Of a stretch of DNA of 64,000 nucleotides, positions 1-64,000 are shown piece by piece. The notes under the pieces are model-generated. The model worked only from the letters and a program-made list of their open reading frames with translations, searched no databases and had not been told where the DNA came from. How positions within the stretch are numbered: the first letter of the stretch is position 1; each line of letters begins with the position of its first letter. Position numbers and translations under genes: made by a program. The stretch spans positions 4,771,613-4,835,612 of the forward strand of contig CM018603.1 in assembly GCA_009192285.1 (NCBI GenBank), given 5' to 3'. Source of the stretch: Morchella semilibera. Taxonomy: Eukaryota; Ascomycota; Pezizomycetes; Pezizales; Morchellaceae.

Positions 1-359
1 CCACCAAATGATCCAGCAATTGCTCGGTGACTCATTTGGTTGTATATTGCTTTGGTTTCAGGTAGTTTGTTGACGATCCCTAATCTGATGCCCAGCTCAA
101 AAATTTAGTCGTATCTGTATTTGATTTAATTGAAAGCTGTTGGAGGCTGAGAAATTCTTTCCTTCTCATTTGGATACGATTTGCATGCCTATGATCCTCG
201 ATTGATTGTCTGGAATTTGTTTTTGGCATTGTAAAATAAAATATTATATTGATTCTCAAAAGGTATTATAGACTTCCCGAAAGAGATATGCAAGCCCTAT
301 TTATATCCTGATAATACTATATATTTCTCCCAAAAAGTAAACTAAGTAACAATGATCCC
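1..359. other. AT-rich edge, no gene seen
   Basis: AT-rich sequence at the window edge, just past the 3' end of family D copy 1. I see no convincing coding frame, TSD or terminal repeat here. Confidence 0.4.
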
Positions 360-1400
360 GAAACCTGACATTATAACAAACATTATCTAATCAGAACCAC
401 ATCCTCAATAGCTCCATCCTCCAAACTTTCAAAATCGTCATCAATAGAACAGTCATTAGATACACTTGTAGCCTTTCTGTTGACTGGTGTATGAGGTTGC
501 GAAACAAGAGATGAGCTAACAGGCAACTTTTTGAGGGGTAAGGGAACTTGAGGTACAAACTTGAATCATCTATTGTAAATCTTTTTTGAACCCAAGCACT
601 CCAAGATCTTCCAACCTTATTTGACTCTGGCTTTCCCAATATTTGCCCACCAGATCCTCCCCCAAACCTGATTGCATAAACCGAAATATAATTCAATGAG
701 ACGATACCACCAACCAAGAAAAGAATGTAATGATGCATTATCGATGACTACTCTGCCAATTAAACTTCCAGTGATTTGAATAATACTATCAATTTGATAT
801 AGCTTTGTACTCTCCCATCTCTTGTCTGGTGGTATATACCACCTAATCACAAAGTACTTTCGGGAGGCTGATTTAGAAGCAGCCTCCAAGTCATAGTAGG
901 ATGATCGTAAATCAAAAGACCTCCAGCCAGTAGAAAGAGAACTAAATAGTACCTTTAGGCTGTCCAACAACTTTCTCGACTGAGTATATAGTGGTACATG
1001 GGGGTGCAGGTGCTATGTCGTCAAATCGTGGATGTGTAGGATCACCAGCAAACCTAAATAGAAAACATTAGTTATAATATCATACATAGAAATTAATTCA
1101 CTTACTCGTTCTTATTTAGCAAGGTTAAAACTACTGGTTTCTCTTTACCCATATCGCAAAACCTACGTGAACATATAGCAACAGGGTTTTCGGTAGGTTC
1201 TAAAAGCGAATCGTTGATAAAACAAACAATACGACATGGTATATCTTCTTCATCAATCACTAAAGAGGGTAAACCTTCACTCCAGTAAAATGGAGTTGAA
1301 TCGTAGATTTTAAGATAACAATCTTGTCTGTCTTATTGAATGAATTCGACCATGCAATGAATTTCAGTAGAGGCATTATGGTATTAGGTATAGTAGGCAA
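360..1400 (-). pseudogene. Family D gene, copy 1 (unrecognised)
   Basis: Unrecognised gene in two degenerate copies in this window; the other is at 13870-15235 on the + strand. Reading on the minus strand from about 1395, the order is: a segment with HCMVEFI and YDSTPFYWSEGLPSL; then RRFCDMGKEKPVVLTLLNKNE; a short intron (GTAAGT near 1112 to an AG near 1055); a segment with FAGDPTHPRFDDIAPAPPCT; then YDLEAASKSASRKYFVIRWY and YQIDSIIQITGSLIGRVVID; and an acidic tail ending in EDGAIEDVVLIR and a stop. There are frameshifts and stops throughout. The IIQITGSLIGR stretch recalls a beta-barrel (OB-fold-like) strand pattern, but that is inference and I cannot name a family. The same intron position and the same conserved blocks in both copies argue for a real ancestral gene. 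Confidence 0.5.
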
Positions 1401-1550
1401 AGAGTCTTTAAGAATTAGGTGGTGAAGATAAAAAATGTGCGATCAAGACTTATTTTAAACTACAATCCTAACTATTATAATAACAATATCAATATTTACT
1501 TATGTGCCGAATCATCAATTATATCAATATAGAAAAAAGAAAGCTTTCGA

Positions 1551-1759
1551 ATATCCCCAATTGTTAATATTAATATAAGCAAAAATGAAAGTCCTGAATA
1601 CCAATACACATAAAGCATTGACCCCTAATTGCCATCAATATCAATATAAGCAAAAGCAAAGCCCCGATTACAAATATATATAGAGCATGGACCTCTAATT
1701 ACCACCAATATCAATATAAGCAAAAAGCAAATCCCCGAAATAGATATATAAAACATGGT
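1551..1759. repeat. Tandem ~70-bp repeat block (family E)
   Basis: Three diverged head-to-tail units of about 70 bp. Each carries a CTAATT...ATCAATATAAGCAAAA...AAGC core and ends in a CATGG-like motif. LTR A1 is inserted in the third unit and the array resumes at 2386 with the same CCCTAAT...CAATATAAGCAAAAAGC core. A related sequence lies in reverse orientation around 10980-11111 and 13637-13800, where another family A LTR is also inserted. Confidence 0.7.
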
Positions 1760-2385
1760 TGTCCCGGCGTCTGGCATCAGTACTGAGGGTTTGGTAGTCG
1801 AAGTGCTGTTGTGATCGTTCAGGTATTGTTAAGCGAGAAAGGGGTGTGCTTAAAAGGGGATGTCGTCATGGGATTCTAGGAAGTTTGATGGTGTATGGAT
1901 TTGTAATGTAAATAGCAGAGGTGGTGGGGAGAAATACGAGGTGTGGTTGCGATAGATTTTTATGGGTTTCTATGAGCAGACGTACGAGTTATAGTGGACT
2001 GGTGAAGGAGAGGTTTAAATAGCAGGGATCAGTGTTTTCCTTAGTTCTTTCTTTCTTTCCCCTCTGTCTCATCTTCCTATTATCTCGATACATGGGAATC
2101 CACTCCTATTCTAAGCTATAGCCTCTTGTACCCAAAATTCTGTCTCCTAAAGAGGACACCCATAGCACCTCTCATCGTTCTCGTTGAGGTCCATCCGGTC
2201 CTCACACTCTCTGCCTTGTGCTCTTGTGCCTTTGCCCTTGCCTTTGCCTTCACCGGTGCCTGTGCTTGTGCCTGCCCGGTGTTGCCCCTGTCTTTGTCGG
2301 TCTCCTCGTCACGTAGACTGTGCTCCTCGAGTCCTTCTGCGTCATCATTGTCATCCTCTACTTTGCGTCGGGTTACTCCGTCACA
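1760..2385 (+). mobile_element. Solo LTR, family A (A1)
   Basis: 626-bp unit starting TGTCCCGGCGTCTGG and ending GGTTACTCCGTCACA. It contains a TATA-like TTTAAATAG near 2015 followed by a CT-rich leader and a GCC-rich tract, as in the other family A copies. It interrupts the family E array. Left flank ATGGT and right AAGGT (the second overlapping the terminal A) give only an imperfect 5-bp duplication. There is no internal region. Confidence 0.85.
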
Positions 2386-2640
2386 AGGTCCCCTAATCAC
2401 ACCAATATCAATATAAGCAAAAAGCAAAGCTTTAGTACAGGCCAAAAAGCAATATACCCAACTCAATACTAATACCTGGCCAATCAAAACCTTAAAATAC
2501 ACATTGCATATCAGTATATTTATATACTTATAAGATAGCCTCCGAAGCCACTTCACTGACCTATCCCCTGGAAACTCATAGAAACGCAAAATGCAATACT
2601 CTATTAGAAATACATGCATACTGTTGACTCATAGAATCAC
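2386..2640. repeat. Family E repeat, continuation
   Basis: Continuation of the family E array after A1. About 160 bp of it (2400-2570) reappears in reverse complement at 10980-11111 and 13637-13800, so the repeat unit is larger than the 70-bp monomer. No coding potential is recognised. Confidence 0.6.
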
Positions 2641-2819
2641 TGTATAGAAACCCATAGAATACCAAGAACAACTGGGACAAATCCTTCTTCCTGTAACATT
2701 GCTAATTATGTTCTACACTGTAATAGAGCTATCCAGATTTGTATCTATATGGGATGAAGAGTTGAGTAATGCAAACTTCTTAGATCTGTAACAGTGAATC
2801 AACTGTATCGAAAACAATT

Positions 2820-3476
2820 AAGTGAAAGGGTTGGTCACTGAAGCAGATGCAAGAGGTTGTACGGGAACAAAGTGGACCTCTAACAGAGGAATGGATTATT
2901 CGTCCCTCAGAGTGGAAAACTAAGAAAATGATGTTTCTAATGAATTGGCTTCAAACAAAAGGACTACGAATTACAAAAGGGGTTGAGCACTGATAGGGGT
3001 TACATCACAAATCTATCCTCCAGGCAAAAGATCACAACGACAGTCTATTCTTCCATGCTCTACAATCGACAGATACATGATATGGGAAATAATTCCAAGT
3101 CATTCAATACTGAAAGGTTTAATCAATTTGTGAAAGCTAAAGTGAGTATAATATTCTAAACAATTATATTTTAAGCTAATTATAAATAGAGATTCTACTT
3201 TTGACATCGCCATTCCCTGAACCAAGATTTCTTTTGATAATGGACAATTGTATAACACAAAGATTTCAGATCTTAACGATATTTGTTCAGATTCAGGTGT
3301 AATTTTAGCTTTTTTACCACTTTATTCTCCCAAACTACAACCCTATTGAAGAGTCTTTTCATGATTTACAAGCTTGTATAAAAAGTAATCGGGATTTGTT
3401 ATCATCATATATTGATGATTCTCAGAGTTATTTGGAATTCGAGGAGTGCAAGAACTGGCTGATAAGTGTTACGGAG
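2820..3476 (+). pseudogene. DDE (IS630/Tc1-type, DDE_3-like) transposase relic
   Basis: C-terminal half of a DDE transposase of the IS630/Tc1 superfamily. Visible pieces: an RFNQFVKAK segment, a short intron (GTGAGT near 3142 to AG near 3190), then FLLIMDN carrying the second catalytic Asp, and LPLYSPNYNPIEESFHDLQ carrying the catalytic Glu. The frame then runs into EFEECKNWLIS, where an LTR of family F type (3477-4065, TSD ATAAG) is inserted; the last codons resume at 4066. Frames shift and the N-terminal half is not readable, so it is dead. Confidence 0.6.
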
Positions 3477-4065
3477 CAACACGGAGACGATAAACAAGAG
3501 AGCCCAGGCACACAACGAGGCGAGGCGAGGGTGAAGACAAGGCACAAGGGCGAGGCGATCTATCCAAGAAGTAGGGTCGTAGGGCAGAGAGTCCAGATGG
3601 CCTCTCGGACAAGGTTATGGAGACGAAGGTACCAGTAGATGATACGCACTACTGTCATGAGCTATGGTTGAGACGAAACGAGGCGGGGCGAGACGAGGAC
3701 GAGAGCGATGACGAAGACAAGGACGAAGACGAAGTAAACTACTATGAGGGACCCACAAGGGTCTTGGCCGCGACTATAACTATGACGCAATATATTCAGA
3801 AACAAAGACACAAGGTAGAACGAAACTAAACCGTAGGGTTGATAACAGGAAGAACACGTAAGGAAAGAAAGAGAAAGAAAAGAACAAAGGAAAGGCTCAT
3901 AGGCAATATATATATACCCCTCCTAATCCCTGTACAATTATGACTAATCATATTATGTAACGGAAACCCATAGAAACTCCAAGAACTCAAAAGAAATAAC
4001 ACCACAACCAAAAACCCATTCTCCAATATCCTTCTCCTCCGCGAAGTCCATAGTACACCGTGATA
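3477..4065 (-). mobile_element. Solo LTR, family F relative (F3)
   Basis: 589-bp unit reading TGTTACGG...CCGTGATA on the + strand, flanked by ATAAG at 3472-3476 and ATAAG at 4066-4070, a perfect TSD. On the minus strand it starts TATCACGG and has a TATATATATA box near 3910 followed by a CT-rich leader, as in F1 and F2. Its + strand start matches the family B end, so F and B may be related. Confidence 0.8.
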
Positions 4066-4101
4066 ATAAGGTTCATAGGCTCTTTGCAAAACTCATATAT
4101 G

Positions 4102-4470
4102 GTGCGGCGCGTCTTAAAGGTGACATGTCGGTATTTCAGCTGGAACAATCTTGGCTACTCCGAATGCTTTTGAACCAATTGGAGCATTGTAATCCAGCCA
4201 CTTTATGGCTATCTTAGCCACAACTCTGTGTGGAGGGGTATAAATGGTTATAATACTGTTCCACTTCACCAGGTCTTGGCGCTTTTTACATACAAAAACA
4301 GGTAAATGGCATCGCTAATAACTTTTTAATAAGACAAGATATCAAAAATCTATGAAGCCAAAATCTTTATCATACCTATACCTACAATTTGGGTTCATAG
4401 ATTTTTGATATCCTGTCTGGTTAAAAAGTTATTCGTAGTGCAATTTATGTCACTTTAAGGCGCGCCGCAC
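4102..4470. mobile_element. MITE with outer TIRs and inner hairpin
   Basis: 369-bp element with terminal inverted repeats of about 25 bp (GTGCGGCGCG(T/C)CTTAAAG...). It is flanked by the 7-bp direct repeat ATATATG at 4095-4101 and 4471-4477. Inside, 4306-4350 and 4395-4441 form a second inverted repeat of about 47 bp (TCATAGATTTTTGATATC arm). No coding capacity. The TSD length would suit a Mutator- or hAT-like source, but that is a guess. Confidence 0.8.
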
Positions 4471-4649
4471 ATATATGTATAAAGTAAATTGATGAATTAA
4501 TATATATATATATAACATAATTTAACCGATAGTAAACTAATAAAGATAATGAATACTTTTTAATACCTATTCTTTAAAAACTTCAATGATTTAGACTACA
4601 TGTCATGGAACATACTTAGCAGCGTTGCAGAAGAAGAAACATTGGTTAG

Positions 4650-5972
4650 TATTAGGGTGTCGCACCAGACCACTAGAGTGTACTTTGAAGAGCTCAGGTC
4701 GGAAACAAACTGCAAAGGTAGAGAGAACGGGGTCACTTCAGTCTAAACGTAACTAGAATCTCGTTGTCCGATGCTAGTCCGACGAGTATAGAAAGTTGTT
4801 TGGATCGGAGTGATGCTAACACGAGATTGGTTCAGGTAGATATTTTCAAGAATCACTAAGAGTGTATAGAATAGAGGTAATAGATTTATATCGTTAAGAC
4901 TCTTTCTTCATCGATAATGATTTAACAAAGTCGGAGAATGACACTGTATTTATATCCCGCGCAAATGTCACGCGGACTAAAAACTATCATTACAACAAAT
5001 ATGTGGGAGACCCAGAAGACCCTGATAACGCCAAAAAAACCAAACACCAACGCCAACGTTCCCAACGCCTTTTAAATCCCTCATGTTACATCATGCTACT
5101 GCATGTACCCAGTTTTTCGTCAGCGGGGAAGTGCCGGGTTCAGCCTACCTGATAACTCGTTAGTACCGGGCCTCGACTTCAACTCGCCAACTCTTTTCCT
5201 GCCTTGTTATCTATCACTAATGAGGCAACTTGGACTAACAGATGTATGAGATGATGTCGGGTAGTCTTACCTTTCACCAGCATCAGCTTTCTCGAAACCT
5301 TCGCCGTTTGATCAGTTCTGATCCGATTGATCCCAAACTTGAACTGCTGCCCCCCTATATACCCATCGGTGTCCTGAGCAGCTGTGCCGGCGCTTTGATA
5401 CTCTGGGGGTTATTTTCAGGGTCGAAAACGTGTTTTTTAACTAGTGATTCCGCAACTCCGCAATCTGGCCCATACTGGCACCACTGTATATCTCTGGGTT
5501 TCATGGATACGTTAGGATCGGAAGATTGGAAGGATTGGCAGGGTTGGGATTATTGTAAGCTAGGAGGCGGGGTTGAGTAAGAATAGGTTCTATAGGTTTC
5601 TGTTACGCGAGAATGTGAGTCATGGGTGGGGTTACGCGAGGATATGAGTCAGGCTTGGCTCTGGAATAACGGGTATATAAGGGAGGCAACAGCGCCTACT
5701 CCTGTACTTTCTTTCTTTTCCTTTTCTCTTCACGCAACGTCTTCTGTAACTAGTACTCAATATACTTTATAGTCTCTATACCCTTAGGGACTATCGCTGT
5801 TCGTTATATACTTTCTCTCTTATACTTCCCCTACTTGGGTCGTATCGCTGCAATCCTCTCGTGCCCTGTGGAACGAAGCTACACCATCTCCTCCTTGAGA
5901 CTGGGGCGCCAATTGGGAGTTTAGTAGCATAGGAAGGCTTTGCTGGTCTTCCTGTCTCCAAATTCCATAACA
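4650..5972 (-). mobile_element. Solo LTR, family B (B1), containing LTR H
   Basis: Reads TATTAGGGTGTCGCACC...CCATAACA on the + strand. The TATA-like GGTATATA lies on the minus strand, so transcription is presumably leftward. Flanks are GTTAG (4645-4649) and GTCAG (5973-5977), a 5-bp TSD with one transition. It is longer than the other B copies because a 402-bp LTR (5499-5900) is inserted near its right end. Confidence 0.8.
5499..5900 (+). mobile_element. Solo LTR, family H
   Basis: 402-bp insertion inside LTR B1, flanked by CTGGG at 5494-5498 and 5901-5905. It begins TTTCATGG and ends CTTGAGA, an imperfect inverted terminus. It has GGGTATATAAGGGAGGC near 5670 followed by a CT-rich leader, so it looks like a promoter-bearing LTR of the F type. 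Single copy in this window. Confidence 0.75.
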
Positions 5973-6289
5973 GTCAGGGGTTTATGTCATTCTATCGGTT
6001 TTAGTTCTAATGTTTTTATGAATCAACATTATACTTGCGTCCTAAGGGATTCTATTGAATAAGTCAGCGAAGAAATTCTGGTACTATATATACGGAGCTC
6101 TCTCCCTTGCTTGTAGGATTTCTTCTCTTTGTCTTTCTTCTTCATGCAACCTTCTTGTCCTTTTCCACCTCCGCTACACTCCAACGATAGCTGGCCAAGG
6201 GCTGGAAGTTCTCTATGGTGAAAATATTTCTTTTGATATAGAAGTCCTCAGCCTAGGAATCCCTCCTCTTGAAGTGGGTAAGAAGTTCT

Positions 6290-7190
6290 CATGGGTGCGT
6301 CCTTCTTTCTCCCCTCCTCCTTGAGGGCATGTCGCAGTGGAGGATGGGCTACTAGTACCCCCCCCTTGTGGCACACTCCCAACAGACTAGAGGTCAGTGC
6401 AAGCCCATCGTCAATGTGTGTCGGTTCCACCTGGGCGCCTTTGAGCCCACCGCTACCGCCGAAGCCCGCAGACCTCACCCCCTCTCCACTGGCTCTCATC
6501 ACCCTTATTCCATTGAGTGACCGGGAAGATATAAATTATTATTTATTAGATAGCTGAGCCTCCACAAGACTGTGAAAATCAGTAAACTAGTCGCAGACAG
6601 TGAGCCCTACAAACCTACGCAAATCATTAAATTGGGTGCATCCACCAGTATGGGACGTATCTGGTCCACCAGAGATCCAATACTACTTTCAACGCCAGAT
6701 GGCCTGACTACCAAACTTTACCGGTGCTCCACCCATCACTCAACTTTTCCACCTGATTGGATTACGGCCCTATGAACCTTGCCTTTGTGCAGTAGGTCCT
6801 GAGATTCCGGGCATATAAAGAAAGCTGAGATTGCGGCTACACATTATAGCGCTTACTACAAGATCGCAGCCAGCCAATGTCTGCGTCGGAGAAGTTAGTG
6901 GCTGCCTTGTGGTTTCCTTTTCATACCTTTTTGGGAGTTTTTCTTTGGTGTCACTTAGTTATTTACCCCACCCAAATCATGTCGTGTCCATAAAGGCGTG
7001 TGAATTGAAAACTTGCCCAGCAGTGGGCAGAGGAGTGCGATACCCCTTAGTGCATCTATGCAATATAATGTTCATTTATTCATTCTTCTCCTTTAGTCAA
7101 TATATACTTTAGGACTTTCAGCCATCATCAAGATGTCCTTGCTGTCCCCTGGGTGTTGTCAAAGCCACCCACAGTCTCTACCCCATTTAC
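6290..7190. other. Unidentified insertion in LTR F4
   Basis: About 0.9 kb separates the two halves of the F4 LTR. It has a GGCATATAAAG box near 6810 and CT-rich runs, so it may be another LTR-like unit. I could not match termini or a TSD. Short frames exist but none resembles a known protein. Confidence 0.3.
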
Positions 7191-7308
7191 AGACCTAGTG
7201 TTGTTCCTTATCTCACACTTAACCTTTCCTCTCCCTCCTTGTATCACCTCTCACCTCGATTGTGTACTTTGGCTTGTTTCGTTCTTGCTTTCACTTTGCT
7301 CTATGATA

Positions 7309-8904
7309 TAAATATTCTCTTCTCTGATCCATATATAGTAAGAACATATCAATGCAATCCTTGCGTGTAAAGTTTTTAAACCCAAATAAAATCTTATATG
7401 GTTTTCACCGATACCTCTTTGATTTCATTGACCTGCACCACCTCTGATTTGCCCATCCTTTCCTGTAATCAATCAAAGAATTCATTGATTAACTCTCTCG
7501 GAACAGCACAGTGGAGATGAATTCCTGGAAAGATCTTGTTGCCTACTTGTTGACTATTTGCATTCTACGCTATTATATAGAGGAATGGGATATGGAAAAA
7601 ACACCTGTTGAGGTAGGGGTAGTTGAGTCAGAAAATTAGTAACTACAACAGGTGCTGTAGGTTGAACTTATATTTGTTATGTGCGATAATAAAAGCCGGT
7701 GTTTTTTGTAACCACCCGCAGTCCCCACTGGTATAAGGGAAATGTTTTTAGGATGTGAGATTATTATAGCTCGATTGGCGGCAATTGCTTGAACCCATTT
7801 CCGCATATCCCGAGCATGGATTTTGAAATGATTACTATCATTGCCCATAAAACAACAGTATTATATTCATAGTTGGGGCATTTTTTGTCCTCACACCAGA
7901 ATTCATGCATTAAGCCATCCAACTATTTACTTCAATGTTTAGATAAATCTTGCAGTCTTTTGTAAATATATTCCCTCCTGATCTTGAGCTACTGCCTCTT
8001 CCAAAAGTACAGTTGTAGCTGTCTATATTCATGGTTAGTAACTTTCATGTATAATAATAAATAAATATATAATACTTTGGGATTTACATGGCTCCCTAAT
8101 TCACTACCTCTAGTGTCACTTAACATAATGATTTTCCTTATTTAAATTGTAGATGAGATGATAAAATCAGCTATTTCATTTTCGTTCTCTCCCTTATCAA
8201 AGATGGATTTGTCTATCTCTCTTTGGATACCTATTGTGACTCCCACCTCTACTCTAGTTCTGGTTCTTTGGTTCTTCAATATAATTTTCTATCTCCCTCT
8301 ATTTATACTGATCACCATTTTCAACTAGATATATATTAAGCCTAGATTTGAAAAGTTGATTATTTAGTCTATTTCCAATGACTAAAACAGTAATCAATAC
8401 TTCCTGTAAAGAATGATTAGGGCCTCCATACTCTTTTGTCATCCTCATCGCATTCTTGACAAAAGCTAGATATCAAAAATTTGCTCACATTCCAGTATTC
8501 CGATTGATAACTTTTCCACCTCCATATTTAACAATGCGGTGAACTGGAAAGGAGAGAGTATTCGGTTTCGATCACGTATTTAATTGCGCATTAAGATATG
8601 AGGGTGGAATCAACTTGAAGTCTAAAGGATTAATTTGAAATTTGTCGATTACAATATGTTCACTAATAGATTTTGGAGGCTGTGATGCAGCTGGTAGTAT
8701 CGATTTGCGAGTATTTATTACAGTAAATATGGGGTTCGAGATAGGTTTGCTAAGTATATTGGGGTTTGCTTCTGGTTTGCTTCCTTTATGACAATTATTT
8801 GCAGTCGATACTGCACTCGAGGTTTGTAATGACTGTTCTGATTTCATTGCGCGATTAGTTCTTGTACTGGTACTTGATGGTAGCTTTCTCTTTCTGTTCC
8901 ATCG
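7309..8904. other. AT-rich stretch with two unrecognised antisense frames
   Basis: No recognised gene. On the minus strand, 7636-7848 contains FKIHARDMRKWVQAIAANRA and 8572-8847 contains SILPAASQPPKSISEHIVID; both look like non-random protein fragments. The rest is AT-rich and no transposon end could be assigned. The two may belong to one decayed minus-strand gene, but I cannot link them. Confidence 0.3.
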
Positions 8905-8995
8905 GCTGTCTCCTAAGATTTGTTGAGGCTCAGGAGACTCGGGGGACTGTTAGTAAACTCAGGAGACTCCAGTCACAATTGGTAAAACTTGCTAA
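8905..8995 (-). mobile_element. MITE I, truncated copy
   Basis: In reverse complement it carries TTGTGACTGGAGTCTCC and CCGAGTCTCCTGAG, matching the left half of the MITE I copies at 28850-28982 and 46456-46590. The right half appears missing or diverged. Confidence 0.5.
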
Positions 8996-9308
8996 TGAGT
9001 CACTGATGATATTTCTGTTGATAGATTGAATTTGAAGCCAGTATTTCTAGATTGTAGATCACAAGTGAAGTTATGCCACCCTATTGACTCAACTATAAAC
9101 TCGAGAAAGGATTTTTTTTAAAAAACCTTACAATTTTCCCTTGCTGCAAAAATGTACTCTCTTAGTTGTGCTATACCCAATTGAGAGCTTCTCCCTTGCT
9201 ATTACTATATTATACAACTAACAACAAAATTTACCTTAATTGTAGTCTAATACACTGTTAATAAATAGTACAGTCACTCTGCAAAAGTGTTCGTGATTTG
9301 CCCTTAAG

Positions 9309-10745
9309 TGAGACATGTTTCAAGTGATTAATCATAGCCAACAAAAACCCCACACTGCTTGAAGATGTGAGTCATCCTCATCCTCAATCATGACTCGCCA
9401 ACAACAGGTGCAGGCTGATAAAGCTGTTGAGGTAGTGCTTTTGAGAAAGAGTCTAGTTCATTTGAAGCTAAAAAATGTGCCTAAAGCAAAAACAGCAAGA
9501 AGACAGATGTCCTCTGCTGCTTTTTTCTTTTGTTTTGGCTGTATTCAGTTTTTAACTAATTTATTAGACCCTGATCAACTATCAAGAGCTTTATTGATCG
9601 CACTATTCAGCATGATGGAAATGCAGACAACCGTCCCCGTTCTGGGCGACCCTCCTTGCTTAGCCGCCGGCAGAAAAAAGCACTAGTTAAAGCAGGTGAA
9701 AAAATGCACGATGACAAAGAGCAAATTTAGGGACAAATATGCACCCGATATATCTCTTGCTACAGTTGATCGAATCCTACGAGAAGCCAATATCAAAAAT
9801 TAGCTGGCTAAATACCGTCCTCTTTTGAAACCTGAGCTTGTCAAAAAAGGACTTAATTGGGCGATGGAAAGAAAAGACTAGGGTATCGGAGAATTTATGA
9901 GTGTTATTTGGAACGATGAATGTTCAGTTCAGAGGTCAAAGAATCCCCGTCCAATTTAAATGTCCAGAGAACCCGATGAAAAATGGCTTGCAGACTGTAT
10001 TCATCCTAAACTAAAGGATCGTGGTATCTCTCTTATGGTTTGGGGTTGTTTTCATGGAAGACAAAAGGACTTTTAGTACCAATAACTGAGAGTATTACTG
10101 CTATTCGTTACCTGAGGATTCTTAAAAAAATACCTCCCTACTGTCTACAGAACCGCTATCGAGCTCTATCTCTATGTTACATTTCAATATGATAACGCTC
10201 CGGTACATACAGCAAAAATCATTACAGCATGGTTTGATCATATAAAGGTTGAGGTTGAATTGCATCCTCCCTACTCACCTGATCTCAATCCTGTCGAGCA
10301 TGTTTGGGTAGAGGTCAACAAAAGACTGCATCAACAATACCCTAAAGTTGCTGAGACTAAAGGGGGTCTACCTGCTGTCAAGAAAGAGCTGCCTAGGGTT
10401 TTGCCTTTAGTTTGAGATACTATACCTCCGGAGATTTTTGAAAAGCTTGCACATTCAATGTCCCGAAGAGTACAGACTGTTATTGATACAAAAGATTGGT
10501 ACACAAAGTATTGATGTAGGATGGCACTGGGATACAGATATAGGGTGGGGTTGGAAAATCAGATATAAATATCGAGAATAACATTTAGTTTGTTGTTATG
10601 AACATCACAACTCGAGAAAACCTCAACTCAAGAAACCTTAACCCATGAAAACTTTAACCTGTGAAAACTCAACCCGTGAAAACCTCAACCCGTGAAATCC
10701 CAACCCGGCCTCAAGAGGGTCACTCATGTGAGACATGTTTCACCC
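9309..10745 (+). pseudogene. Tc1-like transposase relic 1
   Basis: Degenerate Tc1/mariner transposase read across several frames. Pieces in order: a GRPSLLSRRQKKAL linker near 9640; WNDECSVQRSK near 9910 (first catalytic Asp); GISLMVWGCFHG near 10025; FQYDNAPVHTA near 10185 (second Asp); and PYSPDLNPVEHVWVEV near 10270 (catalytic Glu). Many stops and frameshifts. A near-palindromic GTGAGACATGTTTCA occurs at 9308-9322 and again near 10728-10742, so it may be the decayed terminal repeat; TSDs could not be confirmed. Confidence 0.65.
10608..10705. repeat. 16-17-bp tandem repeat
   Basis: About six head-to-tail degenerate copies of CAACCCGTGAAAACCT, between the Tc1 coding relic and its presumed right end. 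Unit spacing is regular and the copies differ by single bases. Confidence 0.7.
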
Positions 10746-11119
10746 AGGGACAGATCATGAACACTTTTGCAGGGTGTCTGTATGTTGCGACAAAACTCCT
10801 CTCATTTCAACGTACTCTCAATTAATTACTTTGAAACATGATACTTGCACCCAATCTATAGTTCTGTTCGCTATCGATAATCTATGGAACTCTTCTACTC
10901 CCAATATATTACTCCTAGCTATTTACCATGTATCCTAATAATAGTTATGTACCGTATGGATAGTCTGTTGCAACCACCAACTTATGCTTATCTACCACTG
11001 AGATATTACTTATCTTGTAAATATATAGATATACCGATATGCAATGTGTATTTTAAAGGTTTTCATTGGCCAAATATTGATATTGCACAAGGTAAATTGC
11101 TTTTTTGCCTATGTCCCAG

Positions 11120-12065
11120 TGTTACGGGTTTTGGAAAATGGAGACAGGAAGAACAGCAAGAAAGGGAAAATCTCCCTATGCTACTAAACTCCCAATGGGC
11201 GTACTAGAGAGGCACAGTGGTGCGAGTATGGGGCGGATTGCGGAGTTGCAGAATCACTAGTGAAAGCACATTTCTTCGAACCTAAAATTAATCCCCAAAA
11301 CATTAAAGCACCGGCATAGGTGCTCGTGACACCAGTGGGTATATAAGGGGGTAGCAGTTCAAGTTTGGAACCGATCAGACCAAAACTGATCGAATGGCGA
11401 AGGTTTCGAGAAAGATAATGCTGGTGACTCCTCAGGGGAAGGTAAGACTACTAGTACCTGACACCTCCAGTACCCAATCGTTGACAATCCTAATGTTGAG
11501 CCATGCTCGTTAGTGATAGATGACAATGCGGGGAAAGAGTTGGCGAAAGAAGTCGAGGCCCGGTACCAAAGTGTTGTCAGGTAGGCTGACACTTTCCCGC
11601 TGACAAAAACTGAGTGTATGCAGTAGCGCGATGTAACATAAGGAATTTAAAAGGCGTTGTAAATGTTGGCGTTGGTGTTTGGTTTCCTTAGCGTTATCAA
11701 GGTCTTCTGGTCTCCCAAATATTTGTTGTAATGATAGTTCTTAGTCCGCGTGACATTTGCGTGAGATATAAATATAGTGTCATTCTCCGACTTTGTTCCA
11801 ATCATCATCGATGAAGAAAGAGTCTTGACGATATATAAATCTATTATCTCTATTCTATACGCTCTTAGTGATTCTTGAAAATATCTACCTGAACCAATCT
11901 TTGTGTTAGCATTACTCAACTCCAAGACTTTTACACTCATTGGACTAGCATTGGACAACAGAGGTTCTTGTTACGTTTAGACTGAAGTGACCCCTCGTCA
12001 GTTAGCGTTTCGGACTCTGAGCTCTTTGCAATACTACTCCAGTAGTCTGGTGCAACACCCTAATA
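11120..12065 (+). mobile_element. Solo LTR, family B (B2)
   Basis: 946-bp unit TGTTACGGG...CACCCTAATA with perfect TSD CCCAG at 11115-11119 and 12066-12070. It has the TATA-like GGGTATATAAGGGGG near 11338 in its + orientation. It lies inside the first bases of LTR A2, so B2 is younger than A2. Confidence 0.9.
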
Positions 12066-12389
12066 CCCAGTGTCTTGGCACTGGTCCTGACAATTTGGTA
12101 GTTGCAGTGCTATTGGGATGGGGTTATGCTAAGTGAGGATGGGGTGGGATGAGGTGAGGTTATCGTCATTTGTTTCTATGAGGTTCGGTTGCAGGTAGGA
12201 TTGGTAATGGAATTTACGGAGATGTTGGGGAGGAATACGAGGTGTAGTTATACAGGAGTTTCTATGACTTTCGATGAGCTGATATATGAATCATATTGGA
12301 ATGATGGAGGAGGATGTTCAAAACCACATGTAGATGTTTTCCTTGGTTATTTCTTTCTATTCTCGTTGTCTCATCTTCCTGTTATCTAG

Positions 12390-13320
12390 AAGCATTCCCA
12401 GGCCAACATTGGGTTCAACTAGCAAGATCAAACCTGTTGGAACTTGAAGCACTAAACATGAAAATACATATCCACTGGGGGTACCAGGACATGTGGAGGT
12501 GGATGGCAACGAACATACAGACAAATGGGCAAAAAGAGGGGCACAGGGTGAAAGGGTCAAACCAGATGCAAAGGTATCAATCACCCACTTGAAGAGGAAA
12601 ATCAAGGAGCAGTCTGTCGCTACTTGGAGAGATAACTGGAAAACTATGAAGAAAGGAAGGAGCTATAGAGCTGCTCCTTCCTCCAAGATGTCTGCACTCC
12701 TTCGTTGAAACATACCAAGGAAACTTGCAAGCACAATTATCCAAATGCGAATAGGTCATGGATACATCAAGTCCTACCTATCCAGAATAACAACAACAAA
12801 TATTGATGCAGTAGAATGCAGGTGCGGGTACCTCCAGGAAACCCCAATTCACCTGCTACTTTACTGCAAACAACATCCACTACCAGAACTCACAAAGTAT
12901 TTTACCGCTACAATCAAACCAATGCCACTCAACTGGATTACCACCATGCATACAGGCACAGGACTTTAGGCAATCATCGATAAGTTCCTTCTACCATCCC
13001 AGATCACCAGTAGGAACTGGACACTAGTGGAAAGGGTTGGAAATAGAGGAGAACACGTTGGATGGGGGAGACTTGGGGAAGAAGGAGAAAGAGAAGGAGA
13101 AGAATAGCTACCAAGGTGCTTGCACCTATCATTATGAACTGGAATGGGGAGGACAACATGCATGATAACATTGAAAGAGGGTTGATAGGAACATGACCAT
13201 GAGGAGGATTCGCTGTATAAAAGATGGGATATGACCGTGATGATTGGGTTCTTTCTTTGTATGCCATATCCGGATTTGGATGCAAGCAGTATGAGTAATA
13301 AATAAATAAAAATAAATAAA
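12390..13320 (+). mobile_element. 5'-truncated LINE (Tad/I-like), RNase H part
   Basis: 931-bp non-LTR retrotransposon 3' end. It encodes an RNase H tail with VPGHVEVDGNEHTDKWAKRG, then a C-terminal zinc-knuckle-like region (CRCGYLQETPIHLLLYC). It finishes in an (AATA)n-type tail at about 13295-13320. It is flanked by a perfect 16-bp TSD, TCTTCCTGTTATCTAG, at 12374-12389 and 13321-13336, which is LTR A sequence. Reading frame interruptions are present at about 12708 and 12968. The 5' truncation and A-rich tail are typical of target-primed insertion. Confidence 0.9.
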
Positions 13321-13869
13321 TCTTCCTGTTATCTAGCTACATAGGGATATACTCCTATTACCAATCCATAGCCAAAATCCCCTTGCAACATTCCTTGGGA
13401 AAACGAGGAAGCTTATGGTACCTCTTATCGTTCCCGTTGAAATCTATTTGGTCCTTACCCTCTCTGCCTTGTGTCCTTTTCCTCTGTCTTTGCCTTGGCT
13501 CTGGCTGGTGGCTGTATTTGTGCCTGTCCAATGCTCTTCTTGTCCCGTCAGTGTTCTCGTTGTGCTGGCTGTCCGTCTCACGTCCTCTTGCGTCACCATC
13601 GTCATCTGTCACGTTGTGCCCGGTTCCTCCATCACAGTCTATACTAATCAAGACCTTTCTTCTTTGCATATATTAATAATGGTATTGATCATGAGATCAT
13701 GCTTTGTATGTGTATTAGCAATCAATAGCTTTGCCTTTAGTTATATTAATATTGGTGCCGATTAGAGGACCATGCTAGATCTCTATATTGATGTTACTAG
13801 TACTTACAGAGCAAAGAATTTTTTTTTCCCTATACTATTATTAGTTTTATCTCAGGGTATAAATGAATT

Positions 13870-15235
13870 TTGATATCACCATTATAAAGTTTGATTTTTA
13901 TTTCAAAATAACTGCTTACGATACCTTCCACTGAAGTTCATTGCATGTTTGAATTCATCAACAAAACAGACAAAACTGCTTATCCAAAAGTTTACAACTC
14001 AACCCTATTTTGCTGCAGTGATGGTTTACCTTCTGTGATGGAGTAACTGGAAGGCAAGGTAGCGGGAGACAATAATGATCCAGAAGGACTCGAGCAGCAC
14101 AGCCAGCATAACGAGAATACTAATGAGGGTGAGGACAACACCGGGCGGACACAAGCACAGGCACCGGTGAGGGCAAAGGCAAGGGCAGAGGCAAAAGGGA
14201 GCGCAGCAGAGGAAGTGAAGACTGGATGGACCTCAACAAGAAAGATAAGGGGTACTATGAGTTTTTTCGTTACTGAAAGTAGATAACGTGGTCAAGGGAG
14301 CTATGGCTACAAATAGAAGTATATTCCTATATACCGAGATAACAGGAAGACGAGACAAAGAGAAAGGAGAGAAAGAACTAAACCAAAAGTCTTCCTGCAC
14401 TATTTAACACCCTCCTCCACCAGTCCGCTATGACTCATATCTTAACCTATGAAATCCCATGGAAACACCTAATACACCCACACCTCATATTCCTCCCCAC
14501 CATCATCTGCTCTATTTATATTACAAATCCATCACGCCTTTGAATCTCATAAAAACTAGTGAAGATATCCTCCCCTCATCTCGTCTCCTCGCCTAACATC
14601 ACTTCATTAGTTACAACAACGTTCCGGCTATCAAACCTTGGGGCCCGATGCCAAGATGCTGGACACCTTCTTCAGTTATTGATGAACAAGATACACTATA
14701 TTGAATTGTTAGTTTTGTCAACAACTTCCTTTCAGAACCTATCAAAAACTCTGTTGCTATATGTCCAGGCAGATCCTACAATATGGACAAAGACAAACCA
14801 GATGTTATTACTTTGTTGAATAAGAATGAGTAAGTTAATTAATTTTCTATATAGAGCAATAAAACTAAGAGGTTTCTACTTAGATTTGCTGACCTGACAT
14901 ATATACAATTTGACAACATAGCATCTGCACCTGCATGTGCCACTATATACGCAGCTGGTAAAGTTGTAGGGGAACCTGAGGGAATTATTAATTCCTTCCA
15001 CACTGGCTAGGGATCATTTGATGTATGATCATCCTACAATAATTTGAGGCTGCCTCTAAGTCAGCTTCCCAAAAGTCTATTATAGTTAAGTGGTATTTAC
15101 CACCAGTAAAAATGTGGTAGAGTACAAAACTACTCCAAGTTGATAGTGTTACACAAACACTGGAAGCTTGATTGGTAGATTTATCAACGATAATGCATCC
15201 TGACATACTTTTCTGGATTGTGTGGTACACTCCGG
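13870..15235 (+). pseudogene. Family D gene, copy 2 (unrecognised)
   Basis: Homologue of 360-1400 in the opposite orientation. Segments in order: VHCMFEFINKTDKT and YNSTLFCCSDGLPS up to 14033; then LTR A3; then a stretch near 14690-14830 matching the CDMGKEKPVV region, with an intron (GTAAGT near 14831 to AG near 14881); a FADLTYIQFDNIASAPA segment; and FEAASKSASQKSIIVKWYLP near 15035. Stops are frequent. The intron is at the same place as in copy 1. Tc1 relic 2 follows directly. Function unknown. Confidence 0.5.
14034..14665 (-). mobile_element. Solo LTR, family A (A3)
   Basis: 632-bp unit in reverse orientation (TGTGATGGAGTAACTGG...GATGCTGGACA) with perfect TSD CCTTC at 14029-14033 and 14666-14670. 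It belongs to a subgroup with GGAAGGCAAGGTAG near its end, shared with A13 and A15. It interrupts family D copy 2 in frame with the surrounding homology. Confidence 0.9.
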
Positions 15236-15330
15236 TGACAGAAGTCTTGGCGATTTTGTATGACAATAGCGCAAACTTGCACTTTTCACAACCACGACAC
15301 AATTTCACATCACGAAAACTCAATACAGAG

Positions 15331-17032
15331 ATGCCGAGAGAAGACAGAATTGAAGGACAGAGTCGCCTGACTGATTTTGAAAAGAGCCAAATCATTGCTC
15401 TCCAGCAGGAGTTTGGCAATGTAGCCAGAATCCTCCCTCGCTTGACATACCTCTGCTCAGATAGTACTGTCAGCAATTCTGTCCAGCGTTACCAAACTGT
15501 CCCGGCGCCTTGGCATCTATCCCGACGGCCCGGTAGGTGATGCATGGTTATGATGGTTGTGGTAATGTTAAGCGAGAAGCGGGGAACGCGAGTGGGAGGT
15601 TGTCGTCATTAGGTTCTAGGAGGTTCGATGGCGTGATGGATTGGTAATGTAGAATAGCGGAGATGGTGGGGAGGATTCTGAGGTGTGAGAGCGACGGGTT
15701 TCTATGGGGTTCTATGAGCGAAAGTGTGAGTTATAGTGGATCAGTGGAGGAGGTGTGTTAAATAGCGGGGATAGATGTTTTCCTTAGTTCTTTCTTTCTT
15801 TTCTCTCTGTCTCGTCTTCCTGTTATCTCGGTACATAGGAATCTACTCCTATTTCTAAAGCCATAGCCTCTCGTACCAAAGACTCGATCCTCTGACAAGG
15901 GGAAGCTCATAGTATCTCTCATCGTTCTCGTTGAGGTCCATTCGGTCCTCACCCTCCCTGCTCTGTGCTCCTGTGCCCTCGCTCTTGCCTTTGTCTTCGC
16001 CGGTGCTTGTGCTTGTGCCTGCCCGGTGTTGTCCCTGTCTTCATCGGCCCCCTCGTCGAGTACACTGTGCTCCTCGAGTCCCTCTGCGTCATCATTGTCA
16101 TCTTCTTCTTTGCGTCGGGTTACTCCGTCACACAAACCTGCAACTCTACCAAAAATTCAGCTACCTCTGGGAGACCCTTTAAGATAGATTTCAAAACCCG
16201 AAATCACATCTAAACTGATGCAAAAGCAAATAGAACAAAGTCTTTTCGCCAATTACGAGACAATCTAGCATCCGAGGTCTCGATTAGGACTGTAAAATGT
16301 TCTCTCAAAAAGATGGGCATTTGCGAATGAAAAGCCGCAGGCAGACCACTTCTAAAGCTCGAACATGCTACTAAAAGGCTTGCTTGGGCCCTTGCACACA
16401 GGCATTGGACAATGGCGGACTGGGGAAGCGTCAGCTGGAGCGATGAATGTTCAGTGGAAATGTGCAGACATGCCCGTCATATATGGGTCTCTCGTTCTTG
16501 GTGGGGAGAGTGGGAATAAATGTATCAATCCTATACAAAGAAGTGGGGTGGTAGAACTGATGGTGTGGGGGTGCTCTTGGAGGAGAAATCACAGCATCTT
16601 TGTCCCTATCATCATAAAATCCATGGATCAGTTTATCCATACCTGCCTAGAAACCTGCATGAAACCTGTCTATGATAGAGTAGAGAAAATCCCTACTAAG
16701 CAACCTAACCTTCATGCAGAATAATGCAGTAGTAGTACACACAAGATAATCTCCTATGATTTGGTTAATAGCAGATCATATCATACTGGAAAATTGCCAT
16801 TCTTATTCCTCTGATATAAAACCTAGCGAGCATTTCCGGAAATACTTCAATGTTCAGCTTCACACATCATACCCAAAACCTTGCAAACACCAGAGGAAGA
16901 CCAGAAGTAGTTAAAGCAAGACTTGCTTAAGTTCCTCCATGTGTATGGGAGGAAATAGAACAGGATATTCTGAAAAACCTGACAAAATCAATGGTGGGCC
17001 ATATAAAGGCTTTTGTGGGGGCAGGGGGATAG
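15331..17032 (+). pseudogene. Tc1-like transposase relic 2, split by LTR A4
   Basis: Starts MPREDRIEGQSRLTDFEKSQ with a helix-turn-helix (STVSNSVQRYQ) up to 15497. LTR A4 intervenes, and coding resumes at 16138 with a SGRPFKID linker, KCSLKKMGI, WSDECSVEM near 16437 (first Asp), FMQNNAVVVHT near 16715 (Asp replaced by Asn in this reading) and SSDIKPSEHF near 16815 (Glu region). Stops and frameshifts throughout. The 3' end is cut by the Helitron at 17033, and TACAAAGTATCAGA after 23032 resembles the Tc1 relic 3 tail (TACACAAAGTATTAGA). The inferred target is therefore this element. Confidence 0.7.
15498..16132 (+). mobile_element. Solo LTR, family A (A4)
   Basis: 635-bp unit TGTCCCGGCGCC...TCCGTCACA with perfect TSD CAAAC at 15493-15497 and 16133-16137. 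It has a TTAAATAGCGGGG box near 15760 and a CT-rich leader. It carries the longest version of the shared antisense frame (15758-16135, minus strand). It splits Tc1 relic 2. Confidence 0.92.
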
Positions 17033-17077
17033 TCTACTATGTACTAGATTACATCCATTTGCGCGCGCGCTTGGCAG

Positions 17078-17136
17078 GTTACCCGGCTTGATTACCCGGC
17101 TTGATTACCCGGCTTAGTGGAGGGTTACCCGGCTTG
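17078..17136. repeat. Tandem TTACCCGGCTTGA repeat
   Basis: Four close copies of GGTTACCCGGCTTG / ATTACCCGGCTTG in the Helitron 5' region, just inside the presumed left end and next to a GCGCGCGCGC run. GC content is high compared with the rest of the Helitron. Confidence 0.7.
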
Positions 17137-17149
17137 CGCGCCCTCCAGG

Positions 17150-17320
17150 TGTGGTGTCGCTTGGGTGCGCAACCTGCGGAGTTGCGGTTCCCCACCAAAA
17201 AAGACCCGTTTTCGACCCTCAAAATAACCCCAGGTGCGTCAAAGCGCCGGTACCCCCGCTCATGACACCGGTGGGTATATGAGAGCTGGGTGTTGAGCTC
17301 TCCATGAAAAAATACCTTTT
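17150..17320 (+). promoter_or_regulatory. LTR-B-like promoter segment in the Helitron 5' region
   Basis: This stretch resembles the promoter part of family B LTRs. It shares CTGCGGAGTTGCGG, GTTTTCGACCCT, AAATAACCCC, CAAAGCGCCGG and GACACCGGTGGGTATAT with B2 and B5 in the same order and spacing. The TATATGAG box at 17275-17282 corresponds to the TATATAAG of the LTRs and points toward the Helitron gene, whose first ATG is about 340 bp downstream. A promoter function is inferred from position and similarity only. Confidence 0.55.
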
Positions 17321-17618
17321 TTGAAAAAAAACTTTTTGATCCTCTACTATTGACTGCTACCAATACTGTTGATTCCTACCATACTATTGACTCCTACCAA
17401 TTTGGGAATACTTCTTGATATTTTGACCATCTACTGATTACCGCACACTACTCGCACCTAGCTCTCAAAACACTTACTACACACAAAATCTGTATGTTAT
17501 ATGATTCCTTGATATGGGATAAGTCGGGAATAGGGAACTGATTATAGGGAGAATTGTAGATTCCGAATAGGTTAACGGTTTTTGAAGCTACTATACATAT
17601 TCAAATTCCTTATCCAAT

Positions 17619-20600
17619 ATGTCTACCAGAAGATGTACAAAATGCAGAAGGGAAAAATCCTTGGGGGATTTTAACGTAGACAATGAAGGACGGCCAAGAA
17701 GGCAGTGCCGTAAATGTTTAGTAAGTATTAATTGAGCGAAATAATAGTATTTATACTGATGATAATAAATAGAGTAGAGATACTATCAGAAGACAACGGC
17801 GGAATCAATTACGGAACGCGGAAGAAAATTATCTGATGAATGTAAGCAAATATTCAAAATATATTAGACTTTTTGATTCTAAAAGATACTATAGATAAAC
17901 ACAATCCCTCAGGGACCTCCAACGTTGCCTTTAGCATTTTTGTCCTCACGGCAACGGTGGAAAACCTTAGAGCTTGGGGGAATGACAATAATTTGCAGTG
18001 ACTGCAATGCTGCACATTGGATAATTGAACGAGTTCATGGTAGTCTTTAGCCATCCCACGTTTTGAAAGCTGTTGCAAAAAAGGGGATGTCGTTTTGCCT
18101 GATTTACGCCCGACGCCTGAGTATTTGCAGTATTTGTTGGAATCATTAGATACTGTTGCAAGAGAGTTCAGGAATAAAATAAGAGAGTACAACTCAGCGT
18201 TAGCATTCACTTCGGTGAAATATAATGCTGACAACAGACTGGCTGAAAGAGTAAGAGCGGGTGTTACATGTTTTCAAATACATGGAGAACTTTATCATTT
18301 ACAGGGCCCACTAGATCCCGCTCCCGCTGCAGTACCAACTTTTGCGCAACTTTATTTCTATGATCCACGGTATGCTGCTAAGGCACGTCAAGAACGACAT
18401 CCTACCTTGAACGTTACTATTTTGGAACGTCTAACAAATGAGTTAAACAATGTAAATCATTTTGTTGGGGTTTATAAAACAGCAAAAGAACGTTTAGCCT
18501 CTGCGTCTTCTGAGGATGGGAATGCACGAGTACTACTGAATCCTCAGCTACAATTGATTATGGAGAGTGGGGCAGACCGACGCCGTGAGAATTTGCCTAC
18601 AAGCAATGAAGTAGCGGTTATACTTCCAGATGAATACGGTCAAGCAGGTTTCCGAGACATAGTACTTGCATACCGAAACCCTACGGAGAACAATCTGTTC
18701 AGTGTTATAAATCCAAATGCCGTTGCATTACGTTTTGTTATTCCCCTGTGGTGACTTGGGTTACCATTGGAGCCTTGAGCTACGAAATGAAAGAGGCACA
18801 CGGAAAAATCTTCGAATAAGCCAACGCGCTTTTTATAGGTAAATTTGACTCTTCGATAAAAATATATAATGAATTAATACTCACATACATTAGATACCGG
18901 TTACATGAGCGGGGAACAGAGCCAAAAACATTGTTCTTAGGGCAAAGGCTGTTACAGCAATATTTGGTAAATGCGTGGGCTGTCTGTGATCAGAATAAAT
19001 TAAACTGGATCCGTTTGAACCAAAATCAGCTCCATTCAGATTTGTACAATGGGCTTGCAGATGCGTTGATTCAACAAGACTTTAATCTTGAAGAGACGGG
19101 GCGAAGAATTATTCTACCAAGCAGCTATACCGGTGGTGACCGTATATGCAACAGCTATTTCAAGACTCTATGGCGATTGTTCATCATTTTGGCCGGCCCA
19201 CGCTCTTTATCACTTTTACTGCAAATCCCAAGTGGACAGAGATTGTAGCGGAGTTGAAACCAGGTCAAACGGCTGTGGATAGCCTTGATTTGGTAGCAAG
19301 GGTATTCCATATGAAACAACAGGAGGTTCTCAAGGAGTTAAAGCACAAGAATGTATTTGGTAGATATTTAGGCTGTGTTTGGACTATTGAGTATCAAAAA
19401 CGTGGCCTGCCGCACATGCATTTGCTCTTATTCCTGCATCCAGATGATAGATTTATAGACGCCGACCGCATTGATCAAATAGTCTGTGCAGAATTCCCTG
19501 ATCCAGCAACAGATCCACATGGGGAGCTTGAAGCAATTATCAAAAGCTGTATGGTTCACGGGCCTTGCGGGAACGCTAATCCGAATTCACCATGTATGAC
19601 AGCAACCTCTCCTGCAGGTACTAAAACCTGTTCCAAAAGGTACCCGAAAGCCTTCCAGTCTGAAACGGTGGTTCAAGAAGATGGTTACCCACTATACCGA
19701 AGGAGAAACAACGGGAGGATTCACACAGTACCCTTACAAGGTTCAGCAACAGGACAAGCAACTTTTGATCTTGACAACCGATGGGTAGTACCTTATAACC
19801 CATATCTGTCCTGGCGATACAAAGCACATATAAATGTGGAGGTTTGCGCCTCAGTGCAAGCTATAAAATATATACACAAATATATATATAAAGGATCTGA
19901 CCGGACAACTCTGCAAGTTGGTGGGGAACTGGATGAAGTGCAGCGGTATCTCCAAGGCCGATATATTGGACTGACTGAAGCCGTTTGGAGACTGTTTGAA
20001 TACGCTATGCATGAGGAACAACCATCTGTTACTCATCTGGCTATTCACTTACCAGGAGAGCAACCAATCATTTATAATGCTAATGCTACTCATGAGGAAC
20101 TGTTGCAACTGATGGATAGAACACGTTCAACACTGATGGCTCATTTTCAGTATAATGCTGAAAATGAAGATGGTAGACAATATCTCTATCACGAGTTCCC
20201 CGCTCATTTTACTTATAATGGCCAGTCGAGAAGATGGTGCAGGCGTAAGCAAGGAACTGCTATTGGTCGTATTTATCACTGTAATCCTATGATGGGGGAA
20301 AAATATTATCTACGTTTGTTACTGACGGTAATACGGGGTGCCAAATCTTTCGAACATCTGAGAACAATCAATAACGTTCCTCAACCAACTTTCAAAGCTG
20401 CCTGTATTGCTCTCGGTTTATTGGATGATGATCAGGAGTGGATACAATGCTTCAATGAGGCAGTTATATTCTCAAGCGGGTCCTCACTACGTACACTCTT
20501 TTCAACGGCAATTCTTTTTGGAGATGTAACCGATCCTACTGCTGTATGGAATCAATTTGCGCCAAATATATGTGATGATCTACCAAATACGTTACAGAAC

Positions 20601-22204
20601 AACCCTTTTCTCAATGTTCCAGCTGATTTCCCGGAACCCCATCTTGACTACGGGTTGTACCTTATTGCTCGCATGCTTGCAGATTCTAACAAGAATCTTT
20701 CCGACTTTGGGCTACCGGAGTATACATTTGATTGAAATCGATCTGCTGGGAATGAAATGATTGCTGCAGAGCTAAATTACGACTGGGGTATGGAGGAAAC
20801 ACTACAAGCTGAACGGGTGCTACAACTAAATGATGATCAACTGGAATGTTTCAATAAAATCGTTGAGACAGTTAGCAACACAGGATCTGAGCAATTTTTT
20901 CTGCAAGGACCAGCAGGGACAGGAAAGACGTTTTTGTATAAAGCGTTGTGTAATCACTTCCGTTCTCAAGAAAAGATTGTTCTCTGTGTTGGCTCCTCTG
21001 GAATTGCTGCACAGCTCCTCCCAGGTGGCCGCACATCGCACTCTCGGTTCAAAATTCCAATTAATATAAATGAAACATCGGTATGCAATATTAGTCGGAA
21101 TAGTATGTTAGCCGGCCTGCTTAAGCAGACTGCACTCATAATTTGGGATGAGGTACCGATGCAGCATAAGTACTGCTTCGAGGCAGTTAATAGAACACTT
21201 AATGATGTTTGTGGTTCCGGAGATGATGCACTATTTGGTGGTATCCCAATCATTCTTGGTAGTGATTTTGCACAGATTCTTCCAGTAGTTCCAAGAGGTA
21301 ACCGTGGGTCAACAGTTGAGGCATGTTTTCAGCGGTCGATTCTGTGGCCACGCTTTGAACTGCTTCGTCTACGGATCAATATGAGAGTGCGTAGTGGTAG
21401 AGAAAATAATGAGTTCGGAAGTTGGCTTGGTCTCATGTCCCATGAACATCTGTGGCAAGGGGTTATAAATCTTCCCCCATTCATTCAGCGGTGTACTACG
21501 GTCTTAGATCTCTGTCACCATGTTTTTCCCCCTGACTTAGTTAGAGGTGCAGGTATAAACCATGAGGCATTTTAGGGAGAGCAATCCTTGCGATGCGTAA
21601 TGATACTGTTACAGAGTTTAATGATATAGTTCTTGGGCAGTTACCAGGCGAAGTACATAATTACTATGCGGTTGATGCTGTTAGTCTTGATAATTCTGAA
21701 GAAGAAGCCAATGCGTTGCCTGTTGAATATCTCCAGAGCTTGAATCCTGCCTCAATACCACCCTCCAACCTTAAGTTAAAAATAGGAGCTCCAGTGATCC
21801 TTCTGAGAAATCTTTATCCAAAACAAGGTTTATGTAACAGAACGCGAATGACTATCACCCGACTCGAGCAGCGGTGTATTGAGGCTAGGATCTTAGGCGG
21901 AGATTTTGATGGGCATGTTAAGGTTATTCCAAGAATAAAGCTATCAACTAACAAAAAGGAACTGTCATTCATCATAACAAGGAGGCAATTTCCTATTCGA
22001 TTGTGCTTTGCTATGTCGGCAAACAAGTCACAAGGGCAGTCATTGGATGTTGTAGGAGTGGATTTGCGGTCCGCACCATTTTCTCATGGGCAATTGTATG
22101 TGGCGTTATCAAGGGTTACCAATATCGGAGGGTTAAGAGTACTGCAAACGGAGGAACGGGAGTCACAGACTGAAAATGTGGTATATCCAGAAGTATTGTT
22201 ATAA
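17619..22204 (+). pseudogene. Helitron Rep/PIF1-helicase (RepHel), disrupted
   Basis: Rolling-circle replication initiator fused to a 5'-3' helicase. The first exon starts MSTRRCTKCRREKS and ends QCRKCL (a CxxC...CxxC zinc ribbon), with an intron at 17721-17772. Helitron-like N-terminal sequence follows (FESCCKKGDVVLPDL near 18060; about 18095-18838), with an intron at about 18839-18891. The HUH motif GLPHMHLLLF is near 19404, the two-tyrosine motif KYIHKYIYKG near 19865, Walker A GPAGTGKT at 20907-20930, Walker B IIWDEVPM near 21140, and the helicase end YVALSRVTNIG near 22095. Damage is light: frameshifts near 18745 and 19140, and a stop plus frameshift at 21573. The catalytic motifs are intact, so inactivation looks recent. 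Confidence 0.88.
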
Positions 22205-23003
22205 ATTATTGTTGTTTTCTTATATTTGTATGCGTTGTATTTTCTTTTATTTCACTTGGGTTTTATATTATTTGGTTGTAGTATTGGTAGAGTTCTATTA
22301 TCACGCTACTCAAAGGTGGTAAGTAATGTTATTGCTTTTCAGCTTCGCTTTATACTAACAATTCTAGATTATTTGCGGTGGAATATGATTGGTAGTGAAT
22401 GTTATTGGGGCGGAATCGTGGTGCAGGATGGTAGGTGAATTCGTATTGCGATTAACTATTTACTAACAAATTTACAGGATCTCGACATTGGTTGTACTTG
22501 GTAGAATAGGTATTGGAGGTAGCCGATGGATTTCTGGAAAACGGTATGTATCAAGCTTAAGTATTATTATTCGGTGTTACTAATATAAATATAGTGGACG
22601 GACAGCCTCTGTTTGACACAGTTTGTATTGAAGGTAGTTGAAGGTTTTTGTAGAATACGGTATGTATCTATTTCCAGTATTTTATTAACTATTACTAACA
22701 CAACCATAGGTAATGCGTATACTTTATGGAATTGGTGTAGGCCAAATATATTTTACTGACTAACAAAGAGTAAGTGAATTCCCCCCTTACTCTACCCTCC
22801 GAAACGATATGACTAACTACAGAATAGATCGCCTGGATAATTTTCAAAGATTGGATTGGATGGTAGAACAGGGTAGTATTGTTAACTTTGTATTTTTTTT
22901 TTCAGCATTTTTTTTCTATCTAATTTCTGTATTCTGTATATTGTATGATTTAAGAATAAATCCTTACCCAAATATATGTACTCACTATAACTTGCATTCG
23001 CAA
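22205..23003 (+). other. Helitron 3' non-coding region
   Basis: AT-rich sequence between the helicase stop and the terminal hairpin. No captured gene is recognised. A short motif around GGTATGTATC recurs near 22530 and 22660. Confidence 0.5.
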
Positions 23004-23032
23004 CTCGCGGTCGCGAGGTGGCCAACCCCTAG
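23004..23032 (+). terminator. Helitron 3' terminal hairpin and CTAG end
   Basis: Perfect 6-bp stem CTCGCG/CGCGAG with a 2-base loop, then GTGGCCAACCC and CTAG. This is the transposition termination structure expected 10-12 bases before a Helitron CTRR end. Confidence 0.85.
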
Positions 23033-24059
23033 TATACAAAGTATCAGATGACAAGTGGATGAAATGATAAGGATATAATTAGGTCGGATTCTCAATCAAT
23101 ATATACACTATTGATTCAATTCTGGAATTTGAAGTGGTTCCGAAACTCGTTGGTGGTCATGCAAGTGGTTGTTGATGTATCACACATGATTGCCATCAAG
23201 GAGATTTGAAAAATTACCCAAACCTCTGTCCTATTACTATACTCTGCTTCAGATTCGTACTGGATTTATATACTGCAACCACAGGTGCAGAAATAGCTGG
23301 TATTATATATGCCAACAATATACAGAAAGTCTACCCTCAGAGTGTATTGGTCAATAAAAATATTCCTGATCGTCCCAAAGCTATCAGTTTGTCAAGTCTT
23401 CATTTCAAACTACTGCAATATCCTGTATTCTTTCCCTATAGTACAACTGGTTGGGACTGTAAATCTGATTTCATTCGAATAAGATAGTATAGAGCCAGAC
23501 TCACAACAGAGGACTGGTTTTTTAGATTTGATACATTATATGGAGAGTACCTTGTGCACATGTACACGATAGTGGAGGATGAGACACGAGACTATATATG
23601 ACAGGGAAGAGAGAAACAGTATATCCAACAATCTGCAGATGCAGAGGCAGGAGGAAGTTTATTTTTTTCAGAAACTTTAAAGCTAGACTAGAAAATGCTA
23701 TTGCTAAACTTCAGAGCCATCTTGGAGCTATTGTTTACATTATCAGAGGTATTGAATTCCAAAAAGCTACCACATGCCCATATTTTTATTAAGGTTCAGT
23801 TCAATATATTCTTAGCTGAAATTGATACTAATATATATTAGGTACATTCCAAGCTACCCCTCTAAGCTATTGATTCTATAGTATCTGCAGAGGTACCTAC
23901 AGAAGAGGAAGATACGGTTCTGCGAGAATTAGTTTTATGATTCAACCAACTCCTATACCTATTTGAATAATAGCAATAGCAGGTGCAACAAAAATGAATC
24001 ATGGGTTTGGGGATATCAGAGCTCAGCCTTCTCCACCTTGCCTTCCGCCAAGGCGTTTT

Positions 24060-24490
24060 TAGAACATGGTTGTTGGATAGTATCAGTTGATATCGGAGGC
24101 AGGTTGACAGATTAGGAAGGGGCTCGGATGATAGAGTATAAACGCTAGGAAGGATTTGGTAGTGACAGGATAGAAGTAGTGGTATTGGAAAGCTTAGGAT
24201 TTTCTATGAGATTCGATGGTAAAATTCATCGGTGTAAGGGAATAGTTGTTTATATAGTGTTCGTTCTTTCCTATGTCTTCGGCTCTCTGGGCAATGTCTT
24301 CTTTCTATTAGCAATCTATATTTTGGGCTGGATCCCCTTTGTCCCCACCTCGTCCCCGAATCTAAACCTCAGGCTGAACCTACCTCGCCTCTGGTTTATC
24401 TCGAGTCGACCCCGTCCTTGTCCTTGTTTCTTGAACCTGTCCATGTCTCGCCCCTAAACTTGACCCTGTCCCATTAGAGGGGATATCCAC
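24060..24490 (+). mobile_element. Possible LTR-like promoter unit
   Basis: Contains AGGATTTTCTATGAG, TTTATATAGTGTTCG near 24248 and CT-rich sequence downstream, the same architecture as the F and H LTRs. Termini and TSD not found, so this is only a likely LTR fragment lying in the HEL2 relic. Confidence 0.3.
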
Positions 24491-24814
24491 AAGCTATTGG
24501 GGAAACTGCAGAGCTTGACGAAAATGGTTTGGTACAGTACCGAAAGAGGAAAGAAGAGTATCGATAAATACTGTACCGCCTGAGCTTATAAAAATATCAG
24601 CGTGTTTTGTAAACCTAGAGGGAATATGAGCTTGATATATGTTTTATCTATAGGATATGCTATATTTCGACCTGTTTAGGCAATAATCTTGATATTTGGT
24701 ATCTAATCAGGGCTGAATAAAGCTCGATCAGGCTCTTTCTGGAGAATAGCATGCACGAAGAGGATCAGATTATCAAAACTCTCAGCAGGATAGGGTTAGG
24801 GCTATGGACTTAGA

Positions 24815-24935
24815 GATATCTACGCTCTCTACACCTTCATCTCCTCTACACATTCATCTCCTCTACACCTTCATCCCCTCTACACCTTCATCCTCTCTAC
24901 ACCTTTATCGCCTCTACACCTTCATCTACGTCCTC
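24815..24935. repeat. Minisatellite CTCTACACCTTCATCTC
   Basis: About seven tandem copies of a 17-19-bp unit (CTCTACACCTTCATC(T/C)CC) inside C1. A related CTCCACACCT tract lies at the equivalent place in C2 (27385-27445). Confidence 0.85.
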
Positions 24936-25009
24936 CCCCCTAATCAATCATCGTCATCATTAGGATATGACCTAATCGGTGAATTAGGTACCCAATCCAG
25001 CAAATCGAG

Positions 25010-25296
25010 TGATATCAGTATCTAATCTAGCGAATTCAGCACCCAATCCAGGGAATCCAGCGAATCGAGCACCCAATCCAGCGAATCCAGTGAATTCAGC
25101 ACCCAATCCAGTGAATTCAGTTAATCTAAACGAGCGTGCTGGCGGAATCAAGCACAGCACCACACAGCACCGCACAGCACAGCACAGCACAGTATCGAAC
25201 AGCACCGCACCGCACCGAACCTGAAAGTACGGAATCACTGTACCTGAGAGCACGGAATCAAGCAGTGAATCAAGCAGGCACGGCAGGCAGGCAGGT

Positions 25297-25328
<32 letters not shown>

Positions 25329-25345
25329 AGGCAGGCAGGCATCTA
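25010..25345. repeat. Successive tandem repeats inside C1
   Basis: Three different arrays in a row: CACCCAATCCAG(C/T)GAATC units (25018-25125), CACAGCAC units (25153-25215), and a GGCA microsatellite with occasional variants (25277-25340). Confidence 0.85.
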
Positions 25346-26226
25346 CAGTGAAAATAGTTAGACAAATGTACATATTAAATCGAGAAATAATCCAGAGTTT
25401 TATTTGTGAAATTCATCTATGCTAGAAGGAGTGTGAGTACTGGCCTACCTGCGCATCCAGATCTTTCAGTGAATAAAATCAATTTTATATCGGCATTATC
25501 ATATATCATAATCTTCACTAAATATCAGCTTTAGCGAAACCATAGGCTAATTAAGTCCTGATCTAAAATATCAGGCATCAAATCATAAAAGCTTGATATT
25601 GGACTGAGATCAGCTTCAAATCACACTGATATTTTTATACGGTCCGCGGTAAAGTAGCATCATATATGCCATTTCTTCCAACGCTACTAGAATGCTATAT
25701 TAATATCGATGTGTGTTTTACAGTCAATATTTTCATGTATCCGTATAAAGATTTCTTTAAAGGATCAGATTGAACATTGTTTTCGTTTGGTGTAAAGGGA
25801 TAAGAAGAGGTTGACAAAATCACTGCTCATATCAATGCAAGATATTTCTCTGCCTGCAACGCAGCATGGAGAATCCTACAATACCACTTCACAGATCGAT
25901 TACCTGCAGTCAAGTCACTTACAGTTCACCTTCCTGAGAGAAATATGCATCTGATGTATCGAAAAAATGGTGTAGAGTCTACAGCAACAACTTTAGTAAG
26001 ATATTTCTCTAGACTTCAAGATGCAATGTATCAAGATTCAAAATATATTCAATACTACGAAAAATGGATCCTCTATTCAAGGTCGTCAATCATCCTCAAG
26101 GATACCCACTTTCTTGAAGAAATTAGCTAAAGTGATCCATAGGTAATTGTCAGAGTTAGGACCAGGAATAAAGCGATAGCCCAAATCAATACAGTAACCT
26201 TAAGAACTGGAGAAGTATTCTACAGC

Positions 26227-26317
26227 GGTGGGTAATAAGTCATCGGATGCCCTAGGCACAATTTTGCCTGCAAACGCGCATTCTGGTGGCGTTCCGTCCG
26301 ATGACTTATTACCCACC
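26227..26317. mobile_element. 91-bp hairpin (small MITE)
   Basis: Perfect 21-bp inverted repeat beginning GGTGGGTAATAAGTCATCGG (26227-26247 with 26297-26317) around a 49-bp loop. It interrupts HEL2 coding. TACA occurs on both sides within a few bases, so it may be a TSD. Confidence 0.65.
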
Positions 26318-27138
26318 ACTGTACATCCAAGCTCTCCTGCTATATAAAGCAGCTTGTAGCTTCGATGACCTCGGGGTTATTACTAGTGAAGTCATGTACC
26401 CAACATTGCAAGGGGCGGCAGTTGGATTAGGTCTCTTGGGAATCAATCAGAAGGTAGAGATATTCTGTTAGAGGTAGTTCAAAGCTTTTGCAGTCCCAAG
26501 CAAGTACGATTCCTATTTGCACAACCTTTGGTGAATATCCCAGTGACAGCAATCGAGCTGTCCGAGGAATATCAGGAAGCTCTACCAGCATTATCTTGAC
26601 CAATATAATTTCCCGATAATTGAGACTTTGCACTGGATGTGGAAGTGGCGATTAGTGATATGACAAAGTAGTAAGTGCATCTTTCACTGAAGTCCTTGAC
26701 TCGCTAACCTCAATTACAGATACCTTAAATCCTTCACTGAGCAAAGTCTTTAATACCTATATCAAGAAACTATGCCACCTGATTGTGACAGAGTATCCAG
26801 ATGCAAGGTGATAGATGACAATGATGACACAGCAGAACCCGAGGAGCACAGCGAGTGCAACAAAAACACTGATGAGAACGAGAGGAACACTAGACAGGCA
26901 CAAGTACAGGCACCAGAGAGGGCAAAGGCAAAAGAGGTACGAGGCAGGGGAAAGTGAGGACTGGATGGACCTCAACGTAAAAGATGAGAGGTACTATGGA
27001 TTTCCTAGTAACTAAAGACAAATTCTGAGGTCAAGGGAACTATTGCTTATAGATAGGAGTATATTCTGATGTACCAGATAACAGAAATATGAGACAGAGA
27101 GGAAAGAAAGAAACAAAAGAATTCATCTATGCCCACCA

Positions 27139-28516
27139 CTTTAGCGCCAGTTCGGATATTTCTATAAATATGATTTTGAGCGCTAATACTGCGGCATGGT
27201 TTTAAAACACCTTAATTTCGAAAATACCATTAATTAAGTTCAAAAGGGTGAAAAAGATGATGTTTGGTACCCCAATTTAGCATAATTGAGGGTCTTTTGG
27301 AAGAGAATCATGTACGAAGGAAAGAGTTGTCAAAAACTGTAAGCAAATCAGGCTTAGAGTTGGGACTTGGAGATATCACGTTCTTCCTTCTACACCTCAT
27401 CTCCACACCTCCATCTCCACACCTTCATTCCTCCACACCCCCCCAGCTATCTGCCTCTACTAATCATACATGAGCTAATACATGGATTAGGCAGAGGATC
27501 AAGCAGCAAATATCCAAGCAGTGAATCAAGCAGCGATCGCGAATCAAGCAGCCAATCATGCAGCATATCACAGCGTGGAGCGTAATTAGTGACACTGCGG
27601 GAAGAAGAATTAGCCAGGATTTTTCTATGAGCTTCTATGAGTTTCTGTTACAGGAGTTCGATAAGTCAACGTTACGAATGGATTTCTAATAGAAGGATTT
27701 CTTTTGGGTTCCATGGGTTTCTATGGTATGAGCCAGCAAAGAGATTCTGGGGCTATATATAGGAAGCTCTCTCCCTTGCTTGTAGGGTTTCTCTTTCTTT
27801 CCTTTCTTCTTCACGCAACCTTTCTGTCCTTTAGCCAATACAAAGCTTTACGATCTCTAGCTACTCTTGAGTCCTCCCGCTCCTACTTCCTAGAAGGTAG
27901 GAGGAAACCTATAGTCCTCACCTCGTACCCCATCCAGGCTCGCTCTGCCCCTCGCCCTATACCCCTCGTCCTTTACCTTGCTTAGTCTTATACACGTCCA
28001 CCCCACTTCGTCCCGCCTTGGTTGTGTACCTTGGCACCTCTCGTTCTTGTCCTCGCTTCGCTCCATGATACAGCAAATCAAGCAGCGAGTTGAGCAGTAA
28101 ATCCAACTAGCAAATCAAGCAGCAAATCAAGCAGCAAATCAAGCAGCGGATCGAGCAGATGTGGCAGGTAGGTGTGGCAGGCGGGGGTGGCAGGTAGGCG
28201 GGCAGATAGGCAGGCAGAATAGCGAACACTTGTAGTATATAATCAGGAGGGAAATAAAAATTTAATCTGTCAAATTTACCTATGCAGAATAAGTGTGAAT
28301 ACTAGCCTACCTGCGCATTCATGTTTTTCACTAAATAAAATAACCCTTATAAAGTATTATCATGTATTAAAATCATTTACTAATATAAGGATTAATCAAA
28401 ACATAGGTCAATAAGAGCCTATGGAAAAGAAAATATTAGGGGTCAAAAAAAACCCTATAATAGGAATGTTAATTGCTTAATATAGATTTAAATTATTATG
28501 GAAACTGGCTCTAATG
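27139..28516. mobile_element. Family C element (C2) containing LTR F1
   Basis: Terminal repeat CTTTAGCGCCAGTTC at the left and GGCTCTAATG at the right, flanked by CA (27137-27138) and TA (28517-28518). Removing it rejoins the family A sequence as CCCAC-TATTTAAC, which supports a TA target with one mutated copy. It carries CTCCACACC and AATCAAGCAGC repeats and a complete F LTR. Confidence 0.75.
27566..28070 (+). mobile_element. Solo LTR, family F (F1)
   Basis: 505-bp unit TATCACAGCG...CCATGATA with perfect TSD CAGCA at 27561-27565 and 28071-28075. It has a GGGGCTATATATAGG box near 27750 and a CT-rich leader. Youngest layer of a nest: F1 in C2 in A5 in HEL2. Confidence 0.88.
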
Positions 28517-28849
28517 TATTTAACACCCTCCTCCACTAGTAGTCCAGTATGACTCATGAAACCCATAGAGACCATCCGAACCACACCTCATATTTCTCCC
28601 CAACATATTACCAAATCCTATCACCAATCCTCCCTGAAGCCGAATCTTATAAAACCTCATGACAACACCCTCACCTCAGCTCTCCCCATTCTCAAGTAGC
28701 ATAACCCCATCAATCACAATAGCAGTGTGATTACCGAATCATCGGGACCACTGACAAGATGCCGGAACAAGATATCACTCTCGGTCATTACTGCTGCATG
28801 ATGTATTCGACTTTCGACAAGCCCGTAAAGATGTTTAATAACATCAGCA

Positions 28850-28982
28850 AACTCAACTTGTGATTGGAGTCTCCCAATAGTTTCCCGGGTCTCCTGAGAG
28901 TCTCCTGAGACTCCAGGATATTTTTTGAGTCTCATGAGGCTCAGGAGACATCAGGAGACAAATGAAGTCTTGCTGATGAATG
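28850..28982. mobile_element. MITE I copy
   Basis: About 130 bp bounded by ATCAGCAAACTC and GTCTTGCTGAT (inverted). It has several TCTCCTGAG / CTCAGGAGA palindromic blocks. Closely matches 46456-46590. Confidence 0.65.
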
Positions 28983-28984
28983 CA

Positions 28985-29310
28985 ATCAGTTACTACGATC
29001 ACCTGATATTTAAGATAATGACCTCACTGGCATTTCCAGCCATTATAAACCCATTCTTGACTATATTCTGGCCTTGGAATTTTTCTCATAGTATCATCTG
29101 TAAAACCCCGGCAATTGTCTGTTGGCACTTCTTTTTCTCCAACCGCCATCGTGTATTCTACTAAACTGTTTAGAGATAAGAGATTTAAATCGAATATCAA
29201 AAAATGTTTCCGTCTCTCATAAATAAATGGAAGAACCGCTGTAGTGATACGGAAGGGAAGTCGAACCAAATTACATACAAATATCACATAATCGTGATAG
29301 ATATGCATGA
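28985..29310 (-). pseudogene. PIF/Harbinger-like (DDE_4) transposase fragment
   Basis: On the minus strand, LPFRITTAVLPFIYERRKHF is followed by DNCRGFTDDTMRKIPRPEYSQ, YNGWKCQ and then HYLKYQVIV after a stop. This pattern (GFIDGT-like, RP, Q, Y-G, H-KYQ) fits the catalytic core of Harbinger-type transposases, with the Asp-Gly-Thr of GFIDGT changed to Asp-Asp-Thr. N- and C-terminal parts are missing. It lies inside the HEL2 relic and next to MITE I. Confidence 0.55.
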
Positions 29311-30249
29311 CGAGTGAGTAACATGTATAAAGATGTGAATTTTTCCTCCTTAATATGGTTTTCTATATAAAAATATGGTGGGAGTTGAAGAACATTTACT
29401 AAGCGAACTATCTCTTCACGAAAGAATCTAATAATTCTTTAATAATATATCCTGTATTCCTGAAACTCAAAATCATATCTAAAATATGTAATCCATGCCT
29501 CTGCTTCTATTACTTCGAGTTCCACTGGCCCATTCTCCCTTTCTTGAACCCACCACCTAGTGTTTCTTCTTAACTGGTTTGTTAAAAGCCTTATGGCTTG
29601 TAATGTTTTGCTGCCACCTATAAAGCTCTGCATGTACTACATACATGTGGTATATCCAATAAATCAAAAATCATTCAATCGGAGAATTATTGCAGAGGTT
29701 ATTGAAGTATGAAGTGGCGGAGGTCAAGTTCATTGATTTGACCTATGGCCTGGATACTGGATGTAATGACGCAAGCCAGGACCACTGTCAAGCCTCTAAA
29801 AAAGACTTTATATGTCATTGCACAAAGTCTCAATTAGTTATCAGAAAATGTTTAGAGGGCATTGCAAGTCATATTGCCTCTCAAGGGGATAGCCTGATCA
29901 ATTTTGGTATACCTCAACCTCAGTATCTCTCTGATGAAATATCTATTGAGGCTCTTGGATTTGATAATCGCAGAATGAAGGTTACTGAAAGGACAATTGC
30001 ATTTTGGGAACAGCTATTACCCCAACAGCTAGAGGCTTTTGATACTACAATTTGATAGCATTGATCGAATTGTTATTGGGGAGGTTCCTGAACATACACC
30101 CATGTCAAACAAGTCCTGCGACAACGAGGACGAATGCCCCCTCGAACCTGGATTAAAATTGATATATCTCAACAACCACTTAGTAGATGATCATGAAATT
30201 GAAAATAAAGGAACATCCAGTAGTTAGCTACATGATAATGAGCTCAGTA

Positions 30250-31620
30250 TTTAGTTGCAGCACCATTTGCCATAATTACAGCCAAAATCCTCCTGTTCAT
30301 GCTATCTACCAATACAACCAGTTTGTCTTGCTGTATCATATTCTACTCTTCATGTGATTCAAAAAGCTCATTAGCAGAATAAGGCCTCTTCTCAACCATA
30401 CTGAACCCCTTTCTAAGCACCACCCCAAAAGATGCCAAACATCTTCAATACAATTTAGATCAGCTGAACATGCAGGCCAAGGTGATGAATCACTAACATT
30501 TCCCTTATCCAACACGCTGGCCTAGAGTCATGAACCTTAGTGTTATCCTTAATGATTTTAGATCCTTTCCTTGTCATTAAGGATATATAAGGAAAAAGAG
30601 AATCCTGTATAACCGCCTCTGCATACTGCTGTCCATTCATACCACCTGTAGTTCTCTTAAGCAGTCTCTCGTTAGGCCCATACTTTTTAATCAAGACCAA
30701 AGGACCACGAGAACCATGCTGAAAACAGCCCCAAATGTGTGTCTTTGTGCTGCCACTGGCAAAGATAGGTTTGAGGTATTTAGCCTCTAGCCAATGTCTA
30801 AGCAAGTAATGTGCTTTTTGGCCCATAGGATTAGGAGTGTATTCGATTTGAACTTCATCTGTCTAGAGCATTGTGACGGAGTAAACTGACGCAAAGAAGA
30901 AGATGACAATGATGACGCAGATAGGCTCGAGGAGCACAGTCCACGCGACGAGGAGACTGACGAAGACAGGAGCAACACCGGGCAGGCACAAGCACAGGCA
31001 CTGACGAAGGCAAAGGCAAGAGCAAGGGCACAAGAGCGCAGGGCAGAGAAAGTGAGGACCAAATGGACCTCAACGAGAACAATAGTAGGTACTATGGGTT
31101 TCCTCTTCTTAAGAGGACAGAGTTTTGGGTGCGAGAGGCTATGGCTTGGAAATAGGAGTAGATTCCTATGTACCGAGATAACAGGAAGACGAGACAGAGA
31201 GAAAAGAAAGAAAGAACTAAGGAAAACATCTAACCCCACTATTTAACACCTTCCCTTCCACCAGTCCACTATGACTCATTCATCCATCCATGGAAACCCA
31301 CAGAAAACCGTCGCGCCCACACCTCGTATTCCTCCCCACCATCTCTGCTATTTACATTACAAATCCATCACGCCATCGAACCTCCTAGAATCAAATGACG
31401 ACAACCCCCTTTAGCATACCCCTCCCTCGCTTAACCATTCCTGAACAATCACAGCGACGCTTCGACTACCGAACCCTCGGGACCGATGCCAAGGCGCCGG
31501 GACAAGCATGCAATGCCAATAACTTCTGTTGGCCCTCTGTCTATGAAGACACCACTCCATCCTGACACTATTATAGTGTGGTTTGAGGAATAGTTTCTTG
31601 TGTTTGATGTGTAACTAGCT
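30250..31620 (-). pseudogene. Tc1-like transposase relic 5, split by LTR A6
   Basis: On the minus strand, after A6, the order is KPIFASGSTKTHIWGCFQHG, GPLVLIKKYG, GGMNGQQYAEAVIQ, KIIKDNTKVHDS near 30550 (second catalytic Asp) and, in another frame, CSADLNCIEDVWHLLG near 30440 (catalytic Glu). The first Asp region would lie upstream of A6 around 31550 but is not clearly readable. Frameshifts and stops present. Confidence 0.6.
30872..31504 (-). mobile_element. Solo LTR, family A (A6)
   Basis: 633-bp reverse unit TGTGACGGAGTAAAC...CGCCGGGACA with perfect TSD AGCAT at 30867-30871 and 31505-31509. Interrupts Tc1 relic 5. Confidence 0.92.
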
Positions 31621-31651
31621 TTTGAATCTTTGCACGAGAATATCCAGTAGC

Positions 31652-32659
31652 TATTAGGGTGTCACACCAAGCAACCCGAGTAGTCAAGTAAAGAGCTTAG
31701 AGTTTGAAACGCTAACCGCAAAGGCAGTAAGGAACAAGGTCTCCTCAGTCTTAACCAGCCTAGAGTCTCGATCACTCGATGCTAGTCCTTTCAGTAAGCA
31801 ATGGTCTTCAAATACGAAGATGGTTCGAGGTGGAGTTTCCAAGTCACTTGAAAGGTTTTCGAAGATAAAGCGTAAAGTAATAGTAATTATATCGATAAGA
31901 CTCTTTCTTCGTCGCTGATGATTTCAACAAAGTAGGAGAATGACACAGTATTTATATCCCGCGCAAATGTCACGCGGACTAAACATTATAACTACAAACA
32001 TCCAGTGCGAAACCCCGAAGACCCTGAAAATACGCCAAGACAACCAAACGCCAAATCTATCCCACCATCTAAAATATCCCTGATCTCTAATCCCAGAAAA
32101 TCCCTCACGCTCTATTCCCTTAATAGATAACAACCCGTCGCTGCATGCACTCAGCCTTCAACAGTGATCATGAGGAGTCTTCGAAGCTAGCCTACCTGAT
32201 AACATCCCGGTACCGTGCTCGACTCCGCTCGCCAACTCTTTCCCGACATCGTTACCTATCACCAAGGAGCATGGCTCAACATTAGGACTGCTAACGATCG
32301 GTACCGGAGGAGTCGGGTAGTCTTACCTTCCCCTGAGGCGCCACCAGTGTGAGCTTCCTTACGACCTTCGCCATTCGATCAAATATGGTCCGATTGACTC
32401 CAAACTCGCACTGTTGCCTCCTCATATACCCACCGGTGTCCTGAGCGACTGAGCCGGCGCTTTGACGCTCCGGGGGTTATTTCAGGGGTCGAAAACAGGT
32501 TCGTTAACTAGGGATTCTGCAACTCCGCACTGGGCTTCATACTGGCAACACCGTGCCTCTTTGGCGCGCCCAGTGGGACATAGAGGCTTTTAGCAGCGTA
32601 GTAGCGTGGGAGGGTCCTCCTCTTTCAGTCTTCGGGTTCCCTTTCTTATGCCTGTAACA
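31652..32659 (-). mobile_element. Solo LTR, family B (B3)
   Basis: 1008-bp unit TATTAGGGTGTCAC...CCTGTAACA with perfect TSD GTAGC at 31647-31651 and 32660-32664. The TATA-like box on the minus strand is degraded to TATATGAGG near 32417. Slightly longer and more diverged than B2, B4 and B5. Confidence 0.9.
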
Positions 32660-32735
32660 GTAGCAATAGCCTGAGAATTTCTTTTTGCCATGTCCCACAA
32701 TGGTCATTTTTTAATTGATTTCTATTCCATGTTCG

Positions 32736-32820
32736 GTGCCCTAGTTGGTCGAACGTTGCTTTGGCCGGACAGCGTTTTGCAGCTCTGAGGTCACAGGTTC
32801 AAATCCCGTTGCATGCCTGA
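32736..32820 (+). ncRNA. tRNA-like / SINE-like fragment with B box
   Basis: GGTTCAAATCC is a good Pol III B box, preceded 55 bp upstream by TAGTTGGTCG, a poor A box. A T-arm-like fold (ACAGG/CCCGT) and an anticodon-arm-like CAGCG/CTCTG can be drawn, but the acceptor stem does not pair well. It is more likely a tRNA-derived SINE remnant or pseudo-tRNA than a functional tRNA. Confidence 0.3.
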
Positions 32821-32875
32821 TGCAGGTCACCTCCAATAACATCTGGAAGCGGCAAGGTTGCGGTGGACCAGGGTA

Positions 32876-34982
32876 AACTCGCATTTTGGGGTATGCCGAG
32901 GTTGGGGGTATGCCGAACAGGGGTTATTGATTGGTAGTGACATCACTTGCAAACGAGGTTGAGGTTCAACGGTCTTCAACTCTTAGCGAAGTATTCTACG
33001 TGAAGAGCAGATATGTCGTCCGATAAGTCTTCATCAAGCTCGAGTAGTCTGAATAGTTTGTCTTCTGAAAGGGAAGAGGAGTATGATTTCCATCATTCAA
33101 GTCCTGAAGGTTCCGGCCTAGAGAGTTCTGAAGGTTTCAGCTTCAGCTTGACATCTCATATTCATTCAGCAATGGCGGCCCATTATCGTGCAAAACAAGA
33201 CTATGAACGAGATCCTGTGAAAGCAAAAAAGCCTTCTGTCAATAACATTGCATTTCAACATGGACTTGTTGAGTCAACACTCTGTCGCCATCTAAAAAAT
33301 CCATCTATGACAGACAGACATAGGCAACATCAATCGATGCAGATTTTCACCCAAGAGGAAGAAATAGCAATTGCAGATCGTGCAATGTATATGGCAGATT
33401 GGAACTGTGGTCCGGAAAAGCAAGACCTATATAATTTAGCGGATCATATTCTCAAAACTAAAGGCGACAATGCGGACCAGAAGTTGGGAAACTGGACTTA
33501 CAGATTTTTGAAGCGCAACCCTGACTGTGAATATATATTCAACAAACCTTTAGCCCGTGATAGGGCTAATGCGACCAACTGGGAAATCGTGGAAAATCAT
33601 TTTGCATTAGTAAGTAAATACTGAAGTTTTTTTTAATTAATGTATTTATATTAATAATTGATTTAGCTCAAGTCTATAAGGGAAAAATATCATATCAGTA
33701 GTCATAATACATGGAATTATGATGAAAAAGGATTCATTTTAGGTAAAGGGAAAAGAAGAAAAAGAATCTGTCGCCGTGGAAATAGATCGAAATATTTTAA
33801 GGAGGACGGAGCTCGTTTATCTTGTACAATTACCGAAGCGATTTCAGCAAAGGGCAAAGCAATTACTCCATTAATAATTTTCAAAGGTAGTCAGCATACT
33901 GCAGGATGGTACAGGACTGAAAAAATCGAGAACTTTTGTTACGGTTATCAGGAAAGAGTTTATACGGATAAGCGGTTAACATACGAATATTTACTGCTTG
34001 TCTTTGAGCCAGAATCTCGACCAGAGTATGTTTCCTATTCATTCTATTTTTTAATATTTAAAACTAAATATATTAATCAATTTTATATAGGAACCCAGAG
34101 GAGTGAAGACTATTGATTTTTCACGGCTTTGATACTCACCTCGAACCACAAGTAATTGAATTATGCTGGCAACATAAAATAATTTCTTATTGTCTTCCAG
34201 CACATACATCACATGTTCTTCAACCCTTGGACGTCGGAATATTTTCTCCCCTTCAATCTTACTATGGACAGGAGGTCAACAAAATGCGTAATAGGACAAT
34301 ATCAAATGAATTATTTCCGAATTTATTAACAAAAGCTAGACAAAGGGCTTTTACAGAAAAAAACATTGAAGCAAGTTTCCGTGCAACTGGTATATATCCA
34401 TTTGACCCCAACGCTATCCTTAGCCAAATACCTGTTAGACCTCGTATCTCCAAAACTCCAAGTCCTCAGTCAATTCTGGATACCAACCTACAAGCGCAAT
34501 ACATTGAACCACCCTCAGCCAGGCACTCCAGAAGAATTAGCGGTAGCTACAGATTATTCTTGGACAATACCGGTACCAACCACCCCAACAGCACTCCGCA
34601 ACCTAGTTCAAGAGAGTTTTCAGATCAACCATAGTACAAGTCCTCATAGTAGCAAGAACCAAGCTATCCTCCTCAAACTATACCAAGCAGCACAACAGAT
34701 GTGGGCCGATAAACAGATGCTAGAGAAAGGAGAACAACACCTTTGGGAAGCAATCCGGGAAAAGGAAAAGCAGAGAAGGCCTGATAAGCGAAAACTCAAT
34801 AGTGATGGAGGATTTATTGTGACACTTGGGAGCGCACTTGAGGCAAAGAGGCAGGAAAAAGACATCAGGAAGGATAGGATAGGATCTCAATCGCAGTCTT
34901 TTTAATTGATTTGTAGTTACTGTCAATTTAGTTATCCCTGTTTGGCATTCCCCCAACCTCGGCATACCCCCAAATGCGAGTC
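32876..34982 (+). mobile_element. pogo/Fot1-type DNA transposon (POGO1)
   Basis: 2107-bp element between TA at 32874-32875 and TA at 34983-34984. The terminal inverted repeats of about 50 bp share (A/G)ACTCGCATTT, GGGGTATGCCGAGGTTGGGG and a CAGGG motif. It encodes one transposase with two introns. The TIRs are well preserved, so it could in principle still be moved by an active relative. Confidence 0.92.
33013..34905 (+). pseudogene. POGO1 transposase, inactivated
   Basis: pogo-family DDE transposase. Exon 1 (33013-33609) has a Ser-rich start, a Psq-like helix-turn-helix (NNIAFQHGLVESTLCRHLKN) and a CENP-B-type DNA-binding region (YRFLKRNPDCEYI). Introns: 33610-33666 (GTAAGT) and 34026-34090 (GTATGT). 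Exon 2 has WNYDEKGF (first Asp). Exon 3 has IFHGFDTHL, where the usual Asp of F-D-G is His (34122-34124), and LQPLDVGIF (third Asp). The coiled-coil C-terminus EKGEQHLWEAIREKEKQRR lies in a shifted frame. A TGA at 34104-34106 stands where relatives have Trp, and a frameshift lies near 34500. Inactive on three counts. Confidence 0.88.
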
Positions 34983-35001
34983 TACTAGTGAAATGGAAGA
35001 T

Positions 35002-35622
35002 TGTCCGAGCGTCTTGGCATTGGTCCCGATAGTTCGTTAGTCATAGCGCTGTTACGACGGACGGAGTTAGATTAAGCGAGGATTCAGTGAGATGAAGTGG
35101 GGACATATCGTCATTGGGTTCTATGAGGTTCGATGGCGTAATAGATTAGTAAAGAAATTAGCGAGATGATGGGAATGAATACGAGGTATAGTTGCAATGG
35201 ATTTCTATACGTTTCTATGAGCGAACGTGTAAGTCATAGCGGACTGGTGGAGGAGAGGTGTTAAATAGCGGGTATAGATGTTTTTTTTAGTTCTTTCTTT
35301 CTTTTCTCTCTATCTTGTCTTCCTGTTATCTCGGTACATAGGAATACACTCCTATCCTCAAGCCATAGTTTCTTGCCTTCAAGAGCTTGTTTCCTTTCAG
35401 AGGAAAACTCATAGCACCTCTCATCGTTCGTATCGAGGTCCATCCGGCCCTCACTCTCTCTGCCCTGTGTCCTTGTGCCTTTGCCTTTGCCGGTGCCTGT
35501 GCTTGTGCCTGCCCGGCGTTGCCACTGTCTTCATCAGTCTACTCGTTATGTTGGCTGTACTTCTCGAGTCCTTCTGCATCATCATTGTCATCTTCTACTT
35601 TGCTTCTGGTTACTCCGTCACA
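35002..35622 (+). mobile_element. Solo LTR, family A (A7)
   Basis: 621-bp unit TGTCCGAGCGTC...TCCGTCACA. Flanks AAGAT (34997-35001) and AGGAT (35623-35627) form a TSD with one transition. It starts only about 18 bp beyond the right TA of POGO1. Confidence 0.87.
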
Positions 35623-35906
35623 AGGATCCACCAGGATAAAATAAGATTTGCCACCCCGTTCCATGTCTCAAGAGGCACAGAGGAGACAGGCATGCAACTA
35701 AATGGAACTCAACCATTTTGCTAAAAATTTCTCCTCCTCAACAATATCATTCTATTTTACATACCCCAAGAATATTCTCTCTCACGTATCAAATACCCCA
35801 CTATTCCCCGCTTCTTTCGCCATTCCTCCCTTCCTTCACCATCCCCCCTTCCTTCACCAAATCTCCTCTTCTTCACCATACAAACTAAATAATCATGTGA
35901 ACACCA
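35623..35906 (+). other. Spacer upstream of the 2OG-like gene
   Basis: CT-rich sequence (CCTCCCTTCCTTCACC-type runs at 35815-35875) directly before the ATG at 35907. A CT-rich tract there could be the gene's promoter or leader. No other gene. Confidence 0.35.
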
Positions 35907-37405
35907 ATGGATTCAACCACCACCTCAAAGCCCCTTGACCAAGTCAATCGGCAGTTGGATTCTCTTATTCAAGAAGGAAAATATTCTGATGAATATGAAA
36001 ACTTCAAGCGTGGACTCGGACCTACTCATGAAATCAAACGTATCCTAAAACGGTGGGAATGGGATCAAACTGGCATGACTACTACCTCTACAGTCTTGAG
36101 CTATAACGGTTTAAAAAGCATGAAGAGGCAAGGAATAGTACCACCTCATGATCCCAGTCTCCTCTCAACCTTCATTTGTATCCCTAGCATGTCAAATCAT
36201 TACCAACTCGTTGATCCTAGAAACAACATTTTTGGTTACCGCTATCGCTTTCTTATTCACTTTATTGAAACACTACAAGAATCAACTACCTCACTACCAT
36301 ACCATGAGTCAAAAGAAACTGTTCGTGGCTCCTTTACCCATCGTCACTATATACTATGGGCCGACTTTGATCAGAATATCTTCCTCAGCTCCGGGTACAG
36401 GGGGGGTCTTCCCAAGCCACAGGATCTCCTTGATGTCAATAAACCTCTCTTCAAGTACTTGTCTGATAACCTTCGCCTGATCTCCTCTACTATGTGCGTC
36501 AAACTCAATAGCATCAATTCCTACTTGCTAAAAGGGATTGCCAGTGGAAATATTTTGTATAGCTTGAAGTGGTCTTGCTATCAATCAAAACTTAATCAAT
36601 CCTGACGGCGGTGCTACTCATCAGTACTGACAAGATTATTATGCTGGATACAACTGTGTCTTCCCTTTTGGAACCTGGACAGGTGGCGACCTGGTTTTAT
36701 GGCAACTACGATTGATCATTGAACTTCTATCTGTAGATGTTTTCATGTTTCCTGGTTCTTTAATTGCAGACAATGTTACAACAATTATCTCTGATTGCGG
36801 AAATTCGATTGATCTCTTCACTCATAAGAGCAACATAGTATCACAGCGTGGAGTGTACCTAGTGATGTTGTGGGAAGAAGGATTAATCACGGGTTTTCTA
36901 TGGTGTTCTATGAGTTTCTGTTACAGGGGTTCTATGAGTCAACGGTATATATGTATTTCTAATGGAAGGATTCTTTGGAATTCTACGGGTTTCTATGGTA
37001 TAAGTTTTCAAAGGGATTCTGGGGCTATATATAGGGAGCTTTCTCCTCCACTTGTAGGGCTTCTCTTTCTCTTCTTTCTTCTTCACGCAATCTTCCTGTC
37101 CTTTCAAGTTAGCCAATACAAAGCTTTAGAATCTCTAGCTACTAATGAGTCCTGCCTCTCCTACCCTCTAGAAGGTAGGAGGAAACCTATAGTCCTCATC
37201 TCGTAGCCCATCTCGTCTCGCTTCGTCTCTCGATCTGTACCCCCCGCTCTCCACCTCGCTTAGCCTTATATCCTCCCACCTCACCTCGTCTCGCCTCGCT
37301 TGTGTACCTTGGCACCCCTCGTCCTTGTTCTCGCTTCGTTCTATGATACATAGATTGGAGGAAACGGCAGGTAGTGAGACATTGGAGGGGGGGGGAGCAT
37401 TGGGT
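35907..37405 (+). pseudogene. 2OG-Fe(II) oxygenase-like protein, copy 1, disrupted
   Basis: Starts MDSTTTSKPLDQVNRQLDSL. An N-terminal conserved region (YENFKRGLGPTHEIKRILKR) is followed by VRGSFTHRHYILWADFD, a frame break near 36605, and then the double-stranded beta-helix part: YYAGYNCVFPFGTWTGGDLV, ELLSVDVFMFPGSLIADN and NSIDLFTHKSN. This pattern (FG-F-GGDL-L, pGd--fF--SLI-H, R-S-d-FTH) matches fungal 2-oxoglutarate/iron oxygenases of the TET/JBP-like type that travel with transposons. The metal ligands look lost: HQY for HxD, ADN for xHN and GNS for xRS. LTR F2 interrupts the last codons. Homologous to 47755-49451. Family assignment is inference. Confidence 0.55.
36839..37348 (+). mobile_element. 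Solo LTR, family F (F2)
   Basis: 510-bp unit TATCACAGCGTGGAG...CTATGATA with perfect TSD CATAG at 36834-36838 and 37349-37353. GGGGCTATATATAGG box near 37020. Inserted in the tail of the copy 1 2OG-like gene; the frame resumes after it as DWRKRQVVRHW. Confidence 0.9.
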
Positions 37406-37463
37406 TTAGACAATAGTATAATGATTTAAAAAGTAACTGTACCTTAACTCAAACCAAAAATTT

Positions 37464-38760
37464 ACAAATAGTTCTGAGCTAACTCCTCTAATCTTTCATA
37501 TTCCTTCAATGCTTCATTGTTGACCTTTATTGCTGCTTCGTCAAAGTTCATAATCGCAAGATCTTCTAACCTCCGTACCCTTCTCATTGCTGTATATGCT
37601 TGACTTACCGCAAACATAGTATCATTCAGACTAACACATATACTCCCTAAAGAAAGACCTTGGGTTTTGTGGACGGTAAGAGCAAATGCATTTTAAATTG
37701 ATAATTGCCTACGTGAGTAATTAATTCCATTGCTTTTGAACCATGCTTTATCTTCTACGATTCTTATTATCTGATTATTATATTAGCTTAATATCATTGA
37801 ATATATGCTTTGGATTCTTTATAGCTTTAAACCACCCACCGTGGGAAAATCTACTACTGGATATTTACCATTCACTAATGGGGTAATGACTCCACATGTT
37901 CCGTTTGAGATGCCAGCATTAATCATGCTGTGATTCAAAAACATAACCTAAATATTAAGTCAAACCTTTTCGCAAGGCAATGAATCACCATGGAATTATA
38001 CTTTAGCACCGGGTACACAAACTACTTCTTCAGCCAAATTCGTGCCTGTTTTGAATATCCTGGAATAATTTAACGTATCGATAACCTTTCCTTCCTCTCT
38101 ATCAATAGCATAGATAACTCATTTTTCTGTATTAGTCAATGTATCAAAAATTACTTGATTCATCTTTTTCACGGCATCTCTGTACAATGATAGAAATGTA
38201 GTTCGATAGGTCTCAGATTCAAAAGTAGATATATTACTTTTTTCCTTCATTAAAGACTTTGACTTCTGACTTAACTTTCCCACCCTAACCTCATTCAGCA
38301 GTTTGAAAAGCACATCATCACCACTGTGTTTAATTGTTTTACGTAGAAACAATGGTGAGAATAACCTCCAAATTTTTGAATGAAATATCTTGGTATCCAT
38401 CACTGATGGTAACTGCTAAAGGTCTCCCAAGCATATTATGTGTATGTTGCCAAATACTTCAAAATGTTGATTTAACCTAGCAAAGAATGCAGATAAAAAT
38501 TCGAAGAGTTCAGCATTTACTATGGAAACTTCATCAATCACCAAGATACGCACCTTTCATAGTTCTGATAAAGATTCTGAATTTTGCAGAGTATTGGTTT
38601 TGAAGTTTCCATTGTAACCGCCTATCTGTAATGCAGAATGAATTGTACGGCCACCAATATCATTTGCGGCAATTCCAGTAAACACTAATAACATATATTG
38701 CAACTGGTAATTCTGGAACCAGAATTGCAATGCTTGGGGAAGGTATGACTTTCCCGTACC
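37464..38760 (-). pseudogene. PIF1-like helicase relic
   Basis: On the minus strand: GTGTGKSYLPQALQFWF (Walker A), GIAANDIGGRTIHSALQ, VRILVIDEVSIVNAELFEFL (Walker B, about 38525-38570), FARLNQHFEVFGNIHIMLGR, and the C-terminal AFALTVHKTQGLSLGSICVS with AYTAMRRVRRLEDL near 37550-37685. Several stops and frameshifts between. It is cut at Walker A by LTR A8, so the N-terminus is absent. It differs from the helicase half of HEL1 and could be a Helitron fragment or a free PIF1 copy. It converges on the 2OG-like gene with about 60 bp between them. Confidence 0.7.
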
Positions 38761-39374
38761 TGTCCCGATAGTTCGGTAGTCGCAGTGATATTGTAATCGA
38801 TGGAGTAACGTGAAGCGAAGAGGAGATGAGATAAGGTTAGGATATCATCATTAGGGTCAATAGGGTTTGGTTGCAAGGAGGATTGGTAATGGGAATTAGC
38901 GAAATGGTGGAGAGGAAAATGAGGTGTGGTTGTATGGAGTTTTTATGAGTTTTCATGAGCTGATGTATCAGTCATACCGGATTGGCAGAGGAGATTGTTC
39001 AATAGCGGACATGAAGGTTTTCCTTAGTTTTTTTCTTTTTTTCTCTCTGTCTCGTCTTCCTGTTATTTCAGTACCTAGAAATATACTCCTACCTATAAGC
39101 CATAGTTCCCTTGATCTCTGGATTTGACTTTAGTCACGAGGAAATCCATAGTACTACTCATCATTTACGTTGAGCTCCATGCAGCCCTTACTATCTGATC
39201 TGTAACGTGTCTTTTGCCTTTACCCTTGCCTTTGCCCTTGCTGGTACCTGTGCCTATGCCAACTCCGTGCCATCCTTGTCTTCGCCGGTGTCCCCATTGG
39301 CTTAGCTGTGCACCTCTAATCCTTCTGCGTCATCATTGTCTTCCCCTAGCTTGCCTCCCCGTTACTCAATCACA
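38761..39374 (+). mobile_element. Solo LTR, family A (A8)
   Basis: 614-bp unit TGTCCCGATAG...CAATCACA. Flanks GTACC and GATGG do not match, and the helicase frame does not continue on the right, which suggests a deletion or rearrangement after insertion. Confidence 0.8.
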
Positions 39375-40035
39375 GATGGCTGTTAAAAGTTGAACAAACA
39401 TTTTGTAACATTGAATGGAATTGGGTCTTTAGATGAAACCGAGGAAGCAATAGATTTCCTATTCTCATCAGAATATTGTAAAATCCAGTGATTGTATCCA
39501 ATCGTGCTTTTCTTATCTCCTTGGATATCAATGCAATGTAGATCAGTTTAACCTTGCAAACCTTTAAAGACTATCAACGATGAATGGTATATATATTTTG
39601 TATTCCAAATACCAAAGATAGAAAACTAACATAGCCATGTATTATAGACAGAAAAAAACCCCATTATATTCCTGATTGCCTTAAAGAAGATTCCAATTTT
39701 GTATCCTTGACAAGTAATATTCTAACCTTACGGGACATCCTTCAATTCCTGTTCATGTTGAAGAAGCTTGGTGTACCTCCACACAAATTGATTTTAAAAT
39801 TTAGATGCCAGTGTGTTCGATAATACGAAATCTCTCATTAGAGAATGGCTGAGTCAAAAATTCCCGAGTGGTTATACAAGAGCTACATGAGAGATTTATC
39901 AAGGTTAAATTAATCCCTATTGCAAAAAATATACGACAAGTTACAACTATTTTCTGTCTCCCTAAAATTCTATTTGAATTTCAGCCAAAATATTGCCCTT
40001 AAGAAGGTAGAAAAGAATGCTAGTAGAGAGTAAAT
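39375..40035. other. No recognisable gene
   Basis: AT-rich, with only short frames and no protein similarity I can see. Possibly decayed transposon coding, but nothing supports a specific call. Confidence 0.3.
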
Positions 40036-40319
40036 ATACATATTAAATGAAGAAATAATCAAGAGTTTTATTTGTGAAATTCACCTATGCTAGAAGGAGT
40101 GTGAATACTTGCCTACCTGCACATTCAAATTTTTCACCAAATAAAACCTTTATAAAAGTATTATCATGTATTAATATCATTTACTAATATAAAGATTAAT
40201 CGAAACATAGGTCAATAAAAACCTATAGAAAAAAACATATTAAAATCAAAAAAAGTCCTATAATAGAAATATTAATTGCTTAGTATAGGTTTATATTATT
40301 ATAGGAACCGGCGCTAAAG
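40036..40319. mobile_element. Family C right-end fragment (C3)
   Basis: The last 280 bp of a family C element, ending AACCGGCGCTAAAG followed by TA at 40320-40321. It matches 28260-28516 of C2 closely (ATTCACCTATGC..., GCCTACCTGC...). The left part is missing. Confidence 0.75.
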
Positions 40320-40321
40320 TA

Positions 40322-41003
40322 GCTGCTCAAATTGGTTATAGCTCATTTAGGGAACGGGTCCAGTGATTGCATAGCCAGGAACTATATAAGAATATCAAGG
40401 GTAAAACACCTAAATATTTGTACTAGTTCAACTCTCTCTTCAAGTGATATGGGAATGGTGGTAGTATTATGGGAAGAGAGATAAAGAGTGAATCTAACAA
40501 CTTTTATTAACCTTAACTGTTAATCTTTTTCAAACCGCAACCCCGTTCTAACTGCAAACTCTTTCCAACCATAACTACTTTCCAACCGCAACTGCTTTTC
40601 AACCGCATTCTCATTTCCACCTACCCACCGCCAATTCCAGCTGACATACCCTCAATTTCACCTGCTGCATCCTCATTTCCACCTACTATATTCTCATTTG
40701 CAACTACTGAACCCTTATTTTTAGCACTCCCTGAACTCCTGATTCTTTTCCAGTAACTGTTAAATCTCTTATTCCCTACCCTATTAATAATATCTACCAC
40801 CCATTACAGTACCACCCATTACAACACCACCTGTTGTTCCCACCTATCTCCCACTATTCTTTAAAGGCCCACCATTGTTCCTACGAGGATGTAACATTGT
40901 TTCCTTCTTTCCCTTTGTTGTAGATACTCGATGTAGAGCAATCCATTCCTTGGTGATCGATTCAATCTTGAGAAAACAATTTGATAACAACCTAGGGACT
41001 CAA
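40322..41003. other. CA/CT-rich stretch with degenerate repeats
   Basis: From 40530 to 40720 there are loosely repeated TTTCCAACCGCAACT and TCATTTCCACCTAC motifs. No gene recognised. The end (40940-41003) borders the LINE RT relic, with LTR A9 between. Confidence 0.4.
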
Positions 41004-41479
41004 TGTGAAGGAGTAACCGGGCGCAACGTGACAGATGACAATGATGACGCAACAGAACTCGAGGAGCACAGCCAGCACAACAAGAACACTGACAAGGATG
41101 AGAAGAACACCGGGCAGGCACAAGTATAGGCACCGGAGACTCGGAGGCAAAAGCAAGGGCAGAAGCAAGAAGGTACGGAGCAGCAAGAGTGAGGACCGGA
41201 TAGACCTCAACGACAATGATGAGAGGCGCCAGTGCTATGGATTTTCCAATTACCGAGGACAGGTCCTAGAGTCAAGCGGGCTATAGCTTAACGATAGAAG
41301 TAAAATCCTATATATCAAGGGAACAGGAAGACAAAACAGAGAGAAAAGAAAGAAAGAACTAAGTAAAACATCCATTCCTGCTATTTCATAACATTTCTCA
41401 GGCTCCCCCGCCAGTCCAGTATGACTCTCAGATGAGTTCAGAGAAACTCATAAAAATCTATAGGAAAAACACCTAACCG
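41004..41479 (-). mobile_element. Truncated family A LTR (A9)
   Basis: 476 bp in reverse orientation starting TGTGAAGGAGTAACC. The right end breaks off inside the LTR (ACACCTAACCG), yet CTCAA lies on both sides (40999-41003 and 41480-41484). Either a chance match or a deletion that kept the duplication. Confidence 0.7.
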
Positions 41480-41484
41480 CTCAA

Positions 41485-42640
41485 ATTGTCAGATGGATAG
41501 ACAACCTCGTAAGCAATAGGAAAGCTTCACTAGCCTTTGATGAACTACAAGAACCAATGTCAACGATAGCAACTGGGATTCCACTGGGAAGTCCAACATC
41601 ACCAATTCTTTTTCTTCTCTAGTTATCACCACTCTTCGATATTCTTCAACGCCAGTTTCCTCACCAACAAATACCCAGCTATATCGATGATATTAGCATG
41701 ATAATGGTCGGCAAAGATGAAAGCTCAAACTGCAGACATTTGGAGAGAATGGGACAGCTAGCTGTCATATGGGGTGAAGCTAATGCTCTGGCATTTGACA
41801 ACCCCAAAACAGAACTACTCCACTTCCACAATAAACGAACCATAAACACTACGGATACAGCCAAGGTCAGAATGCCTGATGTTATTCTAGTTGCTGCCAG
41901 CGATAAACTAAGATGATTGGGAGTTTGGTTTGATAGGAAGCTATCTTTCAAACATCATGTCAAAGCTAAAGTGGCTTGAGCTATCAGGACATTTTCTGCA
42001 CTCGCCAGGTTGGGAAATACAGAGAAAGGGCTGAGTCAAACAGCTTTCAGACAGCTCTATCAGACCTGCGTCACTACAATCAGTGATTCTGGTACAGAGG
42101 TTTGGTGGAACGGACAGATAGGATACAAAACACAGCTTCAGAAGATACTAAACAATGCGATGAGAAGGATCACTGGTGATTTCAGAACAATACCAATATC
42201 AGCACTCCTAACTGCACTACTACCCATAGAGATCAGGCTTGACCTCCAACAATGGAAATATGCTCTACGGATTCCTAGCATGCCGGCCACCCACCCTATT
42301 AGCACCTTCAGCCCGGATTCATTTCCAAGTACACAGGAATTAGGAAGAGGTGAGGAACCTACAGCTACCCCATGGTACTCTGGTGGTGCTACGCCACAGC
42401 ACCAGTCCAGGTTACACCAGATCCTAAACAAAGTCAGCGATTGAACTCAACCCCAAAGTCTGGTGGAGGACAAGGATACAATTGCCTGTCCCCCATTGCA
42501 TTAGAACATTATAGTCATCCGGATTGATACGATAAGTAAAGATAGAGTGTACGGTTGAGGGGGACAGTTCAAACGAACAGGGGGAATGTTCCGGTGTGGT
42601 GGCTTAGAGTACCAAGAAATGCCAGAAACCACTAACCAAT
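41485..42640 (+). pseudogene. LINE reverse transcriptase relic (Tad/I-like)
   Basis: RT domain of a non-LTR retrotransposon: IVRWIDNLVSNRKASLAF, TGIPLGSPTSPILFLL, the YIDDISIMMVG active site (YxDD form) near 41685, LAFDNPKTELLHF, and LGVWFDRKLSFKHHV. The thumb region follows, with RITGDFRTIPISALLTALLP near 42165. In-frame stops occur at about 41623, 41914 and 41978. The N-terminal endonuclease and the RNase H are missing, so it is broken at both ends. It may be the same family as the LINE at 12390-13320, but the two do not overlap, so this cannot be tested here. Confidence 0.8.
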
Positions 42641-42660
42641 TTTATTATATATATTTACAT

Positions 42661-43195
42661 GATATTATAGGCCTAAGGCTTTCATCCGTTCAAGTAATTC
42701 TAATTCTTTTTCAGCCAATTCCTGTTGTTCCTTTTTAAGCTTTAACTGTGCTTGTTTTAATTTAAGAATTTCCCATTTATCTTCGATTGTTGGAATATAG
42801 GTCCGTTTGGTTTCTCCAATTGAGTTGCGGAATTTTGAGTTAGAAGTTACTACACCCGATGAGTTTGAAAAAACTGGGAGGTCTTTATTGATTCTGATTG
42901 GGCATGGAGTACATATCGGGGATTCAGAATTCAAGTCAGAAATAGGTGAATTTAACGTTGGTGTTATAGTACTCTGAGTATTGGTGCTATCAACATAATT
43001 AAGTTTCCTGAGTATATAATTTTCAAGATGGCAATTATCTATTAATTAATAAGCAATTGTCAAGTACTTGTTAAATAGTTTACTTACTTGCTCTAATAAA
43101 TTTTTGTTTTGCTCTATTCTGTGTGGATTTATTACGCCAACTCTGAACAATACCGTAGGTATCTTGAATTTTGCATTGTGATAATACTTATTCGT
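42661..43195 (-). pseudogene. Unrecognised C-terminal protein with coiled coil
   Basis: Minus-strand gene piece with one likely intron (GTAAGT near 43090 to AG near 43035). Before the intron: FKIPTVLFRVGVINPHRIEQ. After it: NSPISDLNSESPICT, KRTYIPTIEDKWEILKLKQA and a heptad-like KLKKEQQELAEKELELLERM, ending in a stop at 42670. It abuts the point where the Ty3/gypsy integrase at 43198 breaks off, so it belongs to a different, unidentified element. The charged helical tail resembles those of pogo-type transposases, but no catalytic part is present. Confidence 0.4.
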
Positions 43196-43197
43196 CA

Positions 43198-44775
43198 TAT
43201 GATGCGGTGGCTCGGTTTCCTGCTTGAATTTCTGCCTCTGTGCTGTTTGGCAATTAGGACAAGCTGCAATAAACTTTTGAATATCTTTCTCCATTCCAGG
43301 CCACCATGCTCTATATTTTAGGACTCCATTCAATCCCAGTAGTCCTAAGTGACCATCCTCTACATGCATTGTCTCCAACAAGTCAGCCAAGAACAGTAGG
43401 TTAATATATGGCGCCTGCCCATTATCATCAATGATCCTAAATAACTGATCATTCTGCAAGAAAAACTTGTCCTTATGAGCCACTATAACTTGCTGAATGT
43501 GAAGTAGTTTAACTTTTAAGGTATTCCATTATACCAGTAAACCAGTGAGGATCCTGCTCCTGTTAGAGAAAACCAATAAAGTCAGGACATCGACTGACCG
43601 CGTTAGCGACTACGTTATCCTTGATGCGTTGACGCCGTATATCTAAAACAAACTCAGAGAATTCAGAGATCCATCTTGCCAGTCCCTTTGATAGTGTCCT
43701 AGTTGTTTTAAGGTAATTGTCCCGGCGTCTTGGCATTAGTTCTGAGGGTTTGGTAGTTGGAGCGCGGTTGTCATTGTTAGGGTATTGTTAAGCGAAGAAG
43801 GGGTGTGCTACAGAGGGGATGTCATCATTAGGTTCTAGGAGGTTCGATGATGTCATGAATTTGTAATGTAAATGATAGAAATGATGGGGAGGAATACGAG
43901 GTGTGGTTGCGATGGGTTTCTATGGGTTTCTATGAATTGATGTATGAGTCATAGTGGACTGGGGGAGGAGAGGTGTTAAATAGTGGGTATGGATGTTTTC
44001 CTTAGTTCTTTCTTTCTTTTCTCTCTGTCTCGTCTTCCTGTTATCTGCAGTACAGAGGAATATACTCCTATTCTTAAGCTATAGTTTCTTGCCTCCATGA
44101 CTCTGCCCTCTTTAAGAGAAAAGCTTATAGCATCTCTCATCGTTCTCGTTGAGGACCATCCGGTCCTCACTTCCCCTGCTCTGTGTGCTTGTGCCTTTGC
44201 CCTTGCCTTGGTCTTTACCGGTGCTTGTGCTTGTGCCAGCCCCGCGTTGTCCCTGTCTTCGTCGGTCTCCTCGTTGCATTGACTGTGCTCCTCGAGTCCC
44301 TTCTGCGTCATCATTGTCATCTTCTACTTTGCGTCGGGTCATTCCGTCACAGTACTTAAGACTTTCATGATCTGTTACGATAGTAGTCGTCAACAAATTG
44401 TCAATGTGGTAACGTCATGTTCTTAACGAATGCTTGATAACAAAGAGTTCTTTTTCATGTACAGGGTAGTTAAACTCTGCTGGCTTCAATTGTCATCCGT
44501 CAAAAGCAACAGGACATAGTCGTTGATTCTTCAACGATAGTTCAAGAAGAACACATCCAATAGCAAAGTCGCTCACGTGAGTTTCGATTGTAAACACTGA
44601 CGCAAGGTCAGGTTGAAGTAATACAGGATCTGATGTTAAAGCTGTCTTAAATGTTGTAAAAGCACCATCACAGAATGCATTCCAGACAATCTTCCTGTGT
44701 TTTTGTTTTCTGGCCAAAGGATTACAGTAATCCTGGGTCACTTGATGAAATGGGTCGAGTGAGGAAGACACGTAA
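43198..44775 (-). pseudogene. Ty3/gypsy pol relic 1 (RNase H to integrase)
   Basis: On the minus strand: the RT/RNase H junction with SDPVLLQPDLASVFTIETHV near 44630, TDHESLKY near 44370 (broken by LTR A10), LARWISEFSEFVLDIRRQRI near 43660, and VVANAVSRCPDF. The integrase zinc-binding domain has an HxxxxH-like HVEDGHLG and then CPNCQTAQRQ near 43250. It stops at PPHHM, where unrelated coding begins. POGO2 starts to its right. Defective. Confidence 0.8.
43718..44351 (+). mobile_element. Solo LTR, family A (A10)
   Basis: 634-bp unit TGTCCCGGCGTC...TTCCGTCACA. TSD GTAAT (43713-43717) and GTACT (44352-44356), one mismatch. It interrupts the RNase H of Ty3/gypsy relic 1 between TDHESLKY and LKTTRTLSKG. 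Confidence 0.88.
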
Positions 44776-45135
44776 TATTATGGCTAAAATGCTATATGAA
44801 GCTAGTATTATATAACAGAAAATGGCCATAGCAAATATATATAGTTTGCAAAAATATAACAAATATAAACAGAATCTACGCGTATTTTTGATTTCTGTTT
44901 GATTACCTTTCACGACACATCCCAACATCAGTTCAATTGCAAAATGTCTAAAGAAACTGAGCATCCGTTACTCGATCATACTTTCTAATATCCACGAAAT
45001 GAACGATTGATACTAGCACAAAGTCATTACTATTCGGAATTGAAAAAATACCAATTTGATACTCAAAACCAGCATAAACCGATTGTGAATCAATTATCTA
45101 AACTCCACAATATTCCTGAAGCTACATTACGTCAA

Positions 45136-45773
45136 TGTGATGGAGTAACCCGACGCAAAGAAGAAGATGACAATGATGACGCAGAAGGACCCGAGGAGTA
45201 CAGCCGAAGCGACGAGAAGACCGACGAAGACAAAGGCAACACCGAGCAGGCACAAGCACAGGCACCGGCAAAGGCAAAGGCAAAGGCAAGAACAAAGGCA
45301 CAAGGACACAGGGCAGGGAGAGTGAGGACCAGATGGACCTCAACGAGAACGATGAGAGGTACTATAGGTTTCCTCCCTTGAGAGGACCGAGTTTTGGTAC
45401 GAAGGGCTATGGCTTAGAAATAGGAGTAGATTCCTATGTACCAAGATAACAGGAAGACGAGACAGAGAGAAAAGAAAGAAAGAACTAAGGAAAACATCTA
45501 TCCCCGCTATTTAACACACCTCCTCCACTAGTCCGCTATGACTCACACTTTCGCTTATAGAACCCCATAGAAACCCGTCGCTACCACACCTCGTAATCCT
45601 CCCCACCATCTCCGCTATTCTACATTACCAATCCATCACGCCATCGAACCTCCCAGAACTCAATGACGACAACCTCCACCTCGCACTCCCCACTGTCGCT
45701 TAATATTACCCTAACAACCACAACCATGCATCGCCTACCGAACTGTCCGGACAGATGCCAAGGCGCCGGGACA
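45136..45773 (-). mobile_element. Solo LTR, family A (A11)
   Basis: 638-bp reverse unit TGTGATGGAGTAACCCG...CGCCGGGACA with perfect TSD GTCAA at 45131-45135 and 45774-45778. Removing it and one TSD copy rejoins the POGO2 frame. Confidence 0.93.
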
Positions 45774-46455
45774 GTCAACATATTAAAAATGCTGCACAGA
45801 AAACATGAGAAGAAGCGCATGCGGAACGACAACTTTCATCAGTGGAAGAAGAAAGAGTTTTAGTTCAACAAATTTTTCTTTTAGATGACTATAATATACC
45901 AGCAAGTAGATTACAAGTCATGGACCTTGCACACACTATTCTGCATCGAAGGACCCCAAAGTATACAATCAGCAAAGACTGGTTTTATCGATTTCTTGCA
46001 TGCAATGAAGATTGCCGTTATTTAGTGGTAAAAGTAATTAGTATCAGTCGATCTAATGCGGTAAATTGGATAATGATGAACGATTTTTTCACAAAAGTGA
46101 GTATAACATAATTCCATTGTTTAAATACTATAACTTACTACTGATATAATCTGGAAAGCTTATATATACAGTCGACAAGTACAAAATAGAGGAGCAAGAT
46201 ACATACAATCTTGACAAATCGGGATTTACTCTCGGAGCGGGTGATGAAGTAAGAGGAATATAATGATGTCGGAATATCCGTCGAAACCCAGCTTTCAAGG
46301 AATTCGAGAATAGAGAGTCGTGTAGTGTTGTTGAATCGATCAGCGCTGATGGGTTTCATATGATACCGTTGATTATATACAAAGGAATGTATCATTTGGC
46401 TGGTTGGTACCGAGATGCTAAAGTAAAAAATTGGTGGTATGGATATTCGGAAAAA

Positions 46456-46590
46456 GGATATCAGCAAACTCAACTTATGACTAGAGTCTCCCAACAGTCT
46501 CCCGGGTCTCCTGAGTGTCTCCTGAGACTCCTGGATAATTTTTGTGTCTCCTGATGCTTAGGTAATATTAGGAGACAAATAATGTCTTGC
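46456..46590. mobile_element. MITE I copy in POGO2
   Basis: Bounded by ATCAGCAAACTC and GTCTTGCTGAT with internal TCTCCTGAG palindromes. GGAT(A) flanks both sides (GGATATCAGC... and ...GATGGATAT), a likely short TSD. Interrupts POGO2 before the second catalytic Asp. Confidence 0.65.
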
Positions 46591-47754
46591 TGATGGATAT
46601 AGTACGACTTAACTGTGTTACGAATTTTTGAAGTTGATATTTGAGCGTGAAACTAAAGAACGGTTAGCATAACCTCAACACAGAACGAACATCAGCCTAA
46701 CCGGTATAGGGCAAACAGAAGCCGGGGTCTACTGATATTTGATGGTTTCGAATCACACATGCATTTGGAAATCGTTGAGTTCTGTTTGGATCATAAAATA
46801 CTTCTCTTCTGTCTTCCATCACATACATCTCATGTACTTCAGCTATTGGATGTTGGGGTTTTGGTCCTTTAGAAAAGTACTATTGACAAGAAGTTACAGA
46901 ATGCCGAATCTTAGTCACTAAAAACACTTTTCCAAATTTGTTAGCAAAAGCACGCACAAAGGCCTTTTTACCAGTTGTAATATTAAAGCTGGATTTCGTG
47001 CAACTGGAATTTATCCTTATAATCCTTCAATAATATTAGATACTTTAACTTGCCCCAGGGAAGTAGAAGTATCAGGAAGCTTGGACGATACTAGGAGAAG
47101 CGGGCGGAACAACGAATCTCCATCTAACAATCCTCATTCTCTTTTAACATTCAATTTATCAATACCTACAATACCACAATCGGTACAAAATCAGCTAAAT
47201 TTAGCTCTTTTGACTCTCGATTCGAATAGTCCATGTTCAACCTATCAGCATATACTTTATTGGAAACTTGTGGAGGGAAATATAGCAAATAGTACTCAGG
47301 TGCTAATGAATGAAGCTGGGGAAAAGCATTTACGTGAAACGATAATGCAAAAAGAGAAGGAGGGTATACGAGACACACGATATCTCAATACACATGCGGC
47401 CGTACTATTGGAAAAAGAAATGGCTTTGATGCAATTGAAAAAGAAACGTGACGAAAAGGATATCTAGGAAGTATGGAGGAAACAGAAAAGGGAGGAAGAA
47501 AAGCAGAGAAAGGAAGAAGTAAAGAAACAAACAGCAGAGGATATTGAGAAAAGTAATTCAGAACATATCATAAAGATGGAGGAGAAGGAACGCAAAAGGC
47601 TTAAAAAAAAAGAAGAGAAAAAGTATAAAGCTGAGGCTCGAGCTATTCTTTTACGCAAAAAGGAAAAGGTAAAAGAAGAACAGATGACTCAAAAATGAAA
47701 AAGAATAGCAGGAAAAGCCTCTAAAGAATAAAACAAGGTAAGTTGAGAATAAAA

Positions 47755-49451
47755 TTAATTGACATTCAATTTTCTCTTTTTTCCACTCTTATCCTTATTC
47801 TCTACCTCCTGTTTTTCCTGCTTCTTATGTTTAGCAGGTTTTGAACCACTCTTTCCAGCCTTAGTATCCTCCCGTTTCTTAAAGTCAAACACACTTTTAT
47901 GATAAAACAAATCAATTGAACTTCTGGTATCAGATTCAATTGGTGCTATGTTATGAGAAATAAGAGACCCAAAAAAAAGCAAAGCATTGCCAGGCAGAGG
48001 ATCAAACCTGAGCCTGAGTTCCCATAAAATGAGATCTCCTCCAACCCAATCTTCTGAATCGTTATGTGTTTTGACAGGAAGTACACAGTTGTAGGCACAG
48101 TAATAGTCTTTGACGTCTCAGTGAATGCTGTATTTTTTGTCTTTATTAAGACCAATATTAACTGCAAGACCTGGCCAAGCATCCCAAAAGGATTTGAAGC
48201 CATCAGGAAGGTATTTTTTGGGACCAATATATTTTTAAAACATATTGGGGGATAAGAATGGCAAAGTGTCTGTAAGGGTATAAAACAGGTTTTGATTTGC
48301 TTCAATAAAGGCTTCAGATTGTAGTGGTTGTTTGCGGTACTCGGAGCTATTCATTAATACAGTGCTATAATCACCCCATATAGTGTAATGGCGGTTGGTC
48401 AAACTGTCCACGAACAGTGTCGGCAGACCTTTGCTTTGGAAGTTGAAAGGTGGTAAGGGAAAGATTGTCGACAAGTTCAGCATTGTGCAAACGGAATCGA
48501 TAGGCCAGAATATTTCCATTATTATCGACGACCTGAACAGGATTTGGTGAGGAAGGTAAGACTTTGAAGTTTGGAGTCATGCGATCGTTATGTGAAGAGA
48601 TGGTCTTTGATGCTTTTAGTTATCCCGGCGTCTTGGCATCAGTCCCGAGGGTTTGGTAGTCGAAGCGCTGTTGTGATTGTTTGGGTATTTCCAAGCGAGG
48701 AAGGGGTGTGCTAAAGAGGGGGTGTCGTCATGGAATTCTAGGAGGTTCGATAGCATAATGGATTTGTAATGTACATAGCAGAGATGGTGGGGAGGAATAC
48801 GAGGTGTGGTTGCGATGGATTTCTATGGGTTTCTATGAGCTGATGTATGAGTCATAGTGGACTGGCGAAGGAGGGGTGTTAAATAGTGGGGATAGATGTT
48901 TTCCTTAGTTCTTTCTTTCTTTTCTCTCTGTCTCGTCTTCCTGTTATCTCGGTACATAGGAATCTACTCCTATTTCTAAGCCATAGCTTCTCGTACCAAA
49001 GACCCTGTCCTCTAGAAAGGGGAAATCCATAGTACCTCTCATCGTTCTCATTGAGGTTCATCCGGTCCTCACTTTCCCTGTCCTGCGCTCTTATGCCTTT
49101 GCCCTTGCCTTTGCCTTTGCCGGTGCCTGTGCTTGTACCTGTCCGGTATGGCCCTTGTCTTCGTCGGTCTCCTCGTCACTGAAGCTGTGCTCCTTGAGTC
49201 TTTCTGCGTCATCATTGTCATCTTCTTCTTTGCGTCGGGTTACTCCATCACATTAGTGTTTTAAGATACATGTAGTTGAGGTGAGCGTGAATTGTTTCAA
49301 GTTCAGATTGACTATTGTCCCATCTCTTTGAAATACGCTTAACTTCTTGACGATATCCACAGCTGAAAGTGTCATATTTGTCCTTAAATATTTCTTTTTT
49401 GATGAAAAACTCAACACGATCATCAAGTTTTTTGAAATATTCATGGGCCAT
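47755..49451 (-). pseudogene. 2OG-Fe(II) oxygenase-like protein, copy 2, disrupted
   Basis: Homologue of 35907-37405 on the minus strand. It starts MAHEYFKKLDDRVEFFIKKE with YRQEVKRISKRW, is broken by LTR A12, resumes with PNPVQVVDNNGNILAYRFRL, a frame break, then DSLTNRHYTIWGDYS. The oxygenase core follows: IH-stop-DVKDYYCAYNC near 48135, WVGGDLILWELRLRF, NALLFFGSLISHNIAPIESD and TRSSIDLFYHKS, ending in a Lys-rich tail. Unlike copy 1 it keeps candidate ligands: HxD (with a stop codon between), the His of SLISH and the Arg of TRSS. Stops and frameshifts make it inactive. Role unknown. Confidence 0.55.
48621..49252 (+). mobile_element. Solo LTR, family A (A12)
   Basis: 632-bp unit with the first TG changed to TA (TATCCCGGCG...CTCCATCACA) and perfect TSD TTAGT at 48616-48620 and 49253-49257. 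Interrupts the copy 2 2OG-like gene. Confidence 0.92.
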
Positions 49452-49897
49452 TTTGACTACTGGAACAAGAAGAAGAGGGAAGAAGGTAGAGGGTAGAGGG
49501 CTCTTATATAGACAGCCGAGCGCTACAAATTCAATTTTTTTTAGTCAGCTGAATGTGCGGAATGCCAAATATATTAGCAAAACCTGAGAGACAAAGGACC
49601 ACTGAGTGGCAGAGAAATTGCTTTCCTTAAATTCCTGCTGCCAAATAAATTCATGCGTGGGACAAGTCACTAATAGGACAAGGCACTATTCCTCTCTATG
49701 TAGAGAGGACCCTACAACACATTTGATCGTCGTTGTAAGAGTTACGACTCGATTCGTTGGAGGCTCTAATGAAGTAGAGACACATCCCTGACTCTTTTTT
49801 CTTGACTACCCTCCTGACTGACATAAAGGACATATGGTCTAGTGACTCCTGTAATCAATTATTGTAGCATAAAGTACGTTGATGATCGCCGGGCCGG
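49452..49897. other. No recognisable gene
   Basis: Upstream side of the copy 2 2OG-like gene. Contains TCTTATATAGACAGCC near 49500 (reading left to right), a possible TATA-like box, but no protein frame I can recognise. Confidence 0.3.
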
Positions 49898-50150
49898 TGT
49901 GATGGAGTAACCGGAAGGCAAGGTAGTGGAAAACAATGATGATGCAGAAGGATTCGAGGAGCATAACCAGTACAACAAGAACACTGACGAAGGCAAGGAC
50001 AATACTCGGCAGGCACAAGCACAGGCGCCAGCGAGGGTGTCCGGGCGTCTTGGCATTAGTCCCAAGAGTTCGGTAGTCGAAGCGTGGTAGTAATTGTTTA
50101 GGTATCGTTAAGCGAGGAAGGGGTGTGCCAAAGAGGGGTGTCGACATTGC
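49898..50150. mobile_element. Two family A LTR fragments in opposite orientation (A13)
   Basis: 49898-50037 is the right end of a reverse family A LTR (TGTGATGGAGTAACCGG...). At 50038 it switches to the left end of a forward one (TGTCCGGGCGTCTTGG...), which ends near 50150. Together they make a chimera lacking both LTR middles. Ty3/gypsy relic 2 begins directly after it. Confidence 0.7.
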
Positions 50151-52874
50151 CAGTGGGCCAAAAGAGGGAACCATCCCTTCGTATAATTTTATCTCATGGT
50201 TCTAAGGGCGTTGCAAGGGTAACTTCGATGCGTTGGTTTCATCAAACAATTGTCGGAAGCGCTAATAATCTATCGGAATATTTCCGTCAGGGTTGGCGGG
50301 CATTTCCAATATTTCATTAACAGTATATAGAGTACTCAAATAAACTTGAACAGTAGGGTCCTTGGAAAGTCTCTTAAACGAGCGAGGGGTAACTGTCGAA
50401 ATATGTGTAACTGGCTTTTCCGGTAGTGGTGTCGAAATCCCTCAAGTAACGATAGGTTTGTTGTTGTCTATACACTGTTCAAGACATACTGACGACTAAA
50501 AGCGAATCTCATTTTTTCCGCTATCAATCAAAACTCCATGCTTCCGTATCCAGGGTATTCCCATTATAATCAGATAGTGTCCCAGTTTTGTAACAAAGAA
50601 AGGGCATTCTTTCACATATTCATTAATCTCCAGTTCCAACGTCAACTTCCTAGTCACCTTCCCTGATTCAATCGGCCTTCCATCAATCACATCAATCTCC
50701 CTTTCAGTCCTCAAGTTCTTCATTTTGAGTTCATGGGGACGCACAAAGTCTTCATCTATAAATGCATATCCCGACGCCCTAGTATCAATGAAGGCATAAG
50801 TGAGTACAATAGATTTTGTATTTTGCAAAATGGAACAAACTACAACCAGTTGATCCCCACACATCCCCCCTTCTGATACTGAAAATGTAAAAATTGACAC
50901 CTTATAAAAACCTTGGGTGCTCCCTGGGCTATGCCGCTTAAGTCAGGGACGAATCCTTTAACTCCGACGACGACGACACAACCTCCTCTTCTTTTTCCTG
51001 CTTTGTTTCCAATAATGCTCCCCTCATCTTGGGTGGAGCCCTTCCCGATGGCGAGTAAGGGCACTCCCTTACCAAATGTTCAACTTCTTTACAAGAATAA
51101 CAGCGGTTCTCAATCCGACGGGCTTCCATTTCCCTAGGATCCAGACGACGACGACCATTAGACAAATCCATAGGAACCGCTCCCTAAGGCATATAGGAAG
51201 AGTGGGCTACTGGTGCTGTATTTCTTGGTGATGGTGGTAGTGGTCCCCGTACAACTGGGTATGTTGCTGATGCAACAGCTGGATGAAGGGCAAAGGAGCG
51301 AAGGGCAGGACTACTACAAATCTGAAACCTAAGCCATCTCATCCTGGCCTGCAAAGCTTGTTGTTTATTATCAAGCTGTTGGAGAAAGAGTCTGCACTCC
51401 TTGATTGTTGTTGGGGTTTCATTCTAGATCATCAACGCTATCAAATCCTGGTTAAGTCGTTTTAAGAGGTATTCAATTCTGGCAGCCTCGTTGAACTCAA
51501 AGTCGGCAGCATACCGCTGGAACTCCGCAAAGTATTCTGAAAATGAACGTTAGCACTATCTCATTTCCCTCAAGTTACTGTGATGGAGTAACCCGACGCA
51601 AAGAAGAAGATGACAATGATGACACAGAAGAACTCGAGGTGCACAGTCTCGGAACGAGGAGACTGACGAAGACAGAGGCAACACCGGGCAGGCACAAGCA
51701 CAGGCACCGGCGAAGGCAAAGGCAAGGGCAAGGACAAGGGCACAAGAGCACAGAGCAGGGAGAGTGAGGACCGAATGGACCTCAACGAGAACGATAAGAG
51801 GTACTATGGGTTCCCCCTCGCCTGAGAATCGAGTATTTAGTACGAGAGGCTATGGCTTGGTAATAGGAGTAGATTTCTATGTACCGAGATGACAGGAAGA
51901 CGAGACAGAGAGAAAAGAAAGAAAGAACTAAGGAAAACATCTATCCCCGCTATTTAACACACCTCCTCCACTAGTCCACTATGACTCACACTTTCGCTTA
52001 TAGAACCCCATAGAAACCCGTCGCTACCACACCTCGTAATCCTCCCCACCATCTCCGCTATTCTACATTACCAATCTATCACGCCATCGAACCTCCTAGA
52101 ACTTAATGACGACAACCTCCACCTTGCGCTCCCCACCCTCGCTTAACATTACCCTAACAACCATAACCATGCATCGCCTACCGAACTGTCGGAACAGATG
52201 CCAAGGCGCCGGGACAGTTACGGGCGGTGGTGGCAGCATGGTTTGGATCCTCAAAAGCATTACCCAAAACTCCAAAAAGATTCCATCCGCCATTAAATCA
52301 AGGGCAATTTCTTCATTCATAATATAGACAAGGAATTAATCCACCTCAGGTCCCTACAGTCGGGATATGGAATACGAAATCTGTTTTGCCAAAGTATGAA
52401 AACAATCGAGGTTGGCCGTGAGCTTCATTTGCAGCTGTCTCTGGAAGGTTTAGAGGCTTTTGCGGTCATCCAGGTATTTCTCCGGGTTGGGGGGTTTTTG
52501 GGATTTAGACGGCTTGGTTAAGTCGTCATGGAGCTCTTCTAAAGCTGTCCTTCTTGCAGCTTCCTGAACTTAGTTCGTAGTCCCTGAGTTTCTTTATGGA
52601 ACTCGGCATGGGCTTGTTCTGTTTCGGAGTGGTCAGTGATGAGATCGATCACATATTATTTGACCCCTCCATATGCCCTTCGGAGGAGGACATAAGCTTG
52701 CTTTTGCTTCTTGTGTTGCGCTGGAGTCCATTTTATTGTGAGCGACAAAGAACGCTTCGAGATCCGTATGGAGCTTTTGATAGTCAAATGCATTGGTACT
52801 TGGGGCAGTCATGGTAAGCTATTGTGCAAGGAACTCGTGCTGTGCCAGTTGAGCAGGGGGTTGTCTCGTCTTAG
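50151..52874 (-). pseudogene. Ty3/gypsy relic 2 (gag, protease, start of RT)
   Basis: On the minus strand. Gag near 52240-52830 (DRKSLKPFRDSCK-type core, ALDLMADGIFLEFW), then after LTR A14 FSEYFAEFQRYAADFEFNEA near 51500. The nucleocapsid knuckle CYSCKEVEHLVREC (CX2CX4HX4C) is near 51065-51100. The protease domain (50496-50900) has AFIDTRASGYAFIDEDF, where the usual DTGAS reads DTRAS, and later HYLIIMGIPWIRKHGVLID. The RT leader FRQLFDETNASKLP lies near 50240, cut off by A13. Stops are few in the protease frame. The Gly-to-Arg change at the active site would disable it. Confidence 0.8.
51579..52216 (-). mobile_element. Solo LTR, family A (A14)
   Basis: 638-bp reverse unit with perfect TSD GTTAC at 51574-51578 and 52217-52221. 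Very similar to A11 over its whole length, so both are recent. Interrupts the gag of Ty3/gypsy relic 2. Confidence 0.93.
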
Positions 52875-53507
52875 TGTGACAAGGTAACCGTAAGGCAAGG
52901 TAACGGAAGACAATGATGGCGCAGAAGGACTTGAGGAGCACAGCCAGCACAACGAGAACATTGACGAAGGTGAGGACAACACTGGGTAGGCACAAGTACA
53001 GGTGCCAGCGAGGGCAAATGCAAGAACAGAAGCAAAAGAGGCACGAAACAAGGAGAGTGGGGACCGGATGGACTTCAACGAAAATGACAGAAGATACTAT
53101 GGGTTTCCTCATTACCGAGGACAAGTTTTAAGATCAGGGGACCAATGGCCTGGAGATAGGAGTGTAATACTATGTATCGAGATATCACGAAGACGAGACA
53201 GAGAGAAAAGAAAAAATGAATTAAAGGAAAAGTCTTCCTGCAGTATTTAACATTCTCCTCCGACAGTCCATTATGACTCCTTCCTCCATCCGTAGAATCC
53301 CATAGAAAACCTATTACCCCACACCCCATATTCCTCCCCACCATGTTTTCTATTAATATTACAAATCCATCATGCCATCGAATCTCCTAGAACCTAATGA
53401 CCACATCCTCACCTCATCGTATCCCCTTCTCGCTTAACATTTCTTCATTAGTTACCTTAGCGCTTCGACTACTAAATTCTCGGGACCGATGCCAAGACGC
53501 TGGGATA
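52875..53507 (-). mobile_element. Solo LTR, family A (A15)
   Basis: 633-bp reverse unit TGTGACAAGGTAACCG...GCTGGGATA of the GGCAAGGTAACGG subgroup. Flanks CTTAG and GTCGG do not match. It separates Ty3/gypsy relics 2 and 3, so it may mark a recombination junction. Confidence 0.8.
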
Positions 53508-55200
53508 GTCGGAGCATATGTGTCGGTCCGTTGCAATCTTTAACTGTAAATTCTAGAGACTTCAAATCTGTAATTGGGTTCACAGCTCTGAACCATTCCA
53601 TCACCAGCATAATATCCAATTCTGGAAGCATTATGACATGTCAGTTGAGTCCCAAGACTGGGATAGGTGTAACATTAAGCAAAACAATCCTTTCCTTCCC
53701 CCTACTACGTTTTACCACCAGCCCCAATTCTTGTACGGTCCAACTGCTCACATGTGTCCTAGATTCTCCACAGTCTCATAAGAGTCCAATATTCTTCCCT
53801 TCAACCCAGCCATCTATTACTGCTAGGCCTATCTCCCTATCTTCATCCATCGCACATACACGCTCCATCACCTCTTGGAGCAAGCGGGATTCTCTTGTGG
53901 CACCGTCCGTTGACGACTGTTGGAGATGCATTTCCTGATCGAGCATAGTCCCCTCCATGTTTGACCTCTGCCTTTTCCCTGCCAGGCACCCCTTGAATTT
54001 CTTGCATAGGAATTACCTAGATTGATATGGAACGTTACATCGTTACGTTCAAGGGGATTGTTGTCCGTTGACTCCAGTCTGTTTGAGGAGTAATCAGAAC
54101 TCTTATGTGACTCATAGCCACAATTTTAACAGAGTCTATTTTGATGACAGTGGTCCTTCCATTGTTTAGTTCTCTTCTGAGTCCTAGGGGGTCCGGGGTC
54201 CGCAGCGTAAACTCGTTGTCTATTATTCTATGACACGTTATTACGTTGATAGGCATTACCAGCGTTATTCGTTGATTCTCGTTGACTATGGCTCATCGCG
54301 TTGTTGGATCCAAACCTGCCGTCACGGTTGTTATACCTAATGAACCACTTCCTATCAATTCTATCACAGAGTTGAATGAATTGAAGGAGGTCTTAAGGGT
54401 GGTCTAGGATCTTGTCGAGTTCGTCGAGGACATGGTCACGGAGACCGGACTTGAATCTTTCTTTGATCTCATATTCAGGAGGGCCTTGGGATAGTTGATC
54501 TGCTATGTCCAGAAGATCAATTGCAAGCTCAAAGATTGACTTACTCTATCTGATTCTGTTAGACTGTTGACATAGTTTGTCGTTGACATTGAAGTTAGTA
54601 CAAGCTTCGCGAATGACGGAGAAAAACGATTCTAAGTCTGTAATCTGTTCAATACCTCTGTTGTTCATTTCATGCATTCGTTTGCGTACCGAGTTCTCGC
54701 CCATTCTTTCAAATAGGAAACAGCCATTTCAATTCTTTCTGTTTCATCTCTGAATTCTCCTCCGACAGTATAGAAGTCTATGAACTCCCTCATATCAGTA
54801 ATCTAGTCAGGACAGGCAGTGCCTGCCCTTCTCCTATCAGATACTTGGGTACCTTGATCCTCAAAAGACCTGGAGTAAGTCTGGCGACGTTTTCGTTAAC
54901 TGGCGAAGCGCCTTCACGAGCGAAATCCATTGGTGTAGGATTTCTGTCAAGGACGACGGGCGGAAGAGACGGATTGTTGTAGTTCAAGTTGTTAGTGGAA
55001 CCAGCCAGTTCCCTAAGATTGTCCCAGAGGGAAGTAGGCTGGAAAGTGGCTTCCTCTTGACAAGGTTGACGGGTAGGCTCAACGTTGGGGCTGTGAAAGC
55101 CATCAACATCGATAGTATTGTCGCGTATCAATACAGAATCGTCTGATAAGCCTAGAATCGTTGATAATACTCAATACAATTTGGTAGTGAACGTCATTCG
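53508..55200 (-). pseudogene. Ty3/gypsy relic 3 (gag and protease)
   Basis: On the minus strand. The gag N-terminus (54790-55131) has PSLPPVVLDRNPTPMDFARE and LLRIKVPKYLIGEGQALPVL. The middle is frame-broken, and a degenerate CCHC knuckle (NCGYESHKSSD) lies near 54120. The protease contains IDGWVEGKNIGLL, DCGESRTHVSS (in place of D-S/T-GAS) near 53760, and VTPIPVLGLN with LDIMLVMEWF near 53620. No RT or integrase before A15. Different sequence family from relic 2. Confidence 0.7.
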
Positions 55201-55569
55201 CAGTGGTTATATTCCGTTAGAGTAAGAAGCAATCGTTGACCAAACAGCAATAGTAACGGGGATCGATGCAAAAATGTGGTTGGGTAGGTTATACTACAAA
55301 TTGGGCTCCTCCTAAGCAAATGAGAAAAAAAAAGTAACAAGAACAGGTCAAGCTACTTCAAGCTTTACAGGATATTGTGAATACAACTAGGTGGACCATT
55401 CACGGCCCTACAGTGCTTCCCCAGAAGGTTACTTTGATGTATCCTCTAACACTAATACGCAAAGGTAATGGTTGTTGCACCGTGGCTCTTGGAGGACGTT
55501 TCGATCGACGAAGATTGAACGAAGAACTGAGTGTTGCTACCAAATATGTGGATTTCGTCAGGTAAACTT
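55201..55569 (+). other. Short unrecognised coding fragment
   Basis: A + strand frame at 55377-55565 reads through TTRWTIHGPTVLPQKVTLMY and CCTVALGGRFDRRRLNEELS. Composition looks coding, but I recognise no family. Nothing else in the stretch. Confidence 0.3.
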
Positions 55570-56530
55570 GCTTATCTCTTCTACATACAAAAATAGAGTC
55601 CTTATATACTGGTAGAGAGCGTGGTGTCCCGGCGTCTTGGCATCAGTTTCGAGAATTTGGTAGTCAGAGCACTGTTGCGACGGGTGGGATTATGTTAAAC
55701 GAAGATGGGGTGAGATGAGGTGAGGTTGTCGTCATTAGATTCTAAGAAGTTTGATGGTGTGATGGATTTGTAATATAGTTAGAGAAGATGGTGGGGAGGA
55801 GGAATACGAAGTCTAGTAGCGAGGGATTTCCATGAGGTTCTATGAGCGAATATGTGAGTCATACCGGACTGGTGGGGAACAAGTGTTAAATAGAGGAGAC
55901 AGATGTTTTCCTTTGTTCTTTCTTTCTTTTCTCTCTGTCTCGTCTTCCTGTTATCTCAGTACATAGGAATATACTCCTATTCTTATGCCATAGTTTCTCG
56001 TCTCCATGATTCTGTCCTCTTTAAAAGGAAAACTCATAGCACCTCTCATCGTTCTCGTTGTAGTCAATCCGGTCCTCACTCTCTCTGCTCTGTATCCTTG
56101 TGCCCCTGCCTTTGCCTTTTGCCTTCGCTGGTGCTTGTGCTTGTGTTTGCCCGGCGTTGTCCCTGTCTTTGTCGGTCTCCTTGTCGCGTTGGCTGTGCTC
56201 CCCGAGTCCCTTCTGCGTCATCATTGTCATCTTCTACTTTGGATCGGGTTACTCCGTCACACGTGGTACGAGGGACCGTAGGGGACTTCTTTTCCTTAGT
56301 GCCAGCTTAGTCTTAGGCAAACCTAACCCTGAACCCGCAGCCCCTACCACAAAAGTGTGGTGTTCGCATACAACTTGCTTATTTTACCCTACATACAAAA
56401 ATGGAGTCCTTATATACTATTGACATTAGAGACAGTGGGTAGGACTGTGGATGCGTGGGGGATTTCTTTTCCTTTGTGTCTGTCAACATTTACCCTCAAC
56501 CCGCAGCCCCTACCACCTCTTCCACCAACA
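55570..56530. repeat. Tandem duplication split by LTR A16
   Basis: A unit with CTACATACAAAAAT(A/G)GAGTCC, TTATATACT, TTTCTTTTCCTT and CCCGCAGCCCCTACCAC occurs twice: 55570-55620 plus 56262-56352, and 56365-56515. A16 sits in the first copy. The TTATATACT box suggests the duplicated unit is a promoter or part of an LTR belonging to the ORF that starts at 56674. Confidence 0.7.
55625..56261 (+). mobile_element. Solo LTR, family A (A16)
   Basis: 637-bp unit TGTCCCGGCGTC...ACTCCGTCACA with perfect TSD CGTGG at 55620-55624 and 56262-56266. Confidence 0.93.
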
Positions 56531-56673
56531 AGAGTCTCGCTTCCTATAGAAAGAGAGTAGAACAAAGGAAGAGAAAGATAAATAACCATTCTGCCAGTGT
56601 GCGCTCTTTCCAAACCATCAACTCCATCAATCAATCACTCAATCAATGAATCACTCAATCAATCAAGGCTACC

Positions 56674-58710
56674 ATGTCTACCAATTCTACCACTGGCAAT
56701 CCACTTCCAGTTGAGATGGAAGTCAGTGCGCCCGCTCAGGCCGCAACTACTCTAAGAACCCTTGTCGCCACCATGACGACTTCTGACCATGTCGCGACGA
56801 CTATTGCTATCAGCAGCAACACCCAGGCGACCAGTCAAGCTTCCCCTATTTCCTTGCTAGAGGAGACAGCCGCTCCCATCCCTCAAGCCACACCTGCCCT
56901 TCCAGCTGCAACACAAATCCTTGAAGTCGCACCAGTCCTTCAAAAGAGGAAGAGAGTTACTAGGGGGCTATTAGGGTGTCGCACCGGACTACTAGAGTAG
57001 TACCATGAAGAGCTCAGAGTCCGAAACGCTAACTGCAAAGGCAGAAAGAAATGGGGTCACTTCAGTCTAAACGTAACTAGAATCTCCGCTGTCTGAAGCT
57101 AGTTCGACGAGTATAGAAAGTTGTTTAGATTGGGGTAATGCTAACATGAAGAATGGTTCAGGTAGATATTCTCAAGGATCACTAAGAGCGTATAGAGGTA
57201 ATAGATTTATATCGTTAAGACTCTTTCTTCGTCGATGATGATTTCGGTGAAGTCGGAGAATGACACTGTATTTATATCCCACGCAAATGTCACAAGGACT
57301 AAGAACTATCATTACAACAAATATATGGGAGACCCAGAAGACCCTGATAACGCCAAGAAAAACCAAACACCAATGCCAACATTCCCAAAGCCTTTTTAGA
57401 TCCCTCATGTTACATCGCGGTACTGTATGCACTCAGTTTTTCGTCAGCGGGGAAGTGCCGGGGTCAGCCTACCTGATAACTCCTTAGTACTGGGCCTCGA
57501 CTTCGCTCACCAACTCTTTCCCCTGCATTGTTATCTATCACTAAGGAGCATGGCTCAACATTAGGACTGTTAACACTTAGGCACCGGAGGTGTTGGGTAG
57601 TCTTACCTTTCCTTGAGAAGTCACCAGCGTCAGCTTTCTCAAAACCTTCGCCGTTTGATTAGTTTTGATCCGATTGATCCCAAACTTGAACTGCTGCCCC
57701 CTCATATACCCACTCGTGTCCTGAGCGGCTGTGCCGGCACCTCAATACTCGGGGGTTTTTTCCGGGTTTGAAAACTTGTTTTTTAACTAGTGATTCCGCA
57801 ACTCCGCAATCTGGCCCATACTGGCACCACTATACCTCTCTAGGGCGCCAATTGGGAGTTTAGTAGCATAGGGAGGCTTTTGCTGGTCTTCCTGTCTCCA
57901 AATCCCGTAACAAGAGCATAGCCCTGTCAGAAAGAGTCCCACTATTACAAGCATTCAATTAGATCTTTTACTAATATCAATAGTAGTTCCTAGGGAGGTT
58001 GACATTGATGGTCAGATCTATAGGGTTCCCCCTAATCATTTTACTATTGAAAGCTTCCATATTGCCCATAACATGGTACTTAAGAGTCTAAGAGCAGTAG
58101 CCTCTAATGGGCGTAAGGCTAGTCCTTATGACTTGGTCTTAGCTTGGGGCCCTATGGTCGCTCTTCTTACTCCCACTGTTTGTCCTGATCTGACCAACTT
58201 TGCTCCCGATTGTGATTCGGACGAATCGGTAATCACTTGTCCTCGCAAGCGTCACAGTCGTAGCATTAGTTCCGCTGCTTCCTCTTTGATCATTACTGAA
58301 CGATTGCCTCCGAATTCTCTGAACCGATCGTTGTCGAACCGATCGTTACTCAATCGATTGTTAAGAAGGGAGGATTAACTATAAGGAAAATGCTGAGATT
58401 GGAGATTTCACAGATTTGGATGCTGCAATGGCTGAGATTAAGCATTGCAAGTAGTGGGTTGAAGGAAAGTATATTATGGGCAAGCTTTCCTTTAATGGTC
58501 AGACTGGTGATAATGAACTGATCGATCCAACTTATGATGGGTGTGTTAATTCCCAGGGAAAGTATAAGACCGAATGTCGCAGGTTGGTTGATGGATCTGA
58601 TGAAAATGTTACTTCCGATCACTACGCTGCATGCGTTCAGCGTAGTCGTCCTTGTAGTTTGCTCAATCGTGGGGACCGATATATCCAATCAATTCAATTA
58701 AATAGTTTGT
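56674..58710 (+). pseudogene. Unrecognised ORF (gag-like?), split by LTR B4
   Basis: Starts MSTNSTTGNPLPVEMEVSAP with a Thr/Ala/Pro-rich low-complexity region, ending PVLQKRKRVTRG where LTR B4 is inserted. After B4: VDIDGQIYRVPPNHFTIESF near 57995, RAVASNGRKASPYDLVLAWG near 58095, RKRHSRSISSAASSLI, then after a stop FTDLDAAMAEIKHCK and KTECRRLVDGSDENVTSDHY near 58570. A promoter-like duplicated unit lies upstream and Ty3/gypsy pol relic 4 lies tail-to-tail downstream. It could be the first ORF of a retroelement, but no zinc knuckle or capsid motif is seen. Confidence 0.4.
56969..57912 (-). mobile_element. Solo LTR, family B (B4)
   Basis: 944-bp unit TATTAGGGTGTCGC...CCCGTAACA. Flanks GGGGC and AGAGC agree at three of five bases, with two G-to-A type differences, so the TSD is only suggestive. 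Interrupts the ORF at 56674-58710. Confidence 0.88.
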
Positions 58711-59589
58711 AACCAATAAATTTGCTCTCTAAAATCGTTTGTTCCAGTCGTTCGTTTCTGTTCTTGTTAATAATTTGTTCTATTTCAGTATTCTGCTATA
58801 CTCACTCATGCCTGTTCATATCCTTTCGTATCCATTCGTACCCACCCAAACCCAATCATACCTGATCATACCAATACAGTCGGTACCAATCGGTGAGTGG
58901 ATATATGATTTTGGTTTGAGTTTATGATAGGCTCCTCCATCAACACGTTCAAACCTACCAAGGTTTGTGTTGTGGTTCCGGCCGAACGTGCTATGGAAGT
59001 TGTCATTCCGAGACGATTACGCGTCAGGCTCGATCGTTTAGCAATCCTCTCAGCTGTTGCCAGTTCCTTAAAAGGGGGTGATATAGGTTCCTCTGTATCT
59101 AATAATCTGCGTACCTCCTCTGATGGGGTTAGTACTTCCATATTTGCTCTTCTTTGTCTTGACTTCATGAATGGTGATGTCTAAAGATCCGAAATGTTCT
59201 CGTTGATATTCGCTCGTACCAATTGTTGACTATCGATTAATTGGACCACTGGAAGAAATTTTCCCTTAGGCTCATTGGGTCTGTATGTATCTAGGGGCAT
59301 AATACTATCTACCTTGTATGGTCCATACCATCCAGCTTCAAACCTTTGTGGTTCTTCATGTCTGACCAGAAGGTAATCGCTCGCTTCTAATTTATGCAGT
59401 TTAACGGCCGTATATGTGAACTCTCGTAGCATTGAGTGCGCGCCTGTATGTTGCTCCGTTCACCTGCAATCGAGCATGCAGTAATTTATCTATCCGTTCC
59501 TCTGTGTTATCGATCGGTGTATTTAATGGTTGAGGCGGATTGTCACCGGACGGTAAGATCAGGTGTCTTCTATATAGGAGGTAAATGGA

Positions 59590-60830
59590 CTAAACTTGGA
59601 TATTGTATGTAACCTGACTATACAAGCAAATAGTGCTTGTATGGTTCTTGTTCAAAACTCCCGGGACAACGCAACCACAACCCATCAAAAACCACTTCCT
59701 ACAAACTCTACTATGGCGCCTCCCCACAACCCTTCACCCAGACAGCTCAATGCACGCGCACAAGAGTGGCCTGAATCCACCCGTTGGAAAATGATTGATG
59801 CCAAACAATGTGGTGTCACAGTACGACAGATCGCTGAGGCTCTTGAAGTGCCAAAAAGCACAGTTCAGAACACCTGGGACCAGTTCAAATCAACTGGAAA
59901 TGTTCAACCCCAACGCTCAGGAAGACCACCTAAAACTACGAGAAGGGATGATAGAAGACTCTATCCCTCTACCAGACGTGACCCCAATATTTCCTATTGG
60001 CAGCTTCGTCAAGAATTCACTATCGAGATCTCGGTTAGCACAATCAAACGAAAACTTGGCAAATATGGAATTCACAAGCACATTAAAGCTGAAAGACTTT
60101 TATTAACACCCTATCAGGCTCGTAGGAGACTGATATGGTGTCTGTAACATCGAAATTGGACAATAGCGCGTTGGCGACGCGTTATCTGTAGCGATGAATG
60201 TAGTGTTGAGAAATACACAAATCCATTAGTTCAGTGGGTGTTCCCCACCGCAAAGGAAAAGTGGTTACGGAAATGTGTCAAAGGAGAAGGAAAGTCTGGA
60301 GGGATCAAACAAATGATGTCGGCTTATTTTGCAGGTGGCCCAAAGGGTAACTGTGGAGGTATGAGGGCATATGTAGGGGGGAAAGTGGACGCAGAAGCTT
60401 ATGTACGGACATTGGATTTTTACTTATTGGATTTTGTGGAAGAACTACGGGGAAGGGGTATAGATCCTATCTTTATGCAGGATAACGCTAAAGTACATAC
60501 TGCAATTGTCACGAGAGAGTGGTTGTTGTAAAATAATGTCGAGGTGATGCAGGACTGGCCAGCATATTCACCAGATCTAAATCCTATAGAGCATGTCTGG
60601 GTACACCTTAAGAAACTCTATCATCAATACTATCAACACCTAGCAGCTGATAGACAGCGCCCCAAGGTCTTAAAACCTCTCATGTAAGAGGCTCTAATTC
60701 ACTGGTGGGAATTAATACCTGACCGATTGTTTGAAGCATTGGTAGAGACGATGCCAAGGAGGATTGAAGCTGTAATTAAGGCAAGAGGGTGATACACAAA
60801 GTATTAGATATAACAGATTTTATTATCAGA
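59590..60830 (+). pseudogene. Tc1-like transposase relic 3, nearly complete
   Basis: Inserted in Ty3/gypsy relic 4 between the integrase core and its C-terminal domain. One frame at 59596-60147 has a paired helix-turn-helix (WKMIDAKQCGVTVRQIAEAL, STVQNTWDQFKSTG), the SGRPPKTT linker and ISYWQLRQEF. Then CSDECSVEKY near 60190 (first Asp), MMSAYFAGGPKGN, FMQDNAKVHTA near 60475 (second Asp) and YSPDLNPIEHVWVHLKK near 60565 (Glu). Spacing from the second Asp to the Glu is 35 codons. Only a few stops (60145-60147, 60529-60531 and 60685-60687) interrupt it, so it died recently. TSD and TIRs not resolved. Confidence 0.82.
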
Positions 60831-61107
60831 CTATAAACACTGTAATTACAAAACACCACTTCTTAATAATTTCATTTGATGGGGTTCTATGTGGATTCGT
60901 ATTGTTCTCATTGTGGATCGAAGCCGTTGATATGGGGCTTGTCCTGGGACTTTTGACATCGAGCTATACAAGATCCAGATCCTATAACTTTGTTGGCTTT
61001 CCCATAAGATACTTAGTTAACATTCTTCCAATCGTACCATTCAGGTTCTCAGCCTTGCCGTTCATTCGCGGATCACACAAAGTGGTCGGTCGATGTCAAG
61101 TCGATAA
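60831..61107. other. Integrase region of relic 4, unreadable
   Basis: Between the end of Tc1 relic 3 and the readable integrase core. Minus-strand sequence should encode the end of the catalytic domain, including the third acidic residue, but frames are broken and I cannot place it. Confidence 0.4.
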
Positions 61108-61986
61108 CTACCTTAAGTAATCAGCTGCTACAGGAGTTAAGAGATTTGCTCCATTGTCTGATAATAACTCTTTAGGGAGTCCATAATGACAGAAAATCTC
61201 ATCATGTAGGAAATCAGCTATTGTCTTTTGTTTAGCATCCTTAACGGCTTTAGCGACCGGCCATCCCGTAGCGTAGTCGACTGCTGTAATGATTAAACAA
61301 TTGCCATCAGGTGTAACAGGTAGCTTTCCAATCAAATCGATCACCCAACAGTCGCAGGGTTGAATCATATAGGATGCCATATGTCAAGGCGTTTCCTTCT
61401 CCTGTCAGGGTCGCTGTCACTGTGCAGTCTGACAGTTCGGAAATGATGCTATGAACACTCTAGCATCTTTCTCCGCTGATGGCTACCATCCTCTATGTCT
61501 CAATACTCCATCCGAACCTGATAGTCCTAAGTGTTCATATTCTCCATGCATTTTTTCTAGAAAATCAGAACTGAATAGCTCTTCAATATACCGGGCACTC
61601 CAGTTCTCACCGATCCTTCGGTTCAATTGGTCCTGCTGAAAGAAAAAACTCTGCTTGTTTCTCAGGATTACATTCTGTATGTATTTATCAATGGGGAGAG
61701 TATTATTCTTGAGGTACTCTGAAGTTGCAGTAATTCAACACTGTTCGGTATGTTTGGTGGTCGTACCGATCAAGTCCGGTCTTCTACTACACATGTCAGA
61801 AACTATGTTTTCTTCGTTGCTACAATATTGTATATACAGGTCAAACTCAGAAAACTCTAATATCCATCTGGCTAGTCTCTTTAAAGGTGCTTTAGTTGTC
61901 TTAAGATACTTAAAACTCTCATGGTCTTTAACGACAGTGGTGGTATATCTATTGTCAATATATTACCGCCACGTACAGAGTGCATG

Positions 61987-62932
61987 TATTACGGTGTCAC
62001 ACCAGACTGCTAGAGTAGTATTGTAAAAAGCTCAGAGTCCGAAACGCCAACTGCAAATGCAGAAAGGAACGGGGTCACTTCAGTCTAAACGTAACTAGAA
62101 TCTCCGTTATCCGATGTTAGTCCAACGAATATAAAAAACCTTTCATAGTTGGGTGATGCTAATACGAAAATTGGTTCAGGTATATATTTTCAAAAATCAC
62201 CAAGACTGTATAGAATAGAGGTAATTGATTTATATTGTTAAGACTCTTTCTTCGTCAATGATGATTTCAACAAAGTTGGAGAATGACACCGTATTTATAT
62301 CCCGCGCAAATGTCACGCGGACTAAGAACTATCATTACAACAAATATGTGGGAGACCGGAAGACCATAATAAGGAAACCAAACACCAACGCCAACATTTA
62401 CAACGCCTTTTAAATCTCTCATGTTACGTCGCGCTACTGCATACACTCAGTTTTCGTCAGCGGGAAAGTGTTGGAGTCAGGCTACCTGATAACACTTTGG
62501 TACCTAGCCTCTACTTCATTCGCCAACTCTTTCCCTGCATCGGCATCTATCACTAAGGAGCATAGCTCAATATTAGGATTGTCAACGATTGAGTACCGGA
62601 GGTGTCGGATAGTATTACCTTTCCCTGAGAAGTGACCACCGTCAGCTTTCTCAAAACCTTCACTGTTTGATCAGTTTTGGTCCGATTGATTCCAAACTTG
62701 AACTACTGCCCCCTTATATACCCACCGGTGTCATGGGTGGCTGTGTCGGCGCTTTGTCGCTCCGGGGGTTATTTCTGGGGTCAAAAAACGTGGTTTTTAA
62801 CTAGTGATTCCACAACTCCGCGATCTGGCCCATACTGGCACCACTGTACCTCTCTGGGGTGCCAGTTGGGAGTTTAGTAGCATAGGAAGGCTTTGCTGGT
62901 TTTCCTGTCGCCATTTTCCAAAACCCGTAACA
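61987..62932 (-). mobile_element. Solo LTR, family B (B5)
   Basis: 946-bp unit TATTACGGTGTCAC...CCCGTAACA with perfect TSD GCATG at 61982-61986 and 62933-62937. The TATA-like CTTATATACCC near 62715 is the reverse of the B2 box. Interrupts the RNase H of Ty3/gypsy relic 4. Confidence 0.93.
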
Positions 62933-63439
62933 GCATGCTTAATTGCTAACAGCTCCTTCTCCTGAACAGGATAGTTGAATTCAGCCGATATTAAGCATCT
63001 GCCATCGTATACTACCAGATGTAACCGCTTATTTTTTGATGAAGTCTGTAAAAGGACATATCCTATAGCATGATTGCTTGAGTTGGTTTTGATCGTGGAC
63101 AGTGCTGATACATCTGTCTGAAGCCAAATTGAATCTGATATCATGTTTTTCTTGAGTATATCAAATGCATTCTCACAGGAAACATTTCTAATAATTTTCC
63201 TGTGTTTTTGTTTCCTAGCAACTAGATTGTCCTCCTTGAGAAGATTGAATAATGGTCCGGCAATGGTCACGAAGTGGCGAACGAACTGTCTGTAATACGA
63301 AGCAAGACCCAAAGATTGTCTAACCGTATGGGCTGGAGTAGGTCTAGGCCATTCCCAATAATATCCAACTTTCCTGGAGTAGGTATTGTAGGTTGACAAA
63401 AGTTCTCGTGATTTTGCATGGCAACCAAAACCCCATCCA

Positions 63440-64000
63440 CTGTACCATGACCCTGCACTCTCCAATGAAAAAACAACAATCCGGAACCCACCTCACGCCT
63501 CTCATGCGAGGTAGGATAATTGGTCCAAAAGAGGCTGGAAAATCCATCGCTAAGATATCTCATGATTTACAAATTCCCTATTCCACAGTACGAGGCAATG
63601 CCCTCAGAGACCCAACCAGCAATGGTAGAAATGCACATCGGAATGGCCGACCCCGCAAGACAACTGAAGAAGAAGACTAAAAGCTTCTTCAGATTACTAT
63701 AGATGATTGTCGTCAAACCTACAAAGAGATCTAATTTAAATTCAATATTGATATATCAACAAGAACAATAAAACGACGCCTTAGCGAGCAGCATCTACGG
63801 AAATGGATGGCGATGGAACGGACTCATCTAAATAATGAGATTGCGGAAGAAAGGCTTATTTGGGCTCTTGAACATGTTACTTGGACGAAGGAGATGTGGA
63901 AAAAACGGTGCATGTGGGGTGATGAAGTTACAGTAGAGAGGGGAAGTAGTAGGAGAAAAAATAGATTTTTAGATTTCCTCAATATGGTTGAGGCTACTAC
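63440..64000 (+). pseudogene. Tc1-like transposase relic 4, runs off the window
   Basis: Starts near 63448 with MTLHSPMKKQQSG, then LTPLMRGRIIGPKEAGKSIA and SHDLQIPYSTVRG (helix-turn-helix), NGRPRKTT linker, stop at 63678, ITIDDCRQTYKEI, STRTIKRRLSEQHLRKWMAM, NEIAEERLIWALEHVTWTKE and WGDEVTVERG near 63920 (first catalytic Asp). The rest is beyond the window. Inserted into the RT of Ty3/gypsy relic 4. Confidence 0.75.

Follow-up and report, generated by a model that had tools for sequence, protein, structure and literature searches.

A promoter-like module common to a Rep-bearing Helitron and to LTRs of Morchella semilibera

The capture of host promoters by Helitrons is already known. The bat element HelibatN3 captured the NUBPL promoter (PMC4778049), and in Aspergillus nidulans the xanA promoter is included in a Helitron (Cultrone 2007, as cited in PMC5148889). 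In Pleurotus, one copy of HELPO1.2 had its helicase ORF disrupted by an LTR/Gypsy insertion (PMC4289320), and the Helitrons of Fusarium have multiple 5' termini and non-canonical ends (PMC5148889). No Helitron with an LTR or retrotransposon promoter was found in the open-licence PMC literature, as judged by titles and the beginnings of abstracts.

The stretch of Morchella semilibera DNA analysed here (64,000 nucleotides, referred to as the window) contains a Helitron, HEL1, whose region upstream of the gene includes a block of 109 bp (the module) in common with LTRs of the same window. The features of the window are collected in Table 1. The genome assembly that was scanned for related sequences comprises 56.8 Mb in 23 contigs.

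Table 1. Positions of HEL1, its module and the module-bearing LTR copies in the window
Feature	Position	Strand	Basis or remark
HEL1, Rep-bearing Helitron	17033..23032	+	6000 bp; recurring termini, Rep and helicase domains
HEL1 5' terminus TCTACTATGTACTAGATTA	17033..17051	+	genome pattern matches
Promoter-like module common to HEL1 and family-B LTRs	17175..17283	+	homology, 109 bp
Module core, 47 bp	17198..17244	+	sole segment retained by the additional upstream modules of L010, L011 and L012
TATA-like box GTGGGTATATGAG closing the module	17271..17283	+	sequence; in the main module of 10/10 copies
Leader inverted repeat, 5' arm	17281..17295	+	10/10 copies, 7/10 scoring at least 12.5
Leader inverted repeat, 3' arm	17452..17466	+	pairing with the 5' arm
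Presumed HEL1 start codon (MSTRRCTKCRREK...)	17619..17621	+	335 bp 3' of the module
Rep (Helitron_like_N) ORF	19146..20735	+	Pfam PF14214, 5.9e-36
PIF1 helicase ORF	20757..21575	+	Pfam PF05970, 8.5e-72
Helicase C-terminal ORF (Pif1_2B)	21593..22204	+	Pfam PF21530, 1.6e-16
HEL1 3' hairpin CTCGCGGTCGCGAG and terminal CTAG	23004..23032	+	sequence, recurrence in copies
Module in interrupted LTR-A copy (4650-5498 and 5901-5972)	5357..5462	-	blastn, flank class
Module in LTR-A copy 11120-12065	11239..11347	+	blastn, flank class
Module in LTR-B copy 31652-32659	32421..32529	-	blastn, flank class
Module in LTR-A copy 56969-57912	57701..57808	-	blastn, flank class
Module in LTR-A copy 61987-62924	62713..62820	-	blastn, flank class; upper edge approximate

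HEL1 and its copies in the genome

HEL1 has the canonical domain set of a Helitron, Rep together with a PIF1-type helicase (Pfam PF14214, PF05970 and PF21530); the identification was made by profile, and the PF14214 match corresponds to the C-terminal half of that profile. Its ends are of the canonical Helitron1 type, with a 5' TC (TCTACTATG...) and a 3' CTCGCGGTCGCGAG...CTAG with a subterminal hairpin, and both the 5' TCTACTATGTACTAG and the 3' hairpin with CCCCTAG are also found at the boundaries of other copies. The 5' terminus gave 81 matches in the genome at no more than one mismatch versus none in the reversed control. A protein search with the Rep ORF returned 35 matches, with ten elements at 77-100 % amino-acid identity, namely the window copy and L009-L017. 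Over a 900-bp part of Rep the HEL1 copies are 90-98 % identical to the window copy.

The reading frame of the window copy is interrupted by the stop that ends the ORF at 20735 and by a frame change before 21593. Stops within the Rep match were likewise found in L009, L010, L011 and L016, and an open frame of 1114-1128 aa runs through Rep in four other copies. A C..C-type start resembling that of the window copy is present in eight of the nine other copies; L009 has ATA for ATG, L012 has a stop as the second codon, and the motif identified no start codon in L011. The canonical Helitron target lies between A and T and is not duplicated. Inspection of flanks by eye, carried out for the window copy, L012 and L013, revealed no target duplication in these three copies; the 3' flank begins with t in all of them and the 5' flank ends with g, g and a, respectively.

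Several unusual arrangements of Helitron sequences were observed. L010 and L017 each have two 5' ends ahead of one body, and head-to-tail Helitrons occur in which a CTAG end is followed directly by the next TCTACTATG start (L010 at 3642 and 9752, L014 at 3175 and 4050). A tandem array at C2:1973783-1974038 contains eight Helitron 5' termini, seven of them at 25-bp spacing. Downstream of HEL1, a second and distant Helitron Rep match (28 % aa) lies at 25654-26061 with no module match nearby. Eight copies (L009, L010 and L012-L017) were compared with the window copy. Over the initial ~450 bp of the gene (17619 to about 18070) seven of the eight were 53-85 % identical to it, and over the sequence that follows 81-100 %; L009 demonstrated the opposite pattern, with a good match at the start and a poor one after about 18220 in that alignment. 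The Helitron copies are mosaics, with N-terminal exons and 5' ends apparently swapped.

The module in HEL1 and in LTRs

A first-pass annotation of the window had described about 150 bp in the 5' region of HEL1 as collinear with family-B LTRs. The homology was confirmed but the length was not, since the common segment amounts to 109 bp (17175-17283); the four sequence blocks quoted in that description were all found, in LTR order, at 17174-17280. The module begins 142 bp inside HEL1, between the 5' end and the gene. In a blastn comparison of 17001-17620 with the window, the two best LTR copies matched at 80 % over 107-110 columns (E 3e-21 and 1e-20) and the other three at 81 % over 75 columns, 72 % over 110 and 71 % over 73. 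The last of these is the copy at 11220-11360, where a match had been predicted and was indeed obtained, but it is the weakest one, with 66 % identity over the whole module.

Shuffled sequence had been proposed as the yardstick for this alignment, and the real alignment stands far above it. None of 500 dinucleotide shuffles of 17150-17320 reached the real score with any of the five window LTRs (real scores 35-62, best shuffle 16), and a chance match of the HEL1 and LTR modules was thereby ruled out. The alignment is collinear over the 109 bp with one or two gaps, and identity extends to the positions between the blocks. Convergent gain of the same transcription-factor sites, to which the identical order of the blocks would be suited if one set of host factors were involved, is an extremely improbable explanation for 109 collinear bp that are about 80 % identical even between the blocks, with no shuffle (0/500) coming close.

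The proposal that the Helitron has no LTR ends of its own was upheld, as the part of the LTR that matches it is limited to positions 104-212 (group A) or 131-239 (group B). In the Helitron the shared block ends at the TATA-like box, which points towards the ATG at a measured distance of 335 bp (about 340 bp had been predicted). A check for HEL1 copies devoid of the segment had also been suggested: all ten elements with a Rep match of at least 77 % carry the module ahead of the gene, in the same orientation, facing the coding start and ending in TATAT. Insertion of an LTR in a single copy was ruled out, as the module is present in 10/10 Rep-bearing copies and the window copy is without LTR ends. 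An extra partial module is situated upstream in six of the ten copies.

The mean identity among the ten HEL1 copies, with gaps counted, is 0.863 for the module, 0.259 for the upstream DNA (from the 5' end to the module) and 0.381 for the leader, the last value being based on nine copies, as L011 had no start recognisable by the motif. The module at 86 %, set against flanks at 26 % and 38 %, is therefore a conserved island amid flank turnover.

The leader itself contains an inverted repeat. The sequence GAGAGCTGGGTGT, just 3' of the TATA-like box, pairs in all ten copies with a ACACCCAGCTCTC-like sequence 105-202 bp downstream. The scores are 11-14.5, and 0.4 % of the control arms reach 12.5 (95th percentile 11.5, maximum 13.0); the score of L011 (11.0) falls within the control range. 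Two-sided changes in the repeat were noted in L010 and L013. It is a possible RNA stem ahead of a GTATGT that resembles an intron start.

The LTRs and LTR-like stretches carrying the module were assigned to groups A, B and C by best flank match. The LTRs are about 947 bp long in group A and about 1018 bp in group B; in both groups they start with TGTTACGGG, or nearly so, and finish with CACCCTAATA, and A and B align over 399 bp at 81 % and over 414 bp at 71 %. The 5-bp target duplication was perfect in nine of the 14 LTR copies examined, matched at 4/5 positions in three and was missing from two; for L021 7115-8120, one of the 4/5 cases, none was expected because gag follows. On C1, two stretches of group B separated by 6.6 kb share 99.3 % identity over 430 bp. 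The first is followed by a gag-like ORF (Ty3_capsid match 8.2e-05, below the Pfam cut-off) and next by an open stretch of 832 aa. Inspection by eye, as opposed to a family search, identified protease, RT, RNaseH and the beginning of integrase in this open stretch. A purine-rich tract precedes the second stretch, and the same was found for the group A copy L018, which is without duplication. With its paired LTRs and a gag-like ORF followed by protease, RT, RNaseH and integrase in this order, this one group B element is by its sequence features a Ty3/Gypsy retrotransposon. Judging from the identities of the Rep part and of the two LTR stretches, HEL1 and its LTR partners look recent enough for direct tests.

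Group C, which has in common with A and B the module and about 45 bp downstream of it (a flank match of 42-53 bp), appears LTR-like; no gag or pol was recognisable by eye in 3 kb of its interior. Between the LTRs of the L029 pair no retrotransposon gene was recognised, in L030 pol runs against two unlike LTRs, and no confirmation was obtained for a candidate tRNA in L116. In the window, the segment 11347-11590 of an LTR-A copy, 3' of the module, lies within the most strongly conserved block of groups A and B and could encode a short spliced frame (ATGGCGAAGG..., then GGTAAG).

Distribution and origin of the module

Two pattern searches with module blocks gave 119 matches each in the genome versus 1 and 0 in the reversed controls. 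The sites that were read come from the 100 listed of the 119 matches per pattern, which merged into 132 sites. The contigs C9/C10, C12/C13 and C21/C22 look like near-identical pairs with matches at slightly shifted positions, and part of the assembly therefore probably represents two haplotypes. Allelic sites (contigs C10, C13 and C22) were set aside, together with those within the window. Of the remaining 113, 78 were read individually, 33 fell within loci already included and two were left out (C12:1048442, allelic to L028, and C5:1003352, placed in LTR-A by neighbouring sequence in L025). The stretches classified among the matches listed, which include the window modules and both members of an allelic pair, L026 and L030, number 119: 16 in ten Helitrons, 54 in LTR-A, 40 in LTR-B and nine in group C.

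Among these 119 stretches, read from the matches listed, no module was found outside HEL1, LTR groups A and B and the LTR-like group C, and the idea of a host-gene promoter family, considered for the module, was rejected for lack of a copy outside transposons. An independent origin in both element types, each having taken the module from a host promoter that subsequently diverged or disappeared, is unlikely. It would agree with the halt of the shared block at the TATA-like box in the Helitron, as expected of a functional unit, but no host promoter carrying the module is among those stretches, and the identity between elements, up to 0.88, is high for two captures from a lost source.

Of the 81 Helitron 5' ends, 12 have a listed module within 1.5 kb, and the identical 12 have a Rep match of at least 70 % within 4 kb. 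They represent nine elements, since L010 and L017 contribute two ends each and one is the end of an 874-bp element ahead of L014. The 5' end of L009, the tenth element, is more diverged and not among the 81. From the other 69, a sample of 20 gene-less 5' ends was read (seven with a 3' end nearby and 13 on the plus strand; the 3' end lay within the stretch in 10/20), and the module was absent from all 20, the best match being 12 bp long (E 0.50). The coincidence at 12/81 and the absence from all 20 others read lead to the conclusion that the module accompanies the gene. A function of the module as a transposition end was ruled out by the same 20 ends.

In a distant relative of HEL1 (70 % aa, contig C14), the 2.8 kb read in the region of the gene's 5' portion contained no module, the best chance match having E 0.49. 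This relative is one decayed copy, with one TGA and one TAA in the Rep match, and so the absence of the module there could be due to loss. Further Rep fragments (53-60 %) lie on C14 near 571.5-572.4 kb.

A module tree was obtained from 101 different full-length modules over 109 columns; it is unrooted, with an unsettled bootstrap and 57 of the 98 inner branches open. A single branch sets the Helitron modules apart (94/88), and the same holds for those of B (99/96) and C (96/97); all three groups join among LTR-A rows; the fork joining the Helitron group to nine LTR-A rows has a support of 37/85. The first to branch within the Helitron group is the module of L016, whose identity is 0.881 at best and 0.832 on average with LTR-A, and 0.853 at best and 0.833 on average with the other Helitrons. 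It looks like an intermediate between LTR-A and Helitron modules.

Taken together, the tree, the closeness of L016 to LTR-A and the module-less relative on C14 make a single acquisition by HEL1, with an LTR-A-like source, more likely than two separate inheritances. The opposite direction, from Helitron to retrotransposon, would be permitted by an unrooted tree and is quite unlikely: the LTR groups share more around the module (about 45 bp with C, and the 399-bp block between A and B) than the Helitron, with just 109 bp; the B, C and HEL groups all branch off among LTR-A rows; and the 70 % relative of HEL1 is without the module in the stretch read. The first-pass annotation had offered two readings, capture of a promoter or common descent of a promoter module in a Helitron and a retroelement. 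The identities of both elements are now supported and the tree leans to a single acquisition, with a promoter role as the presumed function of the module.

Possible role of the module and comparison with described systems

The simplest reading of the module is that of a promoter: it ends in TATAT, faces the gene in 10/10 copies, is tied to the gene and has its core repeated upstream in six copies. A second TATA-like box, TATAAATA, is found in the LTRs at position 635 (A) or 706 (B), and therefore the module may be an upstream or alternative LTR promoter, not the main one. This second box would also fit a shared cis element with another role, such as a silencing target, a chromatin boundary or a replication or integration signal. 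Such a role is decidedly unlikely, since among Helitrons the module was found only in those with the gene, is missing from the 20 gene-less 5' ends read, and keeps the same orientation, ahead of the coding start and with the TATAT end, in 10/10 copies.

The explanation that we consider probable, though by no means secure, is that the Helitron acquired an LTR promoter module once and that selection has maintained it as the transposase promoter, where both the activity and the direction of transfer are deduced from the sequences. The 109-bp module would then be a Pol II promoter block, with upstream activator sites and the TATA box at its end. The HEL1 ancestor would have gained it, most likely once, from the U3 of a group A type Ty3/Gypsy LTR, either by a template switch in rolling-circle transposition or through the decay of an inserted LTR. 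HEL1 would now transcribe its Rep/helicase gene from the module, which selection would retain while the DNA on either side is quickly replaced; the extra partial copies upstream may act as added activator sites. A point against this explanation is that several of the Helitrons with the module, including that of the window, have interrupted frames.

A broader proposal is rather doubtful and is put forward tentatively. The module could be a transposon-restricted promoter cassette transferred between class I and class II elements. Gypsy and Helitron elements would then answer to one host activator as one transposon regulon, and in HEL1 the module could be the anchor about which recombination swaps 5' ends and N-terminal exons. 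A transposase promoter derived from a retrotransposon would, if true, go beyond the known capture of host promoters in showing that regulatory parts cross between transposon classes and that joint activation of unrelated transposons within a genome may occur.

Each of the known systems resembles HEL1 in one respect and differs in another. The Fusarium Helitrons (PMC5148889) also have several 5' ends before one body, as in L010 and L017, but their termini are non-canonical, whereas HEL1 has TC...CTAG ends. In Pleurotus HELPO1.2 (PMC4289320), as in HEL1, Helitron and Gypsy sequences are present in one element; there a single copy was disrupted, whereas in HEL1 109 bp without LTR ends are found in 10/10 copies. 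In A. nidulans (Cultrone 2007, as cited in PMC5148889) a fungal Helitron and promoter DNA likewise coincide, but the promoter in the Helitron is that of a host gene, xanA, and in HEL1 a putative promoter of retrotransposon type is situated upstream of the Helitron gene. Bat HelibatN3 (PMC4778049) is similar in that a rolling-circle element acquires and spreads a foreign promoter; its source was a host gene and it drives host transcripts, whereas the source in HEL1 was apparently a transposon and the module lies ahead of the element's own Rep gene.
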